From Paenibacillus curdlanolyticus YK9 (GTDB lineage Bacteria; Bacillota; Bacilli; Paenibacillales; Paenibacillaceae), in NCBI RefSeq assembly GCF_000179615.1, contig NZ_AEDD01000010.1, positions 167,501-231,500 of the forward strand: a DNA stretch of 64,000 bases. Reading direction: 5' to 3'. Shown here in pieces: positions 1-64,000 of this stretch. How positions within the stretch are numbered: position 1 is the stretch's first letter; every line of letters begins with the position of its first letter. The notes under the pieces were generated by a model that saw only the letters and a program-made list of their open reading frames with translations, did not search any database and was not told where the DNA came from. Both the position numbers and the translations under genes were made by a program.

Positions 1-33
1 GTCAACCCAGTCCGTTTAACCCCATAAATACAA

Positions 34-78
34 AATGAGCCACAGTAGGCTCCTCGCCTGCTGTGGCTCATTTTCAAA
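34..78 (-). terminator. Rho-independent terminator of the dnaX-bofA operon
   Basis: A perfect stem of about 14 bp (AAAATGAGCCACAG pairing with CTGTGGCTCATTTT) closes a 17-base loop right after the bofA stop. The A/T flanks on both sides make it potentially bidirectional. Confidence 0.85.
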
Positions 79-337
79 ACAACGTCATTCGCAATCCGGC
101 AATAAGCGCAATCCCTGGAACGCCTAGAACCATCACTGTGCCAATCGTAACCGGGTTCAATGGAATTTCCCAACCACTAAGCAAACCAGAATAATTAATG
201 GCATACAATCCTAATGAGGCAATCACAATATGAAGCGCGAATCTTCGCAGCCATTCAAAAGAAAGTTTCGTTCGGATGAGCACAAACAGCAACGCTATTG
301 ATGAAAGGATAAGAACGCCCGTTAATATTGCAGTCAT
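74..337 (-). CDS. bofA: BofA family pro-sigmaK processing inhibitor
   Basis: 87-residue protein that is mostly hydrophobic, with two to three membrane segments (about residues 3-20, 33-50 and 64-84). BofA sits in the outer forespore membrane with SpoIVFA and holds the SpoIVFB protease inactive, delaying pro-SigK cleavage until the forespore signals. The size matches the family, and the gene is the last member of the conserved dnaX-ybaB-recR-yaaL-bofA order known from Bacillus. Its start overlaps the end of yaaL by 4 bases, which implies translational coupling. Confidence 0.85.
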   Translation of the reverse strand: MTAILTGVLILSSIALLFVLIRTKLSFEWLRRFALHIVIASLGLYAINYSGLLSGWEIPLNPVTIGTVMVLGVPGIALIAGLRMTLF

Positions 338-630
338 TGAGGACTTTCACCCACTATCGATGCGGGCCACTCCACATTTTGAATAGCCTTCGCTTTTCGA
401 ATTAACATGACATAACGTTGTTCAGCTGCCTTAAGATGATAAATCGCATACTCAATCTCATCCGGCTCCACTACGTAATGAAAAAATCGACAAGCATTAT
501 GCCAGCCCTTGCGCGCATCTTCGACATCCTTCTTCAGTTGCCAAATCTCATCAGGCATGAATTTTACGGATTTAGATTTTGCTTTACTTTTGAACCTCTC
601 AAGATGAAACCAACTCGCAAGCGTACGCAT
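334..630 (-). CDS. yaaL: YaaL family protein (DUF2508)
   Basis: 98-residue, charged, probably helical cytoplasmic protein with an N-terminal basic stretch (KSKAKSKSVK) followed by the central region MPDEIWQLKKDVEDARKGW that I recognise as typical of DUF2508/YaaL. The biochemical function of the family is unknown. It lies between recR and bofA exactly as in Bacillus. No membrane segment or catalytic motif is visible. Confidence 0.75.
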   Translation of the reverse strand: MRTLASWFHLERFKSKAKSKSVKFMPDEIWQLKKDVEDARKGWHNACRFFHYVVEPDEIEYAIYHLKAAEQRYVMLIRKAKAIQNVEWPASIVGESPQ

Positions 631-723
631 CGTATTCCCCCTCGCTCGTCCACTTATCTCCTACCACATTCTTATGTCGTGTGAGACAACCATAGAACCG
701 ACGGTGAACTCGACTACGAAAGC

Positions 724-760
724 AAAAAGCCGAACTCCCATTGAAAGGCAGTTCGGCTTC
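724..760 (-). terminator. Terminator between recR and yaaL
   Basis: Stem AAGCCGAACT/AGTTCGGCTT, 14-base loop, followed on the minus strand by a T run (complement of 724-728). It lies inside the operon, so yaaL-bofA is either reached by read-through or has its own promoter in 631-723. Confidence 0.75.
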
Positions 761-778
761 TTATGCTTCGATGATATA

Positions 779-1378
779 TTAGTTTAATTCTCTACGACCT
801 TCTAGCGCTTTAGATAATGTGACCTCGTCCGCGTATTCCAGATCTCCGCCAACAGGCAGACCATGGGCAATTCGAGTAACACGAATGCCGAACGGCTTAA
901 CCAGACGCGATAAATACATGGCGGTTGCTTCGCCTTCAATATTAGGATTCGTGGCCATTATAAGCTCCTGCACGCGTTCATCGCTTAATCGCTGCAGCAG
1001 CTCCGCTACTCGGATTTGGTCCGGGCCTATCCCCTCCATCGGAGATATCGCACCCTGAAGGACATGATAATAGCCAGAGAACTCCTTGGTTCGTTCCATA
1101 GCAACCAGATCTTTCGATTCCTGCACAACGCAGATAACCGCATGATCGCGATTCTTATCTTGGCAAATCCGGCATGGGTCGACGTCTGTAATATTGCAGC
1201 AAACCGAACAGTAATGCAGATTCCGCTTAACGCTTACTAGCGCCTTAGCAAAGTCAATGACGTCATCCTCCTGCATCCGCAGGACATGAAAGGCTAATCG
1301 CGCAGCCGTTTTGGGCCCAATTCCAGGAAGCCGGGTGAATGCATCAATGAGTTTGGCTATCGGCTCGGGATAATACAT
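779..1378 (-). CDS. recR: Recombination mediator RecR
   Basis: 199 residues, the usual RecR length. A helix-hairpin-helix ([14 protein letters not shown], about 18-30) is followed by a C4 zinc finger with Cys57, 60, 69 and 72, and then a Toprim domain ([22 protein letters not shown]). RecR works with RecF/RecO to load RecA on gapped DNA. The gene follows ybaB in the dnaX operon. Start ATG at 1378, with a GAGGGG-type Shine-Dalgarno just upstream. Confidence 0.97.
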
Positions 1379-1476
1379 GAGCTTTCAACCCCTCTCAACA
1401 ACAAACGACCCGCCGGATGCATGCTGCGAATCCGACAGGCCGATTTTGGTTAGAAACAGCCTTGCTACACTTATGC

Positions 1477-1788
1477 TTAGAACAGGCCTGGAATTTTCAT
1501 ACCGCCAGTGTATTTGCCCATGTCTTCATTAGCCATCTCTTCAGCTTTAGCCAATGCGTCGTTTACTGCTGTAATAACAAGATCTTGCAGCATTTCGATG
1601 TCTTCAGGATCTACCACTTCTGGTTTGATGGTAATGGAAAGAACCTGCTTGTGGCCATTCACTTTAACGTTAACAACGCCGCCGCCAGCGGAACCTTCGA
1701 TCGTTTTCGTACCCAGCTCTTCCTGCGCTTTCAGCATTTGCTCTTGCATCTTCTTTACTTGTTTCATCATATGTTGCATGTTTGTCAT
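1477..1788 (-). CDS. ybaB: YbaB/EbfC family nucleoid-associated protein
   Basis: 103 residues starting [18 protein letters not shown], the Met/Gln/Lys-rich helix typical of the family, followed by the three-stranded sheet region ([17 protein letters not shown]) and a C-terminal helix. Family members bind DNA as tweezers-like dimers and are nearly always co-transcribed with dnaX and recR, as here. The ATG at 1788 is preferred to the in-frame GTG three codons upstream because GAGGTG lies 7 bases before it. Confidence 0.93.
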
Positions 1789-1827
1789 AACAATCACCTC
1801 ACGGAAAATGTATGTTGCTCACGATTT

Positions 1828-3621
1828 CTAGTCCTGCTTTAATTCAACAAGTTGATCGCCAAACATTTTATAGGCTTCTTCGACCCATTCCGGTCGTGAA
1901 GCAGTCCCTGATTCATCGTCCATTCGGAGTTCCAACGGTTCTCCGGTTGCTTCATGAGCACCGTTCTCGGATGCCGCCTGCCAATCCTTCAGCATAACCG
2001 TAGCCAACTTCACTGGCCGATTAAACACCGAATGGAGCACTTGCTCAATCAATTCGCGGTTAGCCGGCTTCTCCGTAGTTTCCCGATGCATCATGCTCTT
2101 AAACGCAACGAGCACGGTTTCATCGGCGGCAGAGACGGGATCCCCATCCACCAACCAAGCGTGAACGGTAATCTTCGTTTCCTTCACGCGCTGCAGCAAT
2201 TCGCCCCAACGCATACGAATCTGATTAATCGCCTGTCCGTTAAGAGCAGCCACGAAAGGCTCAAGCTTCGGCTTACCAATTGCACCTAGACCGCCGCCTC
2301 CCGATGACCCGAAGGATCCCCGCGAACCGGAATTCCGGCGGACTGCTCCGCTGCCACTGGCTGCCGATGCGGCGCCAGCATCCCCTCCGCCGCTTGCTGC
2401 CACGCCGTTACGAAGCAATTGCTCGAGTTTCTTCTCAAGCGCTTCCACTTGACGCTGCAACCGCACAACCTCATCGCCCGTATGACCAGATGGCGCTTGC
2501 GCACCATTAGCACTACGGCCGGAAACGTCATTCGGCTCAGCCAGCGTACAGAGCTTCATAAGCGCTACTTCGAATAAAGTCTGGGGCTGCAGCGCATGCT
2601 TCATATCCGCCTGATAACGGTTGAGCACGTCGATCATGACAAACAGTCGCTCCGTACTAAAGCCATCGGCCATTTCTCGGAATCGACTATCGTCAACAAT
2701 TCGTTCCGTCGCGGCGCCACTCTGAGGAGCCAGCTTGAGAACCAACAGATCACGGAAATAGTAGATGAAGTTTTCCATACACTTCTCCGCACTCTTGCCC
2801 GCTTGCATCAATCCTTCAACCAAAGGAAGCACAGCGCCCGCGTTACGGTCTCTGACTGCCTCAGCAAGCTTGGCAAATTGCTCAGCCGCTAATCCGCCAG
2901 TTACATCTACTGCGCCTTCAAGCGTTATTCGCTCTCCTCCAAAAGCGGCCGACTGCTCAAGCAGGCCGATTGCATCGCGCATTCCGCCTTCCGATAAGCG
3001 AGCGATATAAGCTAGCGCCTCTTCGTCAGCCTCAATACCTTCCTCCTGACAGATCAGCCTAAGCCGCTCTGTCTGTTCCTCTAGGGAAACCTGCCGGAAA
3101 TCAAATCGTTGGCACCGCGATATGATTGTCGGCGGCAGCTTGTGAGGTTCAGTCGTTGCAAGGATGAAAATGACATGACCCGGCGGTTCCTCTAACGTCT
3201 TGAGCAAAGCGTTAAAGGCCTCTGTCGTAAGCATGTGCACTTCATCAATAATATACACTTTATAGCGAACTTCGGACGGGGCATAACGGACTTTATCACG
3301 AATATCGCGGATTTCATCAATGCCCCTATTGGAAGCGGCATCAATCTCAACGACATCCATTACCGTGCCCGCTGTAATCCCTAGACAAGCGTCACATTCA
3401 TTGCATGGTTCCGGCGCCGGCCCGCGTTCACAGTTAACCGCTTTGGCCAGAATCTTGGCTGCACTGGTCTTGCCTGTTCCTCGCGGTCCATTAAATAGAT
3501 AGGCATGTGATACGCGATCCTCACGAATCGCGTTCTGCAGCGTCCGGATAATGTGCCGCTGTCCAACCATGTCATGGAATGTCTGGGGACGCCAGGCTCT
3601 GTATAAGGCAATATGAGACAT
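1828..3621 (-). CDS. dnaX: DNA polymerase III subunits gamma and tau
   Basis: 597-residue clamp-loader ATPase. Walker A GPRGTGKT at about 45-52, zinc-binding Cys64, 73, 76 and 79, Walker B DEVH at about 126-129, and the SRC sensor at 168-170 form the AAA+ module. It is followed by the collar domain and, after a Gly/Ser-rich linker (about residues 415-450), a tau-like C-terminal region. I chose the ATG at 3621 (MSHIALYRAWRPQTF); the ATG three codons earlier lies inside the AAAGGATG Shine-Dalgarno region. No obvious A-run that would cause programmed frameshifting was noticed. Confidence 0.96.
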   Translation of the reverse strand: MSHIALYRAWRPQTFHDMVGQRHIIRTLQNAIREDRVSHAYLFNGPRGTGKTSAAKILAKAVNCERGPAPEPCNECDACLGITAGTVMDVVEIDAASNRGIDEIRDIRDKVRYAPSEVRYKVYIIDEVHMLTTEAFNALLKTLEEPPGHVIFILATTEPHKLPPTIISRCQRFDFRQVSLEEQTERLRLICQEEGIEADEEALAYIARLSEGGMRDAIGLLEQSAAFGGERITLEGAVDVTGGLAAEQFAKLAEAVRDRNAGAVLPLVEGLMQAGKSAEKCMENFIYYFRDLLVLKLAPQSGAATERIVDDSRFREMADGFSTERLFVMIDVLNRYQADMKHALQPQTLFEVALMKLCTLAEPNDVSGRSANGAQAPSGHTGDEVVRLQRQVEALEKKLEQLLRNGVAASGGGDAGAASAASGSGAVRRNSGSRGSFGSSGGGGLGAIGKPKLEPFVAALNGQAINQIRMRWGELLQRVKETKITVHAWLVDGDPVSAADETVLVAFKSMMHRETTEKPANRELIEQVLHSVFNRPVKLATVMLKDWQAASENGAHEATGEPLELRMDDESGTASRPEWVEEAYKMFGDQLVELKQD

Positions 3622-3664
3622 GGGGCCCATCCTTTCTGCAATGACATTTCGATCCGATTATTCC

Positions 3665-3670
3665 ATTATA
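3665..3670 (-). promoter_or_regulatory. -10 box candidate for dnaX
   Basis: TATAAT on the minus strand 44 bases before the dnaX start. The -35 region is a poor T-rich match, so this is a tentative SigA promoter downstream of the SRP RNA terminator. Confidence 0.35.
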
Positions 3671-3751
3671 CACGAACCTATGCGGCAAAAAAACAAGCAT
3701 TATGCAGAGTCTTGTCGCATCAGCATTAATTAGCAAGCATTACAAACATAC

Positions 3752-3805
3752 AAAAAAACCGACCTATGCGGAGTGGCTACTGCCTTACTCCACACAGCCG
3801 GTCTG
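3752..3805 (-). terminator. Terminator of the SRP RNA gene
   Basis: Imperfect 16-bp stem (ACCGGCTGTGTGGAGT against ACTCCGCATAGGTCGGT) followed by a seven-T run on the minus strand, 17 bases after the 3' end of the SRP RNA. Confidence 0.75.
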
Positions 3806-3821
3806 GCTGATGCATTATAGG

Positions 3822-4094
3822 AACCGTGCACCTGCCCCCGATCCATGCGACCCGGGTGGCACCTTTGCACTTCAACTCGAGCCAGGCACTCCTCCAACAC
3901 ATGAACAGATCTGCTTACGGCTGCTTCCTTCCGGACCTGACCGGGTTCACAGATGCCCATTGCGGAGGACCCAACTGTCAACATTGATTGCAAATACCAA
4001 CCCCGCATCAGCATAACCTCAGACAGGAATTCAACCTCGCTACAGCGGATTGCGAGTTACAGGGCACCGCTACCTCCCCGTCTAGCACGGCAAA
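3822..4094 (-). ncRNA. ffs: Signal recognition particle RNA, large Gram-positive type (scRNA)
   Basis: Recognised from the conserved helix-8 tetraloop region GTCAGGTCCGGAAGGAAGCAG (complement around 3927-3947), which binds Ffh. The 5' segment TTGCCGTGCTAGACGGGGAG, the Alu-domain part GGTAGCGGTGCCCTGTA and the 3' end GGTGCACGG are also Bacillus-like. The length of about 273 nt matches the 271-nt Bacillus subtilis scRNA with an Alu domain, not the 4.5S form. It lies immediately upstream of dnaX, its usual place. The ends are estimated by comparison with the Bacillus RNA recalled from memory. Confidence 0.95.
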
Positions 4095-4156
4095 ACTAAG
4101 TATAGCCCATTAAAGGACAAAGCGCAACCTTCGGAAATACTTCCCTCAACATTCCT

Positions 4157-4561
4157 CTAATGTACCACCGTCACATGCACATCATAGCGAGGCATATTCT
4201 TCTGAACAATTGCCGTTGCTTCTGACTGCAAGCGTGCCCGCTGCGCTGCATTCAACGATGGATCTGGATCAATCCTTACATGCATGGACGAGCCGTCAAT
4301 CGTCACACGGCTGCGCTGAATTCCTTTCAGCCCGCGAAGCTTCTCGCCTACGAAGTCTGTATCGCTTTTTATCGTCAAGCTGTTCGGAGAGTTCGGCAGG
4401 TTCGGATTCGTGTTGGTTAAACCCATGTACCCGTCATGGCCGTAATTTTGCACCTTCATCTTGTTATCGTACTTGCCGCTTCCGCCGCCGCAGCCAGAAC
4501 CAGTTATCGCGATGCTAATCATCAAAGTGCTGAAGAGTAAATAACGTCTACCATGCAACAT
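4157..4561 (-). CDS. YhcN/YlaJ-type sporulation lipoprotein
   Basis: 134 residues. The N-terminal lipoprotein signal (LLFSTLMISIAITGSGC, lipidation Cys about residue 23) is followed by a Gly/Asn-rich linker. The C-terminal domain (VGEKLRGLKGIQRSRVTIDG ... MHVRIDPDPSLNAAQ ... YDVHVTVVH) resembles the alternating beta/alpha pattern of spore lipoproteins YhcN/YlaJ. These are forespore-expressed inner-membrane lipoproteins linked to outgrowth. The ATG at 4561 is chosen because GAGGGAGG lies 9 bases upstream; the open frame extends further only as an antisense/out-of-frame shadow of rpmE. A SigG-like promoter (4586-4614) precedes it, consistent with forespore expression. Confidence 0.75.
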   Translation of the reverse strand: MLHGRRYLLFSTLMISIAITGSGCGGGSGKYDNKMKVQNYGHDGYMGLTNTNPNLPNSPNSLTIKSDTDFVGEKLRGLKGIQRSRVTIDGSSMHVRIDPDPSLNAAQRARLQSEATAIVQKNMPRYDVHVTVVH

Positions 4562-4564
4562 AAC

Positions 4565-4603
4565 AAAAAACCTCCCTCTAAACCATAGGATGGCTGAGGG
4601 AGG
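4565..4603 (-). terminator. rpmE terminator whose 3' arm is also a Shine-Dalgarno sequence
   Basis: A perfect 8-bp stem, CCTCCCTC (4603-4596) with GAGGGAGG (4578-4571), has a 17-base loop and six T (4570-4565) on the minus strand, 32 bases after the rpmE stop. The 3' arm GAGGGAGG is the ribosome binding site of the lipoprotein gene starting at 4561. Confidence 0.8.
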
Positions 4604-4614
4604 TCGTTGTATTC
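4586..4614 (-). promoter_or_regulatory. SigG-type forespore promoter for the lipoprotein gene
   Basis: GAATA (4614-4610), 17-bp spacer, CATCCTA (4592-4586). This fits the SigG consensus (-35 near TGAATA, -10 CATNNTA). It lies within the rpmE terminator, so a transcript starting near 4579 would keep the Shine-Dalgarno arm but lose its pairing partner. Confidence 0.6.
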
Positions 4615-4634
4615 TGCCAATTTCAAACAGAATA

Positions 4635-4832
4635 TTAGATACCGTATTTCTTTTTGAACTTGTCCACACGGCCGCCGGCATCGATAAATTTCTGTTTGCC
4701 AGTGAAGAACGGGTGGCATACGGAGCAGATCTCGACACGAAGATTCGATTTGATCGAACCAGTCTCGAACGTGTTACCGCAAGCGCACGTTGCCGTTGTT
4801 ACGTGGTACGTCGGATGAATACCTTGTTTCAT
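4635..4832 (-). CDS. rpmE: 50S ribosomal protein L31, zinc-binding type
   Basis: 65 residues starting [10 protein letters not shown]. Cys pairs in CACG and CSVC mark the zinc-containing (C+) paralogue, which in Bacillus is replaced by the zinc-free form under zinc starvation. ATG 4832 is preceded by AAAGAGGTG at good spacing; the longer open frame upstream has no ribosome binding site. No Zur box was recognised upstream. Confidence 0.95.
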
Positions 4833-4968
4833 CGCGTTCACCTCTTTCCGCCCTGGATTACATGCGAATCCAGAGTAAATTGCACAGACAACGTGATTAT
4901 AGCACGGTCCATTCAAAATATGCAATGCAATCCGTCGCCTGAGCTAATGCCAAAACATGCGAAAAAAT

Positions 4969-6228
4969 TTAACGAGCACGACGCAATTGCTCGGGTGGCA
5001 CATGCGTGAACGACCCAATAGCGACATCCGGCAATTCTTCGTTGAAAATTTCAATCATTTGCTTCATGCCGTAAATTTCACCCTGCGGCTTTGGAATAAG
5101 CTCCAAATAGCTTTCCGGGTCAATATTCAGATTGCGCATTTGAATGAGCTTAAGGCCTGTCCGCTTGGCAAATCCGATCATCGCCTCGATCTCCTCTTCT
5201 CGATCCGTCACGCCTGGGAAGATGAGATAGTTGATCGAGGTGTATACGCCATTGTCTGTCGCATACTTCAGCGACTTCTCAACGTTCGCAAGGGTATAGC
5301 CACGCGGCTTGTAATAAGCGTTGTAATGATCATCGAGCGCGCTGATGGTACTGACTCGCATCAAATCGAGCCCCGCATCGACAATGCCGCGAATGTGGTC
5401 AGACAAGCCAGCATTCGTATTAATATTGATATAGCCCATGGAAGTACGGCTGCGCACTTCTTTGATCGCATCGATAATGATCTTGGCTTGAGTCGACGGT
5501 TCGCCCTCGCAGCCTTGCCCAAAGCTGATGATCGCATCCGGCGTAACGAGCTGTTCCATCATTACCTGTACAACTTCATCGACGGTAGGCTTGAAATTCA
5601 TTCGAGTCTGGGGTGCAACGAACCCGCTGTCTTCAGGCTGCTCAGAGATGCACCCGTAGCATCCTGCGTTGCACGAGAAGGACACAGGAACCGCGCCCTC
5701 CCAACGTTGTAAAAATGTGTTGGATGAAGTCAGGCATTCATAGCCTAATGCACAATTAGACAAATGCTTGTACAGCCGATTGTCCGGGTAGCGATTAATA
5801 AGCTGATCGACTTTCACGCGCAGCTCCTTGCGGTCGCAATTAAGCGGATTCCATCGTTCCGGATCGTCTGTCGGCTGCGCCGCCACATAAAACTGACCAT
5901 TTTTCCAAACGACTGCCGTATAGCCGAACAAAGGAAACTTCTCTTCCTTGTTTGTTTTAACGTACGACGGAATGTTCAATCGGGTAAAGCCTTGCGGCAG
6001 CAACGCCCCAACTGCTTGAACATCTCCCGGCAGCACGGCCATCTCTCCACTCTTAGGATCGAGGCCAATCGGGCGCGTATGCGGCAACCCAACGAGCGTA
6101 GCGCCATCCGGGAGCGGTATTAGCTCATCTTCCATCAGCTCTACTGCCAAATCGCCAGAGCGTCCCAGACCAATCCATGTTGGATGGTCAAATACGTTGC
6201 CATCGGCGTCTGCATATACGAGATTCAT
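4969..6228 (-). CDS. Radical SAM protein of unknown function
   Basis: 419 residues. The cluster-binding motif CNAGCYGC (CxxxCxxC) lies at about residues 187-194, after a roughly 180-residue N-terminal domain. It is followed by a GQGCEGEPS segment that resembles the GGEP/SAM-binding strand and by a partial TIM-barrel pattern (YININTNAGL, RVSTISALDDHYNAYY). Two other Cys (NCALGYEC) precede the cluster. It is soluble, with no signal peptide. It lies between rho and rpmE, starting 38 bases after the rho stop with a TAGGAGG Shine-Dalgarno, so probably in the rho operon. Substrate cannot be inferred; anaerobic-maturase-like folds and RNA/peptide modification are both possible. Confidence 0.8.
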   Translation of the reverse strand: MNLVYADADGNVFDHPTWIGLGRSGDLAVELMEDELIPLPDGATLVGLPHTRPIGLDPKSGEMAVLPGDVQAVGALLPQGFTRLNIPSYVKTNKEEKFPLFGYTAVVWKNGQFYVAAQPTDDPERWNPLNCDRKELRVKVDQLINRYPDNRLYKHLSNCALGYECLTSSNTFLQRWEGAVPVSFSCNAGCYGCISEQPEDSGFVAPQTRMNFKPTVDEVVQVMMEQLVTPDAIISFGQGCEGEPSTQAKIIIDAIKEVRSRTSMGYININTNAGLSDHIRGIVDAGLDLMRVSTISALDDHYNAYYKPRGYTLANVEKSLKYATDNGVYTSINYLIFPGVTDREEEIEAMIGFAKRTGLKLIQMRNLNIDPESYLELIPKPQGEIYGMKQMIEIFNEELPDVAIGSFTHVPPEQLRRAR

Positions 6229-6266
6229 GGTGTCCTCCTAAAAATAAGTACATTTGCAAAACGGCG

Positions 6267-7637
6267 TTAGTCCCGTGACAGCGCTGTCGAGCGCGCTGCC
6301 GGACGCCGTCCCGCATTCGTGCCGCTGTTGCTGCTATTATTTGCTCCAGACGTGCTGCTATTGCCGCTGCCAGAAGGCGAGCCTGGGAAAGATGATGTAT
6401 CAAGCGACATTAAGAACTCTTCGTTCGTCTTCGAATCCGCAAGCTTCTTCAGGAAGTTGTCCACGAACTCCATGGAATCGTTCATGCTCTTGCGAATCGC
6501 CCACACTTTGTCCAGCTCTTCTTTCGATAAAAGCATTTCCTCGCGGCGCGTGCCAGAACGACGAATGTCGAGTGCAGGGAAAATCCGACGCTCTGCTAAT
6601 CTACGGTCAAGATGGAGCTCCATATTGCCTGTGCCTTTGAACTCCTCATAGATCACATCGTCCATGCGAGAACCCGTCTCGATTAGCGCTGTTGCAAGAA
6701 TCGTCAAGCTGCCGCCCTCTTCCACGTTGCGCGCAGAGCCAAAAAAGCGCTTCGGACGATGAAATGCCGCGGGATCAATACCGCCGCTCAGCGTTCGGCC
6801 TGATGGTGGAATAACAAGGTTATATGCGCGCGCTAAACGCGTAATGCTATCAAGCAAAATTACGACGTCCTTCTTGCTCTCGACAAGTCGAAGCGCCCGC
6901 TCAAGCACTAGCTCAGCTACTTTAATATGATTCTCTGGCAATTCATCGAATGTGGAAGCGACAACCTCGCCTTTAACCGAGCGCTGCATATCTGTAACTT
7001 CCTCAGGACGTTCATCGATTAGCAGTACAAATAATTCAATGTCGGGATGGTTCGCCGAGATGCTATTCGCAATTTCTTTGAGAAGCAAGGTTTTACCCGC
7101 TTTCGGAGGCGCCACGATTAAGCCGCGCTGTCCGAGTCCGACCGGTGCCAGCAAATCCATTATGCGCGTCGAAAGCTTGTTAGGGGCCATTTCTAGTACC
7201 AGTTTCTTCTCTGGGAAAAGAGGGGTAAGCGCGGGAAAGTGAAGGCGTTCTGCAGCTGTATCAGGGTTTTCGCCGTTTACGGCGTTGACTTGAAGCAAAC
7301 CATAGTACCGTTCATTTTCTTTCGGAGGACGACATTTGCCAGAAACGAGATCGCCGGAGCGCAGATCGAACCTGCGAATTTGGGATTGCGAAATGTAAAT
7401 ATCCTCGTTACTGCTAGCGTAATTGATGGGCCGTAAAAAACCAAAGCCATCAGGCAAAATATCAAGTATTCCTTGCATGAAGAAGAACCCGCTCTTCTCC
7501 GCTTGCGCTCGCAGTATCGCGAAAATGAGTTCTTTTTTCTTAAATTGACCGTAATAAGGGATCTGATACTGTTTAGCCAGCTTATACAGATCGGTCAACT
7601 TCATCTCTTCCAGATCGTTGATCTGAAGATCCGTCAT
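6267..7637 (-). CDS. rho: Transcription termination factor Rho
   Basis: 456 residues. Rho N-terminal helical domain (about 1-45), cold-shock RNA-binding domain ([19 protein letters not shown], about 52-70), Walker A APPKAGKT at 176-183, Walker [17 protein letters not shown], then the R-loop and secondary-channel motifs ([12 protein letters not shown]). It ends in an unusual Ser/Asn/Gly-rich tail of about 40 residues (from about 417), absent from the Bacillus subtilis protein as I recall it. A TATAAT lies just upstream of the start. Confidence 0.97.
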
Positions 7638-7745
7638 ATTCTCACCACACTATTATATTTTGCTTACCAGCATTGCCGGAAACGGCGGACCCTATTCCGC
7701 CTTAGACGAAATCAGTACCGCCGTTCTCTGCAATGGCCACTTTCG

Positions 7746-9002
7746 TTATACGGTCTCGCGCCAAATGTCTGCTCCAAGCCGGCGCAAATTGTCTACGAGA
7801 TTGTCATAGCCGCGATCGATGTATTCAACACCTGTTACTTCGGTAATGCCTTCCTTCACTGTTAAGCCGGCGATAACGAGCGCTGCGCCAGCACGCAAAT
7901 CCGTCGCATGCACTTTAGCTGCGCTCAGCGGACCGCCTTCAATAATAGCGGAACGGCCCTCTACGCGAATGTTCGCTCCCATCATCGCAAGCTCCGGCAC
8001 ATGTTTGAAGCGGTTTCCATAAATGTAATCTGAAAGCACGCTCACTCCCTTAGCCTGCGTGAGGAGACTCGTCATCGGCGATTGGAGGTCAGTCGCAAAG
8101 CCAGGGTATACGAGCGCTTTGAGATCGACAGCCTCATAAGGCTTGTCGCCTCCGACAATGCGAATCGCATCATCCAGCTCCTCAACCGTTGCGCCCATCT
8201 CGCGAAGCTTGGCCGTAACCGCCTCCATATGCTTCGGAATGACGCCTTCTACCGTAACATCGCCTCGAGTCGCTGCAGCCATAATCATATAAGTACCCGC
8301 TTGAATGCGGTCTGGAATAATAGAATGTCGGCAACCATGCATCCGTTCAACGCCTTCGATGCGAATCGTTTCGGTGCCCGCCCCTTTAATCTTCGCTCCC
8401 ATAGCGTTTAGAAGTGTAGCAACATCTATAATTTCAGGCTCTTTCGCCGCATTTTCGATAATTGTGGAGCCTTTGGCTCTTGCAGCCGCCAGCATGATGT
8501 TAATCGTAGCGCCTACGCTGACGAGGTCCAGATAAATCTTAGCGCCGCGAAGCTCTTTGGCCGAAATCCGCATTGCGCCATGCTCATTCGTTACGGTTGC
8601 ACCCAATGCCTCGAATCCTTTAATGTGCTGATCGATTGGACGCGGCTCAAAGTTGCAGCCTCCCGGAAGCCCGATCACAGCCTCGCCAAACCGTCCTAGC
8701 AGCGCACCCATCAAATAATACGAAGCTCGCAGCATCTTCACTTTGCCATTAGGCATAGCGGTGGAAACTAGCTTCGAAGGATCAATGCGCATCGTATCTT
8801 CGTGACGCTCTACTTTTGCTCCGAGATCTCGCAAAATCTCGCTATATACGGCAACATCGCTAATCGCAGGCAAATTATCGAGCGTTACTTCTGATTCTGC
8901 CAATATTGCAGCGGGAAGCAGCGCAACTGCACTGTTCTTGGCTCCGCTAATTTGAATTTCACCATGAAGCGGCCTACCGCCGCGGATCATCAATTTCTCC
9001 AT
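7746..9002 (-). CDS. murA: UDP-N-acetylglucosamine 1-carboxyvinyltransferase
   Basis: 418 residues. It catalyses the first committed step of peptidoglycan synthesis, transferring enolpyruvate from PEP to UDP-GlcNAc. The inside-out alpha/beta barrel pattern is visible, with Lys22/Asn23 (GAKNSA) and the fosfomycin-target Cys116 in [14 protein letters not shown]. Its location upstream of rho corresponds to the second Bacillus paralogue (murAB/murZ). A GGGGAGG lies 13 bases before the ATG. It has a leader of about 295 bases. Confidence 0.95.
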
Positions 9003-9313
9003 GCCTTAACCGATTCCTCCCCGTCAAAAGCGAACAAACCATCGAGCTCCAGTAGCCAATTCTCGCACTAAACCCCCATGAATACGGCGAATCTCTCCCC
9101 TCGAACCCCAAACGGTCCAATATGGGAGAGACTGTCGCACATGCATAAAGAAGAGGTTAACACCCCATCTTCAGAGGAGCATAGCTCCGTTATGGCCAAG
9201 CCGTCCTATCCGGACGGTCGTCGATTACTTTATTCGGACGTTACGCTTAATTGCTTCTACCAAACAGACGGTTATACCTCAACAACTACTTGTCATCCTG
9301 CGCTATTATACCA
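9003..9313 (-). promoter_or_regulatory. murA promoter and long 5' leader
   Basis: An extended -10 (TGGTATAAT, complement of 9305-9313) gives a start near 9298 and an untranslated leader of about 295 bases. Inside it a perfect hairpin CCGTCC-GGATA-GGACGG (9200-9216) is visible. I see no terminator, T-box or known riboswitch core. No gene on either strand is convincing here. Confidence 0.45.
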
Positions 9314-9352
9314 CAACGCGCCCACGTATAGTAAATGGATTGTAACGATATG

Positions 9353-9382
9353 AAAAAAGGGACCCTAACGGCTAGGTCCCTA
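9353..9382 (-). terminator. spo0F terminator overlapping the stop codon
   Basis: Stem AATAGGGACCTA/TAGGGTCCCTTTTTT on the minus strand. The 5' arm contains the last sense codons and the TAG stop of spo0F. Confidence 0.8.
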
Positions 9383-9773
9383 TTGCGTAACGATTATTCG
9401 TTTGGTCGCCTCGCAGCTGGCTGTTCACCGCAAGACGCATTTCGTCAATATCGAATGGCTTCGTAAAATGCATCAACGCTCCCAAGTCGGTCGCTTCCTT
9501 GATAATGTCCAATTCGCCATACGCCGTCATCATGATGACCTTGATATCGACGTCGATCGTTTTAATATGACGCAAAATTTCAAGTCCATCCATGCCAGGA
9601 ATCTTCATGTCCAGCAGCACCAAATCCGGCTTCTCCTGTCGAACGATTTCCAATGCGAGCTTACCGTTAGATGCTTGGAAAGTCGAGTATCCCTCGCTAC
9701 TGAACACTTCCATCAGTAAAACGCGAATGCCATTCTGGTCATCGACAATCAACACTTTGTTCTTCTCCACCAT
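9372..9773 (-). CDS. spo0F: Sporulation phosphorelay response regulator Spo0F
   Basis: 133 residues, a lone receiver domain. Acidic pocket Asp11/Asp12, phospho-acceptor Asp55 ([11 protein letters not shown]), Thr83 (MMTAYGE) and Lys105 ([11 protein letters not shown]) are all present. Spo0F takes phosphate from sporulation kinases and passes it to Spo0B and then Spo0A. The ATG at 9773 with GGGAGG 6 bases upstream gives near-Spo0F length; the open frame upstream is promoter DNA. A SigH-type promoter and a 0A-like box lie upstream, as in Bacillus. The neighbouring pyrG also matches Bacillus order. Confidence 0.93.
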
Positions 9774-9834
9774 ATAACCTCCCATGAACACCACGATCGC
9801 CCAGCCTTGGACGTACCCGACATAATCGTTAAAT

Positions 9835-9862
9835 ATATTCGCATATGAAGCTATATTTTCCT
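9835..9862 (-). promoter_or_regulatory. SigH-type promoter of spo0F
   Basis: AGGAAAA (9862-9856) and GAATAT (9840-9835) fit the SigH consensus RNAGGAWWW-N11/12-RNNGAATWW, with one mismatch. Predicted start is near 9827, about 55 bases before the ATG. Confidence 0.65.
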
Positions 9863-9977
9863 GCATCTTTATCAAAAAAAGGAATTACATGGCTTGTCAG
9901 ATATTGACGATGGCTATGTAGACTCACTTTCCACTCTTAATCACTACCCACGCAGCCCTCTTCCTTAATCACCCTTT

Positions 9978-9988
9978 TCCGACAAAAT
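9978..9988 (-). promoter_or_regulatory. Spo0A box-like site upstream of spo0F
   Basis: TTTTGTCGGAA on the minus strand differs at one position from the 0A box TTTTGTCGAA. It lies about 120 bp upstream of the SigH -35 and directly after the pyrG terminator. Confidence 0.45.
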
Positions 9989-9990
9989 TA

Positions 9991-10030
9991 AAAAAAATCC
10001 CTGTATCTCCAAATAGAGAAACAGGGATTT
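9991..10030 (-). terminator. pyrG terminator
   Basis: AAATCCCTGT pairs with ACAGGGATTT around a 16-base loop, followed by eight T on the minus strand. Confidence 0.9.
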
Positions 10031-10036
10031 AAACAA

Positions 10037-11952
<1,916 letters not shown>

Positions 11953-12003
11953 ATGCAATAGTTTACCCGCTTGCGGTAAGCCTGTCAAGTAAAGCCCGCG
12001 ACG

Positions 12004-12042
12004 AAAAAAAAGCTCCGCCGTTCCGTGGGGAACATGCAGAGC
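12004..12042 (-). terminator. rpoE terminator
   Basis: AGCTCTGC pairs with GGCGGAGCT around the loop on the minus strand, followed by an eight-T run, 18 bases after the rpoE stop. Confidence 0.85.
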
Positions 12043-12059
12043 TGTTGTGTATAAAATGC

Positions 12060-12629
12060 TTATTTATCGTCGTCCTCGTCATCGTCCTGATCGTCGTCGA
12101 AGTCTTCATCCTCTTCGTCGCCGTCAGCCCCCTCCGCATCGGACTCTTCATCGATTTCTTCCTCGTCAATAACTTCCTCGTCGACTTCCGCTTCTTCTTC
12201 GGACTCTTCGAAGCCTTCACGGTCTTCATCGTACGTATCGTAATCTTCTTCGTCCGGCGTGTATGCTTCTTCTTCCTCGTCCGCATAGATATCCTCGTCA
12301 TCCAGATCGTCGTCATCGTTAATAATCCGAGGACGCTTCGCGTTCGTGACCGGATCTTCGTTGCGTTCGACTGGATACCAGCGCTTCAAGCCCCAGTTGT
12401 TGCTGCCGACGCACGCAAACCGTCCGTCGATGTTGATTTCCGTATATACTTGCGCAATTACGTCATTGATTCTGTCCGGATCCAACTCGCGGACCTTCGC
12501 GATTTCCATCATTATATCCCGATAGTACATCGGCGTGTTGGCCGCTTTCAGCACTTCGAAAGCCAAATCGACCATGGGCATATCTTGAATCTGTTCGCGG
12601 TCCCATTTGGCGGCGAAATCGATGCTCAT
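12060..12629 (-). CDS. rpoE: RNA polymerase delta subunit
   Basis: 189 residues. An N-terminal winged-helix (HARE-HTH) domain (about 1-85, with MVDLAFEVLKAANTPMYYRDI and NWGLKRWYP) is followed by an extremely acidic, disordered tail of about 95 residues rich in Asp/Glu. Delta speeds RNA polymerase recycling and raises sensitivity to the initiating NTP in Firmicutes. The order pyrG-rpoE is as in Bacillus. The acidic tail comes from GAY/GAR codon runs, which explains the CTTC/CGTC-rich plus strand here. Confidence 0.95.
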   Translation of the reverse strand: MSIDFAAKWDREQIQDMPMVDLAFEVLKAANTPMYYRDIMMEIAKVRELDPDRINDVIAQVYTEINIDGRFACVGSNNWGLKRWYPVERNEDPVTNAKRPRIINDDDDLDDEDIYADEEEEAYTPDEEDYDTYDEDREGFEESEEEAEVDEEVIDEEEIDEESDAEGADGDEEDEDFDDDQDDDEDDDK

Positions 12630-12753
12630 CCTGACCCATCCTCCCGTGCTACTTCAATAGCAAAAATACCGTTCATATACGATTGTTACCGTATCAACCT
12701 ATAGTAAAACCTATTTCCCTTAAAAATGCAAGCACATAGGCTTGTCCGCACGC

Positions 12754-12883
12754 AAAAAGCGAAGGGCATATCCCCTCCGCTCTGACTGTATCCTTCCGGA
12801 TTGGATGGAAACCATCCGCCACCGGGCTGGCGGGAGCCTTCGCGGGGCTCTTACATCATCGTATGTCTCTCCCCGCTTTTTGA
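12754..12883. other. Compact multi-hairpin region between opposing terminators
   Basis: Four perfect hairpins follow each other: GCGAAGGG/CCCCTCCGC (12759-12780), GGATGG-AAA-CCATCC (12803-12817), CCGCCA-N6-TGGCGG (12816-12833) and GAGCC/GGCTC (12834-12850). A minus-strand terminator ends at 12754 (five T) and a plus-strand terminator (GCGGGG/CCCCGC plus five T) ends at 12883. No open frame is convincing. This may be a small structured RNA; the strand is undetermined. Confidence 0.4.
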
Positions 12884-12907
12884 CACGGTTTCAAGCCTAA
12901 TTATATG
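12880..12907 (+). promoter_or_regulatory. SigA promoter of the subtilisin-like gene
   Basis: TTGACA (12880-12885), 16-bp spacer, TATATG (12902-12907). Transcription would start near 12914, which excludes the ATG at 12905 as translation start. Confidence 0.6.
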
Positions 12908-12988
12908 AAAAAAGGCAACTTGCTCATGCGGCGACCGACGCTCGTTCATACAATACTTCAGCATCGTCGTCGGGAGGGGACCCGTAAT

Positions 12989-14122
12989 TTGGACACCACC
13001 GCTTTTCTCCGTTGGCTGCAGGGCATGATGACCGAGAAGAACGCGAGCCACAAAAAGAGAATCATCCGGTTCCAAAATAGCCAAGACTTTCGCCGTTTCG
13101 TGCATGAGTGGTCAGAAATGAAGGCATCGGTCTCGTCGCTGCAGTCGGTCAGGCAGATGGGCATTATTCAAGCAATCTCCTGTCCGATTCCCGACGACCA
13201 GCCTCATCGCCGGTTCGATGGCCGCGTCTGGGTGGAAAACGATAAACGTATCCGCATTCACACAGCAACCCAACGGGCATCGGCACCGGACAAAGGCATT
13301 CCTTGGGGCGTATCCCATATCAAAGCCCCGCAAGCGTGGAGCACCACGACCGGCCATAAAATTAAAATCGGCGTCGTTGATACCGGCGTTGATTTTAGCC
13401 ATCCCGATTTGCGCCAATCGCTCGCTCGGGGCATCAATCTGCTCAATCGCAGCCTGCTGCCGCATGACGATAACGGCCATGGCACGCATATCGCTGGCAC
13501 GATCGCAGCAGCAAATCAGTTACAAGGGATGATTGGCGTGGCGCCCCGCTCCTCCATCCATCCCATCAAGGCGTTCGACCATAACGGAAGCGCCTATGTC
13601 TCGGATATTATACTCGCAATCGAGTGGTGCGTGCGTAATCGGATGAATATTATCAACATGAGCTTCGGGATGAAGACGCGAAGCAAGGCACTGTTGAGCG
13701 CCGTTACCAATGCCACGAACGCCGGTATTATTATTGTCGCCTCGTCCGGAAACGACGGCAAACGCCGCGCAATCGACTATCCGGCACGTTATCCTCAAAC
13801 GATATCCGTGGGCGCCACGAATCGGCTAAGGCGCATCGCGCCTTTCAGCAATCGCGGCATCTACATTGATATCTATGCGCCTGGCGACAAAATTACGTCT
13901 GCGTGGTTGAAGGGCAAGTACCATGAGATGAGCGGAACATCGATGGCCACCTCGCATGTAAGCGGCGCAGTAGCGCTTCTGCTCGCGAAACAACCCGACC
14001 TGTCGCCGAACGAAGTGAAGGCGATTCTGCGCCGATCCATGCAGCCCCTGAAAGGCAAACGCTCGCCACGGGTGACAGGCGAGATCGATATCGCGAAAAT
14101 GCTGCAGGCATCTGACCGCTAG
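12989..14122 (+). CDS. S8 (subtilisin) family serine protease without signal peptide
   Basis: About 377 residues from a TTG start. Catalytic triad Asp131 (VVDTGVD), His164 (GHGTHIAGT) and Ser318 (GTSMATSHVSGA), oxyanion Asn255 (SSGND). An N-terminal region of about 100 residues resembles an inhibitor I9-type propeptide (RIIRFQNSQDFRRFVHEWS). No export signal is visible, so it may act in the cytoplasm or use an unusual route. The frame is open from ATG 12905, but that codon overlaps the promoter -10, whereas TTG 12989 has GGGAGGGG 9 bases upstream. It is on the opposite strand from the surrounding housekeeping genes. Confidence 0.85.
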   Translation: MDTTAFLRWLQGMMTEKNASHKKRIIRFQNSQDFRRFVHEWSEMKASVSSLQSVRQMGIIQAISCPIPDDQPHRRFDGRVWVENDKRIRIHTATQRASAPDKGIPWGVSHIKAPQAWSTTTGHKIKIGVVDTGVDFSHPDLRQSLARGINLLNRSLLPHDDNGHGTHIAGTIAAANQLQGMIGVAPRSSIHPIKAFDHNGSAYVSDIILAIEWCVRNRMNIINMSFGMKTRSKALLSAVTNATNAGIIIVASSGNDGKRRAIDYPARYPQTISVGATNRLRRIAPFSNRGIYIDIYAPGDKITSAWLKGKYHEMSGTSMATSHVSGAVALLLAKQPDLSPNEVKAILRRSMQPLKGKRSPRVTGEIDIAKMLQASDR

Positions 14123-14179
14123 CTGCGGAGCAACCATGAGCATAAGCCATCCACTACCAACAGCATATAGTCCGACGTA

Positions 14180-14219
14180 AAAAGCCAGGAGCACCCCGCG
14201 GGGGCATCTCCTGGCTTTG
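14180..14219. terminator. Bidirectional terminator between the protease gene and argS
   Basis: AAAGCCAGGAG pairs with CTCCTGGCTTT. On the minus strand it ends in five T after argS; on the plus strand it serves the convergent protease gene. Confidence 0.8.
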
Positions 14220-14232
14220 CTTGTTCAGGCTA

Positions 14233-15909
14233 TTACATTCGCTCTGGCGCCGTTACGCCGACTAGCTTCAGCACGTTGGCTATAACAATACGCGTCGATG
14301 CGAGCAAAGCAAGACGCGCTTGCGTCTGCTCAGCGTCGTCCGTCATGACGCGCTCCGCTTTATAGTAGCTGTGGAATTGCGCTGCCAGCTCATACACATA
14401 ACGAATTAGGCGATGCGGCGCATATTGCTCAGCTGCATCCGTAATTTCCTGCGGAAGCTCACCCAGCTTGCGCAGCAGATCGTACTCTTGCTCTGTTACC
14501 AGACGGGACAGATCGATTTCGGATAGCGAGCGCATTGCAATCCCTTGCTCCTCTGCCTGGCGGAAAATGCTGCAAATCCGCGCATGCGCATACTGCACAT
14601 AGAAGACCGGATTTTCGTTCGATGTCGATACGGCGAGATCCATATCGAAATCCAAATGGGAGTCCATGCTGCGCATCGTGAAGAAGTAACGGATCGCATC
14701 TACGCCCACTTCATCCATTAGATCCTCCATCGTAACCGCTTTGCCGGTCCGCTTGGACATTTTGACCTTCTCGCCGTTCTGGAACAGGCTGACCATCTGT
14801 GCAATGAGCACTGTCAGCTTGCCTGGATCGTTGCCCAATGCCTCCATCGCCGCTTTCATCCGAGGAATGTAGCCATGATGGTCAGCACCCCAAATGTTGA
14901 TCAGACGATCGTAGCCTCGGCCATATTTCACTCGGTGGTACGCAATGTCCGGCGTCAAATACGTGTACGAGCCGTCATTTTTGACCAGAACGCGGTTCTT
15001 GTCGTCACCGAACTGCATCGTGTTAAGCCAAGTCGCGCCTTCCTCTTCATATACATGCCCCGTCGCGCGAAGCGCATCCAGCCCTTGCTCAACCAAACCT
15101 TGCTCGTACAACGAGGTTTCGCTGTACCACAGGTCGAAGCCTACGCGGAAGCGGCCGAGGTCCCGTTTGATTTTGTCCAGCTCGCGCTCCAAGCCGTATT
15201 GGCGGAAGAAGATAAACCGTTCATCGTCAGGCAGCGACAGCAGACGATCGCCCTCTTGCGCTGCCAGCTCTTGAGCGAAACCGACGATATCAGCGCCATG
15301 GTAGCCATCCTCCGGCATAACCGCCTCTTGCCCAAGCGCTTGCTTGTAACGAGCTTCGATGGAAAACGCCAGGTTTTCCACCTGTTTGCCCGCATCATTG
15401 ATGTAATACTCCCTCGTCACTTCATGACCAGCAAAATCAAGCACATTGCAAAGCGCATCGCCCACTGCCGCGCCGCGTGCATGGCCTAAGTGAAGGCTGC
15501 CCGTCGGATTCGCGCTTACGAATTCCACCTCTACGCGCTTGCCTGCTCCTGCGTTCACGCGTCCATAATTTTCACCCGCCGCAAGCACCTCGGTTACGAC
15601 AGGGTACAAATAGCTTTTGTTCAAGCGGAAGTTAATGAAGCCTGGGCCTGCAATCTCCGCCGATTCAATCGATGCCGATGCCGTGTCCAGATTGGCGATA
15701 ATCGCTTCTGCGATCTGGCGCGGGTTGCGCTTCGCAAGCTTCGTGAGCTGCATGGCAGCATTCGTCGCAAGATCGCCATGCGACTTGTCGCGTGGCACTT
15801 CAAGCACGAAGGCTGGCAGCTCTTCGCGTGTTGCCAGACCTGCGGCAACTACCGCATTGGCCAGCGCTGTTTTGACATTGTCATATAACCGTTCAATTGC
15901 ATTCGTCAT
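14233..15909 (-). CDS. argS: Arginyl-tRNA synthetase
   Basis: 558-residue class I synthetase. N-terminal additional domain (about 1-115), HIGH-like HLGHARG, KMSKR, and the C-terminal DALR anticodon domain (FHSYYKAERVM). Start ATG 15909 has AAGGGGAC upstream. It follows ywiB by 35 bases and shares its T-box leader, whose specifier is an Arg codon. Confidence 0.97.
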   Translation of the reverse strand: MTNAIERLYDNVKTALANAVVAAGLATREELPAFVLEVPRDKSHGDLATNAAMQLTKLAKRNPRQIAEAIIANLDTASASIESAEIAGPGFINFRLNKSYLYPVVTEVLAAGENYGRVNAGAGKRVEVEFVSANPTGSLHLGHARGAAVGDALCNVLDFAGHEVTREYYINDAGKQVENLAFSIEARYKQALGQEAVMPEDGYHGADIVGFAQELAAQEGDRLLSLPDDERFIFFRQYGLERELDKIKRDLGRFRVGFDLWYSETSLYEQGLVEQGLDALRATGHVYEEEGATWLNTMQFGDDKNRVLVKNDGSYTYLTPDIAYHRVKYGRGYDRLINIWGADHHGYIPRMKAAMEALGNDPGKLTVLIAQMVSLFQNGEKVKMSKRTGKAVTMEDLMDEVGVDAIRYFFTMRSMDSHLDFDMDLAVSTSNENPVFYVQYAHARICSIFRQAEEQGIAMRSLSEIDLSRLVTEQEYDLLRKLGELPQEITDAAEQYAPHRLIRYVYELAAQFHSYYKAERVMTDDAEQTQARLALLASTRIVIANVLKLVGVTAPERM

Positions 15910-15944
15910 GATGGTTTCGTCCCCTTATCATCTTAGATTAGTGC

Positions 15945-16442
15945 TTAACTTCGCTCTGCCTGCAGCTTAATCTTAAACTGACCGGTGAGCTCGTCATCAA
16001 CATACATCTTATAATGCCATTCCAGCAGCATCGGAAGTTCGGGCAGCAGCTCTCCATCGCTCGGGCCAGCTTCGTCGCCGGTTGGGGGGAACCCACCTTC
16101 GCCCAGCTCGTCTTTCGTTCGCCAATCTCCACACTGCATCCATAACCACTCGGTGTCTGTCTCCATCTGAAACTGTACAAAAGGAGAAGCGTAGCGTCCC
16201 GTTCGTCGCACGCCCGCAACGAAAGTTTGCTCCGAATCGACAAGCCCGCGCCTTGCGATATGCAGTTCGCCGTCCCGCCAGCGGATGAGCGTCCGCGTTT
16301 CGCCCGCTTCCTCGTCCATCTCCGAATAACGGACGTATATCGTACGCCCTTTGCGATACCACTCGCCATGAAAATGATGCTCCTGCTTCTCGCCCTCAAT
16401 ATCGCTGCTAAGAACCAAGCGCACGCTTGCTTTATCCGTCAA
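15945..16442 (-). CDS. ywiB: DUF1934 family protein (YwiB-like)
   Basis: 165 residues from a TTG start. Small beta-barrel type protein with the pattern FHGEWYRKGRTIYVRYSE ... RTLIRWRDGELHIARRG and a C-terminal WHYKMYVDDELTGQFKIKLQ. The family is nearly always next to argS in Bacillales and has no proven function; a calycin-like fold has been proposed. TTG 16442 is chosen because AGAAAGGAGGTG ends 6 bases upstream; the open frame's ATG at 16466 lies before that Shine-Dalgarno. First gene of the T-box-controlled operon. Confidence 0.85.
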   Translation of the reverse strand: MTDKASVRLVLSSDIEGEKQEHHFHGEWYRKGRTIYVRYSEMDEEAGETRTLIRWRDGELHIARRGLVDSEQTFVAGVRRTGRYASPFVQFQMETDTEWLWMQCGDWRTKDELGEGGFPPTGDEAGPSDGELLPELPMLLEWHYKMYVDDELTGQFKIKLQAERS

Positions 16443-16503
16443 ATTCGGCACCTCCTTTCTGTACATACTGATGGTAGCGCCGTCGCGCCTCCGCTAGGAA
16501 ACA

Positions 16504-16785
16504 AAAAACTCCGTCTCTTATAGGAAAGAGACGGAGTCAAATCCGCGGTACCACTCTTCTGGCAGCCTTCGATCCGTGCGCAAAACGCGCTAGATCGGCA
16601 CACTGCCTCTCGACACGATAACGGCGTGACCGGGCTGCCCTACGCAGCGTACGCTTAAGCGCCGCCTTCAAGCCGCCGACTCCCGGGTGCGATTCCGCTG
16701 CGCGAATGCCGCCGGCTTCCACCCTCCCGGCTCGCTGTCGCATTACTTCGCTGCGTACTATCCCGTTCAATGTCTGTAACATGAT
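16504..16785 (-). promoter_or_regulatory. T-box riboswitch, arginine specific (specifier CGC)
   Basis: On the minus strand, Stem I has GCGAGCCGGGAGGGTGGAAG near its apex and the specifier loop GGAATCGCACCCGGGAG, where CGC (16691-16689) followed by A reads as an Arg codon. The T-box AGTGGTACCGCG is at 16541-16556. A terminator ACTCCGTCTCTT/AAGAGACGGAGT plus six T (16504-16538) follows. Uncharged tRNA-Arg binding would favour the antiterminator and raise ywiB-argS expression. Confidence 0.93.
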
Positions 16786-16792
16786 TGCATCT

Positions 16793-16820
16793 ATTATATG
16801 CCATGAACCGAAAAATGCAA
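16793..16820 (-). promoter_or_regulatory. Promoter of the T-box/ywiB-argS operon
   Basis: TTGCAT (16820-16815), 16-bp spacer, TATAAT (16798-16793); transcript start near 16786. Confidence 0.65.
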
Positions 16821-16836
16821 ATGAAAGGTTCGAATT

Positions 16837-17511
16837 TTATTGCAGATAGGGTACGATGACCTGCCACGCGCCAAGGCGATCCGCCAACGTTCTCATCGTC
16901 TTCGTCGGAACCGGGCTTGTCGAGGGCAGCTTCAGGCAGTCAACCCGTTGAACGACCTCAAGCTTGCCAAAATGGCGCATAAACGTGTCATGCGCTTTGC
17001 TGCCGTTCAAGGCGATGCACCGAAGGTTTGGGTATTGCTCCAGCAGCGACGGGACATCATTGACCACCTCGTCTCGAATCGCAGCATCAAGGCTTCCTTC
17101 GCGCGAGCACGACTTCAAGACGTCCCACAACGCAAGATGATGCGACAGCGCAAAGGCAATTCTTTGCTCATATTCGGCATCGACAGCGCTCAATCCATGC
17201 AAGCCATACAGCACCCGCCACATATAATTGCGAGGGTTGCCGTAATATTCGTTCGCCGTCAAGGAAGGCACGCCCGGCATGCTGCCGAGTACGAGCACGC
17301 GGGACTGTTCGTTGATGATAGGCGGGAAAGAATAAACCGTTAGATCGTTAGCCTCCGGTACCGGTGCCTTCTCCGCTCCCGCTTTCGCTTCCGCTACTGT
17401 CGTTTCCGGTGCCGTCGTTTCCGCTGTTGTTACTGTTGTTGCTGTCGTTACTGTTGTTGCTGTTGTTTGTTGGCGTTCCGCCGTATCGTTCGATTTCTTT
17501 GCATAGCTCAT
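16837..17511 (-). CDS. Hypoxanthine-DNA glycosylase (UDG superfamily)
   Basis: 224 residues. The catalytic domain (about 58-224) has LVLGSMPGVPSLTANEYYGNPRN, matching the LGxMPG motif of the UDG fold, ALNGSKAHDTF, and the LPSTSPVP loop typical of deoxyinosine glycosylases (TIGR04274-like). It would excise deaminated adenine. The first about 55 residues are a Thr/Ala/Glu-rich repeat (TTATTVTTATTVTTAETT) encoded where the gene overlaps its upstream neighbour by 164 bases. The start ATG 17511 has AGGAG 7 bases upstream. Confidence 0.8.
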   Translation of the reverse strand: MSYAKKSNDTAERQQTTATTVTTATTVTTAETTAPETTVAEAKAGAEKAPVPEANDLTVYSFPPIINEQSRVLVLGSMPGVPSLTANEYYGNPRNYMWRVLYGLHGLSAVDAEYEQRIAFALSHHLALWDVLKSCSREGSLDAAIRDEVVNDVPSLLEQYPNLRCIALNGSKAHDTFMRHFGKLEVVQRVDCLKLPSTSPVPTKTMRTLADRLGAWQVIVPYLQ

Positions 17512-17701
17512 GCTGCCACTCCTGATCCTCTGTCATTGAAGCCATTAACGACATGTTATACAAATAAGCCAAGCGCAGGCAATGGTCAGCATTCACGTCC
17601 AGACAGTGCTCCATCTCCAGCTTCTCCGTGTCGGTCAACTTGCGGCGCTTCTGGATAATGCGAAGCTCCGCCATCCGCTCATGAATAGGCATCAAATTCA
17701 T
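17348..17701 (-). CDS. DUF7667 family protein (Paenibacillus type)
   Basis: 117 residues. The N-terminal 75 residues (IHERMAELRIIQKRRKLTDTEKLEMEHCLDVNA ... LMASMTEDQEWQHELCKEIE) are recognisable as a small helical family common in Paenibacillus, function unknown. The tail is Asn/Ser/Gly repeats (NNSNNSNDSNNSNNSG) and overlaps the glycosylase gene in another frame. AGGGGGTG precedes the ATG. Confidence 0.7.
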   Translation of the reverse strand: MNLMPIHERMAELRIIQKRRKLTDTEKLEMEHCLDVNADHCLRLAYLYNMSLMASMTEDQEWQHELCKEIERYGGTPTNNSNNSNDSNNSNNSGNDGTGNDSSGSESGSGEGTGTGG

Positions 17702-17824
17702 GCGGACACCCCCTCTCGGTATCCAGCATGCCCACTTTCAACCCAACTTCTACCTCTATTCTAACAAAAAATTACCGCAGTTACCTCTGTAGCGAGATTG
17801 CCCGGGCTGAACCGTCACGACATC

Positions 17825-17868
17825 AAAAAAGGCTCCATCCGAAACGGTTGCCCGTTCGAATGGAGCCT
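17825..17868 (-). terminator. Terminator of the speE-speB operon
   Basis: GGCTCCAT..CG stem with an inner CGGGCAACCG-type part, followed by six T on the minus strand just after the speB stop. Confidence 0.85.
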
Positions 17869-17873
17869 CGCTA

Positions 17874-18743
17874 TTACTTAATAAAGCCAAGCAGCATCTC
17901 GCGGATGACTTTCGCCGCCACGATTTGCGTTTGCTCCGTCGGATCGTAAGCCGGCGCCACCTCTACGAGGTCACAGCCAACAACGTTCACGCCCGAACGT
18001 GCGATCGCATGAACCGCTTCAAGCAGTTCCTTGCTCGTAATGCCGCCCGCTTCTGCCGTACCTGTACCTGGCGCGCAGGATGGATCCAGCACGTCGATGT
18101 CGATCGTCAGGTAAACAGGGCGTCCTTCGAGCTCTGGCAGCACCTTTTTCAACGGCTCCAGTACCTCGAACGGATGGAAGTTAATGTTCTCGCGCGCATA
18201 CTGCCATTCTTCACGGGAGCCGGAACGAATACCGAATTGGTAAATGTTCTTGCCGCCCATCAGGCCGGCAGCTTTGCGAAGCGGCGTCGAGTGCGACAGC
18301 GGCTCGCCTTCATAGCTCTCGCGCAGGTCAGCGTGGGCATCGAAGTGAATGATCGCAAGATCAGGGTATTTCTTATAGACCTCTTGGAAAATCGGCCACG
18401 AAACAAGATGCTCGCCGCCGAGTCCTACAGGCATTTTGCCATCTTCCAAAATACCGCGCACATGCTCGCCGATAATATCGAGCGAACGAGCAGCATTGCC
18501 GAAAGGCAAAAGCAGGTCGCCTGCATCGAAGTAGTCGATATCTTCAAGGCTGCGGTCAAGGTACGGGCTGTATTCTTCCAGACCGATCGACACTTCGCGA
18601 ATGCGAGCCGGGCCGAAACGGGAGCCTGGACGGAACGATACCGTAAAGTCCATCGGCATGCCATAGATGACAGCTTTGGACGCGGCATAGTCCTCCGAGC
18701 TAAGGATAAAGACGTTGCCGGAATATTTTTGATCGATTTTCAT
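17874..18743 (-). CDS. speB: Agmatinase (ureohydrolase family)
   Basis: 289 residues. Manganese-binding motifs GGEHLVSWP, HFDAHADLR and DIDVLDPSCAPGTGT identify the arginase/agmatinase fold. It hydrolyses agmatine to putrescine and urea. It is 15 bases downstream of speE on the same strand, so putrescine made here can feed SpeE. The same speE-speB order occurs in Bacillus subtilis. Confidence 0.95.
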   Translation of the reverse strand: MKIDQKYSGNVFILSSEDYAASKAVIYGMPMDFTVSFRPGSRFGPARIREVSIGLEEYSPYLDRSLEDIDYFDAGDLLLPFGNAARSLDIIGEHVRGILEDGKMPVGLGGEHLVSWPIFQEVYKKYPDLAIIHFDAHADLRESYEGEPLSHSTPLRKAAGLMGGKNIYQFGIRSGSREEWQYARENINFHPFEVLEPLKKVLPELEGRPVYLTIDIDVLDPSCAPGTGTAEAGGITSKELLEAVHAIARSGVNVVGCDLVEVAPAYDPTEQTQIVAAKVIREMLLGFIK

Positions 18744-18758
18744 AGCTGCTGTTGCTCC

Positions 18759-19586
18759 TTACTTCACGAGGTTTTCCACGAACTTCGGAAGCGCGAACGC
18801 TGCCTTGTGAAGGCGCGGGGAATAGTATTTGGTGTCGAGCTCTGGAATAGCGGACTCGTCTACTGCCAATGGGTCATGCTTCTTGCTGCCCATCGTGAAC
18901 GTCCACAGGCCCGATGGATATGTCGGTACGTTCGCCCAATAAACACGAACGATCGGGAATACTTCTTTCACGTCACGGTTAACGCTCTCGATCAGGTCCG
19001 CTTTGAACCAAGGGTTGTCCGTCTGCGCAACGAAGATGCCATCTTCCTTGAGCGCTTCGTAGATGCCTTGATAGAAGCCGCGCGTGAACAGGTTTACCGC
19101 AGGACCTACTGGCTCCGTGGAGTCAACCATGATCACGTCATACGTGTTCTTATGATCGTGGATGTGCATGAAGCCGTCGTTCACGATCACTTCAACGCGA
19201 GCGTCGTCGAGGCCGCCAGCGATGTTCGGCAGGTATTGCTTGGAGTATTCGATAACTTTGCCGTCGATTTCAACGAGCACAGCTTTTTTTACGCTTGGGT
19301 GCTTCAGCACTTCGCGGATTACGCCGCCGTCGCCGCCGCCGACAACGAGTACGCTCTCCGGGTTTGGATGCGTGAACAGCGCGGGGTGAGCAACCATTTC
19401 ATGATAAACGAACTCGTCTTTGTCCGTCGTCATGACCATGCCGTCAAGCACGAGCATCGTGCCGAACTCTTCCGTTTCGATCATGTCGAGCTTCTGGAAA
19501 TCCGTTTGCTCGCTTACGTACGTTTCTTTGATTTTAGCCGTAATGCCATACGATTCTGTCTGCTTTTCTGTGTACCACAATTCCAT
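18759..19586 (-). CDS. speE: Spermidine synthase
   Basis: 275 residues. Aminopropyltransferase with the SAM-like pocket [18 protein letters not shown], catalytic-loop [14 protein letters not shown] and the N-terminal beta domain ([17 protein letters not shown]). It makes spermidine from putrescine and decarboxylated SAM. AGAAGGG precedes ATG 19586. It is divergent from the PBP gene across a 188-bp intergenic region. Confidence 0.96.
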
Positions 19587-19705
19587 CTTATTCTATCCCT
19601 TCTTTCATTGAATTCCCTCGGGGGCAATGGTTCTTTCTGTATTATAGAGTAACGGGGACGAAAATCAACCTTTAAGGGACGACGCGGCTCGAAAATATAT
19701 ATGAC

Positions 19706-19735
19706 GAATAACGAGCCCTCCCTTTTTCCATACTA
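19706..19735 (+). promoter_or_regulatory. Forespore (SigF/SigG) promoter of the PBP gene
   Basis: GAATA (19706-19710), 18-bp spacer, CATACTA (19729-19735). The -10 is a perfect SigG/SigF match. Bacillus subtilis pbpG, the neighbour of speE there, is forespore expressed. Confidence 0.6.
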
Positions 19736-19774
19736 AGGGATAAGCTAGTTCGATTCCCGAGAGGAAGTTGCTTC

Positions 19775-21961
19775 ATGTTAAAGCGTTGGTTTCACCGTAT
19801 TAGCGGCCGAACGGCCCGTGGCAGCATGTCCAAACCGCCTTTATCGGCTAAATCAAAGCCCACAGCCGCAAAACGGCGTAGGCCACCGATGTTTCCGCTC
19901 ATCGCGGAACGGCTCTGGCCCCGGCTCAGCGGGCGCGCCAGATGGATGCGCCTTGCCAAGCTTGCAGGCGTAAGCGCCGCATTGTTTCTTATCTTGATCG
20001 TTGGAGGCCTGCTCTATCTGCGCGTGCAGTCATTGCCCGTCTCTTCTATTACACAAACGTCCCAGATGCTCGATTTGCAGGGAAACGTGATCGATACTTT
20101 CCATACGAATCAGAACAGGAGCTCCGTACCCCTAAACCGGATTTCTCCGTTCGTCGTTCAAGCAACGCTTGCCATTGAAGACCGTAGGTTCTATGACCAC
20201 GGTGGATTCGATATAAAAGGAATGGCGCGCGCAGTCGTCGTCAATGTCGAGAATCTCTCGACCAAGCAAGGCGCCAGCACGTTAACGCAGCAGCTTGCGC
20301 GTAATTTATATTTGACCCACGAGCGCACTTGGAAACGAAAGCTGAAGGAAGCAATCTACACGACGCAGCTGGAGATGCACTATTCCAAGGACGAGATTCT
20401 TAATATGTATCTGAATCAAATCTATTACGGACACGGCGCCTATGGCATTGAAGCGGCCGCTATGCAGTACTTCGGCAAGCACGCATCTGAGCTTGATCTC
20501 GCGGAAAGCGCACTGCTCGCCGGCATTCCGAAAGGGCCGAAGTATTACTCGCCTTACAATAATATGAAAAATGCGAAGGACCGGCAGCTAACGATCCTCG
20601 ATGCAATGGCGATGGGCGGCTCAATTACGCAAGCGCAGGCAGACACGGCCTATAAGGAGCTGCTGCCCTTCAAGCCGCTGGAGGAATCGCGCGGCGACGG
20701 CTTCGCGCCTTACTTCCGCGACTACATCCGATCCATCGTGGTCGGCGAGCTCGGGTTTGACGAGCGACTGCTGAACGAAGGCGGAATCCGGATCTATACG
20801 ACGCTGGACCCTGAAGCGCAGCGCGCTGCCGAGAAAGCCGTTGCCGATGGCATTCCGAAGGATTCCGAGCAGCAGGCGGCGCTCATCGCGATCGACCCGC
20901 GAAACGGCTATGTTAAAGCGATGGTTGGCGGCCGGGATTATCCGAACAACCAGTATAATCGCGTTTTGACGACCACGCGGCAGCCGGGGTCATCTTTTAA
21001 GCCGATTCTGTACATGACCGCTTTGCAGCAAACCGGCATAACGCCGCTGACCCGCTTCAAGAGCGAGCCAACAACGTTTACGTACGACGACGGACGCCTC
21101 ACTTACCAGCCGCATAACTACAATGATAAGTACATCAATGACTTCATCGATATGCGGCAGGCGATTGCGAGCTCGGACAACATCTACGCTGTCAATACGA
21201 TCATGCAGGTTGGAGCCGACAACGTCATTACAATGGCCCGCAAGCTGGGCATCGACAGCACGATGAAGCCCGTGCCGTCTCTGGCGCTCGGCACGTTCCC
21301 CGTCAGCCCGTTCGAGATGGCCTCCGCCTTCAGCACATTCGCTAACAACGGCGTGCGGGTGAAGCCGATCGCCGTGCTGCGGATTGAGGATCGCGAGGGC
21401 GATCTATTATATGAAGCGAAGCATGAGTCCGAACAAGTCGTGGATGCAGCCCATGCTTATGTGCTGACCAGCTTGATGGAGAGCGTCTTCGACACGGGCG
21501 GCACAGGCCATCGCGTATCTGCGACGATTAACCGCCCGGTCGCTGGCAAGACGGGCACGACGTCATCCGATGCGTGGCTCGTCGGCTACACGCCAGAGCT
21601 GGCGACCGCCGTCTGGGTCGGCTATGACAAAGGCCGACAGCTCACAACGACGGAGGCGCATCGGGCGGCGCCAATCTTCGCAGCCTTCACAGAAGGCGCC
21701 TTGGCGGCAGTTCCGCCAAAAATTTTCCCAATGCCGGAAGGCGTCGTCAGCGCCTATATCGATCCCAAGTCCGGCAAGCTTGCGGGCGCCGGCTGCGAGG
21801 AAGGAAAACGACTGGAGACATTCATCGCTGGCACTCAGCCGCTTGAAACTTGCGACGGCAGCGCGCAGGATGCTGCGAAAGCAGGCGAAGGCACCGGAGA
21901 TCGCCAGGAGCAGCAGCGTAAATCGTGGTGGAACGATTTGAAACGCTGGTGGTCAAACTAG
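19775..21961 (+). CDS. pbpG: Class A penicillin-binding protein (PbpG/PBP1A-like)
   Basis: 728 residues. Cytoplasmic basic segment, one transmembrane helix (about 67-87), GT51 glycosyltransferase (AIEDRRFYDHGGFDIKG, GASTLTQQLARNL, LNQIYYGHGAYGIEAAA), then the transpeptidase with SxxK (PGSSFKP), SxN (SSDN) and KTGT. It polymerises and crosslinks peptidoglycan. Position next to speE-speB is that of Bacillus pbpG, which functions in spore cortex or septal wall synthesis. A forespore-type promoter supports a sporulation role. Confidence 0.92.
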   Translation: MLKRWFHRISGRTARGSMSKPPLSAKSKPTAAKRRRPPMFPLIAERLWPRLSGRARWMRLAKLAGVSAALFLILIVGGLLYLRVQSLPVSSITQTSQMLDLQGNVIDTFHTNQNRSSVPLNRISPFVVQATLAIEDRRFYDHGGFDIKGMARAVVVNVENLSTKQGASTLTQQLARNLYLTHERTWKRKLKEAIYTTQLEMHYSKDEILNMYLNQIYYGHGAYGIEAAAMQYFGKHASELDLAESALLAGIPKGPKYYSPYNNMKNAKDRQLTILDAMAMGGSITQAQADTAYKELLPFKPLEESRGDGFAPYFRDYIRSIVVGELGFDERLLNEGGIRIYTTLDPEAQRAAEKAVADGIPKDSEQQAALIAIDPRNGYVKAMVGGRDYPNNQYNRVLTTTRQPGSSFKPILYMTALQQTGITPLTRFKSEPTTFTYDDGRLTYQPHNYNDKYINDFIDMRQAIASSDNIYAVNTIMQVGADNVITMARKLGIDSTMKPVPSLALGTFPVSPFEMASAFSTFANNGVRVKPIAVLRIEDREGDLLYEAKHESEQVVDAAHAYVLTSLMESVFDTGGTGHRVSATINRPVAGKTGTTSSDAWLVGYTPELATAVWVGYDKGRQLTTTEAHRAAPIFAAFTEGALAAVPPKIFPMPEGVVSAYIDPKSGKLAGAGCEEGKRLETFIAGTQPLETCDGSAQDAAKAGEGTGDRQEQQRKSWWNDLKRWWSN

Positions 21962-21968
21962 ATATAAC

Positions 21969-22024
21969 GAAGGGCTTTGGCTGCAAAAGGCGCGTAATCG
22001 CCGTGTGCAGACAAAGCCCTTTTT
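21969..22024 (+). terminator. Terminator of the PBP gene
   Basis: AAGGGCTTTG pairs with CAAAGCCCTT, with an inner stem, followed by six T. Confidence 0.85.
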
Positions 22025-22049
22025 TAGGGACAGCGTAGTTCGGATGAAC

Positions 22050-22952
22050 TCAGTAACCCCCGCTTGTATATTGTTCGATAAAATGCCTCGCACTCTTCGA
22101 CAAGTACCGATCCTTCAGCCAAACAATCCCTACCTCCGACTGAAAATCCGCATGCTCAATATCCAGCATTCGGATCGCGTCGATCGGCGACATTGCAACG
22201 ACTGACTTGGGCAATACGGTCGCGCCTAAACCTGCCGCTACAAGCGACAATATAATCGCGACGCTGGAGCATTCGCATATAATATTAGGGGCCAAGCCGC
22301 TGCGGCGGAACTCGTTCATGACCTGCTCATGCATCCCCGTCGTCTGATCCGTCTTAAGCGTCAGGAAGGGATGAGCCGCAAGCTCAGCGAGCGAGATGGA
22401 GGCTTCCTTATCCGCCGGGCTCCATTTGCTCGGAATGACGGCTACGAAAGGGTCTGATGGCAATCGAAGCACATCATGCTCATACGGCGAATCTATAGCA
22501 AATTCAAACGGTAACCGCGCTACAACAAGCTCAATGCTGCGCTTCGCAAGGGCGTCGCCAAGCTGGTAATGATCGCCCTCGCTTATTTTGAACGTCACTT
22601 GGGGATACTTCTCCCGAAACCGTTCGATCGCGCGAGGCAGCAAGGAAACGCAGGACACGACGGCGCCAATCGAGAGCAGCCCTTGCACGCCCTCCTCAAC
22701 TTCCTTCACTTCCTGCAGCGTCTCATGGAATTGACGAAGCAGCCCTTCGGCCCGCTCACGCATCAATTCGCCCGCATGGGTGAGCGTAAGCTGCTTGCCG
22801 CTGCGGTCGAATAACGTCACGCCGAGCTCCCGCTCCATCTGCTTCAGCTGTCTGCTGAGCGGCGGCTGCTCCATATTCAGCGCCTTGGCGGCGCGTGTAA
22901 TTTGCCCTGCATCGGCTATAGCCAAAAAATACCGCAGCTGTCGAATATCCAA
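22050..22952 (-). CDS. LysR family transcriptional regulator
   Basis: 300 residues from a TTG start. Winged HTH (about 1-60: IRQLRYFLAIADAGQITRAAKALNMEQPPLSRQLKQME) and a periplasmic-binding-like effector domain. TTG 22952 follows a G-rich Shine-Dalgarno (GGGACGGGGGAACGG) and yields the standard MDIRQLRYF start; the frame is open much further upstream without any ribosome binding site. It is divergent from ilvE, with an ATACC-N5-GGTAT palindrome 23 bp before its start, so self-regulation and control of ilvE are likely. Confidence 0.88.
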   Translation of the reverse strand: MDIRQLRYFLAIADAGQITRAAKALNMEQPPLSRQLKQMERELGVTLFDRSGKQLTLTHAGELMRERAEGLLRQFHETLQEVKEVEEGVQGLLSIGAVVSCVSLLPRAIERFREKYPQVTFKISEGDHYQLGDALAKRSIELVVARLPFEFAIDSPYEHDVLRLPSDPFVAVIPSKWSPADKEASISLAELAAHPFLTLKTDQTTGMHEQVMNEFRRSGLAPNIICECSSVAIILSLVAAGLGATVLPKSVVAMSPIDAIRMLDIEHADFQSEVGIVWLKDRYLSKSARHFIEQYTSGGY

Positions 22953-22974
22953 TTCCGTTCCCCCGTCCCTCACC

Positions 22975-22989
22975 ATACCCAAAAGGTAT
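22975..22989. promoter_or_regulatory. LysR-type operator (T-N11-A palindrome)
   Basis: ATACC-CAAAA-GGTAT is a perfect 5-5-5 inverted repeat in the divergent intergenic region. It matches the LTTR box pattern. Confidence 0.55.
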
Positions 22990-23044
22990 GCTGATTCAAT
23001 AAAACAGATATTTTCAATATATATAAGACAGTGATACGATGCAA

Positions 23045-23072
23045 TTAACAATTCCGTAATGAATGTTACTAT
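23045..23072 (+). promoter_or_regulatory. Promoter candidate for ilvE
   Basis: TTAACA (23045-23050), 16-bp spacer, TACTAT (23067-23072); start near 23079, 19 bases before the GTG. Confidence 0.4.
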
Positions 23073-23097
23073 TCGATAATAAGGGGCTGTATCTACG

Positions 23098-24168
23098 GTG
23101 TCCAAACACACGATCTCGATTACAAAAACGACCAACCCTAAGCCGCGTCCAGACGAAAACAATCTCGTGTTCGGCAAGTACTATTCGGATCACATGTTTA
23201 TTATGGATTACGATGCAGGACAAGGCTGGCATGATCCGCGCGTCGTGCCTTACGGCAACATCTCGCTTGATCCGGCTGCCAAAGTGTTCCACTACGGCCA
23301 AACGATTTTCGAAGGCTTGAAGGCTTACCGCACCGATGACAATCGCGTCGTACTGTTCCGCCCGGACGAAAACTGGAAGCGTCTTAACCGCTCCAATGAT
23401 CGTCTCAGCATCCCGGCTGTCGATCCGGAAATCGCATTCGAAGCGCTATGCGCACTAATCGATGTTGACCGCGAATGGGTACCGTCCGCACCAGGCACGT
23501 CGCTGTATATCCGCCCGTATGTGATTGCAACGGAGCCTCAGCTGGGCGTTTCGCCTTCGACCAAATATATGTTCATGATCATTCTGTGCCCGGTTGGCGC
23601 TTATTATAGCGAAGGGCTTAATCCGGTGCCGATTCACGTCGAATCCGAATATGTTCGCGCAGTCAAAGGCGGCGTCGGCAACGCGAAGACAGCTGGCAAC
23701 TACGCAGCAAGCCTCAAGGCGCAAGAAGGCGCAGCGGCATTGGGCTACTCCCAAGTGCTCTGGCTGGACGGCGTTCATCGCAAATACATCGAGGAAGTAG
23801 GCAGCATGAACGTCTTCTTCAAAATTAACGGCACGGTCGTGACGCCAGCGCTGAACGGCAGCATCCTCGAAGGCATCACACGTAAATCCGTGCTGCAATT
23901 GCTCCGCTCATGGAACATTCCGGTCGAAGAGCGCGAGCTGTCGATTGACGAGCTGGTTGAAGCGCATCGCAACGGCAAGCTCGAAGAAGCTTTCGGCACA
24001 GGAACGGCAGCAGTTATTTCGCCAATCGGCGCGCTGCACTACCAAGACGAGAAGCTTACGATCAACGAAGGCAAGACAGGCGAGCTGTCCAGCCGTGTGT
24101 ACGACACGATCACAGGCATTCAACGCACGGAGCTTCCTGATCCGTTCGGTTGGGTCGTTGAGGTTTAA
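23098..24168 (+). CDS. ilvE: Branched-chain amino acid aminotransferase
   Basis: 356 residues from GTG (AAGGGG 11 bases upstream). PLP fold type IV. The PLP Lys is expected in GNAKTAGNYAAS, with substrate/PLP-site segments FHYGQTIFEGLKAYR and GTGTAAVISPIG. It transaminates Leu, Ile and Val with 2-oxoglutarate. The sequence belongs to the longer eukaryote-like/YbgE-type BCAT class. It is divergent from the LysR gene. Confidence 0.95.
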   Translation: MSKHTISITKTTNPKPRPDENNLVFGKYYSDHMFIMDYDAGQGWHDPRVVPYGNISLDPAAKVFHYGQTIFEGLKAYRTDDNRVVLFRPDENWKRLNRSNDRLSIPAVDPEIAFEALCALIDVDREWVPSAPGTSLYIRPYVIATEPQLGVSPSTKYMFMIILCPVGAYYSEGLNPVPIHVESEYVRAVKGGVGNAKTAGNYAASLKAQEGAAALGYSQVLWLDGVHRKYIEEVGSMNVFFKINGTVVTPALNGSILEGITRKSVLQLLRSWNIPVEERELSIDELVEAHRNGKLEEAFGTGTAAVISPIGALHYQDEKLTINEGKTGELSSRVYDTITGIQRTELPDPFGWVVEV

Positions 24169-24210
24169 TACCTCGCAGGATTGATATTTCGATAATCATT
24201 AAAACCGCAT

Positions 24211-24258
24211 CTCTCGCACAGCCAGCACGGAACACGCTTGCTGTGCGAGAGGTTTTTT
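24211..24258 (+). terminator. ilvE terminator
   Basis: CTCTCGCACAGC pairs with GCTGTGCGAGAG, followed by eight T. Confidence 0.9.
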
Positions 24259-24298
24259 TTGCATATTTGCAACTATATAGGGTAGGGGTCTAATTGTA

Positions 24299-25549
24299 AT
24301 GCTTCGATTACGAACATACGGAGTTGTCCTGTTAGCATGTTTGACTTTCATGATAAGCGCTTGCTCTTCTAGCGAAAATCCGGCAACTGATCCAAAGGAA
24401 TCAGCAGATAAACCAACCACGCAACAAACAGCGGATGACGCGTCCGTGGAGACTGGAACTCCGACTTCGGCGAAAGAACAACAGCAACCAGAAGGTTCAG
24501 CCCCGTCGATAACTAAGCCTGTTGTTTATCAGCTAGAAGGACTTATTGACGACAAATATGCAATCGAGATGAAGCTTGCTATCGAAGGATCGGCGGCAAC
24601 CGGCTCTTACTTTTATACGAAATACAACCAAACAATCGTATTGAAAGGCACTGCTCGGCCAGATAGCGAAATAGGACAGATAGCAGTCACTCTGGACGAG
24701 TTGGACGAAAGCGGCCAACGAACGGGACGGTTCTCCGGAACGATCAATAGTAAAGATCCGAGTCCGACTTTTGCTGGGAATTGGTCGAATGCAGACGGAA
24801 CGAAGGCCATGCCGTTTGTTTTGTCGAGAAAGGCAAGTAGCAGAGTGACGCGCGATGAGCACACCGCCCCATTAGCATGGTCTGGCACTTGGAACCGGCT
24901 CGATAATAATCAGTTTGAAAGCCAATCGCTTGCCATTACTGAATTAACTGACACTACCCTGAAGTTTGATTTGGACGCTCAAGACGGGGGACGCGCGGGT
25001 ATCATAGGAGGCACCGCTATTCGCTCTAAGGATGGAAAAACAGCAATGTTCTCGAGCACCGAAGCGAATTTCAAACTTATTTTTAAGCAGCAGGGTGAAC
25101 AGCTTAACGTAACAACCGATGGTGAGGATGCCTCCTATTACGGAACCGTCGTCTTTGGAGGAACTTTCGAAAAGCGTGACACTACGAAGAATCTAGATCT
25201 CATTGACCTCCATGTGTTTAGCAGCGCAAAAATAAATAAGTCCTTCAAAGCACTGGTTGGCAATGATTACAGCCTTTTCACTTCATCCATGCAAGTTGTT
25301 AGCTCCGAGCCAAGCGTCGATGAAGAACATATCCATGTAATATCTGGAGACGTCATGGGCCTGTCCGGAGTCGAAGCTATCATTATGTACGATGAGGATG
25401 GCAGCTCATTCTGGGCGGCCGTAATCGAAGATGAAGAGCATGTAAACTATTACACCAACGTCCGCAGCGATTATAACAAGCTGCCCGCTCCAATCGAGAA
25501 GTGGAGGCGCGAACGACATAAAGATGATGACGTCGTCTTTAAAAACTAA
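24299..25549 (+). CDS. Lipoprotein of unknown function
   Basis: 416 residues. Signal peptide with lipobox MISAC (Cys about 22), a Thr/Ser/Glu-rich linker to about residue 75, then beta-rich repeats that look like two related barrel-type units (VYQLEGLIDDKYAIEMKLAIEG ... GSYFYTKYNQTIVLKG and later FSGTINSKDPSPTFAGNW). I do not recognise the family. Isolated, flanked by terminators on both sides. Confidence 0.65.
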   Translation: MLRLRTYGVVLLACLTFMISACSSSENPATDPKESADKPTTQQTADDASVETGTPTSAKEQQQPEGSAPSITKPVVYQLEGLIDDKYAIEMKLAIEGSAATGSYFYTKYNQTIVLKGTARPDSEIGQIAVTLDELDESGQRTGRFSGTINSKDPSPTFAGNWSNADGTKAMPFVLSRKASSRVTRDEHTAPLAWSGTWNRLDNNQFESQSLAITELTDTTLKFDLDAQDGGRAGIIGGTAIRSKDGKTAMFSSTEANFKLIFKQQGEQLNVTTDGEDASYYGTVVFGGTFEKRDTTKNLDLIDLHVFSSAKINKSFKALVGNDYSLFTSSMQVVSSEPSVDEEHIHVISGDVMGLSGVEAIIMYDEDGSSFWAAVIEDEEHVNYYTNVRSDYNKLPAPIEKWRRERHKDDDVVFKN

Positions 25550-25557
25550 TTTGATAA

Positions 25558-25578
25558 GGAGGCCGCCCGCGGCCTCCT
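25558..25578 (+). terminator. Terminator of the lipoprotein gene
   Basis: GGAGGCCG-CCCG-CGGCCTCC hairpin directly after the stop, followed by a weak T-rich stretch. Confidence 0.6.
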
Positions 25579-25619
25579 CATTCTTCACCGCACGCATATA
25601 CGTACGGATCTATGCTTCC

Positions 25620-25815
25620 CATTGTAGTTCGTGCAATGATCACCCTCTCCAACTCCCTCCCCTACTGCTGCCATTGCATTCTATACAATGAGACACCGTG
25701 TCCATCGCCTTAACTAGCGCAAAGGGGCACCTCCGAACGTTTGGCATTGTACAAATTGCAAGGACACCTTGCTATACCGGGAGACAGCCGCCTTTCCGTT
25801 GCACATTTTGCAATG
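25620..25815. repeat. Phased palindrome array A (four 19-bp sites)
   Basis: Sites at 25620-25638, 25672-25690, 25745-25763 and 25797-25815 match CRTTGYA-N5-TRCAAYG; examples are CATTGTAGTTCGTGCAATG and CATTGCATTCTATACAATG. Starts are 52, 73 and 52 bp apart. The DNA between them shows no similarity to the spacers of arrays B and C. No gene is convincing in 25550-26295. Confidence 0.75.
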
Positions 25816-25818
25816 ACG

Positions 25819-25999
25819 CCGTTAGTTTGTTGTGCTAACGGGCGGCAAGTCACCGTCCGAGCGGTCTTCCTTCTGTCCTGTCGTCCGTGGTCGGCGGCCC
25901 CTTCATGTCAGCTCGCTCTACTCCACCTAACGACGCAGCAGCCCCCCTCCTTAATGCCAAACAGCCCGCTTATCGCTACAGATAAACGGGCTTTTCTCT
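25819..25999 (+). other. Structured stretch ending in an orphan terminator
   Basis: Hairpin CCGTTAG-N9-CTAACGG (25819-25841), then after about 120 bases a terminator AGCCCG..TTATC/GATAA..CGGGCT with a TTTTC tail (25963-25995). No open frame of note lies in between, so a small RNA is possible. The rest, 26000-26295, shows only the ribosome binding site of the next gene. Confidence 0.3.
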
Positions 26000-26295
26000 A
26001 TACGCGCACGCGCGCTCATGCGGGTGTTCATCACGATGGGATAGACGTTCGCATCGTCAATTGTCTCGAACAGATACCAGTGGGACTTGCTAGAAATAGG
26101 GATATAGCGTAGTACGTACCATCTGTCCGATACGTATACATACAGTACAGCTAATAGATTTCAACTGCTGGAGAGGAGGATAGTAGAGCGCTTCACGATT
26201 CGGAAAGGCGGATTTGCAATCATGTGGACAACCGCTGCAAACCCCTTAAATCAAAGGAGGAACCTATTTAATCCCGAGAAGAGGTAGTGATTTAT

Positions 26296-27651
26296 ATGCA
26301 TGATCTTTCAGTGTGGCTCACCATTCTGGCGTTTATTTTCACTGTGTCTTTCATCTTCTTGCGTTCCAGCGTCAACGAAGCAATCCCTGCAACCATCGGC
26401 GCCTTCTTCGTCATGCTAAGCGGAAGCGTCTCGTTATCCGATCTGTTCACGATTACGGAGACGATCGGCGGAGCTGCGATTACGATTATAGCTACGATCG
26501 TGATGGCCATCGTGCTGGAAAGCTTCGGTTTCTTCCACTGGGTGGCTGAGAAGCTCACAGAACGGGCTGGCAATTCTGGCATACGATTGTTTTGGTACAC
26601 GAATCTGCTCTGCTTCCTCATGACGTTATTCGTCAACAACGACGGCAGCATCTTAATTACGACTCCGATTCTGCTCATGATCTTGAATAATCTAGGGCTC
26701 AAAAACCACCAGAAGCTGCCTTACCTGATCTCCGGCGCCCTTATCGCAACTGCTTCCAGCGCACCGATCGGCGTTAGCAATATCGTCAACCTGATCGCGC
26801 TCAAAATCGTTCACATGGACCTGTATATGCATACAGCGATGATGTTCGTACCCGCTTCCCTCGGACTGGCCCTCATGTCTCTCCTGCTATTTGCCGTCTT
26901 CTACCCTATACTCCCTAAGAGGCTCAAAACAGTACCGGCAGGCGCTCGGCCCTATTCCCCGCTCCCTGGCCATCATCCGCTCAAGTACGCGCAGGACGAA
27001 GCACCATCCGAACAACGCGGTCGCCATTTCATGCGCAACATTATTCTGTTTGTCCTAGCGGTTCGCATCAGCCTGTTCGTTGCCTCGTATATCCATTTTC
27101 CCGTTCCTCTCATGGCGATCATCGGCTCGGTATGCTTGCTCGCTTGGCGCTGGGCATTTCTCAAAATATCGCCCCTCGATATGATCAAAAAAACGCCGTG
27201 GCACATCCTTATCTTCGCCTTCAGCATGTACGTCATCATTTACGGTCTCCACAACATCGGACTGACGGACATGCTCATTCGTTGGCTGAAGCCTTTCGTT
27301 ACAGGCGGGCTCATGGAAGCAAGCATCGGCATGGGTGTCGTCGTTTCCCTGTTGTCCAACTTATTCAATAACCATCCAGCACTTATGGTTGGCACATTAA
27401 CGCTAACGAATATGGGACTCGATCCCATTACGCTCAAAATCTCATATCTTGCTAGCGTTATCGGCAGCGATATGGGCTCTCTGCTCCTCCCGATCGGCAC
27501 GCTCGCAACCCTGCTGTGGATGCATATCCTCAGGAAAGGAAAAATAAAAATCACATGGAGCGACTATTTGAAAGTTACGATTCTCGTCATCCCAATTACG
27601 GTTATTTTCACATTGATTGTTCTATTCTACTGGGTAAACTGGCTGTTCTAA
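26296..27651 (+). CDS. ArsB/NhaD (ion transporter superfamily) membrane protein
   Basis: 451 residues with about 11-12 transmembrane segments. Motifs NNDGSILITTPILL, SSAPIGVSNIVNLIAL and LSNLFNNHPALMVGTLTL are the signature repeated re-entrant loops of the ArsB/NhaD family, so arsenite or Na+/H+ transport is likely. No arsR, arsC or arsA is nearby, so the ion is uncertain. ATG 26296 is 10 bases after AGAGGT; the GTG at 26287 is too close to that site. Confidence 0.8.
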   Translation: MHDLSVWLTILAFIFTVSFIFLRSSVNEAIPATIGAFFVMLSGSVSLSDLFTITETIGGAAITIIATIVMAIVLESFGFFHWVAEKLTERAGNSGIRLFWYTNLLCFLMTLFVNNDGSILITTPILLMILNNLGLKNHQKLPYLISGALIATASSAPIGVSNIVNLIALKIVHMDLYMHTAMMFVPASLGLALMSLLLFAVFYPILPKRLKTVPAGARPYSPLPGHHPLKYAQDEAPSEQRGRHFMRNIILFVLAVRISLFVASYIHFPVPLMAIIGSVCLLAWRWAFLKISPLDMIKKTPWHILIFAFSMYVIIYGLHNIGLTDMLIRWLKPFVTGGLMEASIGMGVVVSLLSNLFNNHPALMVGTLTLTNMGLDPITLKISYLASVIGSDMGSLLLPIGTLATLLWMHILRKGKIKITWSDYLKVTILVIPITVIFTLIVLFYWVNWLF

Positions 27652-27754
27652 TTGGAGCAAAAGAGAATACGGCTGTCCTAGCCGGCAGCCGTTCGAGAAA
27701 AGTTGGGTTTAACACACAATAATGTATGTAATCGTGCCGTGAAGCGTAAGGGCG

Positions 27755-27795
27755 TTGGTACCGCGAGGAGGGTATCAATGCCTCTTTGCGTTTTT
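27755..27795 (+). promoter_or_regulatory. T-box-like 3' element with terminator
   Basis: TTGGTACCGCG (27755-27765), preceded by AAGGGCG, matches the T-box antiterminator core. A stem CGCGAGGAGG/CCTCTTTGCG with two G-U pairs and a five-T tail (27762-27795) follows. Only about 100 bases separate it from the preceding gene and no Stem I with a specifier loop is evident, so it may be a remnant. Confidence 0.35.
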
Positions 27796-27913
27796 GGGGC
27801 TTGGATTCTATTAGCCCGAAGCCCAGCTAGGCATTCAGGCAGCCGGACATACACCCCGAGGAGGCAACCAACATACGTTACAGCAATAACGATCGCCCAG
27901 AGGAAGTGATAGG

Positions 27914-28567
27914 ATGACGGGAGCCGGCTTCGTGCCTGATAATTTGAATTTGAAGAAAAGCTCGGGAAACCCCAACCTGACCTATACGATGAAAGACAAC
28001 GTCCTGTTCAAAGTTAACGATACGAATTTCGCATACGAGGTTTCCGCGACCCAAATTCCAGCAATGGTCGGCGGCTCGGTAGCCGACCTGTTCATGACCA
28101 AGGGGCATATCCGCGAGCCGCACTGGCACCCGAACGCCTGGGAGCTCGACGTCGTGATCGAAGGCCAAGTGGTTGTATCGATTCTGAATCCCGACACGGC
28201 ACAGCTTATTAACAATACCGCAGGCCCCGGCCAAGTCGTGTTTATTCCGATGGGTTGGCTGCACTGGATTACGCCCGTGTCCGACCGCACGCATCTGCAT
28301 CTTTTCTTCAACAGCAGCCAAGTGGAAAATGCCGAAGTATCGAACTTCCTTCAGACGACGCCGCCTGAAGTGTTCAAGCTCGCCTATAACATCGATCCTG
28401 CGCAGATCGCTACTGCGCTCGCCCCGATCAAGGCGGTCAAGGAAACAGTCTTCGTCGGGCCTCCGACAAGCGGGACCACTCGCACCAGCAGTATACGAAA
28501 TATGCTCGGAACGAACAGCACACAAGCGCAAGTGCCCCCGCCAATGGTGAATATTAAGCGCAAATAA
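27914..28567 (+). CDS. Cupin domain protein, oxalate-decarboxylase-like
   Basis: 217 residues with a single cupin barrel. The metal-binding motif GHIREPHWHPNAWELDVVIEG (HxH...E) and a distal His (PMGWLHWI) resemble one half of bicupin oxalate decarboxylase/germin. The C-terminal tail is Pro/Thr/Lys rich. No export signal. Substrate unknown. AGAGGAAG precedes the ATG. Confidence 0.8.
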   Translation: MTGAGFVPDNLNLKKSSGNPNLTYTMKDNVLFKVNDTNFAYEVSATQIPAMVGGSVADLFMTKGHIREPHWHPNAWELDVVIEGQVVVSILNPDTAQLINNTAGPGQVVFIPMGWLHWITPVSDRTHLHLFFNSSQVENAEVSNFLQTTPPEVFKLAYNIDPAQIATALAPIKAVKETVFVGPPTSGTTRTSSIRNMLGTNSTQAQVPPPMVNIKRK

Positions 28568-28569
28568 AA

Positions 28570-28606
28570 CAAAGGCGGTGCAGAAGCTATTCTCTGCAAC
28601 GCCTTT
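28570..28606. terminator. Hairpin between the convergent cupin and bioB genes
   Basis: AAAGGCG.TGCAGA pairs with TCTGCA.CGCCTTT; there is no long T run on either strand, so efficiency as a terminator is uncertain. Confidence 0.5.
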
Positions 28607-28655
28607 GCCTCGATCCTGACCGAACTACTGTCATACGCTGCTGATTGATGCTCGC

Positions 28656-29678
28656 CTATAGCGCGCACATCTCGATTTCAAAGCCCATGTCTGCGATCAG
28701 CTTATGGTCAGCATCGACTGCCTGACCTTCCGTCGTTAGGTAATCCCCAACAAACAGCGAATTAGCTGCGTACAGCGCCAACGGTTGAAGGGACCGCAGA
28801 TTCAGCTCGCGACCGCCCGCGACTCGAATTTCTTTGGATGGGCAAATGAACCGGAACAAAGCAAGCGTCTTGAGCGCCTGCAGCGGCGGCGTCAACTGTT
28901 TATCCGCCAACGGCGTGCCCGGTATCGGGTTCAGGAAGTTGATCGGAATCGAATCCGCATCCAGCTCGCGCAGAGCGAAGGCCGTCTCGACCAACTCCTC
29001 CGGCGACTCGCCCATGCCGACGATGACGCCGGAGCACGGCGACATTCCGCTGCGCTTCGCGCGCTCAACCGTCTCGACGCGTTGGTCGTAGGTATGCGTC
29101 GTCGTAATCGATTTGTAATTTTCGCGGCTCGTATTGAGGTTATGGTTATAGCGATGCACGCCCGCATCTTGCAGCCGGTCCGCTTGCTCCTCGCTCAGCA
29201 ACCCGAGGCATGCACAAATTTTGAGAGGCATCGTATCGCGAATCTCTCGTACGGCATCGATAACCTGCCCCAGCTCGCGCTCCGTCGGCCCGCGGCCTGC
29301 CGCAACGATACAATAGGTGCCCGCCTGGCGGTTCACCGCTTCGCGCGCGCCTGCCAGCAGCGTTTCTTTATCCAGCAATGTATATTTGGGCACCGATGCT
29401 GTCGATACGATCGACTGCGAGCAGTAGCCGCAGTCCTCGGGACAGAGGCCGCTCTTCGCATTCAGTATCATATTCAGCTTCACCTTGCGGCCATAGTAAT
29501 GCTTGCGCACTTGAAAAGCCGCATGCAGCAGCGGCAGCACTTCGTCATCATCGGCTTGCAGCACGGACAACCCTTCAGCCAACGTCAGCTGCTCGCCGTT
29601 CAGCGCCTTGTCCGCCAACTCTCCCCAATTCATCCCCGTCGACACCGTTCCCGCAAGACCCCCAAACTGCTCACTCAT
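28656..29678 (-). CDS. bioB: Biotin synthase
   Basis: 340-residue radical SAM enzyme that inserts sulfur into dethiobiotin. Cluster motif CPEDCGYC, auxiliary [2Fe-2S] ligands in CLGLLS and GMSPCSGVIVGMGE, and RVAGGRE near the C-terminus with the conserved Arg. It stands alone; no other biotin gene is in the window. GTAGGGGGA lies 8 bases before the ATG. A BirA operator overlaps its promoter. Confidence 0.96.
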   Translation of the reverse strand: MSEQFGGLAGTVSTGMNWGELADKALNGEQLTLAEGLSVLQADDDEVLPLLHAAFQVRKHYYGRKVKLNMILNAKSGLCPEDCGYCSQSIVSTASVPKYTLLDKETLLAGAREAVNRQAGTYCIVAAGRGPTERELGQVIDAVREIRDTMPLKICACLGLLSEEQADRLQDAGVHRYNHNLNTSRENYKSITTTHTYDQRVETVERAKRSGMSPCSGVIVGMGESPEELVETAFALRELDADSIPINFLNPIPGTPLADKQLTPPLQALKTLALFRFICPSKEIRVAGGRELNLRSLQPLALYAANSLFVGDYLTTEGQAVDADHKLIADMGFEIEMCAL

Positions 29679-29698
29679 CCGAACGTTCCCCCTACCGC

Positions 29699-29735
29699 AT
29701 TATATGTTAACCAAAATTATTAATAATCGGTTAAC
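29699..29735 (-). promoter_or_regulatory. BirA operator and promoter of bioB
   Basis: GTTAACC (29706-29712), 16-bp spacer, GGTTAAC (29729-29735) is a perfect BirA box. TATAAT on the minus strand (29704-29699) abuts it, so biotinylated BirA would block initiation. Confidence 0.85.
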
Positions 29736-29813
29736 TAAAAACTCACCCCATTGTATCGAACATCGGGCATACTGTAAATAGTTGCATTTTATTAAAAAGG
29801 GGCATGACCCGTC

Positions 29814-30962
29814 ATGAAGGTTGTTATCGCGATCGATTCGTTCAAAGGAAGCCTGACCTCGGGACAAGCCAACGAAGCAGCGGCGGCTGGCGTCCGCGAC
29901 GCCTGTCCTGAGGCGGCAATCGTTACCGTCCCGCTTGCTGATGGCGGCGAGGGGACCGTCGAAGCGCTCGTCCGCGCCACGGCCGGACAGCTTGTTACAC
30001 TTACAGTGACCGGACCGCTCGGCAAACCGCTAGCAGCAAGCTATGGGCTGCTCAGCGATGGGCGAACCGCCGTCATCGAGGTTGCCGCTGCATGCGGCCT
30101 CACGCTAGTGCCGCCCGCCGAACGGGACCCGCTGAAGACGACGACCTTCGGCGTCGGCGAGCTCATCGCGGACGCGCTTAGCCGAGGCTGCACCGAGCTG
30201 ATCATCGGGCTCGGCGGGAGCGCCACCAACGATGCAGGCATCGGCATGCTGCAGGCGCTCGGCTACTCGTTCCGCGATACGCGCGGACTCGAAGCTGCGC
30301 ATGGCGGCGCAGCGCTGACAGGCATCGCTGCGATCGACCAATCGTCCGCGCATCCGCTGCTCGCGCACGCACGCATTCGCGTTGCCTGCGACGTCGATAA
30401 CCCGCTGCACGGCCCAGAGGGCGCTGCATCCATATTTGCGCCGCAAAAGGGCGCCTCCGCCGAGGCGGTGGAGCAGCTCGATCGCGGGCTGGCGCATTTC
30501 GCCGCGCTAATTCACGATCAGCTCGGCCGCGATGTGCAGCGCATACCCGGCGCTGGCGCAGCCGGCGGCCTCGGCGCCGCCTTCGCCGGCTTGCTGGGCG
30601 CGACGCTGACGCCCGGCGCGCCGCTCGTGCTTGAAGCAGCCGGCTTTGATCGGCTGCTCGAAGGCTCCGACTTCGTCATCACCGGCGAAGGCCGGCTCGA
30701 CGGTCAGACCGCCCGCGGCAAAGCGCCGCTTGCCGTCGCCCGCGCTGCAAGCGGGCACGGCATTCCTGTCATCGCCCTCGCCGGCGATGTCGCACCCCAA
30801 GCCGCCGAGCTCGCCGCGCTCGGCATCACAGCAGCCTTCTCAATCGTATCTGGCCCCGCATCGCTTGAGCAGGCTATGTCGCCAGCCGTCGCGCAGGATG
30901 GGCTCCGCCGCACGACGAAAGAGCTATTCCGCCTGCTCCGCACAATGCAGCGCCGACAATAA
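29814..30962 (+). CDS. glxK: Glycerate kinase (GlxK type)
   Basis: 382 residues starting MKVVIAIDSFKGSLTSGQA, the family's signature. Further motifs are PLADGGEGTVEAL, GLGGSATNDAGIGMLQALG and TGEGRLDGQTARGKAP. It phosphorylates glycerate with ATP. GC-rich compared with neighbours (many GCG/GGC codons). AAAAGGGG lies 11 bases before the ATG. Confidence 0.93.
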   Translation: MKVVIAIDSFKGSLTSGQANEAAAAGVRDACPEAAIVTVPLADGGEGTVEALVRATAGQLVTLTVTGPLGKPLAASYGLLSDGRTAVIEVAAACGLTLVPPAERDPLKTTTFGVGELIADALSRGCTELIIGLGGSATNDAGIGMLQALGYSFRDTRGLEAAHGGAALTGIAAIDQSSAHPLLAHARIRVACDVDNPLHGPEGAASIFAPQKGASAEAVEQLDRGLAHFAALIHDQLGRDVQRIPGAGAAGGLGAAFAGLLGATLTPGAPLVLEAAGFDRLLEGSDFVITGEGRLDGQTARGKAPLAVARAASGHGIPVIALAGDVAPQAAELAALGITAAFSIVSGPASLEQAMSPAVAQDGLRRTTKELFRLLRTMQRRQ

Positions 30963-30981
30963 CCCGTTCATAACGGACCAA

Positions 30982-31018
30982 CCTCCGGTCATATACTGTT
31001 CCATCTGACCGGAGGAGG
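30982..31018 (+). promoter_or_regulatory. Hairpin that sequesters the ribosome binding site of the next gene
   Basis: CCTCCGGTCA (30982-30991) pairs perfectly with TGACCGGAGG (31006-31015) around 14 bases. The Shine-Dalgarno GGAGGAGG (31011-31018) lies in the 3' arm, 9 bases before ATG 31028. Confidence 0.5.
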
Positions 31019-31027
31019 CTGGCGCCC

Positions 31028-31474
31028 ATGTCTGATCCACTGGCCGACGCTTGCCGCAGCAAACCCCAACCGCAGCACGGCACAACAACCGCTACTCACA
31101 ACGTGTTTCGTTTTCTGAAGTCCCGTCCGCGACGAAAGCTCGGGCCGCTCAGCGGCGCCATGCTCGTGCTTGGCGCGCACGCTGTTCACCTGCTCGCCTT
31201 TCCCTTGCTCGCGCTTCTGCTGGGCACGCAAGCCGCTGCCGGAGACGGCGTTCAGCTAAGCGGCCATTCGCACAGCGCCATGCTGGAGCCTACTACGACG
31301 AGCGGCCTTTTCCTGCGCTGGGCAACCGATCTACTTGCAGCTGCGACCGTTATCGTAGCCATTCTCATGTGCCGAGCGACCGCCCGGGCATGGCGCAACG
31401 TCCGCGTGCATCCATGGATTTGCATGCTGAATACATGTGCCGCAGCATTATGTATCGCGATGATTTTTTACTGA
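31028..31474 (+). CDS. Small membrane protein, unknown
   Basis: 148 residues, basic N-terminus followed by two hydrophobic helices (about 42-68 and 98-116) and a weaker third near the C-terminus. A His-rich stretch GHSHSAM lies between helices. I do not recognise a family. A strong Shine-Dalgarno supports translation. It follows glxK by 65 bases and might be co-transcribed. Confidence 0.5.
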   Translation: MSDPLADACRSKPQPQHGTTTATHNVFRFLKSRPRRKLGPLSGAMLVLGAHAVHLLAFPLLALLLGTQAAAGDGVQLSGHSHSAMLEPTTTSGLFLRWATDLLAAATVIVAILMCRATARAWRNVRVHPWICMLNTCAAALCIAMIFY

Positions 31475-31541
31475 TTAACATCAAACTAAATCCAAGCCCC
31501 CATTCTCCGTTCGCGAGAAAAGGCGGGCTATTTGTTTTGTA

Positions 31542-31570
31542 TTGACAACCGATACAGTCATCCTTATGAT
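31542..31570 (+). promoter_or_regulatory. Promoter of the arabinofuranosidase gene
   Basis: TTGACA (31542-31547), 17-bp spacer, TATGAT (31565-31570). Confidence 0.75.
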
Positions 31571-31601
31571 AATGGTGTTGCTATGAATAAATGTACCATT
31601 G

Positions 31602-31629
31602 AATGAATTTATGTTTTAATTAATTCATT
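31602..31629 (+). promoter_or_regulatory. Operator candidate upstream of the arabinofuranosidase gene
   Basis: AATGAATT-N12-AATTCATT is a perfect inverted repeat downstream of the promoter. Close by, AAATGTAC (31589-31596) resembles one half of the AraR site. Confidence 0.4.
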
Positions 31630-31662
31630 ATGAACACCCCTATTACCGAAGGAGCGTTTTCA

Positions 31663-33165
31663 ATGACTGCTAATCAACCAACGAAACCAACCGCTGTTCT
31701 GAACGCTGACTTGACGACCGGAACGATCAACCGCAATCTCTACGGACATTTTGCCGAGCATCTCGGCCGTTGTATCTATGAAGGGCTTTGGGTAGGTGAT
31801 GATCCTGACATTACGAATACGGGCGGCATTCGCAACGATGTCGTGGAAGCGCTTCGCAATCTGCACATTCCCGTCCTGCGCTGGCCAGGCGGCTGCTTCG
31901 CAGACGAGTACCATTGGAAGGACGGCATCGGGCCTCAACATTTGCGCAAGCGCATGGTGAACACGCACTGGGGCTGTGTCGTAGAGAACAACCATTTTGG
32001 CACGCATGAATTCATGCATCTCGTCGAGCTGCTCGGCTGCGAGCCCTATATTAACGGAAACGTGGGCAGCGGCACGGTTCAGGAAATGTCCGAGTGGGTC
32101 GAGTACATGACGTTCGACGGCGAATCGCCGATGGCGAACTTGCGCCGGGAGAACGGGCGAGACAAGCCGTGGAAGCTTAAATATTTTGGCGTAGGCAACG
32201 AAAGCTGGGGCTGCGGCGGCAGCATGCGACCGGAATATTACGCAGACCTGTACCGCCAATACCAGACGTACGTACGCAGCTACGGCGAGAATAAAATCTA
32301 CCGGATCGCCTGCGGCGCCAACGTGGACGATTATCGCTGGACGGAGGTGCTCATGCAGCAAGCAGGCAACTGGATGGACGGACTGAGCCTTCATTACTAT
32401 ACCTATCCGGGCGTATGGGAAGACGAGAAAAAGCCGGCGCTGCAGTTCGACGAAGGCATTTGGTTTGAAACGATGGCCAAAGCGTACTACATCGATGAGC
32501 TGCTAACCCGCCACTCCGCGATTATGGATCAATTCGATCCGAAGAAGCGCATCGGCATTATTCTCGACGAATGGGGAACGTGGTTCGGCGTGGAGCCGGG
32601 GACCAATCCGGGCTTCCTCTATCAGCAAAGCACGATGCGCGACGCGCTTGTCGCAGGCTTGCACTTTAACATTTTCCACAACCATAACAGCCGTCTGCAT
32701 ATGGCGAACATCGCGCAGACGATCAATGTGCTGCAAGCCGTCGCATTGACCGACGGGCCGCGCATGCTGCTCACGCCAACGTACCATGTCTTCGAGATGT
32801 ACAAAGTGCACCAAGGCGCCGAACAGCTGCACCTGCATGTCGACAGCCCCCTGTACACAATGGACAGCGCATCAATACCGCAAGTGAGCATAACCGCTTC
32901 CCGCTCGGCCGACGGCATCGTCAACATCGGCATCTGCAATATCCACCACGCAGACAGCGCCAGCATCAGCATCGAGCTCCGCGGCGAAACGTTCTCAGCC
33001 ATCGAGGGTCGTGTTCTAACGAGCGGCGAGCTGCGCGATTGCAACACGTTCGACCAGCCGGATACGGTAAAACCGGCAGCCTTCACTGCATTCACACACG
33101 AGGACGGCATGCTGCGCCTCGAGCTGCCAGCTCGATCGGTAACGTCACTTGCGCTTCGCGCATAA
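31663..33165 (+). CDS. abfA: Alpha-L-arabinofuranosidase, GH51
   Basis: 500 residues. Intracellular (no signal peptide). Acid/base Glu in [11 protein letters not shown] and nucleophile Glu in [10 protein letters not shown]; the N-terminal [33 protein letters not shown] is the GH51 signature. It releases terminal arabinose from imported arabino-oligosaccharides. ATG 31663 has GAAGGAG 9 bases upstream; the open frame begins 11 codons earlier without one. It has its own promoter and operator and is not in a sugar-transport operon here. Confidence 0.94.
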
Positions 33166-33204
33166 GCATGCGTCTGCGCGTTAATCTACCCTCTTATATA
33201 GTAG

Positions 33205-33252
33205 AAAAGGTGTCCCTGCAGCGACTTGCGCTGTCCAGGGACACCTTTTTTT
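33205..33252 (+). terminator. abfA terminator
   Basis: AAAGGTGTCCCTG pairs with CAGGGACACCTTT, followed by seven T. The rest of 33253-33523 holds only a weak promoter (TATAGT near 33471) and a good ribosome binding site. Confidence 0.9.
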
Positions 33253-33523
33253 CACGAAAGATGATGCAATTGGTTCTTTTGGCCCGCAACCCTTGCCACG
33301 CTTAGGTTTGCACAGCATCCGCTTTCCGTATGGTTTCCATGATAACCCTTACAATACCAATGCTGCCCTAAATGAGGGAACTCTCATGCAATTCTAAGAA
33401 TGCGGTTACAAATGAGTCGTACCAAGGGTTTAATCCCTCAATGGGAGCCTTTAGGAAAAGAAATCCGTGCTATAGTAGCAATACAACACAACCAAGACAA
33501 ACCTAACCGGAGGAACATACAAC

Positions 33524-34006
33524 ATGATGAACAAAAAATCGGTCATTGGCAAAAGCTTGGCTGCAGCGTTTGTAGCATTGACGGTATCGACAGCATCGAT
33601 CAGCGGTATTATGCCTACTCAGAGCGCACATGCCGCAACAGCATCCCAAAAATCCACTATCGTTTCGGTAGCCAAAAAATATCTCGGCACGCCTTACCAG
33701 CACGGCGCATCGTCCAGCACGACGGCTGTATTCGACTGCTCGTCGTTCACGAAGCGCGTATTCTCGCAGCTCGGCGTGAAGCTGCCGCGCAGCTCCAAGC
33801 AGCAGTCCGTTGTCGGCAAATATGTAGCGAAAAGCAACCTGCAAGTAGGCGATCTCGTCTTCTTCTACTCGCCGATTCACCACGTTGGCATCTACATTGG
33901 CAACGGCAACATCATTCACACGTATGGCGCCGGCGGCGTTAAAATTAGCAACATCAACTCCGGCTGGTGGAAAAACAACTACAACCAGGCTCGTCGCGTA
34001 CTGTAA
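33524..34006 (+). CDS. Secreted NlpC/P60 family cell-wall hydrolase
   Basis: 160 residues. Signal peptide (about 1-37, ending AHAA), then a minimal NlpC/P60 domain with catalytic Cys in FDCSSFT, His in HVGIYIG and a third polar residue in IIHTYGAG. It would cleave the D-Glu/diaminopimelate bond of peptidoglycan. No SH3 or LysM wall-binding domain. Unlike its two relatives at 40.7 and 41.6 kb, no c-di-AMP riboswitch was found upstream. Confidence 0.88.
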   Translation: MMNKKSVIGKSLAAAFVALTVSTASISGIMPTQSAHAATASQKSTIVSVAKKYLGTPYQHGASSSTTAVFDCSSFTKRVFSQLGVKLPRSSKQQSVVGKYVAKSNLQVGDLVFFYSPIHHVGIYIGNGNIIHTYGAGGVKISNINSGWWKNNYNQARRVL

Positions 34007-34048
34007 GGGACAAGCTTATCCATTCGCATAGCGAAAAGAGTACCAGGG

Positions 34049-34087
34049 ACACTAGGTTCGGCATGATGCCGCTCCTAGTGCTTTTTA
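34049..34087 (+). terminator. Terminator of the NlpC/P60 gene
   Basis: CACTAGG..CGGC/GCCG..CCTAGTG stem followed by five T. Confidence 0.9.
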
Positions 34088-34170
34088 TTATGCGCTTTTC
34101 GATACACTTATCCTACCAAGTGAAGCTGAATTTAGTCTGAAGATCGGGGCGGAAAATAAACCCACTCCAA

Positions 34171-34197
34171 TAAAAACGATCGCCGCGGCGACCGTCT
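34171..34197 (-). terminator. Terminator of the chemoreceptor gene
   Basis: ACGGTCGCCG/CGGCGATCGT with five T on the minus strand. Confidence 0.8.
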
Positions 34198-34216
34198 TTT
34201 CCTCTCCTTAAAATGA

Positions 34217-36310
34217 TCAAAAAGTAAACCGGCTAAGCTCCTTCCGCAGTCGCCCCGCCGTCGCATTGAGCGCTTCGGACGAAGCCAGCACCTCTTCCAT
34301 GCTCGCAAGCTGCTCTTCCGTAGACGCGGATACCTCTTGCGTCTTCTCCGATGTCACGCGAGAATGGTTCGACGTCTCTTGCACCGCAGCAGCCACTTCC
34401 TCCGTCGCAGCGGACAGCTGCTCGGAAGCAGCCGACACTTCGCTGATCTGCGCCGCTACTTGTCCGATCGATTCGAGAATGCCGTCAAACACAACGTTCA
34501 CTTGCTCCATCGATGCCATGCCGCGCGCCGTCTCTTCCGTGCTGCCGCTCGTCGCTGCGACCGCCCGTTCAATCCCTTCGGTCGCTTCCGCAATCAACCC
34601 GCCGATCTCATCGGCCGATTGGCGGGATTGCTCCGACAGCTTCTGCACCTCCTGAGCGACGACGGCGAATCCCTTGCCATGCTCGCCTGCCCGCGCCGCT
34701 TCGATATTCGCATTCAGCGAAAGCAAATGCGTTTGGCCAGCGATATCGGTCATAACAGCAGCTATGTCGCCGATCCGGCCGGACAGCTCGCCAAGCTTGG
34801 ACAACGCATCCGAAGTCTCGCTCGACCGCTTGCGGACGACTGCCATTTGCTCCGTCGCGGCTGTGACCGCGCGCCGTCCAGCATTCGCCCCCGCCGACGC
34901 CTGATCCGCATTGTCAGATACAGACCCAGCGGTCTCCGCTATACGCGAGATGCCTTCTGCCATCTCGTGCATTGCCGTAGCATTTTGCTCCGATACGGCT
35001 GCTTGCTGCTCGGCCATCATCGTTAGCTCCTGCACCGCATGAGCAATTTGGTTCGTCGCGAGTGTCGTCGCATTCGCCGCCGACTCCATATCCTCAGAGG
35101 AAGCCGCTAATTGGCCGGCGACGGTCTGATTCGAACGCAGCAGGTTAGCGAACGTCTCCGCAACCTGATTGAACGCTACGCCGACGCCGCTAAGCTCGTC
35201 ACGCGTTTGCAGCTCTGCGCGCGCCGACGCATCGCCAGCCGCCAAGCGTGAAGCGGCTTTTTCAAGCGCAGCGATCGTATTGCGCACGTTGCTGTAGAAG
35301 GCGATAAAGAAAGCAACCACAAGCAGCAGCGCAACCACAGTCAGCGCGAGCATCCGAATCAATTGCGCCTGTGAATCATCGATGCGAAGCTGCAGCTGAC
35401 GGTCCATCATGATGGCCGTTTCATTATATAGCACGGAAATCTGATCGATAGCAGCCGTGCCTTTGGCAAAAAACGTATCGCTGTCCATCGATAGCCGTCC
35501 ATTCAAAATTTCCGTATCCAGCAAGCTGACATAATCGCGTGCTGCAGTCGAAGCAGCCGTATAGCTCGCTTGCATAGATTGGATGTCGGGACTACTGCTT
35601 GTCGTGCTTGCCCAATCCTTCTGCAGCCCGACCATCGCCGTCTCGATTCGATCGTAATCAATTCGATACTCCAGCTTCTCCGAAGGCGTAAGCTTCCCGC
35701 GCAGCAGCGTACCCGTAATTTGCCCGCGCGTCTGCGCAATTTTCTCCATCAACAACGGCGTGCGCTGCACGAGCATATCCATCAAATAATACGTATGCTG
35801 CTCAGGATCTAGCGTGAGCCCAGATGCGTCCGATACGACGACATTAAAATCAAGCAACTCCTCGATCATCGTTGTATGCTTCGCGAAGCTTACGCCAGCT
35901 GCACCCGCAGCATATTGCTCCAACAGCATGGACAATCGCGTCTCCAGTCCACTCCACTGCGATTCGATGCCGAACGCCTTGCCATACAAAGCATCGCTTG
36001 CATGAACAGCCTCCACCTCTTGCTTCCACTGCGCTTCCAGCTTCTCCAGCTCTGCCTTCTTGCCCGAATCCCCGTTCAAATAAGCATTCGCCACCCCGCG
36101 ATGCTTCTGCACGGTGAGCAGCAGCTCCTTCAACGGCTTCAAATAGGCGACACCCTGCTGCTCCTTCTTAGCCACATCCATCGTAATTTGGATTTCAGAT
36201 GTTAGGAAATAGGACATAAATCCTGTAGGAATTAGAAACAACAATGCGATTAACACGAACTTTTGGCTATATTTCAGACGATTCATTACATATAGGAACG
36301 GCTTTAACAT
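34217..36310 (-). CDS. Methyl-accepting chemotaxis protein
   Basis: 697 residues. Transmembrane helix 1 (about 16-36), a long mostly helical extracellular sensor of about 280 residues resembling nitrate/nitrite-sensing (NIT-like) or four-helix-bundle domains, transmembrane helix 2 (about 322-344), HAMP (about 345-395), and the signalling domain with the hairpin tip [43 protein letters not shown]. Ligand unknown. ATG 36310 lies 7-8 bases after GAGGAGG. Confidence 0.92.
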
Positions 36311-36435
36311 CAAACGTCCTCCTCTGCTGCTCGTTATGTTATATTACCTAACATTGTAAGCCAAAAGCCATTAAAATCCAATCATAAATATGTCGAAAAT
36401 CCTACTTTTGTGTCGATACGAAAACCCGCACAACA

Positions 36436-36478
36436 AAAAACCGACTGACGTCGCATTTAGCGACGATAGCCGGCTTCT
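36436..36478 (-). terminator. ywhD terminator
   Basis: GCCGGCT.TCGTCGC/GCGACG..GTCGGT stem and six T on the minus strand. Confidence 0.8.
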
Positions 36479-36522
36479 TTCATTGCCAATATTATATAGA
36501 TAAAATCAATACGACTGGCTCC

Positions 36523-37044
36523 CTAAGCCTCCAGCGCTTGCTTCAACGCATCTGGCGAGCGGTCCCACCACTCCTGATTATGCTCCACGAGCAGCTTTTT
36601 CAATGCCGTCTTCTGCTCAGGCCCCAGATTGTCCAGCATGAACCGCCGCTTAATCGCATAATCGAGCCGGTTCACATGATCCGCCAGCAGCTTCCAGCCG
36701 CGGCGCGCTTCCGTATCGACCAGCATATCGCAAGCCGTTGCTCCGCCATAGAAGGCGCCATCGTCATTACGGTCAACCGCCACCCATACGATCCAGCATG
36801 GACGGCCGTTTGGCACATCCTCTTTGTTCGGGCTGAACTTAATGCCCTTCTCGATTTTGCTCTTCGCGTGCATGGCCCCAACATCAATAACCGCTTCATT
36901 GCCATCAATAACGACTGGCGATACTGCGCTCAAATCGATCGACCCCGCGCCGAATCCGCGATGCTCCTTGTTGCTAACGACGTTAAGGGACAGCGATTTC
37001 TTCGGCTTTGGCTCTGTGGAGCCGCCTTGACCTTGTTGTTCCAT
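36523..37044 (-). CDS. ywhD: YwhD family protein
   Basis: 173 residues, soluble. The sequence NVVSNKEHRGFGAGSIDLSAVSPVVIDG ... GRPCWIVWVAVDRNDDGAFYGGAT is characteristic of YwhD, a Bacillales family of unknown function that sits near pbpG-speE-speB in Bacillus subtilis; here it lies about 15 kb away from those genes. Confidence 0.85.
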   Translation of the reverse strand: MEQQGQGGSTEPKPKKSLSLNVVSNKEHRGFGAGSIDLSAVSPVVIDGNEAVIDVGAMHAKSKIEKGIKFSPNKEDVPNGRPCWIVWVAVDRNDDGAFYGGATACDMLVDTEARRGWKLLADHVNRLDYAIKRRFMLDNLGPEQKTALKKLLVEHNQEWWDRSPDALKQALEA

Positions 37045-37241
37045 CTTGAATCGTTCACCCTCTCCGCTATCTGATGGCGCGCATGCTTCGCAGCCGCATG
37101 TCGGCGCCTAAACTCCCTGCGAAACCGCACTGTGCTTGGGATTGTCCGCTCTGTCGCAGAATAATTCCATTTTAGCTAATAATCTGTGAAATGCAAACAT
37201 ATACATGCCTTAGATGCTTGTCAACGGGAGGGAATCGTTCA

Positions 37242-39377
37242 ATGACTCCACGACACGTCAAAGGAATAGCGGTCGCACTGCTCCTCGCCGCTGTATTCAG
37301 TGTTACGTTGTCTCAAGGTTTTGGTGACGCATGGAAATCGCAGTATACGTATGCTTTCTCCCCGGTTAACGATCCTATAGCCATCGACCTGAGCAGTACC
37401 GCCGATGAAGCTACTGGGCTGGCCCCGACGAGCGAGCCTGACGCTGCCGCCCATGCGGATACGAGAAACCAAGCCGATTCGGCGCCGCAGGCGCCAGCAC
37501 GCAGTACGCCTAACAACAGCATAGCGAAACCACCAGCCCCGCCCGAGCCCGACACCGGCATGACGCCAAACAACCAAGCCCTTAGCAAACGAGTAACCGA
37601 GTATCACATTGATGTAAAGCTGGACAATGCAGGCCGCTCGCTGAACGGAAATTTGATCGTCACTTGGACGAACCCCGGCCGCAAGCCTGTGTCCGAGCTG
37701 TATTGGCACCTGTATCCGAATGCCTTCCAATCGCAAGAAACGACCTTCATGCGCGAATCCGGCGGGCAGCTGCGGGAGGATCGCGCTACAACAAACAGCT
37801 TAGGCGGCATGACGATCAACTCTCTCATGACAGAGCAAGGCGAAAGCTTACTCCCACGCCTTCATTATGTGCAGCCGGATGACGGCAACGTGAAGGATCA
37901 AACGCTTGCGAAGCTTCGGCTCCAGAAGCCCGTGGAGCCGAACAAGAGCGTGACGCTGAAGGTCGGCTTCACCGTGAAGCTGCCTGAGGTGTTCGCCCGC
38001 ATGGGCTACGCCGGAAATTTCATCATGGCAGGCCAATGGTTTCCGAAGCTGGCCGTCTATGAACCAGCAGGCACGCGCGGACGCGCCGCCGAAGGCTGGA
38101 ATGCCCATCAGTATCATGGCAACTCCGAGTTTTACAGCGATTTTGGCATCTACAGCGTGAACATCACCTTACCAGCGCGATACAAAGTAGCGGCAACCGG
38201 ATTTCAGACAAAGCCAGCCAAAACGCATGGCGATTGGAAGACCCTAACATTCTACGCGGATGACGTACATGATTTTGCATGGGCAGCTTCGCCGGATTTC
38301 GTCTATGCAGAGGAGTCCTTCTCCGCCGTCGGCGTTCCTGGCGTACGCATCAAGCTTTACCTCGATCCGCTGCACGCCAAGCTCAAGGACCGCTATATGC
38401 ACGCCGCCAAATCCGCTCTCGCCAAATATGCGCAGTGGTACGGCCAATATCCGTACTCGACGTTATCCGTCGTCGTTCCGCCGAAGGGCGGCAATGGCGC
38501 AGGCGGCATGGAATATCCGACCCTTGTCACCTCCTTCGCTGCCGAAGATGATAATCCGGGCTACAGCCTGGAGCGGACGGTCGTCCATGAGATCGGACAC
38601 CAGTACTGGTACGGCATGGTAGCATCCAACGAATTCGAGGAAGCATGGCTCGACGAAGGCTTTACCTCTTACGCGGAAGATAAAGTAATGGAAACCGAGT
38701 ATGGCGTTCTTCCGAATCTCGCGCTTGAATCCAGCTATATGACCGATCCTGCGCCTTTAAAGCAGCTCTCGTGGTCCTATCAAAGCCATGACCACTACGC
38801 GGAGAACGTGTATATGCGCGCCAAGCTAGTGCTTGTCGGCATCGAGAAGCTGGCGGGCGATAAGGCGATGCAGAAGATTATGCGAACCTATTTCCAGAAA
38901 TATAAGTTCAAGCATCCTTCTACCGCCGACTTCGAACGGATTGTCGAGCAAGTGACCAAAGCCAATTGGAGCGACTACTTCCGCCAGTATGTATACGGCG
39001 ATGAGATGGCAGATTTCGCGATCGAGAGCATTACGGTCGATTCGGCGAAGCTCGCCGACGGCAGCCCCGCTTTTGAATCTGCCGTGAAGGTGCGCAGGCT
39101 TGGCGGCAGCTACGGCCCCGTGCCCGTACAGTTCCGGTTCACAGACGGAACGACCGTTACCCGAAGCTGGGACGGATCAGAGGCCAGCAGCTTGTTCCGG
39201 TTCAAGCACGCCTCTCCGCTCGACTGGGCTTCCATAGATCCGCAGCACACGAATGTACTCGACAATAAGCAAATCAACAACTATATGAAAGCCGAGCTGC
39301 CGGAACGCACACGAACGCGTTGGAGCCTCGGAGCCGCCAAGCTTCTGGAAGGCATCATCGGAGCGTTAGGCTGGTGA
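37242..39377 (+). CDS. M1 family metallopeptidase, membrane-anchored or secreted
   Basis: 711 residues. N-terminal hydrophobic segment (about 7-26), a Pro/Ala-rich linker to about residue 105, a beta-sandwich M1 N-domain, then the zinc site HEIGHQYWYG with the downstream Glu in EEAWLDEGFTSYAE (gluzincin HExxH-x18-E). A GGMEYPTL segment takes the place of the GAMEN exopeptidase motif. The start ATG 37242 has GGGAGGG about 10 bases upstream. Confidence 0.9.
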   Translation: MTPRHVKGIAVALLLAAVFSVTLSQGFGDAWKSQYTYAFSPVNDPIAIDLSSTADEATGLAPTSEPDAAAHADTRNQADSAPQAPARSTPNNSIAKPPAPPEPDTGMTPNNQALSKRVTEYHIDVKLDNAGRSLNGNLIVTWTNPGRKPVSELYWHLYPNAFQSQETTFMRESGGQLREDRATTNSLGGMTINSLMTEQGESLLPRLHYVQPDDGNVKDQTLAKLRLQKPVEPNKSVTLKVGFTVKLPEVFARMGYAGNFIMAGQWFPKLAVYEPAGTRGRAAEGWNAHQYHGNSEFYSDFGIYSVNITLPARYKVAATGFQTKPAKTHGDWKTLTFYADDVHDFAWAASPDFVYAEESFSAVGVPGVRIKLYLDPLHAKLKDRYMHAAKSALAKYAQWYGQYPYSTLSVVVPPKGGNGAGGMEYPTLVTSFAAEDDNPGYSLERTVVHEIGHQYWYGMVASNEFEEAWLDEGFTSYAEDKVMETEYGVLPNLALESSYMTDPAPLKQLSWSYQSHDHYAENVYMRAKLVLVGIEKLAGDKAMQKIMRTYFQKYKFKHPSTADFERIVEQVTKANWSDYFRQYVYGDEMADFAIESITVDSAKLADGSPAFESAVKVRRLGGSYGPVPVQFRFTDGTTVTRSWDGSEASSLFRFKHASPLDWASIDPQHTNVLDNKQINNYMKAELPERTRTRWSLGAAKLLEGIIGALGW

Positions 39378-39468
39378 TGAAGCGCATTCGATGCTTAGGA
39401 CTGCCCGCCATCCCGTGCGCGATCGGACCGCCGAGCAGAAGGCCGGCATTCGGAAAGGAGTGTTACTG

Positions 39469-40284
39469 ATGAAGCAGCATATGAGCGCCGGCTGGACGCT
39501 GACGGCACGACACCTCTATATCATCATTCTGCTGTTCGTTTATCAGCTGTTGTGGGGCTTCTTCCTCTACCGGGTTGTTGACGGAATCGTTATGCCTCTG
39601 CTGCGCCGCTATCCGGGCAGCGGCATGCCGGCCTCCGCTAGCCGCCTCTATCTATATGAGGCAGAATTCCAGCTAATGAAGACCGACCTCATCCATCCTT
39701 ATCTATGGACATTTGCCTGCCTCATCGCGCTTCGCATGGTGCTGACGCCAATCCTGAATGCCGGGCTGTTCCATTCGCTCCATCATGCGACAACCGACTC
39801 CGGCACTCGCTTTATGCAAGGCGTACGTCGCGCATGGCTGCCAGTGACCGCCCTATACTGGGCGGAATCGCTGCTGGCGCTGGCCCCCGGCTATTGGCTG
39901 CTGCCTCGCGCATTCGACATCGCGCTCGCCGCCGACTCGCGCGCCGACATCATTCGCCAGCTGCTGCCAGGCGCCTGCGGCTGGTTCGCATGGGGCATTC
40001 TGCTCCATCTGCTGTTTCTCGCCATGCAGTTCGGCGCTGCGTCCGGGACGGGGGTCTTCCAAGGCTTATGGCGATCGATCAAACGATTCCTGCCTTATGT
40101 CACGATATCCCTGCTGATGTGGGGAATCAGCGTGCTTGCCGGGCTGCTCGTCACCTCCGCCTCGTTGCTGTGGGCCGGCTTTTTCGCCGTCCTGCTGCAT
40201 CAAGCCTATCATTTTGCGAGGACGATGTTGAAGGTGTGGACCATAGCCACCCAGTTCGACTGCTGGCATGCGAATAAACCTTAA
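39469..40284 (+). CDS. Integral membrane protein, unknown
   Basis: 271 residues with about five to six hydrophobic helices. ATG 39469 follows GGAAAGGAG. It is 91 bases downstream of the M1 peptidase gene with no terminator between, so probably an operon. No motif recognised. Confidence 0.6.
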   Translation: MKQHMSAGWTLTARHLYIIILLFVYQLLWGFFLYRVVDGIVMPLLRRYPGSGMPASASRLYLYEAEFQLMKTDLIHPYLWTFACLIALRMVLTPILNAGLFHSLHHATTDSGTRFMQGVRRAWLPVTALYWAESLLALAPGYWLLPRAFDIALAADSRADIIRQLLPGACGWFAWGILLHLLFLAMQFGAASGTGVFQGLWRSIKRFLPYVTISLLMWGISVLAGLLVTSASLLWAGFFAVLLHQAYHFARTMLKVWTIATQFDCWHANKP

Positions 40285-40330
40285 GCTATCACCCTCCCAT
40301 TAGGAACGAAATCAACTTCATGCCTATCGT

Positions 40331-40363
40331 AATGAGGCCCCGCCTTCTGGCGCGGCCTCTTCT
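40331..40363 (+). terminator. Terminator of the M1 peptidase operon
   Basis: GAGGCC.CGCC-TTCT-GGCG.GGCCTC hairpin followed by a T-rich tail. Confidence 0.8.
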
Positions 40364-40539
40364 TTGCGTTATTTGAACCATACTCCATACTTTCCGGCTG
40401 AATTCTGAGCAAAAATGAGAAAACCTCTCATAAACAACCGGAATCCCTCCCAATTCCATGAGAATTATTAGAAATTCGACAGTTAGGAAGGATTTTCTTC
40501 AAAAAATACGAATTATTATTCCCTGTACATAAAAAAGCT

Positions 40540-40674
40540 GCCGAATTTCAGTGTACGAAAACGGGGGAACCACTCCGGGTTAATTGATCCCGACCGCGCT
40601 TATTGGATATTCAAGCACGGCCAGAGGGTATCATAGGTGACCTTCAACCGAACCCCACAGCTAACCTCGTAGGC
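40540..40674 (+). promoter_or_regulatory. c-di-AMP riboswitch (ydaO/yuaA type), first copy
   Basis: Conserved elements AACGGGGGAACC, GGGTTAATTG and the 3' signature CCGAACCCCACAGCTAACCTCGTAGGC are all present. The 3' end is 21 bases before the GTG of a wall hydrolase gene. No terminator lies between, and the conserved ACCTTC inside the aptamer could pair with the GGAAGG Shine-Dalgarno. Confidence 0.92.
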
Positions 40675-40694
40675 AATGGAAGGAGCACTACAAC

Positions 40695-41207
40695 GTGCGT
40701 AAGTTTACTGCATTGCTGCTCGGGCTCGCCTTATTGTTCGCTTTCCAAGCGGGAAGCGCTTTCGCGGATTCCAAAGCAGACTCCAAACTGAACCAAGTAA
40801 TTGATGACGTGATTGGAACGCCGTACCTGTCCGCAGGAACGACGACCAAAGGTTTCGATTGCTCTGGTTTTACCATGTACGTCTTCAAGAAATTCGGCAT
40901 TTCTCTGCCCCACTCATCTGGCGCGCAGAGCAAGCTTGGCAAAGCAGTAGCCAAGGACGACCTTCGTGAAGGAGATCTCGTATTCTTCAATACGAGCGGC
41001 AAAGGCGTATCGCATGTCGGCATCTATGTCGGCGATGGCAAATTCGCTCACGCTTCCTCCAGCAAAGGCGTCACGATCAGCAACTTGAGCGACTCCTACT
41101 ATGCTAATCGTTACATGAGCGCTCGACGCGTAATGAGCACCGCATCTTATGAGAAATACGCGGACGATCCGGCTGACCAAGTAGATGGCGGTCCAGACGT
41201 CGACTAG
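40695..41207 (+). CDS. c-di-AMP-regulated NlpC/P60 cell-wall hydrolase
   Basis: 170 residues from GTG with GGAAGGAG 9 bases upstream. Signal peptide (about 1-24), a catalytic domain with Cys (FDCSGFT) and His (HVGIYVG), and FAHASSSKGVTIS. An acidic tail (YADDPADQVDGGPDVD) ends the protein. It is a close paralogue of the gene at 41551. c-di-AMP riboswitches often control wall hydrolases and osmolyte transport, linking wall turnover to turgor. Confidence 0.9.
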   Translation: MRKFTALLLGLALLFAFQAGSAFADSKADSKLNQVIDDVIGTPYLSAGTTTKGFDCSGFTMYVFKKFGISLPHSSGAQSKLGKAVAKDDLREGDLVFFNTSGKGVSHVGIYVGDGKFAHASSSKGVTISNLSDSYYANRYMSARRVMSTASYEKYADDPADQVDGGPDVD

Positions 41208-41248
41208 GATGCATCATAGGCATGGCGCTTGCCATGCACCCAATAAAG

Positions 41249-41303
41249 GCCGCACAAGACTTCGTCCATTCGGACAAGCTCGTGCGGTCTTTGTTCTTTT
41301 TAC
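41249..41303 (+). terminator. Terminator after the first riboswitch-controlled hydrolase
   Basis: AAGGCCGCAC pairs with GTGCGGTCTT with an inner GTCC/GGAC stem, then a T-rich tail ending in five T. Confidence 0.85.
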
Positions 41304-41397
41304 CCACTCTTTCTCAGAAAACTAATAAAATTTTACCAGTAAAATCGGCAGGACTATTTAAGATTTTATCGAATCTTTAGATTGTCATACAAAATTT

Positions 41398-41530
41398 GCC
41401 GAATCATCGCCTTGGCGGTGAACGGGGGAACCATTTTTAGGGTGAATTGACTCCGCCTCTCGTCCTATCGACGTGCGCCGCAGGAATCATAGGGAACCTT
41501 CAACCGAACCCCACAGCTAACCTCGTAGGC
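41398..41530 (+). promoter_or_regulatory. c-di-AMP riboswitch, second copy
   Basis: AACGGGGGAACC, GGGTGAATTG and CCGAACCCCACAGCTAACCTCGTAGGC, the last identical to the first copy, lead to GGAAGGAGCACC and a TTG start. Again no terminator lies between aptamer and gene. 41208-41550 otherwise holds only the preceding terminator. Confidence 0.93.
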
Positions 41531-41550
41531 TCTGGAAGGAGCACCACCTT

Positions 41551-42024
41551 TTGAAGAAAGCGCTTGCAGTTTTACTCGGACTAGCTATGCTGTTGACGAT
41601 TCAAGTCGGCAGTGCGTTCGCAGATTCGACGCTGGACAACAAGATCGACGCTGTAATCGGAACACCTTACGTATCCGGCGGCACTTCGGTCAAAGGTTTT
41701 GATTGCTCAGGCTTTACGCAGTACGTGTTCAAACAGCTCGGCATCTCGCTCGAGCGCACGTCCGGCTCCCAAGCCAAAATGGGCTCTGCCGTCGATAAAG
41801 ACGACCTTCGCGCAGGCGATCTCGTATTCTTCAATACGAGCGGTGACGGAATTTCGCATGTCGGCATCTATGTTGGCGACGGCAAATTCGCGCACGCGTC
41901 CTCCAGCAAAGGCGTAACCATCAGCGCGCTTGGCGATTCGTATTACGCGAAACGTTATGTAACCGCACGCCGTGTCATGGACGCAGCATCTTACGGGAAA
42001 TACGCCGACTCCTCCGCTGAATAA
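41551..42024 (+). CDS. c-di-AMP-regulated NlpC/P60 cell-wall hydrolase, second paralogue
   Basis: 157 residues from TTG with GGAAGGAG 9 bases upstream. Signal peptide (about 1-24), Cys in FDCSGFT, His in HVGIYVG. It is highly similar to the protein at 40695, including GDGKFAHASSSKGVTIS, and lacks that protein's acidic tail. Gene plus riboswitch look like a tandem duplication. Confidence 0.9.
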   Translation: MKKALAVLLGLAMLLTIQVGSAFADSTLDNKIDAVIGTPYVSGGTSVKGFDCSGFTQYVFKQLGISLERTSGSQAKMGSAVDKDDLRAGDLVFFNTSGDGISHVGIYVGDGKFAHASSSKGVTISALGDSYYAKRYVTARRVMDAASYGKYADSSAE

Positions 42025-42071
42025 GGATGTCGAACGTTAGCGAAGATGCGTAACACATAGCTAGCGACAAC

Positions 42072-42119
42072 AAAAACCGTATGCCTGCCTGAGCAATCGG
42101 GACGTGGCATACGGTTTTT
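42072..42119 (+). terminator. Terminator of the second hydrolase
   Basis: AAAAACCGTATGCC pairs with GGCATACGGTTTTT. Confidence 0.92.
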
Positions 42120-42206
42120 GCGCGAATACAGGAATGGATTGTACTTCCACCACATATGTTCAGTTGGGAACCAAACCCAATACACGAATTGAAAGGTGGA
42201 TGATTA

Positions 42207-42671
42207 ATGAAGAAGAAATGGCTAGTCGCGGTATCCTTGTTGCTGCTTATCATGACGATGGGGATCGCGGTATCAAGCTCGGCAGCGCCTGCAACCTACG
42301 TGCATGGCGTATTCTCTACCAGTCCGCTTTATGTCAAAGACGGCGGCACTGGCGCGATGCTAACCGCAACGAGCGGCAATGCCATCGCCAGCTGGACGGA
42401 AAACCCGCTAAGTTCGGGCAACCAAGGATTTTATAATGCGATCGTCTATGTAGGCAGCGTCAAATATGAATTCCGGCTCATCAGCGTAACCTCAACGACT
42501 GCCGATCAAATCAACGGCAATTTCCACATCTATAAAAACAATGTGCTCGTCGCATCCGTATCCGGCACCGTCTATGGCCTAAGCCAGCCGGTGGGTAATT
42601 ACTATAAGTTTTATGACAGCGCCTCCAATTGGCATGTATCAGGCTACATCACGAACCGTCTCGATTACTGA
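42207..42671 (+). CDS. Secreted protein of unknown function
   Basis: 154 residues. Signal peptide (about 1-27, cleavage near SSA-AP). The mature part is beta-rich with many Ser/Thr/Asn/Tyr residues and no Cys. No family recognised. AAAGGTGG lies 7 bases before the ATG. It is isolated between the hydrolase terminator and the next gene. Confidence 0.6.
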   Translation: MKKKWLVAVSLLLLIMTMGIAVSSSAAPATYVHGVFSTSPLYVKDGGTGAMLTATSGNAIASWTENPLSSGNQGFYNAIVYVGSVKYEFRLISVTSTTADQINGNFHIYKNNVLVASVSGTVYGLSQPVGNYYKFYDSASNWHVSGYITNRLDY

Positions 42672-42924
42672 TTAATCGCCATTTAGCAAGCTCCCCAACC
42701 GTCTTGCGCTTGCTATCTTCCCAAGCCGTGAGAAGAAGGTCTATGCCTTCTTCTTGCGGCTTTGCTCTGCAATGGTCTTCATTCCGTTTCCTGCTCTAGT
42801 CTCTATCCTTACTCGACCAAAGTAGGGGAATCGCGCCGGGCGGCGGGCGGTATGCGCTTCTGTAAGCTCCCTTTATACTGGAACTATTGATCATCCAATT
42901 CCAATATCAAAGGAGTTACACGGC

Positions 42925-43722
42925 ATGCATAATACCGTTACACAGCCCCAACCCGAAGCTGCCCAGTCCGGCGCACTCGGTCGGTACATGATACAGACCA
43001 TATACATGACACTCATCACTTTACCTCTATCCATCATTGGCTTCACCCTATCGGTTACCCTCATCGCGCTCGGCTTCGGACTTGTGCCGATCCTCATCGG
43101 GCTTCCGCTGTTGAAGCTGGCTGTCCACCTCTCCCATGCCCTCATGATGGAGGACGTTCGCCGTACGCGAGGCATCCTTCCCGCTAAAGCGGCAAATGCC
43201 GTTCCCCATCATCACGCTTTCGGTCCATTCACGTACCGCGAGCTGCTTACAACATCTGCCCCTTATGTTCCGCTAGGCTACTGGCTCGGCAAGCTCCCTG
43301 CTGCGATCGGCCAATTCGCCGCTGCGGTCGTATTCCCTGTCTGCGGTATGGCGCTGCTGTTCTCGCCTGCCGTATACCTTGTGCTTGAGCGTTATGGGAT
43401 CCCAAGTTTCCAGGATGACGTTGTGTTCGACGTCCTGACGCCTGCCTTGACCGGCATTCAGCGCGCATACATTGGAACAGGAGTCGGTGTCTTGTTCCTC
43501 ATGATCGGCGGGCCGCTGCTAGCCGTGCTGGCGCGTTCCCAAGGCAGCCGGATCGCCGGCATGCTGCACCCGCGTGCGGAAACAGTCACGGTCGAAGCGC
43601 CTGTAGCAAAGGAGCATAACAGCGCATTTTCGTTTAAGCATCCCCTGGAGGAGCTTAAGGCTACCGAATATGATTTTCCGCTGACGAATCCTGATCTGAA
43701 AGACACGAATTCCTCCCATTAG
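42925..43722 (+). CDS. Putative sensor-domain membrane protein
   Basis: 265 residues with four or five transmembrane segments in two pairs (about 22-70 and 130-155, 180-205). The fold pattern resembles the stand-alone 'putative sensor' domain found on actinobacterial histidine kinases, but there is no kinase domain. A His triplet (VPHHHAFG) lies between the pairs, and the cytoplasmic tail is charged. AAGGAG precedes the ATG. Confidence 0.6.
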   Translation: MHNTVTQPQPEAAQSGALGRYMIQTIYMTLITLPLSIIGFTLSVTLIALGFGLVPILIGLPLLKLAVHLSHALMMEDVRRTRGILPAKAANAVPHHHAFGPFTYRELLTTSAPYVPLGYWLGKLPAAIGQFAAAVVFPVCGMALLFSPAVYLVLERYGIPSFQDDVVFDVLTPALTGIQRAYIGTGVGVLFLMIGGPLLAVLARSQGSRIAGMLHPRAETVTVEAPVAKEHNSAFSFKHPLEELKATEYDFPLTNPDLKDTNSSH

Positions 43723-43809
43723 CCGTCTCCCAGGACGCAGATCCGCCGTCGTCATGCACGTAAGCTATTCTCGGTAGGTTCCTTATTGTGATGGTAATCG
43801 ACCAATGCA

Positions 43810-43843
43810 AACAGCACCCTCGCCTTCGAGGGTGCTGTTTTCT
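43810..43843 (+). terminator. Terminator of the sensor-domain gene
   Basis: ACAGCACCCTCG-CCTT-CGAGGGTGCTGT perfect 12-bp stem with a TTTTCTTTTC tail, immediately before array B. Confidence 0.92.
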
Positions 43844-43854
43844 TTTCTTCATAT

Positions 43855-44049
43855 CGTTGCGCTTTGTACAATGAGAACGGTGCGATTGCACGATTTCGAA
43901 GGGTATCCTTGCAGTTTATACAGCGAGATACGGTCGACATGCTCTCCAAAGATCCGAAGAATAGTCAACCCGCTTTCCCCATTGCACTAAATGCATGGCG
44001 CCTTCCTATTTTGTGCGCCCGATGAGATTTCCTTGTAAGAAATACAATG
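43855..44049. repeat. Phased palindrome array B (four 19-bp sites)
   Basis: Sites at 43855-43873, 43907-43925, 43980-43998 and 44031-44049 follow the CRTTGYA-N5-TRCAAYG pattern with some decay (for example CCTTGTAAGAAATACAATG). Starts are 52, 73 and 51 bp apart, as in arrays A and C. A weaker extra copy is at 43884-43902. Nothing else is supported in 43844-44132. Confidence 0.7.
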
Positions 44050-44132
44050 AGAACTATAGGCTAACGAACGAATTCTAACCGCTACAGATGTACATCATGT
44101 TCAGAGTGATCGCACTCTGCAGTATGGCGCGG

Positions 44133-44639
44133 TCAGCCCTGAATCGGCCCGAACACATCAACGTACAGCAAACCGTCCGGATGGTCTTCGCGGTCGAACT
44201 CATACTTCTCCAGCACCATCAAGCCTTTCACCTGCTCCAGGCCTTCCTGCTGTCGATAAGTTTGAAGTCTCTCGTAAGGGTCTGGCTCCCAAGGCAGCGG
44301 TCCCTCATAGTGAACAGTCGCATAGCGGGCTGCTGGCTGCGTAAAGCCGACCAGCCCTTCGGGCACATTATTATCCAAGCTCGCAACCTGCACGGCGTAG
44401 ACATACGTGAACATAATGTCATTGGCATACCAAGGCGCCCACAAAATATCGGGATTGATAACGCCTTCAATTTCGCCCATGCGCTCCATGAACAGCTGCT
44501 TCGTCTTGCTGATCGTGCCATAATCCCCATCCTTAAACGAAACGATGACCGGTAGACCGACGAACTTCATTTCATCCAAATGCACAGTGACAACTTCACT
44601 GGCAAAGCCGGTCTTATCGACCTGCGACTGCTCGTTCAC
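44133..44639 (-). CDS. GyrI-like effector-binding domain protein
   Basis: 168 residues from a GTG behind AAGGAGGCGG. The domain (VVTVHLDEMKFVGLPVIVSF ... PWYANDIMFTYVYAVQV ... YATVHYEGPLPWEPDPYERL) resembles the SOUL/GyrI fold that binds drugs or small ligands in AraC-type regulators. No DNA-binding domain is attached. The in-frame region upstream of the GTG lacks a start signal and is not included. Confidence 0.7.
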   Translation of the reverse strand: MNEQSQVDKTGFASEVVTVHLDEMKFVGLPVIVSFKDGDYGTISKTKQLFMERMGEIEGVINPDILWAPWYANDIMFTYVYAVQVASLDNNVPEGLVGFTQPAARYATVHYEGPLPWEPDPYERLQTYRQQEGLEQVKGLMVLEKYEFDREDHPDGLLYVDVFGPIQG

Positions 44640-44767
44640 GCTGATGCCGCCTCCTTTGGTTGGGTCGGTGGTTGGTAGAGCCTTTCCGGAACCCTCCCTA
44701 CCAGTTCGATAACAAGGTTTCCTTTTCCTGCATGGACATGACCTGATCAACGGGCAGGCCGCGCTAA

Positions 44768-44812
44768 CAAAAAAAGAGCATCGAAGCACCGTATAAACGG
44801 TTACCCGGTGCC
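44768..44812 (-). terminator. Terminator of the Dabb gene
   Basis: GGCACCG pairs with CGGTGCT on the minus strand, followed after 8 bases by a seven-T run. Confidence 0.6.
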
Positions 44813-44837
44813 CCTTTTGCCCTTCAGCAGCTAAAGC

Positions 44838-45155
44838 TTAGCTCCATTGCACGTAATCAATTTCCAGGAAGCGCTCAACCTCAGTCTCCCAGCGTTCCCT
44901 CACGAACGCTTCATGTAACGGATGCGCATTATAAGCGTCGTAGGCGTCCTGATCGGCGAAAGCCATCGAGAAGCCATATTGATAGTCGTTCTTCGGGCTC
45001 GTCTGAAGATTGACGACGAAATCCTCCACGACAGGAATAGCACGCAGAATGCGCTGTCCATCCTCTAGAAAACGCCGCGCTTCCTCCGAACCTAAGGCAT
45101 GCTTCAGGTTAAAAATAACCGAATGAATAATGCGGGATTGCGATGCCGCTGTCAT
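44838..45155 (-). CDS. Dabb family stress-responsive A/B barrel protein
   Basis: 105 residues with IIHSVIFNLKHALGSEEARRFLEDG ... YGFSMAFADQDAYDAYNAHPLHEAFVRE, the dimeric alpha/beta-barrel (Dabb) pattern including HPxH. Function in bacteria is unknown, related folds act as small cyclases or oxygenases. Confidence 0.85.
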   Translation of the reverse strand: MTAASQSRIIHSVIFNLKHALGSEEARRFLEDGQRILRAIPVVEDFVVNLQTSPKNDYQYGFSMAFADQDAYDAYNAHPLHEAFVRERWETEVERFLEIDYVQWS

Positions 45156-45194
45156 AATTTTACCGCCTCCATTACCTATGTAGTTGTTTCCAAC

Positions 45195-45707
45195 CTAATC
45201 CCAAGGCTGCTTCACCGTTAAATAGCCGGCAAATTTCTTGCTTTCCTGACGCCGCATCCGGCGCATCTCTGCGCGATGGGGGGCCGTCTCATGGAGCTTG
45301 ATTTCCTCTTCGGTCTCCGGAATGACTTCCGGCACCGCAACGGGCTTCCGGTTCTCATCGAGCGCTACGAAGGTAAGGAACGACGTGGCCGCAATCGTCC
45401 GTTCTCCGTTCAAGAGGTCTTCTTTAATGATCTTCACGAAAACCTCCATGGAGGAGTTGCCCGTCCACGTTACATACGATTCCATGCAGACAGAATCGGA
45501 TGGCCGGATTGGGTGAAGGAAGTCAACCGAGTCCGTTGAGGCAGTAACGACCGATCGGCGGCAATGTTTGCTCGCTGCGATGGAGGCGATGTCATCGACG
45601 TACGCCATAAGCTTGCCGCCGAACAGCGTGTTGTGGTTGTTGACATCCGTTGGGAATACCCTTGATGTTTTGTAGCACTTAGACTCGCGTGCGTACCGAT
45701 GCTCCAT
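45195..45707 (-). CDS. Acyl-CoA thioesterase, hotdog fold (YkhA-like)
   Basis: 170 residues. The pattern VFPTDVNNHNTLFGGKLMAYVDDIASIAASKH with catalytic Asn/Asp region, and DSVDFLHPIRPSDSV, identify the BACH/YciA-type thioesterases. A Glu/Arg-rich C-terminal extension follows. ATG 45707 has AAGGGG 11 bases upstream; the open frame starts 11 codons earlier without a site. Confidence 0.85.
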   Translation of the reverse strand: MEHRYARESKCYKTSRVFPTDVNNHNTLFGGKLMAYVDDIASIAASKHCRRSVVTASTDSVDFLHPIRPSDSVCMESYVTWTGNSSMEVFVKIIKEDLLNGERTIAATSFLTFVALDENRKPVAVPEVIPETEEEIKLHETAPHRAEMRRMRRQESKKFAGYLTVKQPWD

Positions 45708-45816
45708 GCCTGATTGCCCCTTTTTGTCCGACGCTTGCATCGGATCTGCTGGTATATAACGATACCGTTACTGTACCATGAAGCGACATCATTTTCCATT
45801 AGACATCAAGCGGTCA

Positions 45817-46992
45817 TTACGCCTGCTCTAGGTTAAGGCGCTGGAGCACATGCTCCAACGTCGCAAGCATCTGATCGATATCCTCGCGCGTAACAATAAG
45901 CGGCGGCATGATCCGAATAACGGAAGGGCTCGGCGAATTGATGAGCAGGCCGCGCGCCATGCAAGCCGCGACGATTTCCTTACCCGAAGGTTCCGGCAAA
46001 TCAAAGCCGAGAAGCAATCCGAGACCGCGAATATTGCGCAGCCCAAACCGAACCCGCCATGCTTGAAGCTTATCTTTCAAATACGCGCCCAGCTCATAGG
46101 CATGACTCGACAGATCTCTGCTTACAATTTCGTCCACGACGGCTCTGCCTACCGCCATGGCCAAAGGCTGCCCGGTGTACGTACCTCCTTGGTCCCCCGC
46201 TTCGAATAAATCGTATTGCGCCTTCGTCAGCATGGCGGAGAGCGGAAATCCGCCGCCGATCCCTTTTCCCAGCGTCATAATATCCGGCTTCACGCCGTAA
46301 TGCTCGTATGCGAACAGCTTCCCCGTCCGGCCAAGGCCCGTTTGAATCTCATCGAAAATCAACAAAATCCCCTGCTCGTCGCACAGCTCGCGAAGCGCAG
46401 CGATGTACGCCGGATCTGCGACGTGCACGCCGCCCTCCCCCTGAACAGGCTCCAGCATAATCGCGCAGGTCCGTTCGCTAACGGCCTGTCTCATAGCATC
46501 GATGTCGTTGAAGGGGACATGCACAAAACCGGGCATTTTGGGCGCAAAAAGCGTCTGCCAATGCGGCTTCCCCGTGGCCGCCATCGTCGCAAGCGTACGG
46601 CCATGGAAGCCGCCCAGCGTCGTAATGATCTCGAATGCGCCATTCCGATGGACGGACCCGAATTTGCGCGCGAGCTTGATTGCACTTTCATTCGCCTCTG
46701 CCCCCGTGCTTCCAAAAAACACGCGATCAAAGCCGGACAATGCAGTCAGCTGCTCCGCAAATGCCAGCATTGGCTTGTTGTAGAAGCCTGGGCTTGCGCA
46801 AACCAGCCGAGCGGATTGCTCAGCCAACGCCTGCTGAACGACAGCAGAGGAATGGCCCAGCGAATTAACGGCCCAGCCTCCGATAAAATCGAGATACTCG
46901 CGCCCTTCCGTGTCCCACATGCGCATCCCTTCCCCATGGGACATAATGGTCTCCGGGCGATTAGCGGTAAATAAAATAGCCTCTTTCGACAT
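45817..46992 (-). CDS. Class III aminotransferase, ArgD-like
   Basis: 391 residues. PLP Lys in MTLGKGIGGGFPLSA, FFGSTGAEANESAIKLAR, and IFDEIQTGLGRTGKLFAYE place it in the acetylornithine/succinylornithine aminotransferase group. Without arginine-biosynthesis neighbours the substrate is uncertain (acetylornithine, ornithine, GABA). ATG 46992 has GAGGAGG upstream. Promoter and inverted repeat lie at 47027-47058. Confidence 0.85.
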   Translation of the reverse strand: MSKEAILFTANRPETIMSHGEGMRMWDTEGREYLDFIGGWAVNSLGHSSAVVQQALAEQSARLVCASPGFYNKPMLAFAEQLTALSGFDRVFFGSTGAEANESAIKLARKFGSVHRNGAFEIITTLGGFHGRTLATMAATGKPHWQTLFAPKMPGFVHVPFNDIDAMRQAVSERTCAIMLEPVQGEGGVHVADPAYIAALRELCDEQGILLIFDEIQTGLGRTGKLFAYEHYGVKPDIMTLGKGIGGGFPLSAMLTKAQYDLFEAGDQGGTYTGQPLAMAVGRAVVDEIVSRDLSSHAYELGAYLKDKLQAWRVRFGLRNIRGLGLLLGFDLPEPSGKEIVAACMARGLLINSPSPSVIRIMPPLIVTREDIDQMLATLEHVLQRLNLEQA

Positions 46993-47026
46993 GTGCAGCA
47001 GTCCTCCTCTTGCATCGATATGATGA

Positions 47027-47058
47027 ATGATTATACGTATATATGAATAATCATGCAA
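47027..47058 (-). promoter_or_regulatory. Promoter with overlapping operator of the aminotransferase gene
   Basis: TTGCAT (47058-47053), 17-bp spacer, TATAAT (47035-47030) on the minus strand. The perfect inverted repeat ATGATTAT-N12-ATAATCAT (47027-47054) covers both boxes. The TGATTATTCA part is reminiscent of ARG boxes. Confidence 0.6.
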
Positions 47059-47085
47059 TACACTGTATAAAAATTGCCCATCTTC

Positions 47086-47123
47086 AAAAAAAGAGGACCG
47101 CCCATTCATGCCAGGCTGTCCTC
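47086..47123 (-). terminator. Terminator of the molybdopterin oxidoreductase gene
   Basis: GAGGAC pairs with GTCCTC around a 19-base loop, followed by seven T on the minus strand. Confidence 0.75.
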
Positions 47124-47162
47124 CTTATTCGAATCCTTGCGCAGCAGCTGATTGCCCGCTCG

Positions 47163-48440
47163 CTACACCCAAGCATCATTATCATAGCCACGCTGCTCCC
47201 AATACCCGATATGCCCATCCGCGATCAGCTCGATGCGATTGAGCCATTTGACCGACTTATAGGCATACATGGCTGGTACGATCAAGCGAACCGGCCCGCC
47301 AAGATCGCTCGGAATCGGTTTGCCGTCATGCAGAACGGCGACGATGACATCATCCATTTGAACCATCGCCTGCTCCAGCGTCAGCGCATCGGTGTACACG
47401 CCATCCCCGGAATAAAATTTTATCGTTCTGGCCGCTGCCTGCACGCCCGCCTCCGCTAATAGCGCCTTCAGCGGAATGCCTTCCCACGTGTTGTTGTACA
47501 CTGACCAGCCCGTTACGCAATGAAAGTCGCTGACCTGCACCTCCCGCTTAAGCTTGACGAACTGCTCCCAATTCCAGCTAAGCTTTCGATCCACCAGCCC
47601 ATCAATCGTAAATGACCAATTATGATTGTCGAAGCTCGGGATAGGCGTAACCGTATAGACGCGAAAATGGCCTACTGCTCCGCCGCCCGTAGGGGGTGCC
47701 GAAGCCGCAAGAGGGATAGGCGCCGGAACCATCCGGTTCGAATCATTGGCGAGCAGCCGTTCCATGGCATCCCCTCCACCGATTGCGCCGCCAAGCCCGT
47801 TGAAGGAGCTCCCGAGCCATCGGAGAAAGGACGGCCCGATTGTCACCGCTAATCCGACGCCGATTGCACCTCGAATGAACGATCGCCGGGAATAGAGCGG
47901 CCGCGGCATTGCTGCAGGATGCGCGCCCCCTCCCGTATCCGAAGCTGTTTCATTGCCCGTTCGGATTGCGCGGCGATTCGCATCCTTGAGCCACTGCGTT
48001 CTGGTGATGGAATGATAGATAATGAGCGGCAATCCGATCCATGTGAACAAATCGTGAACGACCAGCGCCGGATTGGACCATGCCGGTCCAACCGCCTTGA
48101 ATTGCCAGAGCAGTATGCCCGAGCCGAGCCACCCGAGCAATAAGGCTAGCACAGCTAGCACGTTGGCACGCTGCCACGGCCTTCCTTTTAGCTGCTTCCA
48201 ATGTTTAGTGGCTAACAACAAGTAAAACAGTACGGGCAGCAGCGACCCGAGGCCGACAACGATATGAATCCATTTGATCCAAACGCGCCCTTCGCCAAGC
48301 ACACCTCGCCAGAACCCTCCAAGCAGCACAAGCCCCGTCACAGCTAGCGCGGCAATAATCCAACCGTTCCAAGCATGCAGCGAAGCCAGCTTTCGTCCGT
48401 AGCCCTTACGCAAGCGATCCAGCACCTTCGGCACATCCAT
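47163..48440 (-). CDS. Membrane-anchored sulfite-oxidase-family molybdopterin oxidoreductase
   Basis: About 425 residues. An N-terminal integral part with four helices (about 20-160) and His residues placed as in b-type cytochromes (HAWNGW, IHIVVG, VHDLF, IYHS) is followed by a twin-arginine-like segment SRRSFIRGAIGVGLAVTIG (about 182-200). The molybdopterin domain has the Mo-ligating Cys in DFHCVTGW and LGGPVRLIVPAMYAYKSVKW. It looks like a fusion of a cytochrome b subunit to an MsrP/YedY-like catalytic domain. Start is uncertain: ATG 48440 is only 4 bases after AGGAGG, the GTG two codons later is 10 bases after it. Confidence 0.82.
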   Translation of the reverse strand: MDVPKVLDRLRKGYGRKLASLHAWNGWIIAALAVTGLVLLGGFWRGVLGEGRVWIKWIHIVVGLGSLLPVLFYLLLATKHWKQLKGRPWQRANVLAVLALLLGWLGSGILLWQFKAVGPAWSNPALVVHDLFTWIGLPLIIYHSITRTQWLKDANRRAIRTGNETASDTGGGAHPAAMPRPLYSRRSFIRGAIGVGLAVTIGPSFLRWLGSSFNGLGGAIGGGDAMERLLANDSNRMVPAPIPLAASAPPTGGGAVGHFRVYTVTPIPSFDNHNWSFTIDGLVDRKLSWNWEQFVKLKREVQVSDFHCVTGWSVYNNTWEGIPLKALLAEAGVQAAARTIKFYSGDGVYTDALTLEQAMVQMDDVIVAVLHDGKPIPSDLGGPVRLIVPAMYAYKSVKWLNRIELIADGHIGYWEQRGYDNDAWV

Positions 48441-48600
48441 CCTCCTATCCTCATCCACACCATAGATATCCTTATTATACCTCCGAGATGGATGGCTTGT
48501 CATAAGGCGCGAAGCCAGAGGGCACGCTAGATTTTGGGCCATAATGGCATGTGTAATTATCGAGTAGAATCATCGACATTTGTATAAATTAATTATTAAT

Positions 48601-48629
48601 TTGCATTAAGATGTAAGTGAAATTAAAAT
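48601..48629 (+). promoter_or_regulatory. Promoter of the diaminopimelate dehydrogenase gene
   Basis: TTGCAT (48601-48606), 17-bp spacer, TAAAAT (48624-48629); start near 48636. Confidence 0.65.
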
Positions 48630-48662
48630 AATGTAATATCATGCTCGAGGAGGATTTCTAGA

Positions 48663-49640
48663 ATGGGGAAAATTAAAATCGGTATCGTCGGCTACGGCAA
48701 TCTTGGCAAAGGGGTCGAGAAGGCGATTGCACAAAATCCGGACATGGAGCTTGTAGCGGTATTTACGCGCCGCCAGCCGGAGCAGCTCGCTTCGGGCGGC
48801 GTTAAATTTGAACATATTTCGGCTGCTGAACAGTACAAAGGCAGCGTCGACGTTATGATTCTATGCGGCGGCTCGGCGACGGACCTGCCAGAGCAAACGC
48901 CTGTCATTGCCAGCATGTTCAACACGGTAGACAGCTTCGATACGCATGCCAAAATTCCCGAGTTTTTCAACACGGTTAACGCGGCTGCCAAGCAAGGCGG
49001 CAATCTCAGCGTCATCTCGACGGGCTGGGATCCAGGTCTCTTCTCTCTGAATCGCCTGCTGGCGCAATCCATCCTGCCGCAAGGCACGGACTACACGTTC
49101 TGGGGCAAAGGCGTCAGCCAAGGCCACTCGGACGCTATTCGTCGCGTGCCAGGCGTGAAAGCCGGCGTCCAATACACGGTTCCAGTCGAGTCGGTTATCG
49201 ACCGCATTCGTTCGGGTGAAACGCCGGAGCTTGAGACGCGCGAGAAACATCTGCGCCAATGCTTCGTCGTTGCAGAAGAAAACGCGGATCAAGAGGTTAT
49301 TCGCGAGACGATCATCTCAATGCCGAACTACTTCTCCGACTACGATACGACTGTAACGTTCATCACCGAAGAGCAGCTGGCTGCCGAGCACCAAGGCATG
49401 CCGCATGGCGGCTTCGTTATTCGGAGCGGCATCACGGGCGAGAGCACGAAACAAATCATCGAGTTCGGTCTGAAGCTTGAGAGCAATCCGGAATTTACGG
49501 CGAGCGTACTCGTTGCTTATGCACGGGCAGCTAATCGCCTGAGCCAAGAAGGACAAGCCGGCGCGAAAACGGTATTCGATATTCCGTTCGCTTACTTGTC
49601 TCCGAAGTCGGGCGAAGAGCTTCGTCGCGAGCTTCTGTAG
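48663..49640 (+). CDS. ddh: meso-Diaminopimelate dehydrogenase
   Basis: 325 residues. Rossmann motif IGIVGYGNLGKGVEKAI, CGGSATDLPEQTP and STGWDPGLFSLNRLL are the Ddh signatures. It converts tetrahydrodipicolinate directly to meso-diaminopimelate with NADPH and ammonia, bypassing the succinylase/acetylase branches; meso-DAP serves peptidoglycan and lysine. CGAGGAGG precedes the ATG. The next gene, gdhA, is also an NADPH-ammonia enzyme. Confidence 0.94.
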   Translation: MGKIKIGIVGYGNLGKGVEKAIAQNPDMELVAVFTRRQPEQLASGGVKFEHISAAEQYKGSVDVMILCGGSATDLPEQTPVIASMFNTVDSFDTHAKIPEFFNTVNAAAKQGGNLSVISTGWDPGLFSLNRLLAQSILPQGTDYTFWGKGVSQGHSDAIRRVPGVKAGVQYTVPVESVIDRIRSGETPELETREKHLRQCFVVAEENADQEVIRETIISMPNYFSDYDTTVTFITEEQLAAEHQGMPHGGFVIRSGITGESTKQIIEFGLKLESNPEFTASVLVAYARAANRLSQEGQAGAKTVFDIPFAYLSPKSGEELRRELL

Positions 49641-49670
49641 TTTCGATTTGGCATTGCATAACGGTTATTA

Positions 49671-49705
49671 CAGTCCTGCCATCTGCGGATGGCGGGGCTT
49701 TTTTT
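49671..49705 (+). terminator. ddh terminator
   Basis: AGTCCTGCCATC pairs with GATGGCGGGGCT, followed by a seven-T run. Confidence 0.85.
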
Positions 49706-49801
49706 GTATCTGGAAGCCTGCATGCAACGGGAACATAGCTATTTTTAATCAGCTATAAAAATATTTTTAATTGGCGATCTATCATTCGTTTGATTTAAAA
49801 T

Positions 49802-51274
<1,473 letters not shown>

Positions 51275-51352
51275 GCTAGATTTCCAATAAGCGCGCTAGC
51301 CCCACAACCGAGCGCAGCTAGTAAGCGCGCCGAATGAAAAAGCTCAAATTAA

Positions 51353-51409
51353 GCATACCCCCCCCCCCCCGATGTCGTTGTACTTTGTGCAACAACATCG
51401 GGGGGATGC
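51353..51409. repeat. Long hairpin with a 13-C tract around the first site of array C
   Basis: GCAT..CCCCCCGATGT..GTTG pairs with CAAC.ACATCGGGGGGATGC. Its centre is the array C palindrome CGTTGTACTTTGTGCAACA (51376-51394). The left arm includes 13 consecutive C (51358-51370). Confidence 0.7.
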
Positions 51410-51569
51410 TTGATGAAACGCGCTGCCATTGCAGTCTGTACAATGGCAGCACTTCTGATATGCTTAATTCGCCATATTGCAGAAAAATGAGCGTAGCTCA
51501 TTGCACGAATTACAACGGAGGCGCGTATGCAGCCGATTAGCGGGTCATGTCATTGCACAAACTGCAACG
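51376..51569. repeat. Phased palindrome array C (four 19-bp sites)
   Basis: Sites at 51376-51394, 51427-51445, 51499-51517 and 51551-51569 match CRTTGYA-N5-TRCAAYG almost perfectly, for example CATTGCAGTCTGTACAATG. Starts are 51, 72 and 52 bp apart. Extra symmetric flanks surround the first two (GCTGC..GCAGC at the second). A half-matching copy is at 51475. It ends about 130 bp before the DUF559-like gene. Confidence 0.78.
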
Positions 51570-51635
51570 AACCCTTCTCTTACGCACAAACAAGTGGTTT
51601 ACCCCATCAACTGGTGCTATACTACTTGCAGACGA

Positions 51636-51676
51636 AGAACGTCCTTGAGCCTCCTTGGCGCAAGGGCGTTCTTTTT
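51636..51676 (+). terminator. Terminator upstream of the DUF559-like gene
   Basis: AGAACG.CCTT pairs with AAGG.CGTTCT, followed by five T. It ends any transcript from array C just 8 bases before the next Shine-Dalgarno. Confidence 0.75.
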
Positions 51677-51699
51677 GTGCTATTAAAGGAGGGTATTAC

Positions 51700-52368
51700 G
51701 TGGATTTCGAGCAAGCATATGGCCAATTTCTGGAGCATCACACGACAAGCAGGGCAGACGAACGCCGCGGCCGGCTGGTCCGTGGGCATCAATATGCTGA
51801 GAAGCTGCTGCTCCAGCAGGTCTGGTGGCCGCTATTCGGCACGCTGGAGCATCTTCATCCGGAGTATGAAATTTATGATTGGAATCGCAAATCCCAGTTT
51901 CTTGACTTTGCATTCCTGCCAGCATACGGCAAATTCGGCATCGAATGCGACGGGTTTCAAAGCCATGTGAAAGATATGGATCGCGAGAAATTCAGTTATT
52001 CGCTGAATCGAGACACTTTTTTAACCGGAATGGGTTGGAAAATGCTTCATTTTTCCTTCGATGATATTCAAAATCGCCCGGAAGTTTGCCGCTTGCTTCT
52101 CCAGTTAGCGATCGGACCCTACTTGCTGCGCAATGCGCCGGTTCGCCCCGAGTCAATGGTAGAGAAGGACATCCTTCGTCTAGCATGGTCACTGGCTCGT
52201 CCGATCCGCCCCAAAGATGTGATCGAGCGATTCGGGGTCAACTTCCGTACAGCCCGCAACTGGCTCCGGGCCCTAACCGACAAAGGACTGCTCCGACCGA
52301 TAGAAAACCGGACCAATCATGTCCGTGCCTACGCTTTGAAAGCGGAGCCTAAAGAGCTGCTACTATAG
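51700..52368 (+). CDS. DUF559-like PD-(D/E)XK nuclease with C-terminal winged helix
   Basis: 222 residues from GTG behind AAAGGAGGG. The region QFLDFAFLPAYGKFGIECDGFQSH ... DREKFSYSLNRDTFLTGMGWKMLHFSFDDI has the D..xExDG..H..R...L...GW pattern of DUF559/Vsr-like endonuclease folds, though the family assignment is by eye. The last 70 residues (PKDVIERFGVNFRTARNWLRALTDKGLLRPI) form a winged HTH. It stands between palindrome array C and the single palindrome with tandem repeats downstream, suggesting a functional link. No methyltransferase or other restriction gene is adjacent. Confidence 0.65.
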   Translation: MDFEQAYGQFLEHHTTSRADERRGRLVRGHQYAEKLLLQQVWWPLFGTLEHLHPEYEIYDWNRKSQFLDFAFLPAYGKFGIECDGFQSHVKDMDREKFSYSLNRDTFLTGMGWKMLHFSFDDIQNRPEVCRLLLQLAIGPYLLRNAPVRPESMVEKDILRLAWSLARPIRPKDVIERFGVNFRTARNWLRALTDKGLLRPIENRTNHVRAYALKAEPKELLL

Positions 52369-52459
52369 CACAGCCATAGGCTCGGTTTAGAGATACGCCA
52401 ATACGCCAGCCTGTGGCTGCGGGCTGTGGGGCTTTAGAGTTGCCCTGGCCGTGGATACA

Positions 52460-52507
52460 CTTGCACTTGCACTTGCACTTGCACTCGCATTCGCACTTGC
52501 ACTTGCA
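52460..52507. repeat. Hexamer tandem repeat CTTGCA, eight units
   Basis: Eight consecutive 6-bp units, six identical to CTTGCA and two variants (CTCGCA, TTCGCA). Its TTGCA core equals the half-site of the dispersed palindrome. Confidence 0.9.
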
Positions 52508-52526
52508 CCTATGGCGGCTATGGCTT

Positions 52527-52545
52527 GATTGCATTTTGTACAATG
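52527..52545. repeat. Single dispersed palindrome (site D)
   Basis: GATTGCATTTTGTACAATG matches the array consensus. Exactly 52 bp further (52579) the left half CATAGCA recurs imperfectly, so this may be the remains of a fourth array. Confidence 0.6.
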
Positions 52546-52586
52546 GGAAGAGGTCATTCTGCTCCTGAGTAGACACGCCATAGCAT

Positions 52587-52652
52587 CTTGCAGGTTCTTG
52601 CAGGTTCTTGCAGGTTCTTGCAGGTTCTTGCAGGTTCTTGCAGGTTCTTGCA
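52587..52652. repeat. Decamer tandem repeat CTTGCAGGTT, 6.6 units
   Basis: Six perfect copies of CTTGCAGGTT and a final CTTGCA. The frame is open through it on both strands, but no start signal supports translation. Confidence 0.95.
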
Positions 52653-52758
52653 ACGCAGCCGCCTTAGCAACAACTGGATTGTCTTTCCCTATGCCATTTA
52701 TAGTAGTATTACATCCGTATACCTTCATTTTTATAACGTATGGGAGCTTAGACTTGTT

Positions 52759-53631
52759 ATGAATCGCACCAATAAAGTACCTTATGAATTGCTCTACATC
52801 ATCGGAATTATCGCAATCTCGTTCTCTTCCATCTTCGTCCGCTGGTCGAATGCCGACGTAGCGGTCATTGCCATGTATCGGTTATATCTGACCAATCTGC
52901 TCATGCTTCCGCTTGTTTGGCGATACCGCCGCGAGTGGATGGGGCTGAGCGCTCGTCACTGGGGGATATTAGCGCTGTCAGGCATCATGCTAGGCTTGCA
53001 TTTCCTGCTTTGGATGGCTTCTCTGCGCCTGACGACCGTCGCTAGCTCGACCGTCATTCTTACGCTGGAGCCCGTGTTTGTGATGATCGGTTCCTTCCTT
53101 CTCTTCCGGACAAAAGTAAACCGCATGATGCTAGCAGGCATCAGCATTGCCATGGTCGGCTCCATCGTCATCGGGTCCAGCGACTTCCAACTCTCGGGCG
53201 ACGCTTTAGTTGGCGATGTCCTGTCCATGCTAGGCGCACTGGCTGTTGCTGTGCACATGATGTTCGGCAAGCATCTGCGCAAGGATATGAGCGCCTTCGT
53301 CTACAACTTCTCGGTCTTCTTTTTCGCCGCTACATCGCTCGCTGTCTATAATGCCGCCAAGGGCAATCCATTCGTCGGATACGATGCTTCAGAGTGGGGC
53401 AACTTCCTGCTGCTCGCAATCGTCCCGACGCTGTTTGGCCATTATTTGTTTAACTGGCTGCTCAAATATATGAATACAGCTGCCGTATCGATGTCCGTCC
53501 TCGGCGAGCCGGTTATCGCATCCGTGCTGGCATGGGTCCTGTTAAAAGAATCGTTAACAGCCTACCAGCTAGGCGCTGGGCTATTCATCCTTTTCGGCGT
53601 ATGGCTATTCATCCGTCACGGGAAGGAGTAA
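52759..53631 (+). CDS. EamA/DMT family transporter
   Basis: 290 residues with ten predicted transmembrane helices in two EamA repeats (second repeat begins near LSMLGALAVAVHMMFGKH). Motifs LEPVFVMIGSFLLF and LGEPVIASVLAWVLLKESL are typical. Metabolite exporter of unknown substrate. ATG 52759 is chosen; the open frame extends upstream only through the decamer repeat. The Shine-Dalgarno GGGAG is weak and 12 bases away. Confidence 0.88.
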   Translation: MNRTNKVPYELLYIIGIIAISFSSIFVRWSNADVAVIAMYRLYLTNLLMLPLVWRYRREWMGLSARHWGILALSGIMLGLHFLLWMASLRLTTVASSTVILTLEPVFVMIGSFLLFRTKVNRMMLAGISIAMVGSIVIGSSDFQLSGDALVGDVLSMLGALAVAVHMMFGKHLRKDMSAFVYNFSVFFFAATSLAVYNAAKGNPFVGYDASEWGNFLLLAIVPTLFGHYLFNWLLKYMNTAAVSMSVLGEPVIASVLAWVLLKESLTAYQLGAGLFILFGVWLFIRHGKE

Positions 53632-53772
53632 CCGACTAGAGCCGCCTTCCCACTACTAGACAACATTTGCCCCGCCAATGTATGGTTTATCCCTATTAAA
53701 CCTTGCCCTTGGACATTGATCGCGTTATGCTGGATAGAGCTTTAGACTACATACGATAGGAATCGATCCCAC

Positions 53773-54567
53773 ATGACTATTGGATTCTTCGATTCGGGAA
53801 TCGGCGGGCTATCCGTGCTAGCCGAATCGCTCCGGCGACTCCCCGCGCAAGATTATTTATATATGGCAGATACCCTGCATGTTCCCTATGGCACCAAGAC
53901 GAAGGAAGAAGTAAAGGACTACGTATTCGAAGCGGTCGAACGCATGATGAGCCGAGGCATCGATGCGCTTGTCATCGCCTGCAATACGGCCACCAGCATT
54001 GCGGTCGAAGATTTACGCGCGACGTATTCGCTGCCAATCGTCGGCATGGAGCCTGCCGTGAAGCCTGCCGTCGAGATGAACCGCGCGACCGGCAAACGCG
54101 TGCTCGTAATGGCCACGCAGCTCACCCTGCAGCTTCCCAAATATTACGCCCTCGTCTCGCGCGTCGATGAAGGCGGTATCGTCGATTCTCTCCCGCTTCC
54201 GGGTCTCGTCCGGTATTGCGAAAGCCTGCAGTTCGATCCGCAAGTGATGGAAGAATACTTCCGCGCAGAGCTTGCGCCTTACAATCTTGATGAATACGGC
54301 ATCTTCGTGCTGGGATGCACGCATTACCCGTTCTACAGGAACATCCTGCGCGCCATGCTGCCGCCGCATATTCAAATAGTGGATGGCAATGCCGGCACTG
54401 TGAAGCGCCTGTCCGCCCTCCTGAACCGGTTCGGCATCGAAGGCCGCGGCCACGGCCACGTCGACTTCATGTGCACAGGCAATGAGCCTGCTTATCTGGA
54501 TAAAATGCAAACCGCGCTCGCTTACGTCAACAGCAATCTTGCGTCTGCCGAAGACACGCCATCATAG
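53773..54567 (+). CDS. murI: Glutamate racemase
   Basis: 264 residues. Catalytic Cys pair in VIACNTATS and LGCTHYPF, with substrate motifs GFFDSGIGGLSVL and VDGNAGTVKRL. It supplies D-glutamate for peptidoglycan. AGGAATCG is a modest Shine-Dalgarno. Terminator follows at 54595. Confidence 0.95.
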   Translation: MTIGFFDSGIGGLSVLAESLRRLPAQDYLYMADTLHVPYGTKTKEEVKDYVFEAVERMMSRGIDALVIACNTATSIAVEDLRATYSLPIVGMEPAVKPAVEMNRATGKRVLVMATQLTLQLPKYYALVSRVDEGGIVDSLPLPGLVRYCESLQFDPQVMEEYFRAELAPYNLDEYGIFVLGCTHYPFYRNILRAMLPPHIQIVDGNAGTVKRLSALLNRFGIEGRGHGHVDFMCTGNEPAYLDKMQTALAYVNSNLASAEDTPS

Positions 54568-54594
54568 TCTTATATTGCTTAGTTAAACCAAACA

Positions 54595-54633
54595 AAAAGC
54601 CGGACATCCTCCATTTAAGAGGTGTCCGGCTTT
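54595..54633. terminator. Bidirectional terminator between murI and the HtrA-like gene
   Basis: AAAGCCGGACA pairs with TGTCCGGCTTT, with A/T runs on both sides. Confidence 0.88.
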
Positions 54634-54641
54634 CATCTTAA

Positions 54642-56195
54642 TTAGTTAATTTTGATTCGTTGAACCGAATCATCGCTGTCATCATACGGGTCAACGCTAT
54701 AGTATATATACCCTTCCTTATAATCCACGATTCCGAGCAAGAAATTATAGAATAGGTTATATCCGCTTCCATCCTTTTCGATCGCTTCCGCCGGGAAGCC
54801 AACTGGAGATTCATTGAAATCAGCGTCTATGAAGAACGTGCACAAGATATCCGATAGCTTCAAATCATCATGCAGTTCATTCGAAATAAAATAGATCAGA
54901 TCAGGCAAATAGAGGTCGTCTTTTTTCTGAAGCTCCATTAGTGCAAGATATTCATCATAATCCTGCATAACGCCGCCAATCGTAAATGTTTTATCATCAT
55001 TTTGTTTAGCAACCCAGACGAAATGAAGCTTCAATCCGCTATCAACCGGGATTACATTGTAATTCTCATTTAAATAACTCATGAGTTCCTTGGCAGTCAT
55101 CTGCGTACCATCAGGCTTCGTAGACGTTGCTGGCGCCTTCTCTGTCATCGTCACATTCGTTCTCGGCAGATTCAGGAATTTCGTTACATCCGTCGATGGA
55201 ATCGCGAGATTGATGTTAGCTGAGCTGTCGATCTTCGCCGTCGTAATGCCGACCAGCTCGCCTCTCATGTTGAACAATGCGCCGCCGCTGCTTCCGTGGT
55301 CGATTGGCGTTGAAATTTGAATGTAGTTCTGTCCGTCCACAACGCGGCTCGGCGAACTTACCAGGCCTGCTGTCAGCGAGTTTGTGAAACCAAGCGGCGA
55401 TCCGATTGCAACAACCGACTCGCCCAGCTTCAGCTTGGAGGAATCGCCGATTGTAACAGTTGGAAGGCCTGTAGCGTCGATTTTGAGCAGCGCGAGATCT
55501 CTCTTCTCGTCTTTGGCCAGAATCGTCGTAGTCTTATACGTCTTCTTATCTTCGGTATAAATCTTAGCGCTGGCTGCACCGTCAATGACATGATAGTTTG
55601 TAATAACTTCGCCGCTGGCGCCGACGATTACGCCGCTGCCGCTCGCGAGCACCTTATCCTTGCTGTCCGATACTTCGATATAAACCACGCGGTTGGACAG
55701 GTCTCCAATTTCTTCAACCGTCTTGTTGCCCGTCGTTGGCGTGGTCGTTGGATCGGTTGTTGGCGTCGTCGGCGTCGTTCCCTTTGGCGACGTGATATAG
55801 ATGGTTTTCCCTTTAATGCTTAGCCCGTAATCGAACGATTGGCTTACGAACCGCAGCGGCACGTACGTTACGTTTTTTACCGACTTGGGCGCCACGTTTA
55901 GCTTAATCGGCTGGCCATTCTTGAACGCAACCGTCTGTCCAATGACAAGCTGTACTGTGTTGCTGCCCTTAACAGCCTTCACCGTGCTCGTCTTTGGATC
56001 AAACGTAATGCTTGCCCCCATGGCTTCGAACAAATTGCGGAATGGGACTAGCGTTGTTCCATTTTCCTCTAGAACGCTATTGGAAAATTTAAGTTTGGTA
56101 TTATCTAGATAAACCTGGGTAGATACTTCCGACGCAAACGCCATTGATGGGAGTAACATGAAGATGATGAATAATAGCAGCGTGACTTTCTTCAC
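54642..56195 (-). CDS. Secreted copper-amine-oxidase-N-domain and trypsin-like (HtrA-type) protease
   Basis: 517 residues. Signal peptide (about 1-22), Cu-amine-oxidase N-terminal-like domain (about 25-135: VLEENGTTLVPFRNLFEAMGA, TYVPLRFVSQSF), a Thr/Pro linker (PTTPTTDPTTTPTTG), and a chymotrypsin-fold domain with His (TNYHVID), Asp (KRDLALLKID) and Ser (DHGSSGGALF). The nucleophile motif is GSSGG instead of the usual GNSGG. No PDZ domain; instead a C-terminal region of about 150 residues of unknown fold. Exported wall-associated protease is likely. Confidence 0.88.
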   Translation of the reverse strand: MKKVTLLLFIIFMLLPSMAFASEVSTQVYLDNTKLKFSNSVLEENGTTLVPFRNLFEAMGASITFDPKTSTVKAVKGSNTVQLVIGQTVAFKNGQPIKLNVAPKSVKNVTYVPLRFVSQSFDYGLSIKGKTIYITSPKGTTPTTPTTDPTTTPTTGNKTVEEIGDLSNRVVYIEVSDSKDKVLASGSGVIVGASGEVITNYHVIDGAASAKIYTEDKKTYKTTTILAKDEKRDLALLKIDATGLPTVTIGDSSKLKLGESVVAIGSPLGFTNSLTAGLVSSPSRVVDGQNYIQISTPIDHGSSGGALFNMRGELVGITTAKIDSSANINLAIPSTDVTKFLNLPRTNVTMTEKAPATSTKPDGTQMTAKELMSYLNENYNVIPVDSGLKLHFVWVAKQNDDKTFTIGGVMQDYDEYLALMELQKKDDLYLPDLIYFISNELHDDLKLSDILCTFFIDADFNESPVGFPAEAIEKDGSGYNLFYNFLLGIVDYKEGYIYYSVDPYDDSDDSVQRIKIN

Positions 56196-56337
56196 TCTAG
56201 CAATCTCCTTTAACTAACAATGTAGTAGAACAGGACCATTATACCACCTACTTCGTTACTAATAACCTATAATTTTCTTAAATTATTATATTCTATTAAT
56301 CCAAATCTTAACTATTCTTAAGAGATGTGCCGTCAGA

Positions 56338-56362
56338 CAAAAAAAGGTCCCTCATCGGGACC
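56338..56362 (-). terminator. Terminator of the NAD(P)-binding oxidoreductase gene
   Basis: GGTCCC-GATGA-GGGACC followed by seven T on the minus strand. Confidence 0.88.
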
Positions 56363-56376
56363 TCCGGCCGCGTCCA

Positions 56377-57081
56377 TTACTGCTTGCGTGTGCGATGGCC
56401 GCTAGCCAACCGCTCAATGTCCCGTGCCTCAAGAATCGGGCGATCATAGCCCATCGTAGCCGCATGAATCATCGCAACGCCGAGCTGCCGGAGCGTCAGC
56501 ATATGCTTCGGAAACAGCAGCTTCGCCATTGGATACAGCCAGGAGATATAGCGGTAATACTTATGTGCATTGCGCAGCCCTTTGGTGGGATGCAAATAGC
56601 CCGGACGGAACATGTAAGCCGCCTTTAGCGGCAGCTGCATGAGCTCGTTTTCGGTTTTGCCTTTTACGCGCGCCCACATGGAACGCCCCTGCTCCGTACT
56701 ATCCGTCCCCGCGCCCGTTACATACGTCAAGACCATCTCTGGATTTAACCGTGCCAGCGTGCTTGCGACATGCAGCGTGAGGCCATAGGTGACGCTTGTA
56801 TAATCTGCTTCCGTCATCCCCACCGAGGACACGCCTAAGCAGAAAAAGCAGGCGTTATATCCGGTCAAGTCCGACTCAATCAACGACAGGTCATGAAAGT
56901 CCGAATGGATGACTTCTTGCAGCTTGGGATGCTGCCTGCCGCATGGCTTCCTTCCAAGTACAAGCACCCGCTCCACCTCCGGATGGCGGAGGCACTCCTC
57001 GAGCACGCCCTCGCCAACCATTCCCGTTACGCCTGTAATGATGACGCGAATCTTCCTGCCCGCATACTCATACTCTGCCAT
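56377..57081 (-). CDS. NAD(P)-binding short-chain-type oxidoreductase
   Basis: 234 residues. Rossmann motif IRVIITGVTGMVGEGVLEECLRHP, CFFCLGVSSVGM and YVTGAGTD, with RPGYLHPTKG in the C-terminal part. Resembles NAD-dependent epimerase/NmrA-like proteins without a clear YxxxK pair. ATG 57081 is chosen (GGGGG 11 bases before); a longer open frame exists but has no start signal. Confidence 0.8.
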   Translation of the reverse strand: MAEYEYAGRKIRVIITGVTGMVGEGVLEECLRHPEVERVLVLGRKPCGRQHPKLQEVIHSDFHDLSLIESDLTGYNACFFCLGVSSVGMTEADYTSVTYGLTLHVASTLARLNPEMVLTYVTGAGTDSTEQGRSMWARVKGKTENELMQLPLKAAYMFRPGYLHPTKGLRNAHKYYRYISWLYPMAKLLFPKHMLTLRQLGVAMIHAATMGYDRPILEARDIERLASGHRTRKQ

Positions 57082-57183
57082 TATGATGCAGCCCCCTTGT
57101 ACATAAGTCCTTGCTATCCATTCCAATTCTATCGGACAGTATATAGCTTCCCGCTGGCGAATACAAACCCCGCTTTCTTCTAC

Positions 57184-57209
57184 CAAAAAAAGACCCTCCG
57201 AAGAGGGCC
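57184..57209 (-). terminator. Terminator of the second chemoreceptor gene
   Basis: GGCCCTC-TTCG-GAGGGTC followed by seven T on the minus strand. Confidence 0.88.
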
Positions 57210-57214
57210 CTAGC

Positions 57215-58972
57215 CTATACCTTAACCTGCCTGAGCGCTTCACCCATCTCTGCCGCCTTGCCATTGAGCTCTCGAGACGCCTCATGCAGCTGCCTGATCA
57301 ACTGCAGCTGTTGGTCCGTCAACTGCTCGATCTGGCGCGACTGCTCCGATACGCCGCCTGCGATATCGGCCATATTGCCGACTGTCGCCGCCACCTCCTG
57401 CGAGCCTGCCGACAGCTGTTCAACCGTAGAGGACACCTCCAGAATCTGATCAGTTACGAGCTGGAACGCATCCACCGTAAAATCAAAGGATTGCTCCGCT
57501 TGCAGTGACAAACGCGAGCCTTCCTTGATTTCGTTCGTCGCGGCCTCCATATGCGCCCGGATCGCGCTGGCTTCACGCCCAATGCCGCTTAGCAGCTCCG
57601 TTACATGCTGGACAGCCGCTGCTGAATTTTCCGCCAGCTTCCTCACCTCAGCCGCAACGACCGAGAAGCCTCGGCCATGCTCGCCTGCCCGCGCCGCTTC
57701 AATGGATGCATTAAGCGCCAACAGCTTCGTCTGCGTCGCAAAATCCTGAATATTCGTCAGCGCCTCCGTCATCTGATGGCCGCTGCCCTCCAGCTTGATC
57801 GCGATCTCTCTCGTTTCCTCTGCCGAAGCGGAGATGCTTACCATTTGCGCAGTCATCGAATGAATCGTTTCCCTGCCGGAATGCGCGGTTCCCAGCGCTT
57901 CCTGCGCTGCTGTCGATACGGCGCCCGATGACTCTGCAATTCGAAGAATGCCTTGCGTCATCTCTTCCATGGCTGCAGCATTATCCTGAGCACTCTGCCG
58001 CTGCGCCTGCGTCCCTGTAAGAATGCTGTGAACCGACTGATTCATCGTTTCGCCCATGCCGAGCATTTCGTCTGCTGATCCAGCGAAGGTGCCCGACGAC
58101 ACAATCAGCTGCTCCGAAGTCGTCGTTATACGCGATACGATAGCGCCAATTCGGTCGTTTAAATGCGTTGACATCACCAGCATTGCACGATAGGTTTTGC
58201 CGATCTCATCATGCGACTTCACTGGATTCGCAAGCAGCATCTGGTTCGCTTCCCCCAGCTCCCCTGCCGCCATCCGCTCGGCGCTCGCCGTCACCGTACG
58301 CAGCGGACGAAGGGCAATTGCAACGAACCATGTCATAAAGCTTATTGCAATGAGCGCAACCGCCAGCATAATGGCATATAGCGGGATGCTTTTACGCGTT
58401 ACCTGGCTCGCCAATCCTGCCAGCACCGTCGCATCCGTATCGATTCCCAACGCTCCGATAACCTTGCCGTCGGCTGCTTTCATAGGCACGTAAGCCGATA
58501 TGTAATTGCCGTACTGCTCATTCTCGATCAGCGGCGAGCTTGCGCGCGAGCCTTCCAGCACTAGCTTTACCGCATCAGTCGGCATATCCGTTGATTCATT
58601 AATCGGAGAAGCGAGCGGATCGCCCTTCGGGCGTCCATCGATCATAAGGAGAGGCTCATTCCCCGCATTAAATTGAACAAAATAAACGTACCGCGCACCG
58701 ATCGACAAACGGAATTGGTCCAGCTCGCTGCGAAGCGACCAATACAAATCCGTTTCTTTGGGCTCGGCCAAAAACGACGCATACTTGCTGGCATCCAGCT
58801 GCTTGGCATAATTCTCTGCAATACTCATGTTGTAGGAGCTTACCGCATCTTCTACTGCCGTTCTCGTATTATAAACCTGCAGCAGGATATTGCCCGCCAC
58901 CGTTAATGCAATGACAGCCGCCACTCCTAGCAGAATGCGGGCCGTCAGCCGCGCGCGAACCCATGTAATCAT
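57215..58972 (-). CDS. Methyl-accepting chemotaxis protein with Cache-like sensor
   Basis: 585 residues. Transmembrane helix 1 (about 11-30), extracellular Cache-type domain ([28 protein letters not shown] ... [27 protein letters not shown]), helix 2 (about 195-215), HAMP, then the signalling domain with [43 protein letters not shown] 58972 follows AGGAGAGG. Ligand unknown; sensor differs from that of the chemoreceptor at 34.2 kb. Confidence 0.92.
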
Positions 58973-59220
58973 CGTTTCGTTCCTCTCCTGGTTGTCGATT
59001 CGGTTAATTTTGGTATGATGTAAATTCGACAACAGACTGAAAATCCCTCCTTTTTAACTAGTTCTTAATGCCCATTAAACAGACTCCCCTCATCGCAGCC
59101 GGCATCATCCGCGCGGTCCACGAGGAGCAAACCTAAGACGGGCAGTCCCGTTGACACTTACTTGTGCTAAACTAGACACTACTAAGCATATGGACAAGAA
59201 AGCGAAGAAGGAGACTTGCA

Positions 59221-59988
59221 ATGAAGCTCATCTCTTGGAACGTTAACGGTTTGCGCGCTTGCGTAACCAAAGGCTTTATGGACTACTTCAACGAAAGTGA
59301 CGCCGATATTTTCTGCTTGCAGGAAACGAAGCTGCAGGCGGGCCAAATCGAGCTGCCGCTCGAGGGCCGCTATTCGCAATATTGGAATTATGCAGTAAAG
59401 AAAGGCTACTCCGGCACCGCCGTCTTCACGAAGGTCGAGCCGTTAACCGTACGTTACGGTATCGAAGAGGACTCCGAGGATGAGGGGCGTATTCTAACGC
59501 TGGAATTCGACCGCTTCTATCTCGTAAACGTCTATACGCCTAACGCAAAACGTGACTTATCCCGACTCGGCTATCGGCTGGAGTGGGAGGATCGTTTCCG
59601 GGCATACTTGCTGGAGCTTGACGCCCAGAAGCCTGTCATCGTATGCGGCGATCTGAACGTCGCGCATCAAGAAATCGATTTGAAAAATGCCAAATCCAAT
59701 CATGGCAACTCCGGCTTCACGACAGAGGAGCGCGGCAAAATGACGGATCTGCTCGAATCAGGCTTCATCGATACGTTCCGTCATCTGCATCCTGAACGGG
59801 ATGATGCGTTCAGTTGGTGGTCGTTCATGCCGAAGGTCCGTGAACGGAACATCGGCTGGCGGATCGATTATTTCCTTGCATCCGCTAGATTGGCGCCGCA
59901 TGTGACGGACGCCGGTATTGATTCCGCTATTCTAGGGAGCGACCACTGCCCTGTCATGGTGCAGCTGGAGGACGCTTGGCTCAAGTGA
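59221..59988 (+). CDS. exoA: Exodeoxyribonuclease III / AP endonuclease
   Basis: 255 residues. Exonuclease-endonuclease-phosphatase fold: KLISWNVNGLRA, FCLQETKL, GDLNVAHQEID and GSDHCPV carry the metal and catalytic residues. It cleaves at abasic sites and acts 3' to 5'. GAAGGAG precedes the ATG. Confidence 0.96.
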   Translation: MKLISWNVNGLRACVTKGFMDYFNESDADIFCLQETKLQAGQIELPLEGRYSQYWNYAVKKGYSGTAVFTKVEPLTVRYGIEEDSEDEGRILTLEFDRFYLVNVYTPNAKRDLSRLGYRLEWEDRFRAYLLELDAQKPVIVCGDLNVAHQEIDLKNAKSNHGNSGFTTEERGKMTDLLESGFIDTFRHLHPERDDAFSWWSFMPKVRERNIGWRIDYFLASARLAPHVTDAGIDSAILGSDHCPVMVQLEDAWLK

Positions 59989-60004
59989 ACATGCGCAACA
60001 AACA

Positions 60005-60053
60005 AACGAGCAATGACTAGCGATCCAAGTCGCTGTTCATTGCTCGTTTTCAG
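60005..60053. terminator. Bidirectional terminator between exoA and the large repeat protein gene
   Basis: AACGAGCAATGA pairs with TCATTGCTCGTT, with an inner AGCG/CGCT stem; T4 on the plus strand. Confidence 0.8.
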
Positions 60054-60074
60054 CTGCACGCCTCAACTATGCTT

Positions 60075-62735
60075 CTATTTAAGCAAAATTCGCACAAGCC
60101 CATCGCTTATCCGTTTCATCACCCGATAACCATCAGCCGCTGCCGTGGCAATTCCCTCGTCATTCGGCTTGCAATAGCCATTAACCAAGCAGGTGCCGTC
60201 GTCGCGAACGATTAGCTTGCCGAGCATGCCGACAGCTACCCACTCCGGACGCTCCCTGCGGGGCACATATGTCTGTTCGGGATCGTAATCCGGATTCAGA
60301 ATCCGGTCGCCCTGCTCATCCTTCAATATGCGCCCGTACTCATCCTTTAGAAATAAGCCCTGCCAGCGCAGATCACTGGAATCTGCCACGAAAGCAGGCG
60401 TGGCGCTTGTTATGCCAAGAATATACGAATCCGAGGCAGATGCCCGCATAATCCGATCTCCGCTCAAGGTTACAAAATAGCCGACGTCGATCGGCTGCCC
60501 GTCTGCTGTCTCGAACATTTCTGCATAGTCCGCAGCAGCTGGGGCTAGAACCGCGCCATCCAAATAGAGATTGCCGCCCGGCCCATCCAATATAACAGAG
60601 TTGAGCGTCGGCCCGATCGCCAAGCCGTTGGCGACATGAAAGGAATTCGCGAACCGAGCTGTACCGTTTTCCCCCATAATATAAGCGCCAGTAAGTCCGC
60701 CGGTATTCGTATTCGAGCCGCCGGCGAAGGAATTCAAAGCATTCGCTACCGTGTTGCTGCCTGCTGAATGGGAGTTATCGCCGCTTGCCGTTGTGACGTT
60801 GCCTTCGGCATGGGCATTAATTCCGCTCGCAATCGTATTGGTGCCTTCGGCATGCGAGTTGGCGCCATTCGCTTGCGACGCAAGCCCTTCCGCATGGGAA
60901 CGGTCGCCTAAGGCAATCGTCGCCTCGCCCTCCGCGTGCGAAGAGCCTCCCGTTGCCTGCGTATTCAGGCCCTCGGCATGTGCGGCATTCCCGCCTGACA
61001 CCGTACCGCTTCCCTCCGCATGAGAGCTGCCGCCATTGGCCTGCGTGCCCAACCCTTCGGCATGGGAACGAATTCCGTTCGCAATCGTTCCTTCTCCCTC
61101 GGCATGCGAGTTCATCCCCACCGATTGCGAGTTCAAGCCTTCGGCATGCGATGCGTCACCGATTGCCCTTGCGCCCAAACCCTCGGCATGAGACCGCTGC
61201 CCGCTGGCAATCGTCCCTTCGCCCTCCGCATGGGCAGAAATCGCGGTTGCTTGCGTAAACGCTCCCTCGGCATGTGAATTGTCGAGGGATGCCAACGTGT
61301 TGAAACCTTCCGCATGCGCTTGCGGCCCAGTCGCTCGCGCGCCGCCGCCTTCCGCATGCGAATTGTTGCCCGTCGCTTGCGTGCCGGAGCCTTCCGCATG
61401 GGCATTGCTTGCGCTTGCGATCGTGCCGGAGCCTTCGGCATGCGCGCTGCTGCCGCCCGCCGACGTTCCGCTGCCTTCCGCATGCGCGCTAGTCCCGCCC
61501 GCCGTCGTCGTATCGCCTTCGGCATGCGAATTGTTGCCATTCGCCGCCGTATTGACGCCTTCGGCATGCGCGTTGGTTCCATTCGCCGTCGTACCAGCGC
61601 CTTCCGCATGCGAATTCGCTCCGTTAGCAGTCGTGCCAGTACCCTCGGCGTGCGAATTCGCTCCATTCGCCGTCGTGCCGCCGCCCTCGGCATGCGAGTT
61701 ATCCCCCTGCGCCGTCGTCCCTGCGCCCTCCGCATGTGAATCATTGCCTATAGCGCGCGTCCCCGCACCCTCGGCATGCGAGCCGGTACCGCTTGCCGTC
61801 GTGCTGTCTCCCTCCGCGTGCGCATTCGCGCCGGAGGCCAACGTCCCATTGCCTTCCGCATGCGAATTGTCGCCAGTAGCCATTGTGCTGTCGCCTTCCG
61901 CATGCGAATTAGCGCCTAAAGCTACCGTAACATTACCCTCCGCATGTGAATTGACGCCGTTAGCCATCGTGCTATTGCCCTCGGAATGGGCAAACTCTGC
62001 ATTCGCCTGCGTCATGCCGCCCTCAGCATGAGCGCCATGGCCGTTTGCAATCGTCCCTTCCCCTTCGGCATGCGAAGCCTCTGCGATGACAGTCGTCAAC
62101 GTATCGCGCCCTTCGGCGAAGGAGCAGGCGCCGAGTGCGACCGCATTACAGCCCACGGTAATCGGCGGACCCTGCGGCCCAGCAGGACCAGTAGCTCCGG
62201 CTGGACCCGGAGGCCCCTGCGGTCCGACTAGCCCCTGACTAATAATCGTATTGAGGCTATTATCGATGTGCTGCACGATTTGCAGAATCTGATTGAGAAT
62301 CTCCTGATTGACTTCCAGTCGAACATTAATCGATTGCACATTGAACATGAACACCTTCAGCGTAACGGCAATGGATACTGCAATCATCGGGGTAACGAGC
62401 AGTTCGGCGAGCACAAGTTCGAGCACTGCAAGCCGGATAGCACGCTCGGCGGCGCCCGGGCACAGCTTGTGGAGCAGCTTATTCAGATTGGACAGCGCGC
62501 GCCGCAGCTTCTTCAGCGCCTCTGGGTCGCGATTCATCAGCACCAGAGGGACGAGTGCATCTATAAGTTGAAGCAAACGCCGCAGACGCTGCGCTTCCCG
62601 CCTCGTTATTGTTATGTGAACGCATGACTTGGCTTTAATAACGGGCTTGCAGCAGCAGCGTTTCTTTGGAACGCGGCATATTTTTTTCCGTCTCAACTTG
62701 CGACGATTCGCTTTGTGTACCTTACATCCACCCAT
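60075..62735 (-). CDS. Collagen-like/YadA-head-like repeat protein with peptidase G2 domain
   Basis: 886 residues. Basic Cys/Lys-rich N-terminus (CKVHKANRRKLRRKKICR), hydrophobic helix (about 105-130), coiled-coil-type helix, a short collagen-like stretch (GPQGPPGPAGATGPAGPQGPP), then about 31-33 copies of a 14-residue repeat with core SHAEGxGTxAxGxN, as in trimeric YadA/Hep-Hag heads. The C-terminal about 180 residues (NLYLDGAVLAPAAADYAEMFE ... VTLSGDRIMRA) match Peptidase_G2, an intramolecular chaperone that self-cleaves. Likely a trimeric fibre on the spore or exosporium surface. GGGAGGTG precedes the ATG. Confidence 0.85.
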   Translation of the reverse strand: MGGCKVHKANRRKLRRKKICRVPKKRCCCKPVIKAKSCVHITITRREAQRLRRLLQLIDALVPLVLMNRDPEALKKLRRALSNLNKLLHKLCPGAAERAIRLAVLELVLAELLVTPMIAVSIAVTLKVFMFNVQSINVRLEVNQEILNQILQIVQHIDNSLNTIISQGLVGPQGPPGPAGATGPAGPQGPPITVGCNAVALGACSFAEGRDTLTTVIAEASHAEGEGTIANGHGAHAEGGMTQANAEFAHSEGNSTMANGVNSHAEGNVTVALGANSHAEGDSTMATGDNSHAEGNGTLASGANAHAEGDSTTASGTGSHAEGAGTRAIGNDSHAEGAGTTAQGDNSHAEGGGTTANGANSHAEGTGTTANGANSHAEGAGTTANGTNAHAEGVNTAANGNNSHAEGDTTTAGGTSAHAEGSGTSAGGSSAHAEGSGTIASASNAHAEGSGTQATGNNSHAEGGGARATGPQAHAEGFNTLASLDNSHAEGAFTQATAISAHAEGEGTIASGQRSHAEGLGARAIGDASHAEGLNSQSVGMNSHAEGEGTIANGIRSHAEGLGTQANGGSSHAEGSGTVSGGNAAHAEGLNTQATGGSSHAEGEATIALGDRSHAEGLASQANGANSHAEGTNTIASGINAHAEGNVTTASGDNSHSAGSNTVANALNSFAGGSNTNTGGLTGAYIMGENGTARFANSFHVANGLAIGPTLNSVILDGPGGNLYLDGAVLAPAAADYAEMFETADGQPIDVGYFVTLSGDRIMRASASDSYILGITSATPAFVADSSDLRWQGLFLKDEYGRILKDEQGDRILNPDYDPEQTYVPRRERPEWVAVGMLGKLIVRDDGTCLVNGYCKPNDEGIATAAADGYRVMKRISDGLVRILLK
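60690..62120 (-). repeat. Internal 42-bp coding repeats (about 31-33 units)
   Basis: Each unit encodes 14 residues with the core SHAEG. Units differ at many synonymous and nonsynonymous positions, so copies have been kept by selection and not just by recent expansion. Confidence 0.9.
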
Positions 62736-62971
62736 TACCAGTCACCTCCCTATTTCCATGCCATCATATGAGGACCGGAGCGGATAGACTGTTTAGCTGC
62801 CTAGCATCTACCAAAATGTGCAGATGTACGGTATATATCGCCGAGACCTCATAGTAGAGGACGGGCATAGGACGGCTTCATCATAACTCCATAAAACGCG
62901 TACATTCCATTAACAAATCGCTCGTATGATTTGTCCGAACGATAATCAACCATTATGGGAGGATGAATCTA

Positions 62972-64000
62972 ATGTACGCGCAACAACTCTCACCAGCTCG
63001 TGCCTGGTGGAAAGCACTGCTGGCCGGCACGGTAGCTGCTACGCTGCTGGCAAGCCCGCTTATCGCACCAAAATCCGCTTTTGCCGCTAACGGCACTCCG
63101 AATTATGAGGTTAAATTAAATCTCGATCCTTCGCTCGTGCTCGACTCCAGTCATAATCTCGTAAGCGCCGTCCGCAGCGAATTCTCGACCGGCACCTCGA
63201 CGAAAAAATATAAACTGCAGTACATGGATACCGCAACGCAAAGCCTTCAAGGGCAAGGGTGGAGCGACCGCATTCGCAAACGCGATGACCAGAGCACGCA
63301 TGAAATTCAATTCAAGAAACGGTATGAGGTCCAAAATGGCGACATCAACGCCGCGTTAACCCAAGCTGCTGGCGAGGGTCTGGACTCCGCGTCCGGCTTC
63401 AATTTCCAAGTCGATTGGGGCTACTCCAAGCAAACGCTTAGCATCGCTTACGAGAAGGACGTTACCATCTCCGGCTCCAGCGGCAGCGGCTTGAATATGC
63501 CTTCCGAAGCAACATCCCGAACGGTGTCGAACTCGAATGCGCCTGCCAAGTTCAAAAACTGGACGAGCACGGGCTGGGGCACGACCCAATTAAACAGCTC
63601 GGTGATCTATGGACCGGTTACCTTCAACCGTTACGCGGGCACGTTCGACGGCCTCGATCTTGACGTCGAAGTATGGACCGTCATCAACGCAGCGGGAACA
63701 GGCAATGAATATTGGGTTGAAGCCTCGTTCAAGACGGACAGCTTCTCCGAAGCTTCGTCGGAGCGCACGGCGCTCATCAACCTGCTTCGCAGCAAAGGCT
63801 GGCTCGTGGAGCAAGACGTCCTCCGTACAAGCCAAATCATTGAGCGTTATGCACCGACGCCAGACACGACGGCGCCTTCTGCGCCTACGAACGTAACGGC
63901 AGTCGCTTCGTCCGGCACGCAGGTTAATCTGTCATGGACGGCTTCGACGGACAACGTAGGCGTTTCCGGCTATGACGTTTATCGCGATGGCACGCTCGTG
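62972..64000 (+). CDS. Secreted protein with CYTH-like and fibronectin type III domains (runs off the window)
   Basis: 343 codons visible, no stop before the end. Signal peptide (about 1-38, ending SAFAA), a domain at about 42-230 (YEVKLNLDPSLVL, WSDRIRKRDDQSTHEIQFKKRYEV) reminiscent of CYTH/VTC-type folds by its alternating charged strands, then a Thr/Pro linker and a fibronectin type III module (APTNVTAVASSGTQVNLSWTASTDNVGVSGYDVYRDG). Enzymatic domains may follow outside. GGGAGGATG precedes the ATG. The CYTH assignment is tentative. Confidence 0.7.
   Translation, partial: MYAQQLSPARAWWKALLAGTVAATLLASPLIAPKSAFAANGTPNYEVKLNLDPSLVLDSSHNLVSAVRSEFSTGTSTKKYKLQYMDTATQSLQGQGWSDRIRKRDDQSTHEIQFKKRYEVQNGDINAALTQAAGEGLDSASGFNFQVDWGYSKQTLSIAYEKDVTISGSSGSGLNMPSEATSRTVSNSNAPAKFKNWTSTGWGTTQLNSSVIYGPVTFNRYAGTFDGLDLDVEVWTVINAAGTGNEYWVEASFKTDSFSEASSERTALINLLRSKGWLVEQDVLRTSQIIERYAPTPDTTAPSAPTNVTAVASSGTQVNLSWTASTDNVGVSGYDVYRDGTLV

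Follow-up and report, generated by a model that had tools for sequence, protein, structure and literature searches.

The rpmE terminator of Paenibacillus curdlanolyticus YK9 as a probable dual-purpose switch: a SigG-type promoter and a predicted Shine-Dalgarno lock in front of a lipoprotein gene

The rpmE terminator of Paenibacillus curdlanolyticus YK9 is very probably a dual-purpose switch that combines an intrinsic terminator, a SigG promoter and a lock on the Shine-Dalgarno sequence (SD) of the following lipoprotein gene. One small DNA stretch probably silences a spore gene during growth and activates it in the developing spore. Computation revealed the parts and showed that they are conserved jointly, that the promoter is missing where the gene is missing and that the hairpin arms covary; it also predicted the exposure of the SD. 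The locus lies in a stretch of 64,000 nucleotides (contig NZ_AEDD01000010.1, positions 167,501 to 231,500 of the forward strand), analysed at full length and called the window below. On its minus strand, a gene for a radical-SAM protein is followed by rpmE, the lipoprotein gene and the signal recognition particle RNA. rpmE stops at 4635 and the lipoprotein gene starts at 4561; the 73 nt in between (4634-4562) contain, in this order, hairpin I with GAATA in its 3' arm, hairpin II with CATCCTA at its tip and a T6 run, followed by the ATG. The features are, in window positions:

4635..4832, minus strand: rpmE, ribosomal protein L31, the upstream gene (PF01197, E 2.8e-32)
4610..4634, minus strand: hairpin I, between rpmE stop and terminator (fold)
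4610..4614, minus strand: -35 box GAATA, SigG type (sequence; G-H-A-T-A conserved in 108 distinct leaders)
4569..4605, minus strand: hairpin II, the predicted intrinsic terminator of rpmE (minimum free energy fold; arms covary)
4586..4592, minus strand: -10 box CATCCTA, SigG type, in the tip of hairpin II (sequence; near-invariant in 108 distinct leaders)
4579, minus strand: predicted SigG transcription start, an A, 7 nt past the -10 box (placed by spacing)
4571..4576, minus strand: SD of the lipoprotein gene, GGGAGG, in the 3' arm of hairpin II (sequence and fold)
4565..4570, minus strand: T6 run 3' of hairpin II (sequence)
4157..4561, minus strand: lipoprotein open reading frame, 134 aa, distant YhcN/YlaJ relative (ATG at 4561)

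A first-pass annotation of this DNA had described a SigG-type promoter spanning the end of rpmE. Its boxes and coordinates were right, but the -35 box begins 21 nt past the stop codon. Its placement of the -10 box in the terminator hairpin held, with CATCCTA (4592-4586) at the tip of the stem-loop 4605-4569. SigG promoters have the consensus gHATR at -35 and CATNNTA at -10, 17-18 nt apart. GAATA and CATCCTA, separated by a spacer of 17 nt, fit this consensus, including the degenerate -35 position H, which is never G. A SigG gene is present in the genome (spore_sigG profile above cut-off). GHATA-N17/18-CATNNTA occurs upstream of SASP genes, of a gene for a class A penicillin-binding protein (PBP; window 19775), of a gene that we take from its sequence to be TepA-like and of a YetF-like gene. 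The organism has SigG, and the motif stands in front of known forespore genes, the SASP genes. The promoter of the PBP1A-family PBP gene, GAATA-18-CATACTA (window 19706-19775, plus strand), is likely another forespore promoter. In one SASP gene (L139/L111, G000:C26:69050-69331, minus strand) a unit of about 50-60 bases is repeated between the SigG-like promoter and the start codon.

The motif was counted in the 5.4 Mb genome by a pattern search with the reversed pattern as control. GAATA-N17/18-CATNNTA had 29 matches and the reversed pattern 13, so an isolated match is weak evidence; conservation was therefore used as the main evidence. Counts for the variants GTATA and GCATA were no better than the reversed control. 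A generic promoter and terminator scan detected neither the promoter nor the terminator of the rpmE locus and was given no weight. Of 148 Paenibacillaceae genomes searched at the protein level, 68 encode the lipoprotein, always directly downstream of rpmE (68/68). The composite element was present in all 68 with a spacer of 17-19 nt; 67 matched G[ACT]ATA-N17..19-[ACT]AT[CT]CTA and the remaining genome has GAATG as -35 box. A second collection of named records comprised 80 loci from Paenibacillus, Cohnella, Thermobacillus and others. The element was found in all 80, in 76 by regular expression and in four by hand; these four had both boxes, with altered arms or a contig edge, e.g., CACCTCCTTGG...CATTCTA...CCAAGGAGGTG in L236. 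The counts of 68 and 80 are not independent trials, as the two sets share members and these are related to one another. Carriers of the element include P. terricola and P. xylaniclasticus. A Paenibacillaceae-type lipoprotein locus also occurs on a contig (L223) assigned to a Geminicoccaceae MAG, probably by a binning error.

Among 108 distinct leaders the columns of the -35 box carried 2.0, 0.9, 2.0, 2.0 and 1.9 bits, with A, T or C, and no G in any leader, at the degenerate position, and the -10 box 1.65-2.0 bits per base. The two bases immediately 3' of the -10 box carried only 0.4-0.7 bits. The spacer follows the lineage, mostly 18 nt with GTATA and 17 nt with GAATA, and both lengths are within the tolerance of SigG. 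On these comparative grounds, a promoter at the rpmE terminator is almost certainly real. The case for its assignment to SigG is strong; that it depends on SigG we infer.

The terminator-like hairpin was retained in all 40 Paenibacillaceae rpmE loci without the lipoprotein that were inspected by eye, and the promoter was found in none of them (0/40). One such locus, L069, belongs to a genus in which other genomes carry the lipoprotein. Its hairpin still reads CCTCCCTCAGCCA...TGGCGGGAGGTTTTTTT; the tip has become GCTTCGTC and the -35 box GGATA. The sequences indicate that, on gene loss, the terminator outlived the promoter. The first-pass annotation had proposed a comparison with relatives and had named poorly conserved boxes beside a conserved hairpin as evidence against its reading. 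The boxes proved at least as conserved as the hairpin, and they disappear with the lipoprotein gene while the terminator-like hairpin remains. The observation was confirmed, and the interpretation given with it is supported.

Hairpin II has the form of an intrinsic terminator: a G+C-rich stem (4605-4569) after the rpmE stop, followed by T6. The region folds at -31.9 kcal/mol, compared to -19.2 kcal/mol for shuffled sequences (z -3.8), and the longest T run measures 6-8 in 100 of the 108 leaders. The arms covary: native arms gave -13.7 kcal/mol and arms swapped between loci -12.9 kcal/mol, with none of 200 swaps as low as the native value. Pairing was found in 97 % of cells for the lower stem and in 72 % for the tip with the -10 box, and the box itself is more conserved than the pairing surrounding it. 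By this pattern of bits and pairing, it is the sequence that is maintained at the -10 box and the pairing that is maintained in the lower stem. Hairpin I, whose 3' arm contains the -35 box, has a similar counterpart in 90 of the 108 leaders. Its arms covary as well (native -7.8, swapped -6.75 kcal/mol; 0/200 swaps as low). Its 5' arm falls in the final rpmE codons in some lineages. A role of hairpin I as DNA operator was considered and put aside, since the arm sequences vary while the pairing persists.

Exposure of the SD was expressed as predicted unpaired probability in a long RNA starting upstream and in a short RNA starting about 7 nt past the -10 box. The lipoprotein start is located 7-10 nt past a GGAGG-type SD within the hairpin in 68 of 68 loci (9 nt in the window). 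The predicted probability was about 0.0001 in the long, read-through RNA and 0.35 on average in the short RNA, with the same direction in all 68 loci. At the window locus it rose from about 0.0001 to 0.65 or 0.44, depending on the fold window. The SD GGGAGG (4576-4571) is thus paired in the long RNA, as the first-pass annotation had stated for the 3' arm of the terminator. Its further claim, that the SD is free in an RNA starting near 4579, stood in its on/off logic, but folding leaves the site only partly free: the SD partly re-pairs in the short RNA, and some loci have values below 0.05. Among 45 window genes tested, the SD of the lipoprotein gene was the most occluded. A second apparently hidden SD (window 45819-47109) was dropped, its start codon being probably misassigned. 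By prediction the arrangement is a lock of the T4 gene e type, with the SD paired in the long RNA and the 5' strand absent from the short one. A translational lock on read-through RNA is likely on the basis of these folds, and it may seldom matter if termination is efficient.

Such a lock is not a general property of SigG promoters in P. curdlanolyticus YK9. Folding showed open SDs at a SASP gene, the PBP gene and the TepA-like gene, so that a general rule was rejected and the lock is regarded as a special feature of the rpmE-lipoprotein locus. At the YetF-like gene with GAATA-18-CATCCTA (L126, G000:C36:135870-135899, minus strand) the SD is partly hidden, with predicted unpaired probabilities of 0.06 in the long and 0.81 in the short RNA, perhaps a weaker case of the lock.

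The lipoprotein is only a distant YhcN/YlaJ relative. The window protein scored 15.1 bits against a curated cut-off of 99.75 with the YhcN/YlaJ profiles (TIGR02898, PF09580); its relatives gave E values of 5e-7 (14/40) and 6.5e-6 (10/40) in the YhcN/YlaJ comparison. The sequence has a predicted lipidation site, with C24 invariant and G23 in at least 90 % of 40 sequences, and residues 6-21 form the N-terminal signal helix in the predicted model. The C-terminal part, predicted as alpha-beta-beta-alpha-beta, is similar in Foldseek to a cytosolic domain found in CDF metal transporters (MamM, E 6e-5). This likeness may point to metal binding or to dimerisation; as a match between structures it is not decisive for the function. 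In B. subtilis, YhcN/YlaJ proteins reach high expression in the forespore and have an effect on germination (PMC11841064, PMC8863042, PMC12331253).

During growth, RNA polymerase leaving rpmE would form the full hairpin, and most transcripts would stop at the T run before the lipoprotein ATG. In the remaining read-through RNA, the lipoprotein SD would be locked in the 3' arm. In the forespore, SigG polymerase would bind GAATA-17-CATCCTA and start at about 4579 inside the hairpin. The resulting RNA would neither terminate nor hide the SD because it lacks the 5' arm, and the lipoprotein would be made. For this sequence of events we infer where exactly the RNA begins, how efficiently it terminates after rpmE and how strongly translation is blocked.

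Relatives of the lipoprotein are encoded near rpmE in 25 of 29 loci of other Bacilli families (L146-L174). Where checked, tdk stands directly upstream of the lipoprotein relative; two cases were confirmed by Pfam. In 21 of the 29 loci, pairing covers some four fifths of the SD or more and a CANNNTA box lies at most 26 nt upstream; the hairpin often encloses such a SigG-like -10 box. Exceptions are, e.g., L147, L149, L164 and L166, and some start assignments among these loci are uncertain. In one family, TG[ACT]ATG or CGTATG is followed at 18 nt (counted on the hexamer) by CANACTA or CACAATA, and the whole promoter lies between arms of the type GCCACCTC...GGAGGTGGC. A proper T run is missing after some of these hairpins (L150, L158), which argues that the hiding of the SD is itself selected. 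Tentatively, these loci may reflect a recurrent design in several Bacilli families, a forespore promoter inside an SD-hiding hairpin such that only promoter-born RNA can be translated. In the Paenibacillaceae the hairpin would be the terminator; there, termination, promoter and lock would share the same 50 bp since both boxes lie in covarying hairpins of the upstream transcript.

Promoter and terminator could both be real and their overlap mere compaction, with a purine-rich arm beside the start codon that doubles as SD at little cost and an inconsequential hiding. The gap of 73 nt between the genes, a strong terminator that would suffice by itself and the fact that the short RNA is predicted to re-pair its SD in part agree with this explanation. 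It is nevertheless unlikely, as the hiding recurs behind tdk in other families, partly without a proper T run, while other SigG-type genes of the genome have open SDs.

The remaining alternatives concern the promoter itself. SigF might read it instead of SigG, or both sigma factors might. Their specificities overlap, and the GTATA lineages suit the -35 preference of SigF; CATNNTA is nevertheless the -10 box of SigG, and a GG-rich SigF -10 box is absent. SigF promoters more commonly have a spacing of 15 nt (PMC5942855), compared to 17-18 nt here, and a reading by SigF is quite improbable. It is hardly credible that there is no promoter at all, that CATCCTA is conserved as a loop motif of the RNA to which some factor binds and that the lipoprotein is expressed by read-through from rpmE. 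The -10 box does lie in a hairpin tip and the -35 box within another hairpin. Against an RNA motif, the invariant positions of both boxes are those of a SigG promoter, their distance of 17-18 nt is maintained across lineages with changed spacer, and the SD of the read-through RNA is predicted to be unusable.

As a dual-purpose switch, the rpmE terminator would demonstrate that a developmental gene can directly follow a housekeeping gene without leakage, with insulator, promoter and translational lock as one element. The element is conserved widely enough for comparative reading and short enough for mutational dissection. It is also a warning to annotation pipelines that a terminator can double as a promoter.

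The B. subtilis genes yhcN and ylaJ encode related, forespore-expressed lipoproteins, and we know of no terminator-embedded promoter in front of them. The literature searched, which included few subscription papers, contained no account of a terminator-embedded variant or of the rpmE-lipoprotein locus, and the main text accompanying published Paenibacillus 5'-end data mentions neither rpmE nor sigG (PMC5670726). The working principle is already known. In phage T4, early read-through RNA of gene e (lysozyme), and also of soc, 49 and I-TevI, conceals the start region, while late-promoter RNA lacks the 5' strand of the helix, with a 100-fold effect for gene e (PMC3014915). As predicted for rpmE, the helix that hides the SD has a stage-specific promoter within its 5' strand, and only promoter-born RNA is well translated. 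Unlike the rpmE element, the gene e helix has no described role in terminating an upstream gene, its promoter is read by a phage late sigma factor rather than SigG, and the sequence is unrelated. For sigG of B. subtilis, a big hairpin was proposed to stop translation of spoIIG read-through RNA, and it cannot form in RNA from PsigG (PMC5942855). The developmental programme and the logic against read-through are identical; the differences are that this hairpin belongs to another gene, is not reported to act on the upstream gene as an intrinsic terminator, and has a promoter read by SigF and SigG. What looks new is that this principle is fused with an intrinsic terminator and that the fusion is widely conserved.

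Follow-up and report, generated by a model that had tools for sequence, protein, structure and literature searches.

A dispersed four-palindrome element in Paenibacillus curdlanolyticus and its candidate partner, a nuclease with a winged helix

Several described systems share features with the locus studied here, and the closest of them are RAYT transposases with their REP repeats, homing endonucleases of the EDxHD type and MITEs. In RAYT/REP systems, according to the part of PMC2817692 used here, one or few genes per genome lie beside copies of a dispersed intergenic palindromic repeat, the abundance of the repeat follows the presence of the gene, and gene and repeat co-diverge. The REP itself is described in parts of PMC2817692 and PMC3733652 as having a GTAG-type head.

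In this study, we analysed a stretch of 64,000 nucleotides (the window) from P. curdlanolyticus YK9, a member of the Paenibacillus group with a genome of ~5.4 Mb (5.45 Mb). An earlier note on this DNA had pointed to a nuclease gene next to an array of palindromes and had likened the pair to RAYT and REP. We found this analogy to be apt as regards the system's logic, but neither for the enzyme nor for the DNA. As in the published portions on RAYT with REP/BIME/REPIN that we used, the gene is flanked by its own repeat, the abundance of the repeat follows the gene, and the two diverge jointly. However, the enzyme is instead a Vsr/EDxHD-like nuclease with a winged helix. The Y1 (HUH) transposase domain (PF01797) is absent from the Pfam matches of the window protein and from the 23 families matched by any of its 87 relatives (E <= 0.01), and this domain content rules out membership in RAYT/REP. 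The element also differs from REPs in being a fixed four-site unit whose whole-turn spacing points to double-stranded DNA, with no hairpin-like covariation, and no common head of the GTAG type given in those portions of the sources was seen by eye in the outer flanks of 30 elements.

The best structural match of the nuclease domain, obtained on a second look, was the catalytic domain of I-Bth0305I (3r3p; Z 10.9, rmsd 2.4 A, 97 residues), an enzyme which we take to belong to the EDxHD group. The catalytic fold is thus common to both, and the residues D69, E82 and H89, together with R104, form an active-site-like set that is invariant across the 87 relatives. In contrast to EDxHD homing endonucleases, the gene shows no sign of a surrounding intron or intein and has no phage homologue at E <= 1e-5, the protein has an added C-terminal winged helix, and in place of a single allele its putative cognate sites comprise tens of dispersed arrays. 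MITEs are likewise short, non-coding, intergenic and dispersed with inverted-repeat ends; unlike them, the present element shows no target-site duplication (30 elements), consists of four palindromes at helical spacing and has a partner that is not a known transposase. We found nothing on a nuclease-array pairing in an open-access collection of papers, which includes few subscription titles, and the words Paenibacillus, Firmicutes and TTGCA are absent from the main text of PMC3733652.

The gene, its protein and the arrays of the window

The features of the window to which the following text refers are these:

25622 to 25813, strand not applicable: array A, a four-palindrome element of 192 bp with spacings of 52/73/52
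43857 to 44047, strand not applicable: array B, a four-palindrome element of 191 bp, with one mismatch in three of the four sites
51378 to 51567, strand not applicable: array C, a four-palindrome element of 190 bp, with sites at 51378, 51429, 51501 and 51553
51652 to 51666, plus strand: terminator-like hairpin, located after array C and before the gene
51700 to 52368, plus strand: nuclease-winged helix gene, 222 amino acids, GTG start
52240 to 52242, plus strand: codon of Asn181; this residue lies directly N-terminal of the predicted recognition helix 182-194 and varies with the palindrome core
52458 to 52508: tandem repeats of CACTTG with many TTGCA half-site words
52529 to 52543: single site 3' of the gene, an exact match to TTGYANNNNNTRCAA
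52586 to 52652: tandem repeats of TCTTGCAGGT, likewise with many TTGCA half-site words

The layout given in the earlier note, in which the gene directly follows array C after a terminator and is itself followed by a further site and TTGCA-rich tandem repeats, was confirmed, with a terminator-like hairpin in the place of the terminator. All four sites of array C are exact TTGYANNNNNTRCAA cores, and 133 bp separate the end of the array from the GTG at 51700, which by reading is preceded by a ribosome-binding-site-like AAAGGAGGG. Over the whole window, palindrome matches with at most one mismatch number 18 versus 7.0 ± 2.6 expected, and 18 was reached in 0 of 100 shuffles. At the position of the single site (52529), the genomes G022 (locus L021) and G003 (locus L022) have a complete four-site array. 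Array B apparently has no counterpart in the corresponding intergenic region of G022, a boundary between convergent genes where the flanks are too diverged for exact ends to be placed.

Some further repeats and signals were noticed in this DNA. The TTGCA-word tandem repeats of the window sit just downstream of the gene, where G022 has its four-site array, and an array of another genome (G013, locus L210) is likewise followed by (CACCAG)n. A run of C at 51360-51371 marks the outer edge of array C and lies within a long imperfect hairpin. Elsewhere in the window, two c-di-AMP riboswitches (40529-40690 and 41387-41546) are found on the same strand less than 1 kb apart, and 42-bp tandem repeats around the word GGCATGCGAATT occupy 61306-61982.

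The protein is composed of a nuclease domain (residues ~20-144), a linker (145-152) and a winged helix (153-213), and its predicted structure (mean pLDDT 87.4) places residue 181 immediately before the recognition helix. Structural comparison bears out the proposed combination of a nuclease with a winged helix: besides the I-Bth0305I-like match, the C-terminal part aligns with many winged helices of the MarR/ArsR/BlaI type (Z ~9-10.5). A plain Foldseek search gave zero matches at E <= 0.001. The label DUF559-like, which had also been given to the gene, suits most of the relatives but fits the window protein less well. A region of similarity is common to this protein and to the Pfam families DUF559 and REase_MTES_1575, which are matched by 67 and 68 of the 87 relatives, respectively (E <= 0.01), but the window protein itself is under both curated cut-offs (19.2 bits versus 20.6 for DUF559, and 20.8 versus 38.2 for MTES_1575).

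The nearest named loci are those of Paenibacillus sp. MMS18-CY102 (85% protein identity) and P. kobensis (77%), and three more relatives with 27-31% identity are encoded in the same genome. An origin from a phage or plasmid was considered and rejected, with no phage record and a single match to a Paenibacillus megaplasmid (39%). Assignment to a known defence family was also rejected, as only weak matches, to the winged helix, were obtained.

A dispersed element of four palindromes

Array C represents a 190-193 bp element that is dispersed in the genome and built from four palindromes TTGYA-N5-TRCAA at spacings of 51-52, 72-74 and 51-52 bp. The complete four-site element was present at 29 of the 31 own-genome loci examined, and its length was 190-193 bp in 29 of 30 complete elements and 202 bp in the remaining one (locus L017 was included in this survey of architecture and excluded from the flank and end analysis of 30 elements). 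Over the whole genome, 112 pairs of sites lie 49-55 bp apart, versus 0 for a reversed control pattern. Based on a rough ORF survey, most arrays are intergenic and many lie between convergent genes. Conservation of the sites lies in their symmetry and spacing, and the architecture is fixed though the spacers have diverged. Similarity between loci was detected in 112 of 465 locus pairs and is typically limited to about -100 to +101 around the centre of the element, which implies that the copied unit ends near the outer palindromes; an apparent subfamily, by reading, reaches ~20 bp further on one side.

When loci of many genomes were considered, neighbouring sites were 51-52 bp apart in 188 of 254 cases, and the remaining spacings had peaks at 62-63, 73 and 103-104 bp; the ranges 54-59 and 64-71 bp were empty. 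One helical turn of B-DNA is 10.4 bp, and the site spacings are close to whole turns. Furthermore, the variable positions of the two half-sites pair at roughly the frequency that follows from column composition (40, 36 and 78 sites from three genomes). At core position 4, pairing was 0.53 observed versus 0.59 expected in the 40 own sites, and in G201 it was above expectation at some positions and below at others. Whole-turn spacings together with the lack of half-site covariation thus favour two-fold symmetric protein sites on double-stranded DNA over selected hairpins of the REP kind. A hairpin or RNA reading of the palindromes was ruled out by the lack of covariation and by Rfam, in which no family matched the arrays at gathering scores.

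Gene and arrays co-occur, and the recognition helix changes with the site

We examined the distribution of gene and arrays in 245 genomes of the family Paenibacillaceae, with close homologues defined by E < 1e-75. Paired TTGYA arrays were present in 53 genomes, 44 of which have a close homologue, compared with 25 of the 192 others (Fisher p 7e-22, uncorrected for relatedness). In several of these 25 gene-bearing genomes without TTGYA arrays, a TTGGA-N4/5-TCCAA core was found de novo beside the gene (the fragment L005 gave no match in this search), and TTGGA arrays (at least five hits, both strands) are present in 15 of the 25. The own genome has 0 TTGGA hits. With both core types taken together (at least two TTGYA pairs or at least five TTGGA hits) and stratification by genus, cognate arrays were observed in 52 of the 62 gene-bearing genomes versus 4 of the 79 without the gene (CMH p 2e-18; hand-entered counts, seven genera only, comprising 141 of the 245 genomes). 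The suggestion in the earlier note that the nuclease may recognise the palindromes is well supported by this co-occurrence across genome sequences.

In the earlier note it had been asked whether arrays are always accompanied by the gene; this is so in most array genomes but not in all. Nine genomes with TTGYA arrays lack a close homologue, among them G018 (24 pairs), G014 (11) and G155 (10), and G180 has TTGGA arrays and no close homologue. It is possible that the gene was recently lost from G180 and G018, or that their arrays are served by a more distant paralogue. At the thresholds used, neither array type was seen in 10 of 69 gene-bearing genomes.

Gene and arrays are also adjacent. At least two sites lie within 800 bp of the gene in 54 of 70 close homologues (at least 58% identity) and at least one site in 62 of 70. 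The density of sites was 2.21 per kb near the gene versus 0.20 per kb at 1.3-2.5 kb, with the far flank of the same loci as the control and with a generic motif (YTGNAN4-5TNCAR) that was set after lineage variants had been seen and is partly post hoc. A stricter, motif-free detector of palindrome pairs was positive at 19 of 70 loci, versus 0 in shuffles and 1 of 78 far flanks. Among the paralogues with 40-58% identity, 2 of 20 had at least two sites, and most of this branch seems not to participate.

In most loci the array lies downstream of the gene; it is located just upstream in L002, L033 and L056, and arrays flank the gene on both sides in L021 and L022 and mostly on one side elsewhere. 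The upstream arrays, as well as the resemblance of the winged helix to MarR/BlaI-type repressors, would be in line with autoregulation, in which palindromes by the gene would be operators through which the protein controls its own promoter, with the copies elsewhere arising as by-products. However, the prevailing downstream position, the tens of dispersed copies of the four-site element and the separation of array C from the gene by a terminator-like hairpin all speak against this explanation, which we consider very unlikely.

The recognition helix and the site show correlated change. This was observed with 113 non-redundant proteins (at least 190 aa and at least 55% identity), in which homologues with at least two sites were labelled by palindrome core; 28 with fewer than two sites and 3 mixed ones were excluded from the counts, and the alignment (A1) was made without L025 and L067 (broken frames), L086, L078 and L041. 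Of the 222 columns, residue 181 is the most informative about the core (mutual information), with the next-best columns not far behind. Asn or Ser occupies this position in 61 of 63 proteins with a TTGYA core and Asp in 18 of 19 with a TTGGA core, the exceptions being L042 and L047 (Asp with TGTA) and L115 (Asn with TTGGA). Recognition of C by Asp and of A by Asn would be in line with what is known of DNA-binding proteins. Genome-wide arrays change in line with the type of residue 181, and two genomes contain two types of gene. In G019, which has a D181 gene and an N181 gene (L024 and L050), ~62 TTGGA hits per strand and 30 TTGYA pairs were found, and G201, with an S181 gene and an N181 gene, has two site classes in which core position 4 is 77 C/7 T versus 9 C/22 T (Fisher 7e-11).

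The trait at residue 181 switched nine times on the nuclease-domain tree, where supported branches give 2 independent pairs, and four times on the full-protein tree (1 supported). Because independent switches are so few, power is too low and phylogeny-corrected significance was not reached; the putative residue-181 code rests on these few switches. The relatedness of the genomes and the small number of switches in this test are what could be said for shared ancestry, that is, for gene and arrays being merely co-inherited in some lineages. On the other hand, the association holds within seven genera, adjacency is about 10 times the background, and the two genomes with two gene types have two matching site types, so such a coincidence appears extremely improbable.

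Other types of sites were noticed beside some relatives. Downstream of a homologue with Gly181 (L088), there are six AAAAGCTGCACCACAGCAGCTTTT-type palindromes ~51 bp apart, which represent another site type. The 30% paralogue L003 of the own genome (G000:C37, near 387138-387770) has tandem 51-bp units on both sides (L003 901-1480 and 2161-2620), and its flanking palindromes, ATAGGGAACAT...ATGTTCCCTAT and ATAGGGCACA...TGCCCTAT, differ greatly from the array C type.

Mobility of the element and a possible role of the nuclease

Target-site duplications were sought in 30 elements over 3528 combinations of length and end offset, and none was detected (the best at 4 bp was 3 of 30). No clean insertion of a whole element against an empty site was seen when G013 was compared with G196, and G201 with six relatives. 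The former comparison revealed gain of elements (tandem) and partial loss; in the latter, the elements are mostly shared at orthologous places, with piecewise gains and losses. G201 also has a separate 214-bp repeat without palindrome sites (L251 9201-9414), which is present in many copies in relatives and for which clean empty sites are found in G133, G083, G221 and G125.

The orthologous placement among six relatives would suit a host function, in which a domesticated DNA-binding nuclease (e.g. in chromosome organisation or repair) works on arrays that the host uses and so keeps. The fixed architecture despite diverged spacers, and the place of the gene beside gdhA, which is conserved in L021/L110 and L022/L111, agree with such a function. 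It is harder to reconcile, however, with the number of TTGYA pairs, which ranges from 0 to 112 within one genus, with the joint absence of gene and arrays from many relatives and with the presence of two site classes in one genome. We regard a host function as rather unlikely. The occurrence of one four-site unit at many unrelated places, with its ends at palindromes, argues for mobilisation of the unit; we infer that the nuclease is the best candidate for the mobilising enzyme, and mobilisation of the palindromes by it is plausible.

Our preferred explanation is a sequence-specific nuclease with a dispersed cognate four-palindrome element, and we assign it as a whole a probability of roughly 0.6. 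Judging from the compared sequences, the winged helix very probably binds TTGYA-N5-TRCAA, and it would do so as a dimer on double-stranded DNA. Its target would be the element of four palindromes at whole helical turns, so that four dimers could be arranged on one face of the DNA and, being in phase, may bring their nuclease domains together (synapsis). Cutting or nicking at the elements by the nuclease would then result in their dispersal and maintenance, as RAYT serves REPs; the role would be RAYT-like, but with an unrelated enzyme and with recognition of double-stranded DNA. The chances seem evenly balanced that dispersal and maintenance of the elements in this way are, or once were, the work of the nuclease. 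Tight control would be needed, since a nuclease active at tens of sites should otherwise be toxic.

We also suggest, with somewhat more reserve, that the pair could be a mobile or gene-drive-like system of a new class, in which an EDxHD-type nuclease with a winged helix disperses a 190-bp element via sets of dimers bound to double-stranded DNA. Lineages would re-tune the pair through residue 181, with Asp suited to TTGGA and either Asn or Ser to TTGYA; paralogues in one genome would run orthogonal element families, and distant paralogues such as L003 would extend the system to a large family of pairs.

The novelty of these observations rests on the pairing of nuclease and element, which appears to be a new type of partnership between an enzyme and a repeat. 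If this is true, the REP/RAYT way of life in bacterial genomes would have evolved once more, on the basis of an unrelated enzyme and of double-stranded DNA recognition. Nature would then offer a series of nuclease-site pairs whose recognition code can be read. In addition, a large class of intergenic repeats in Paenibacillus would be explained, and the spread of repeats without a classical transposase would become a directly testable question.
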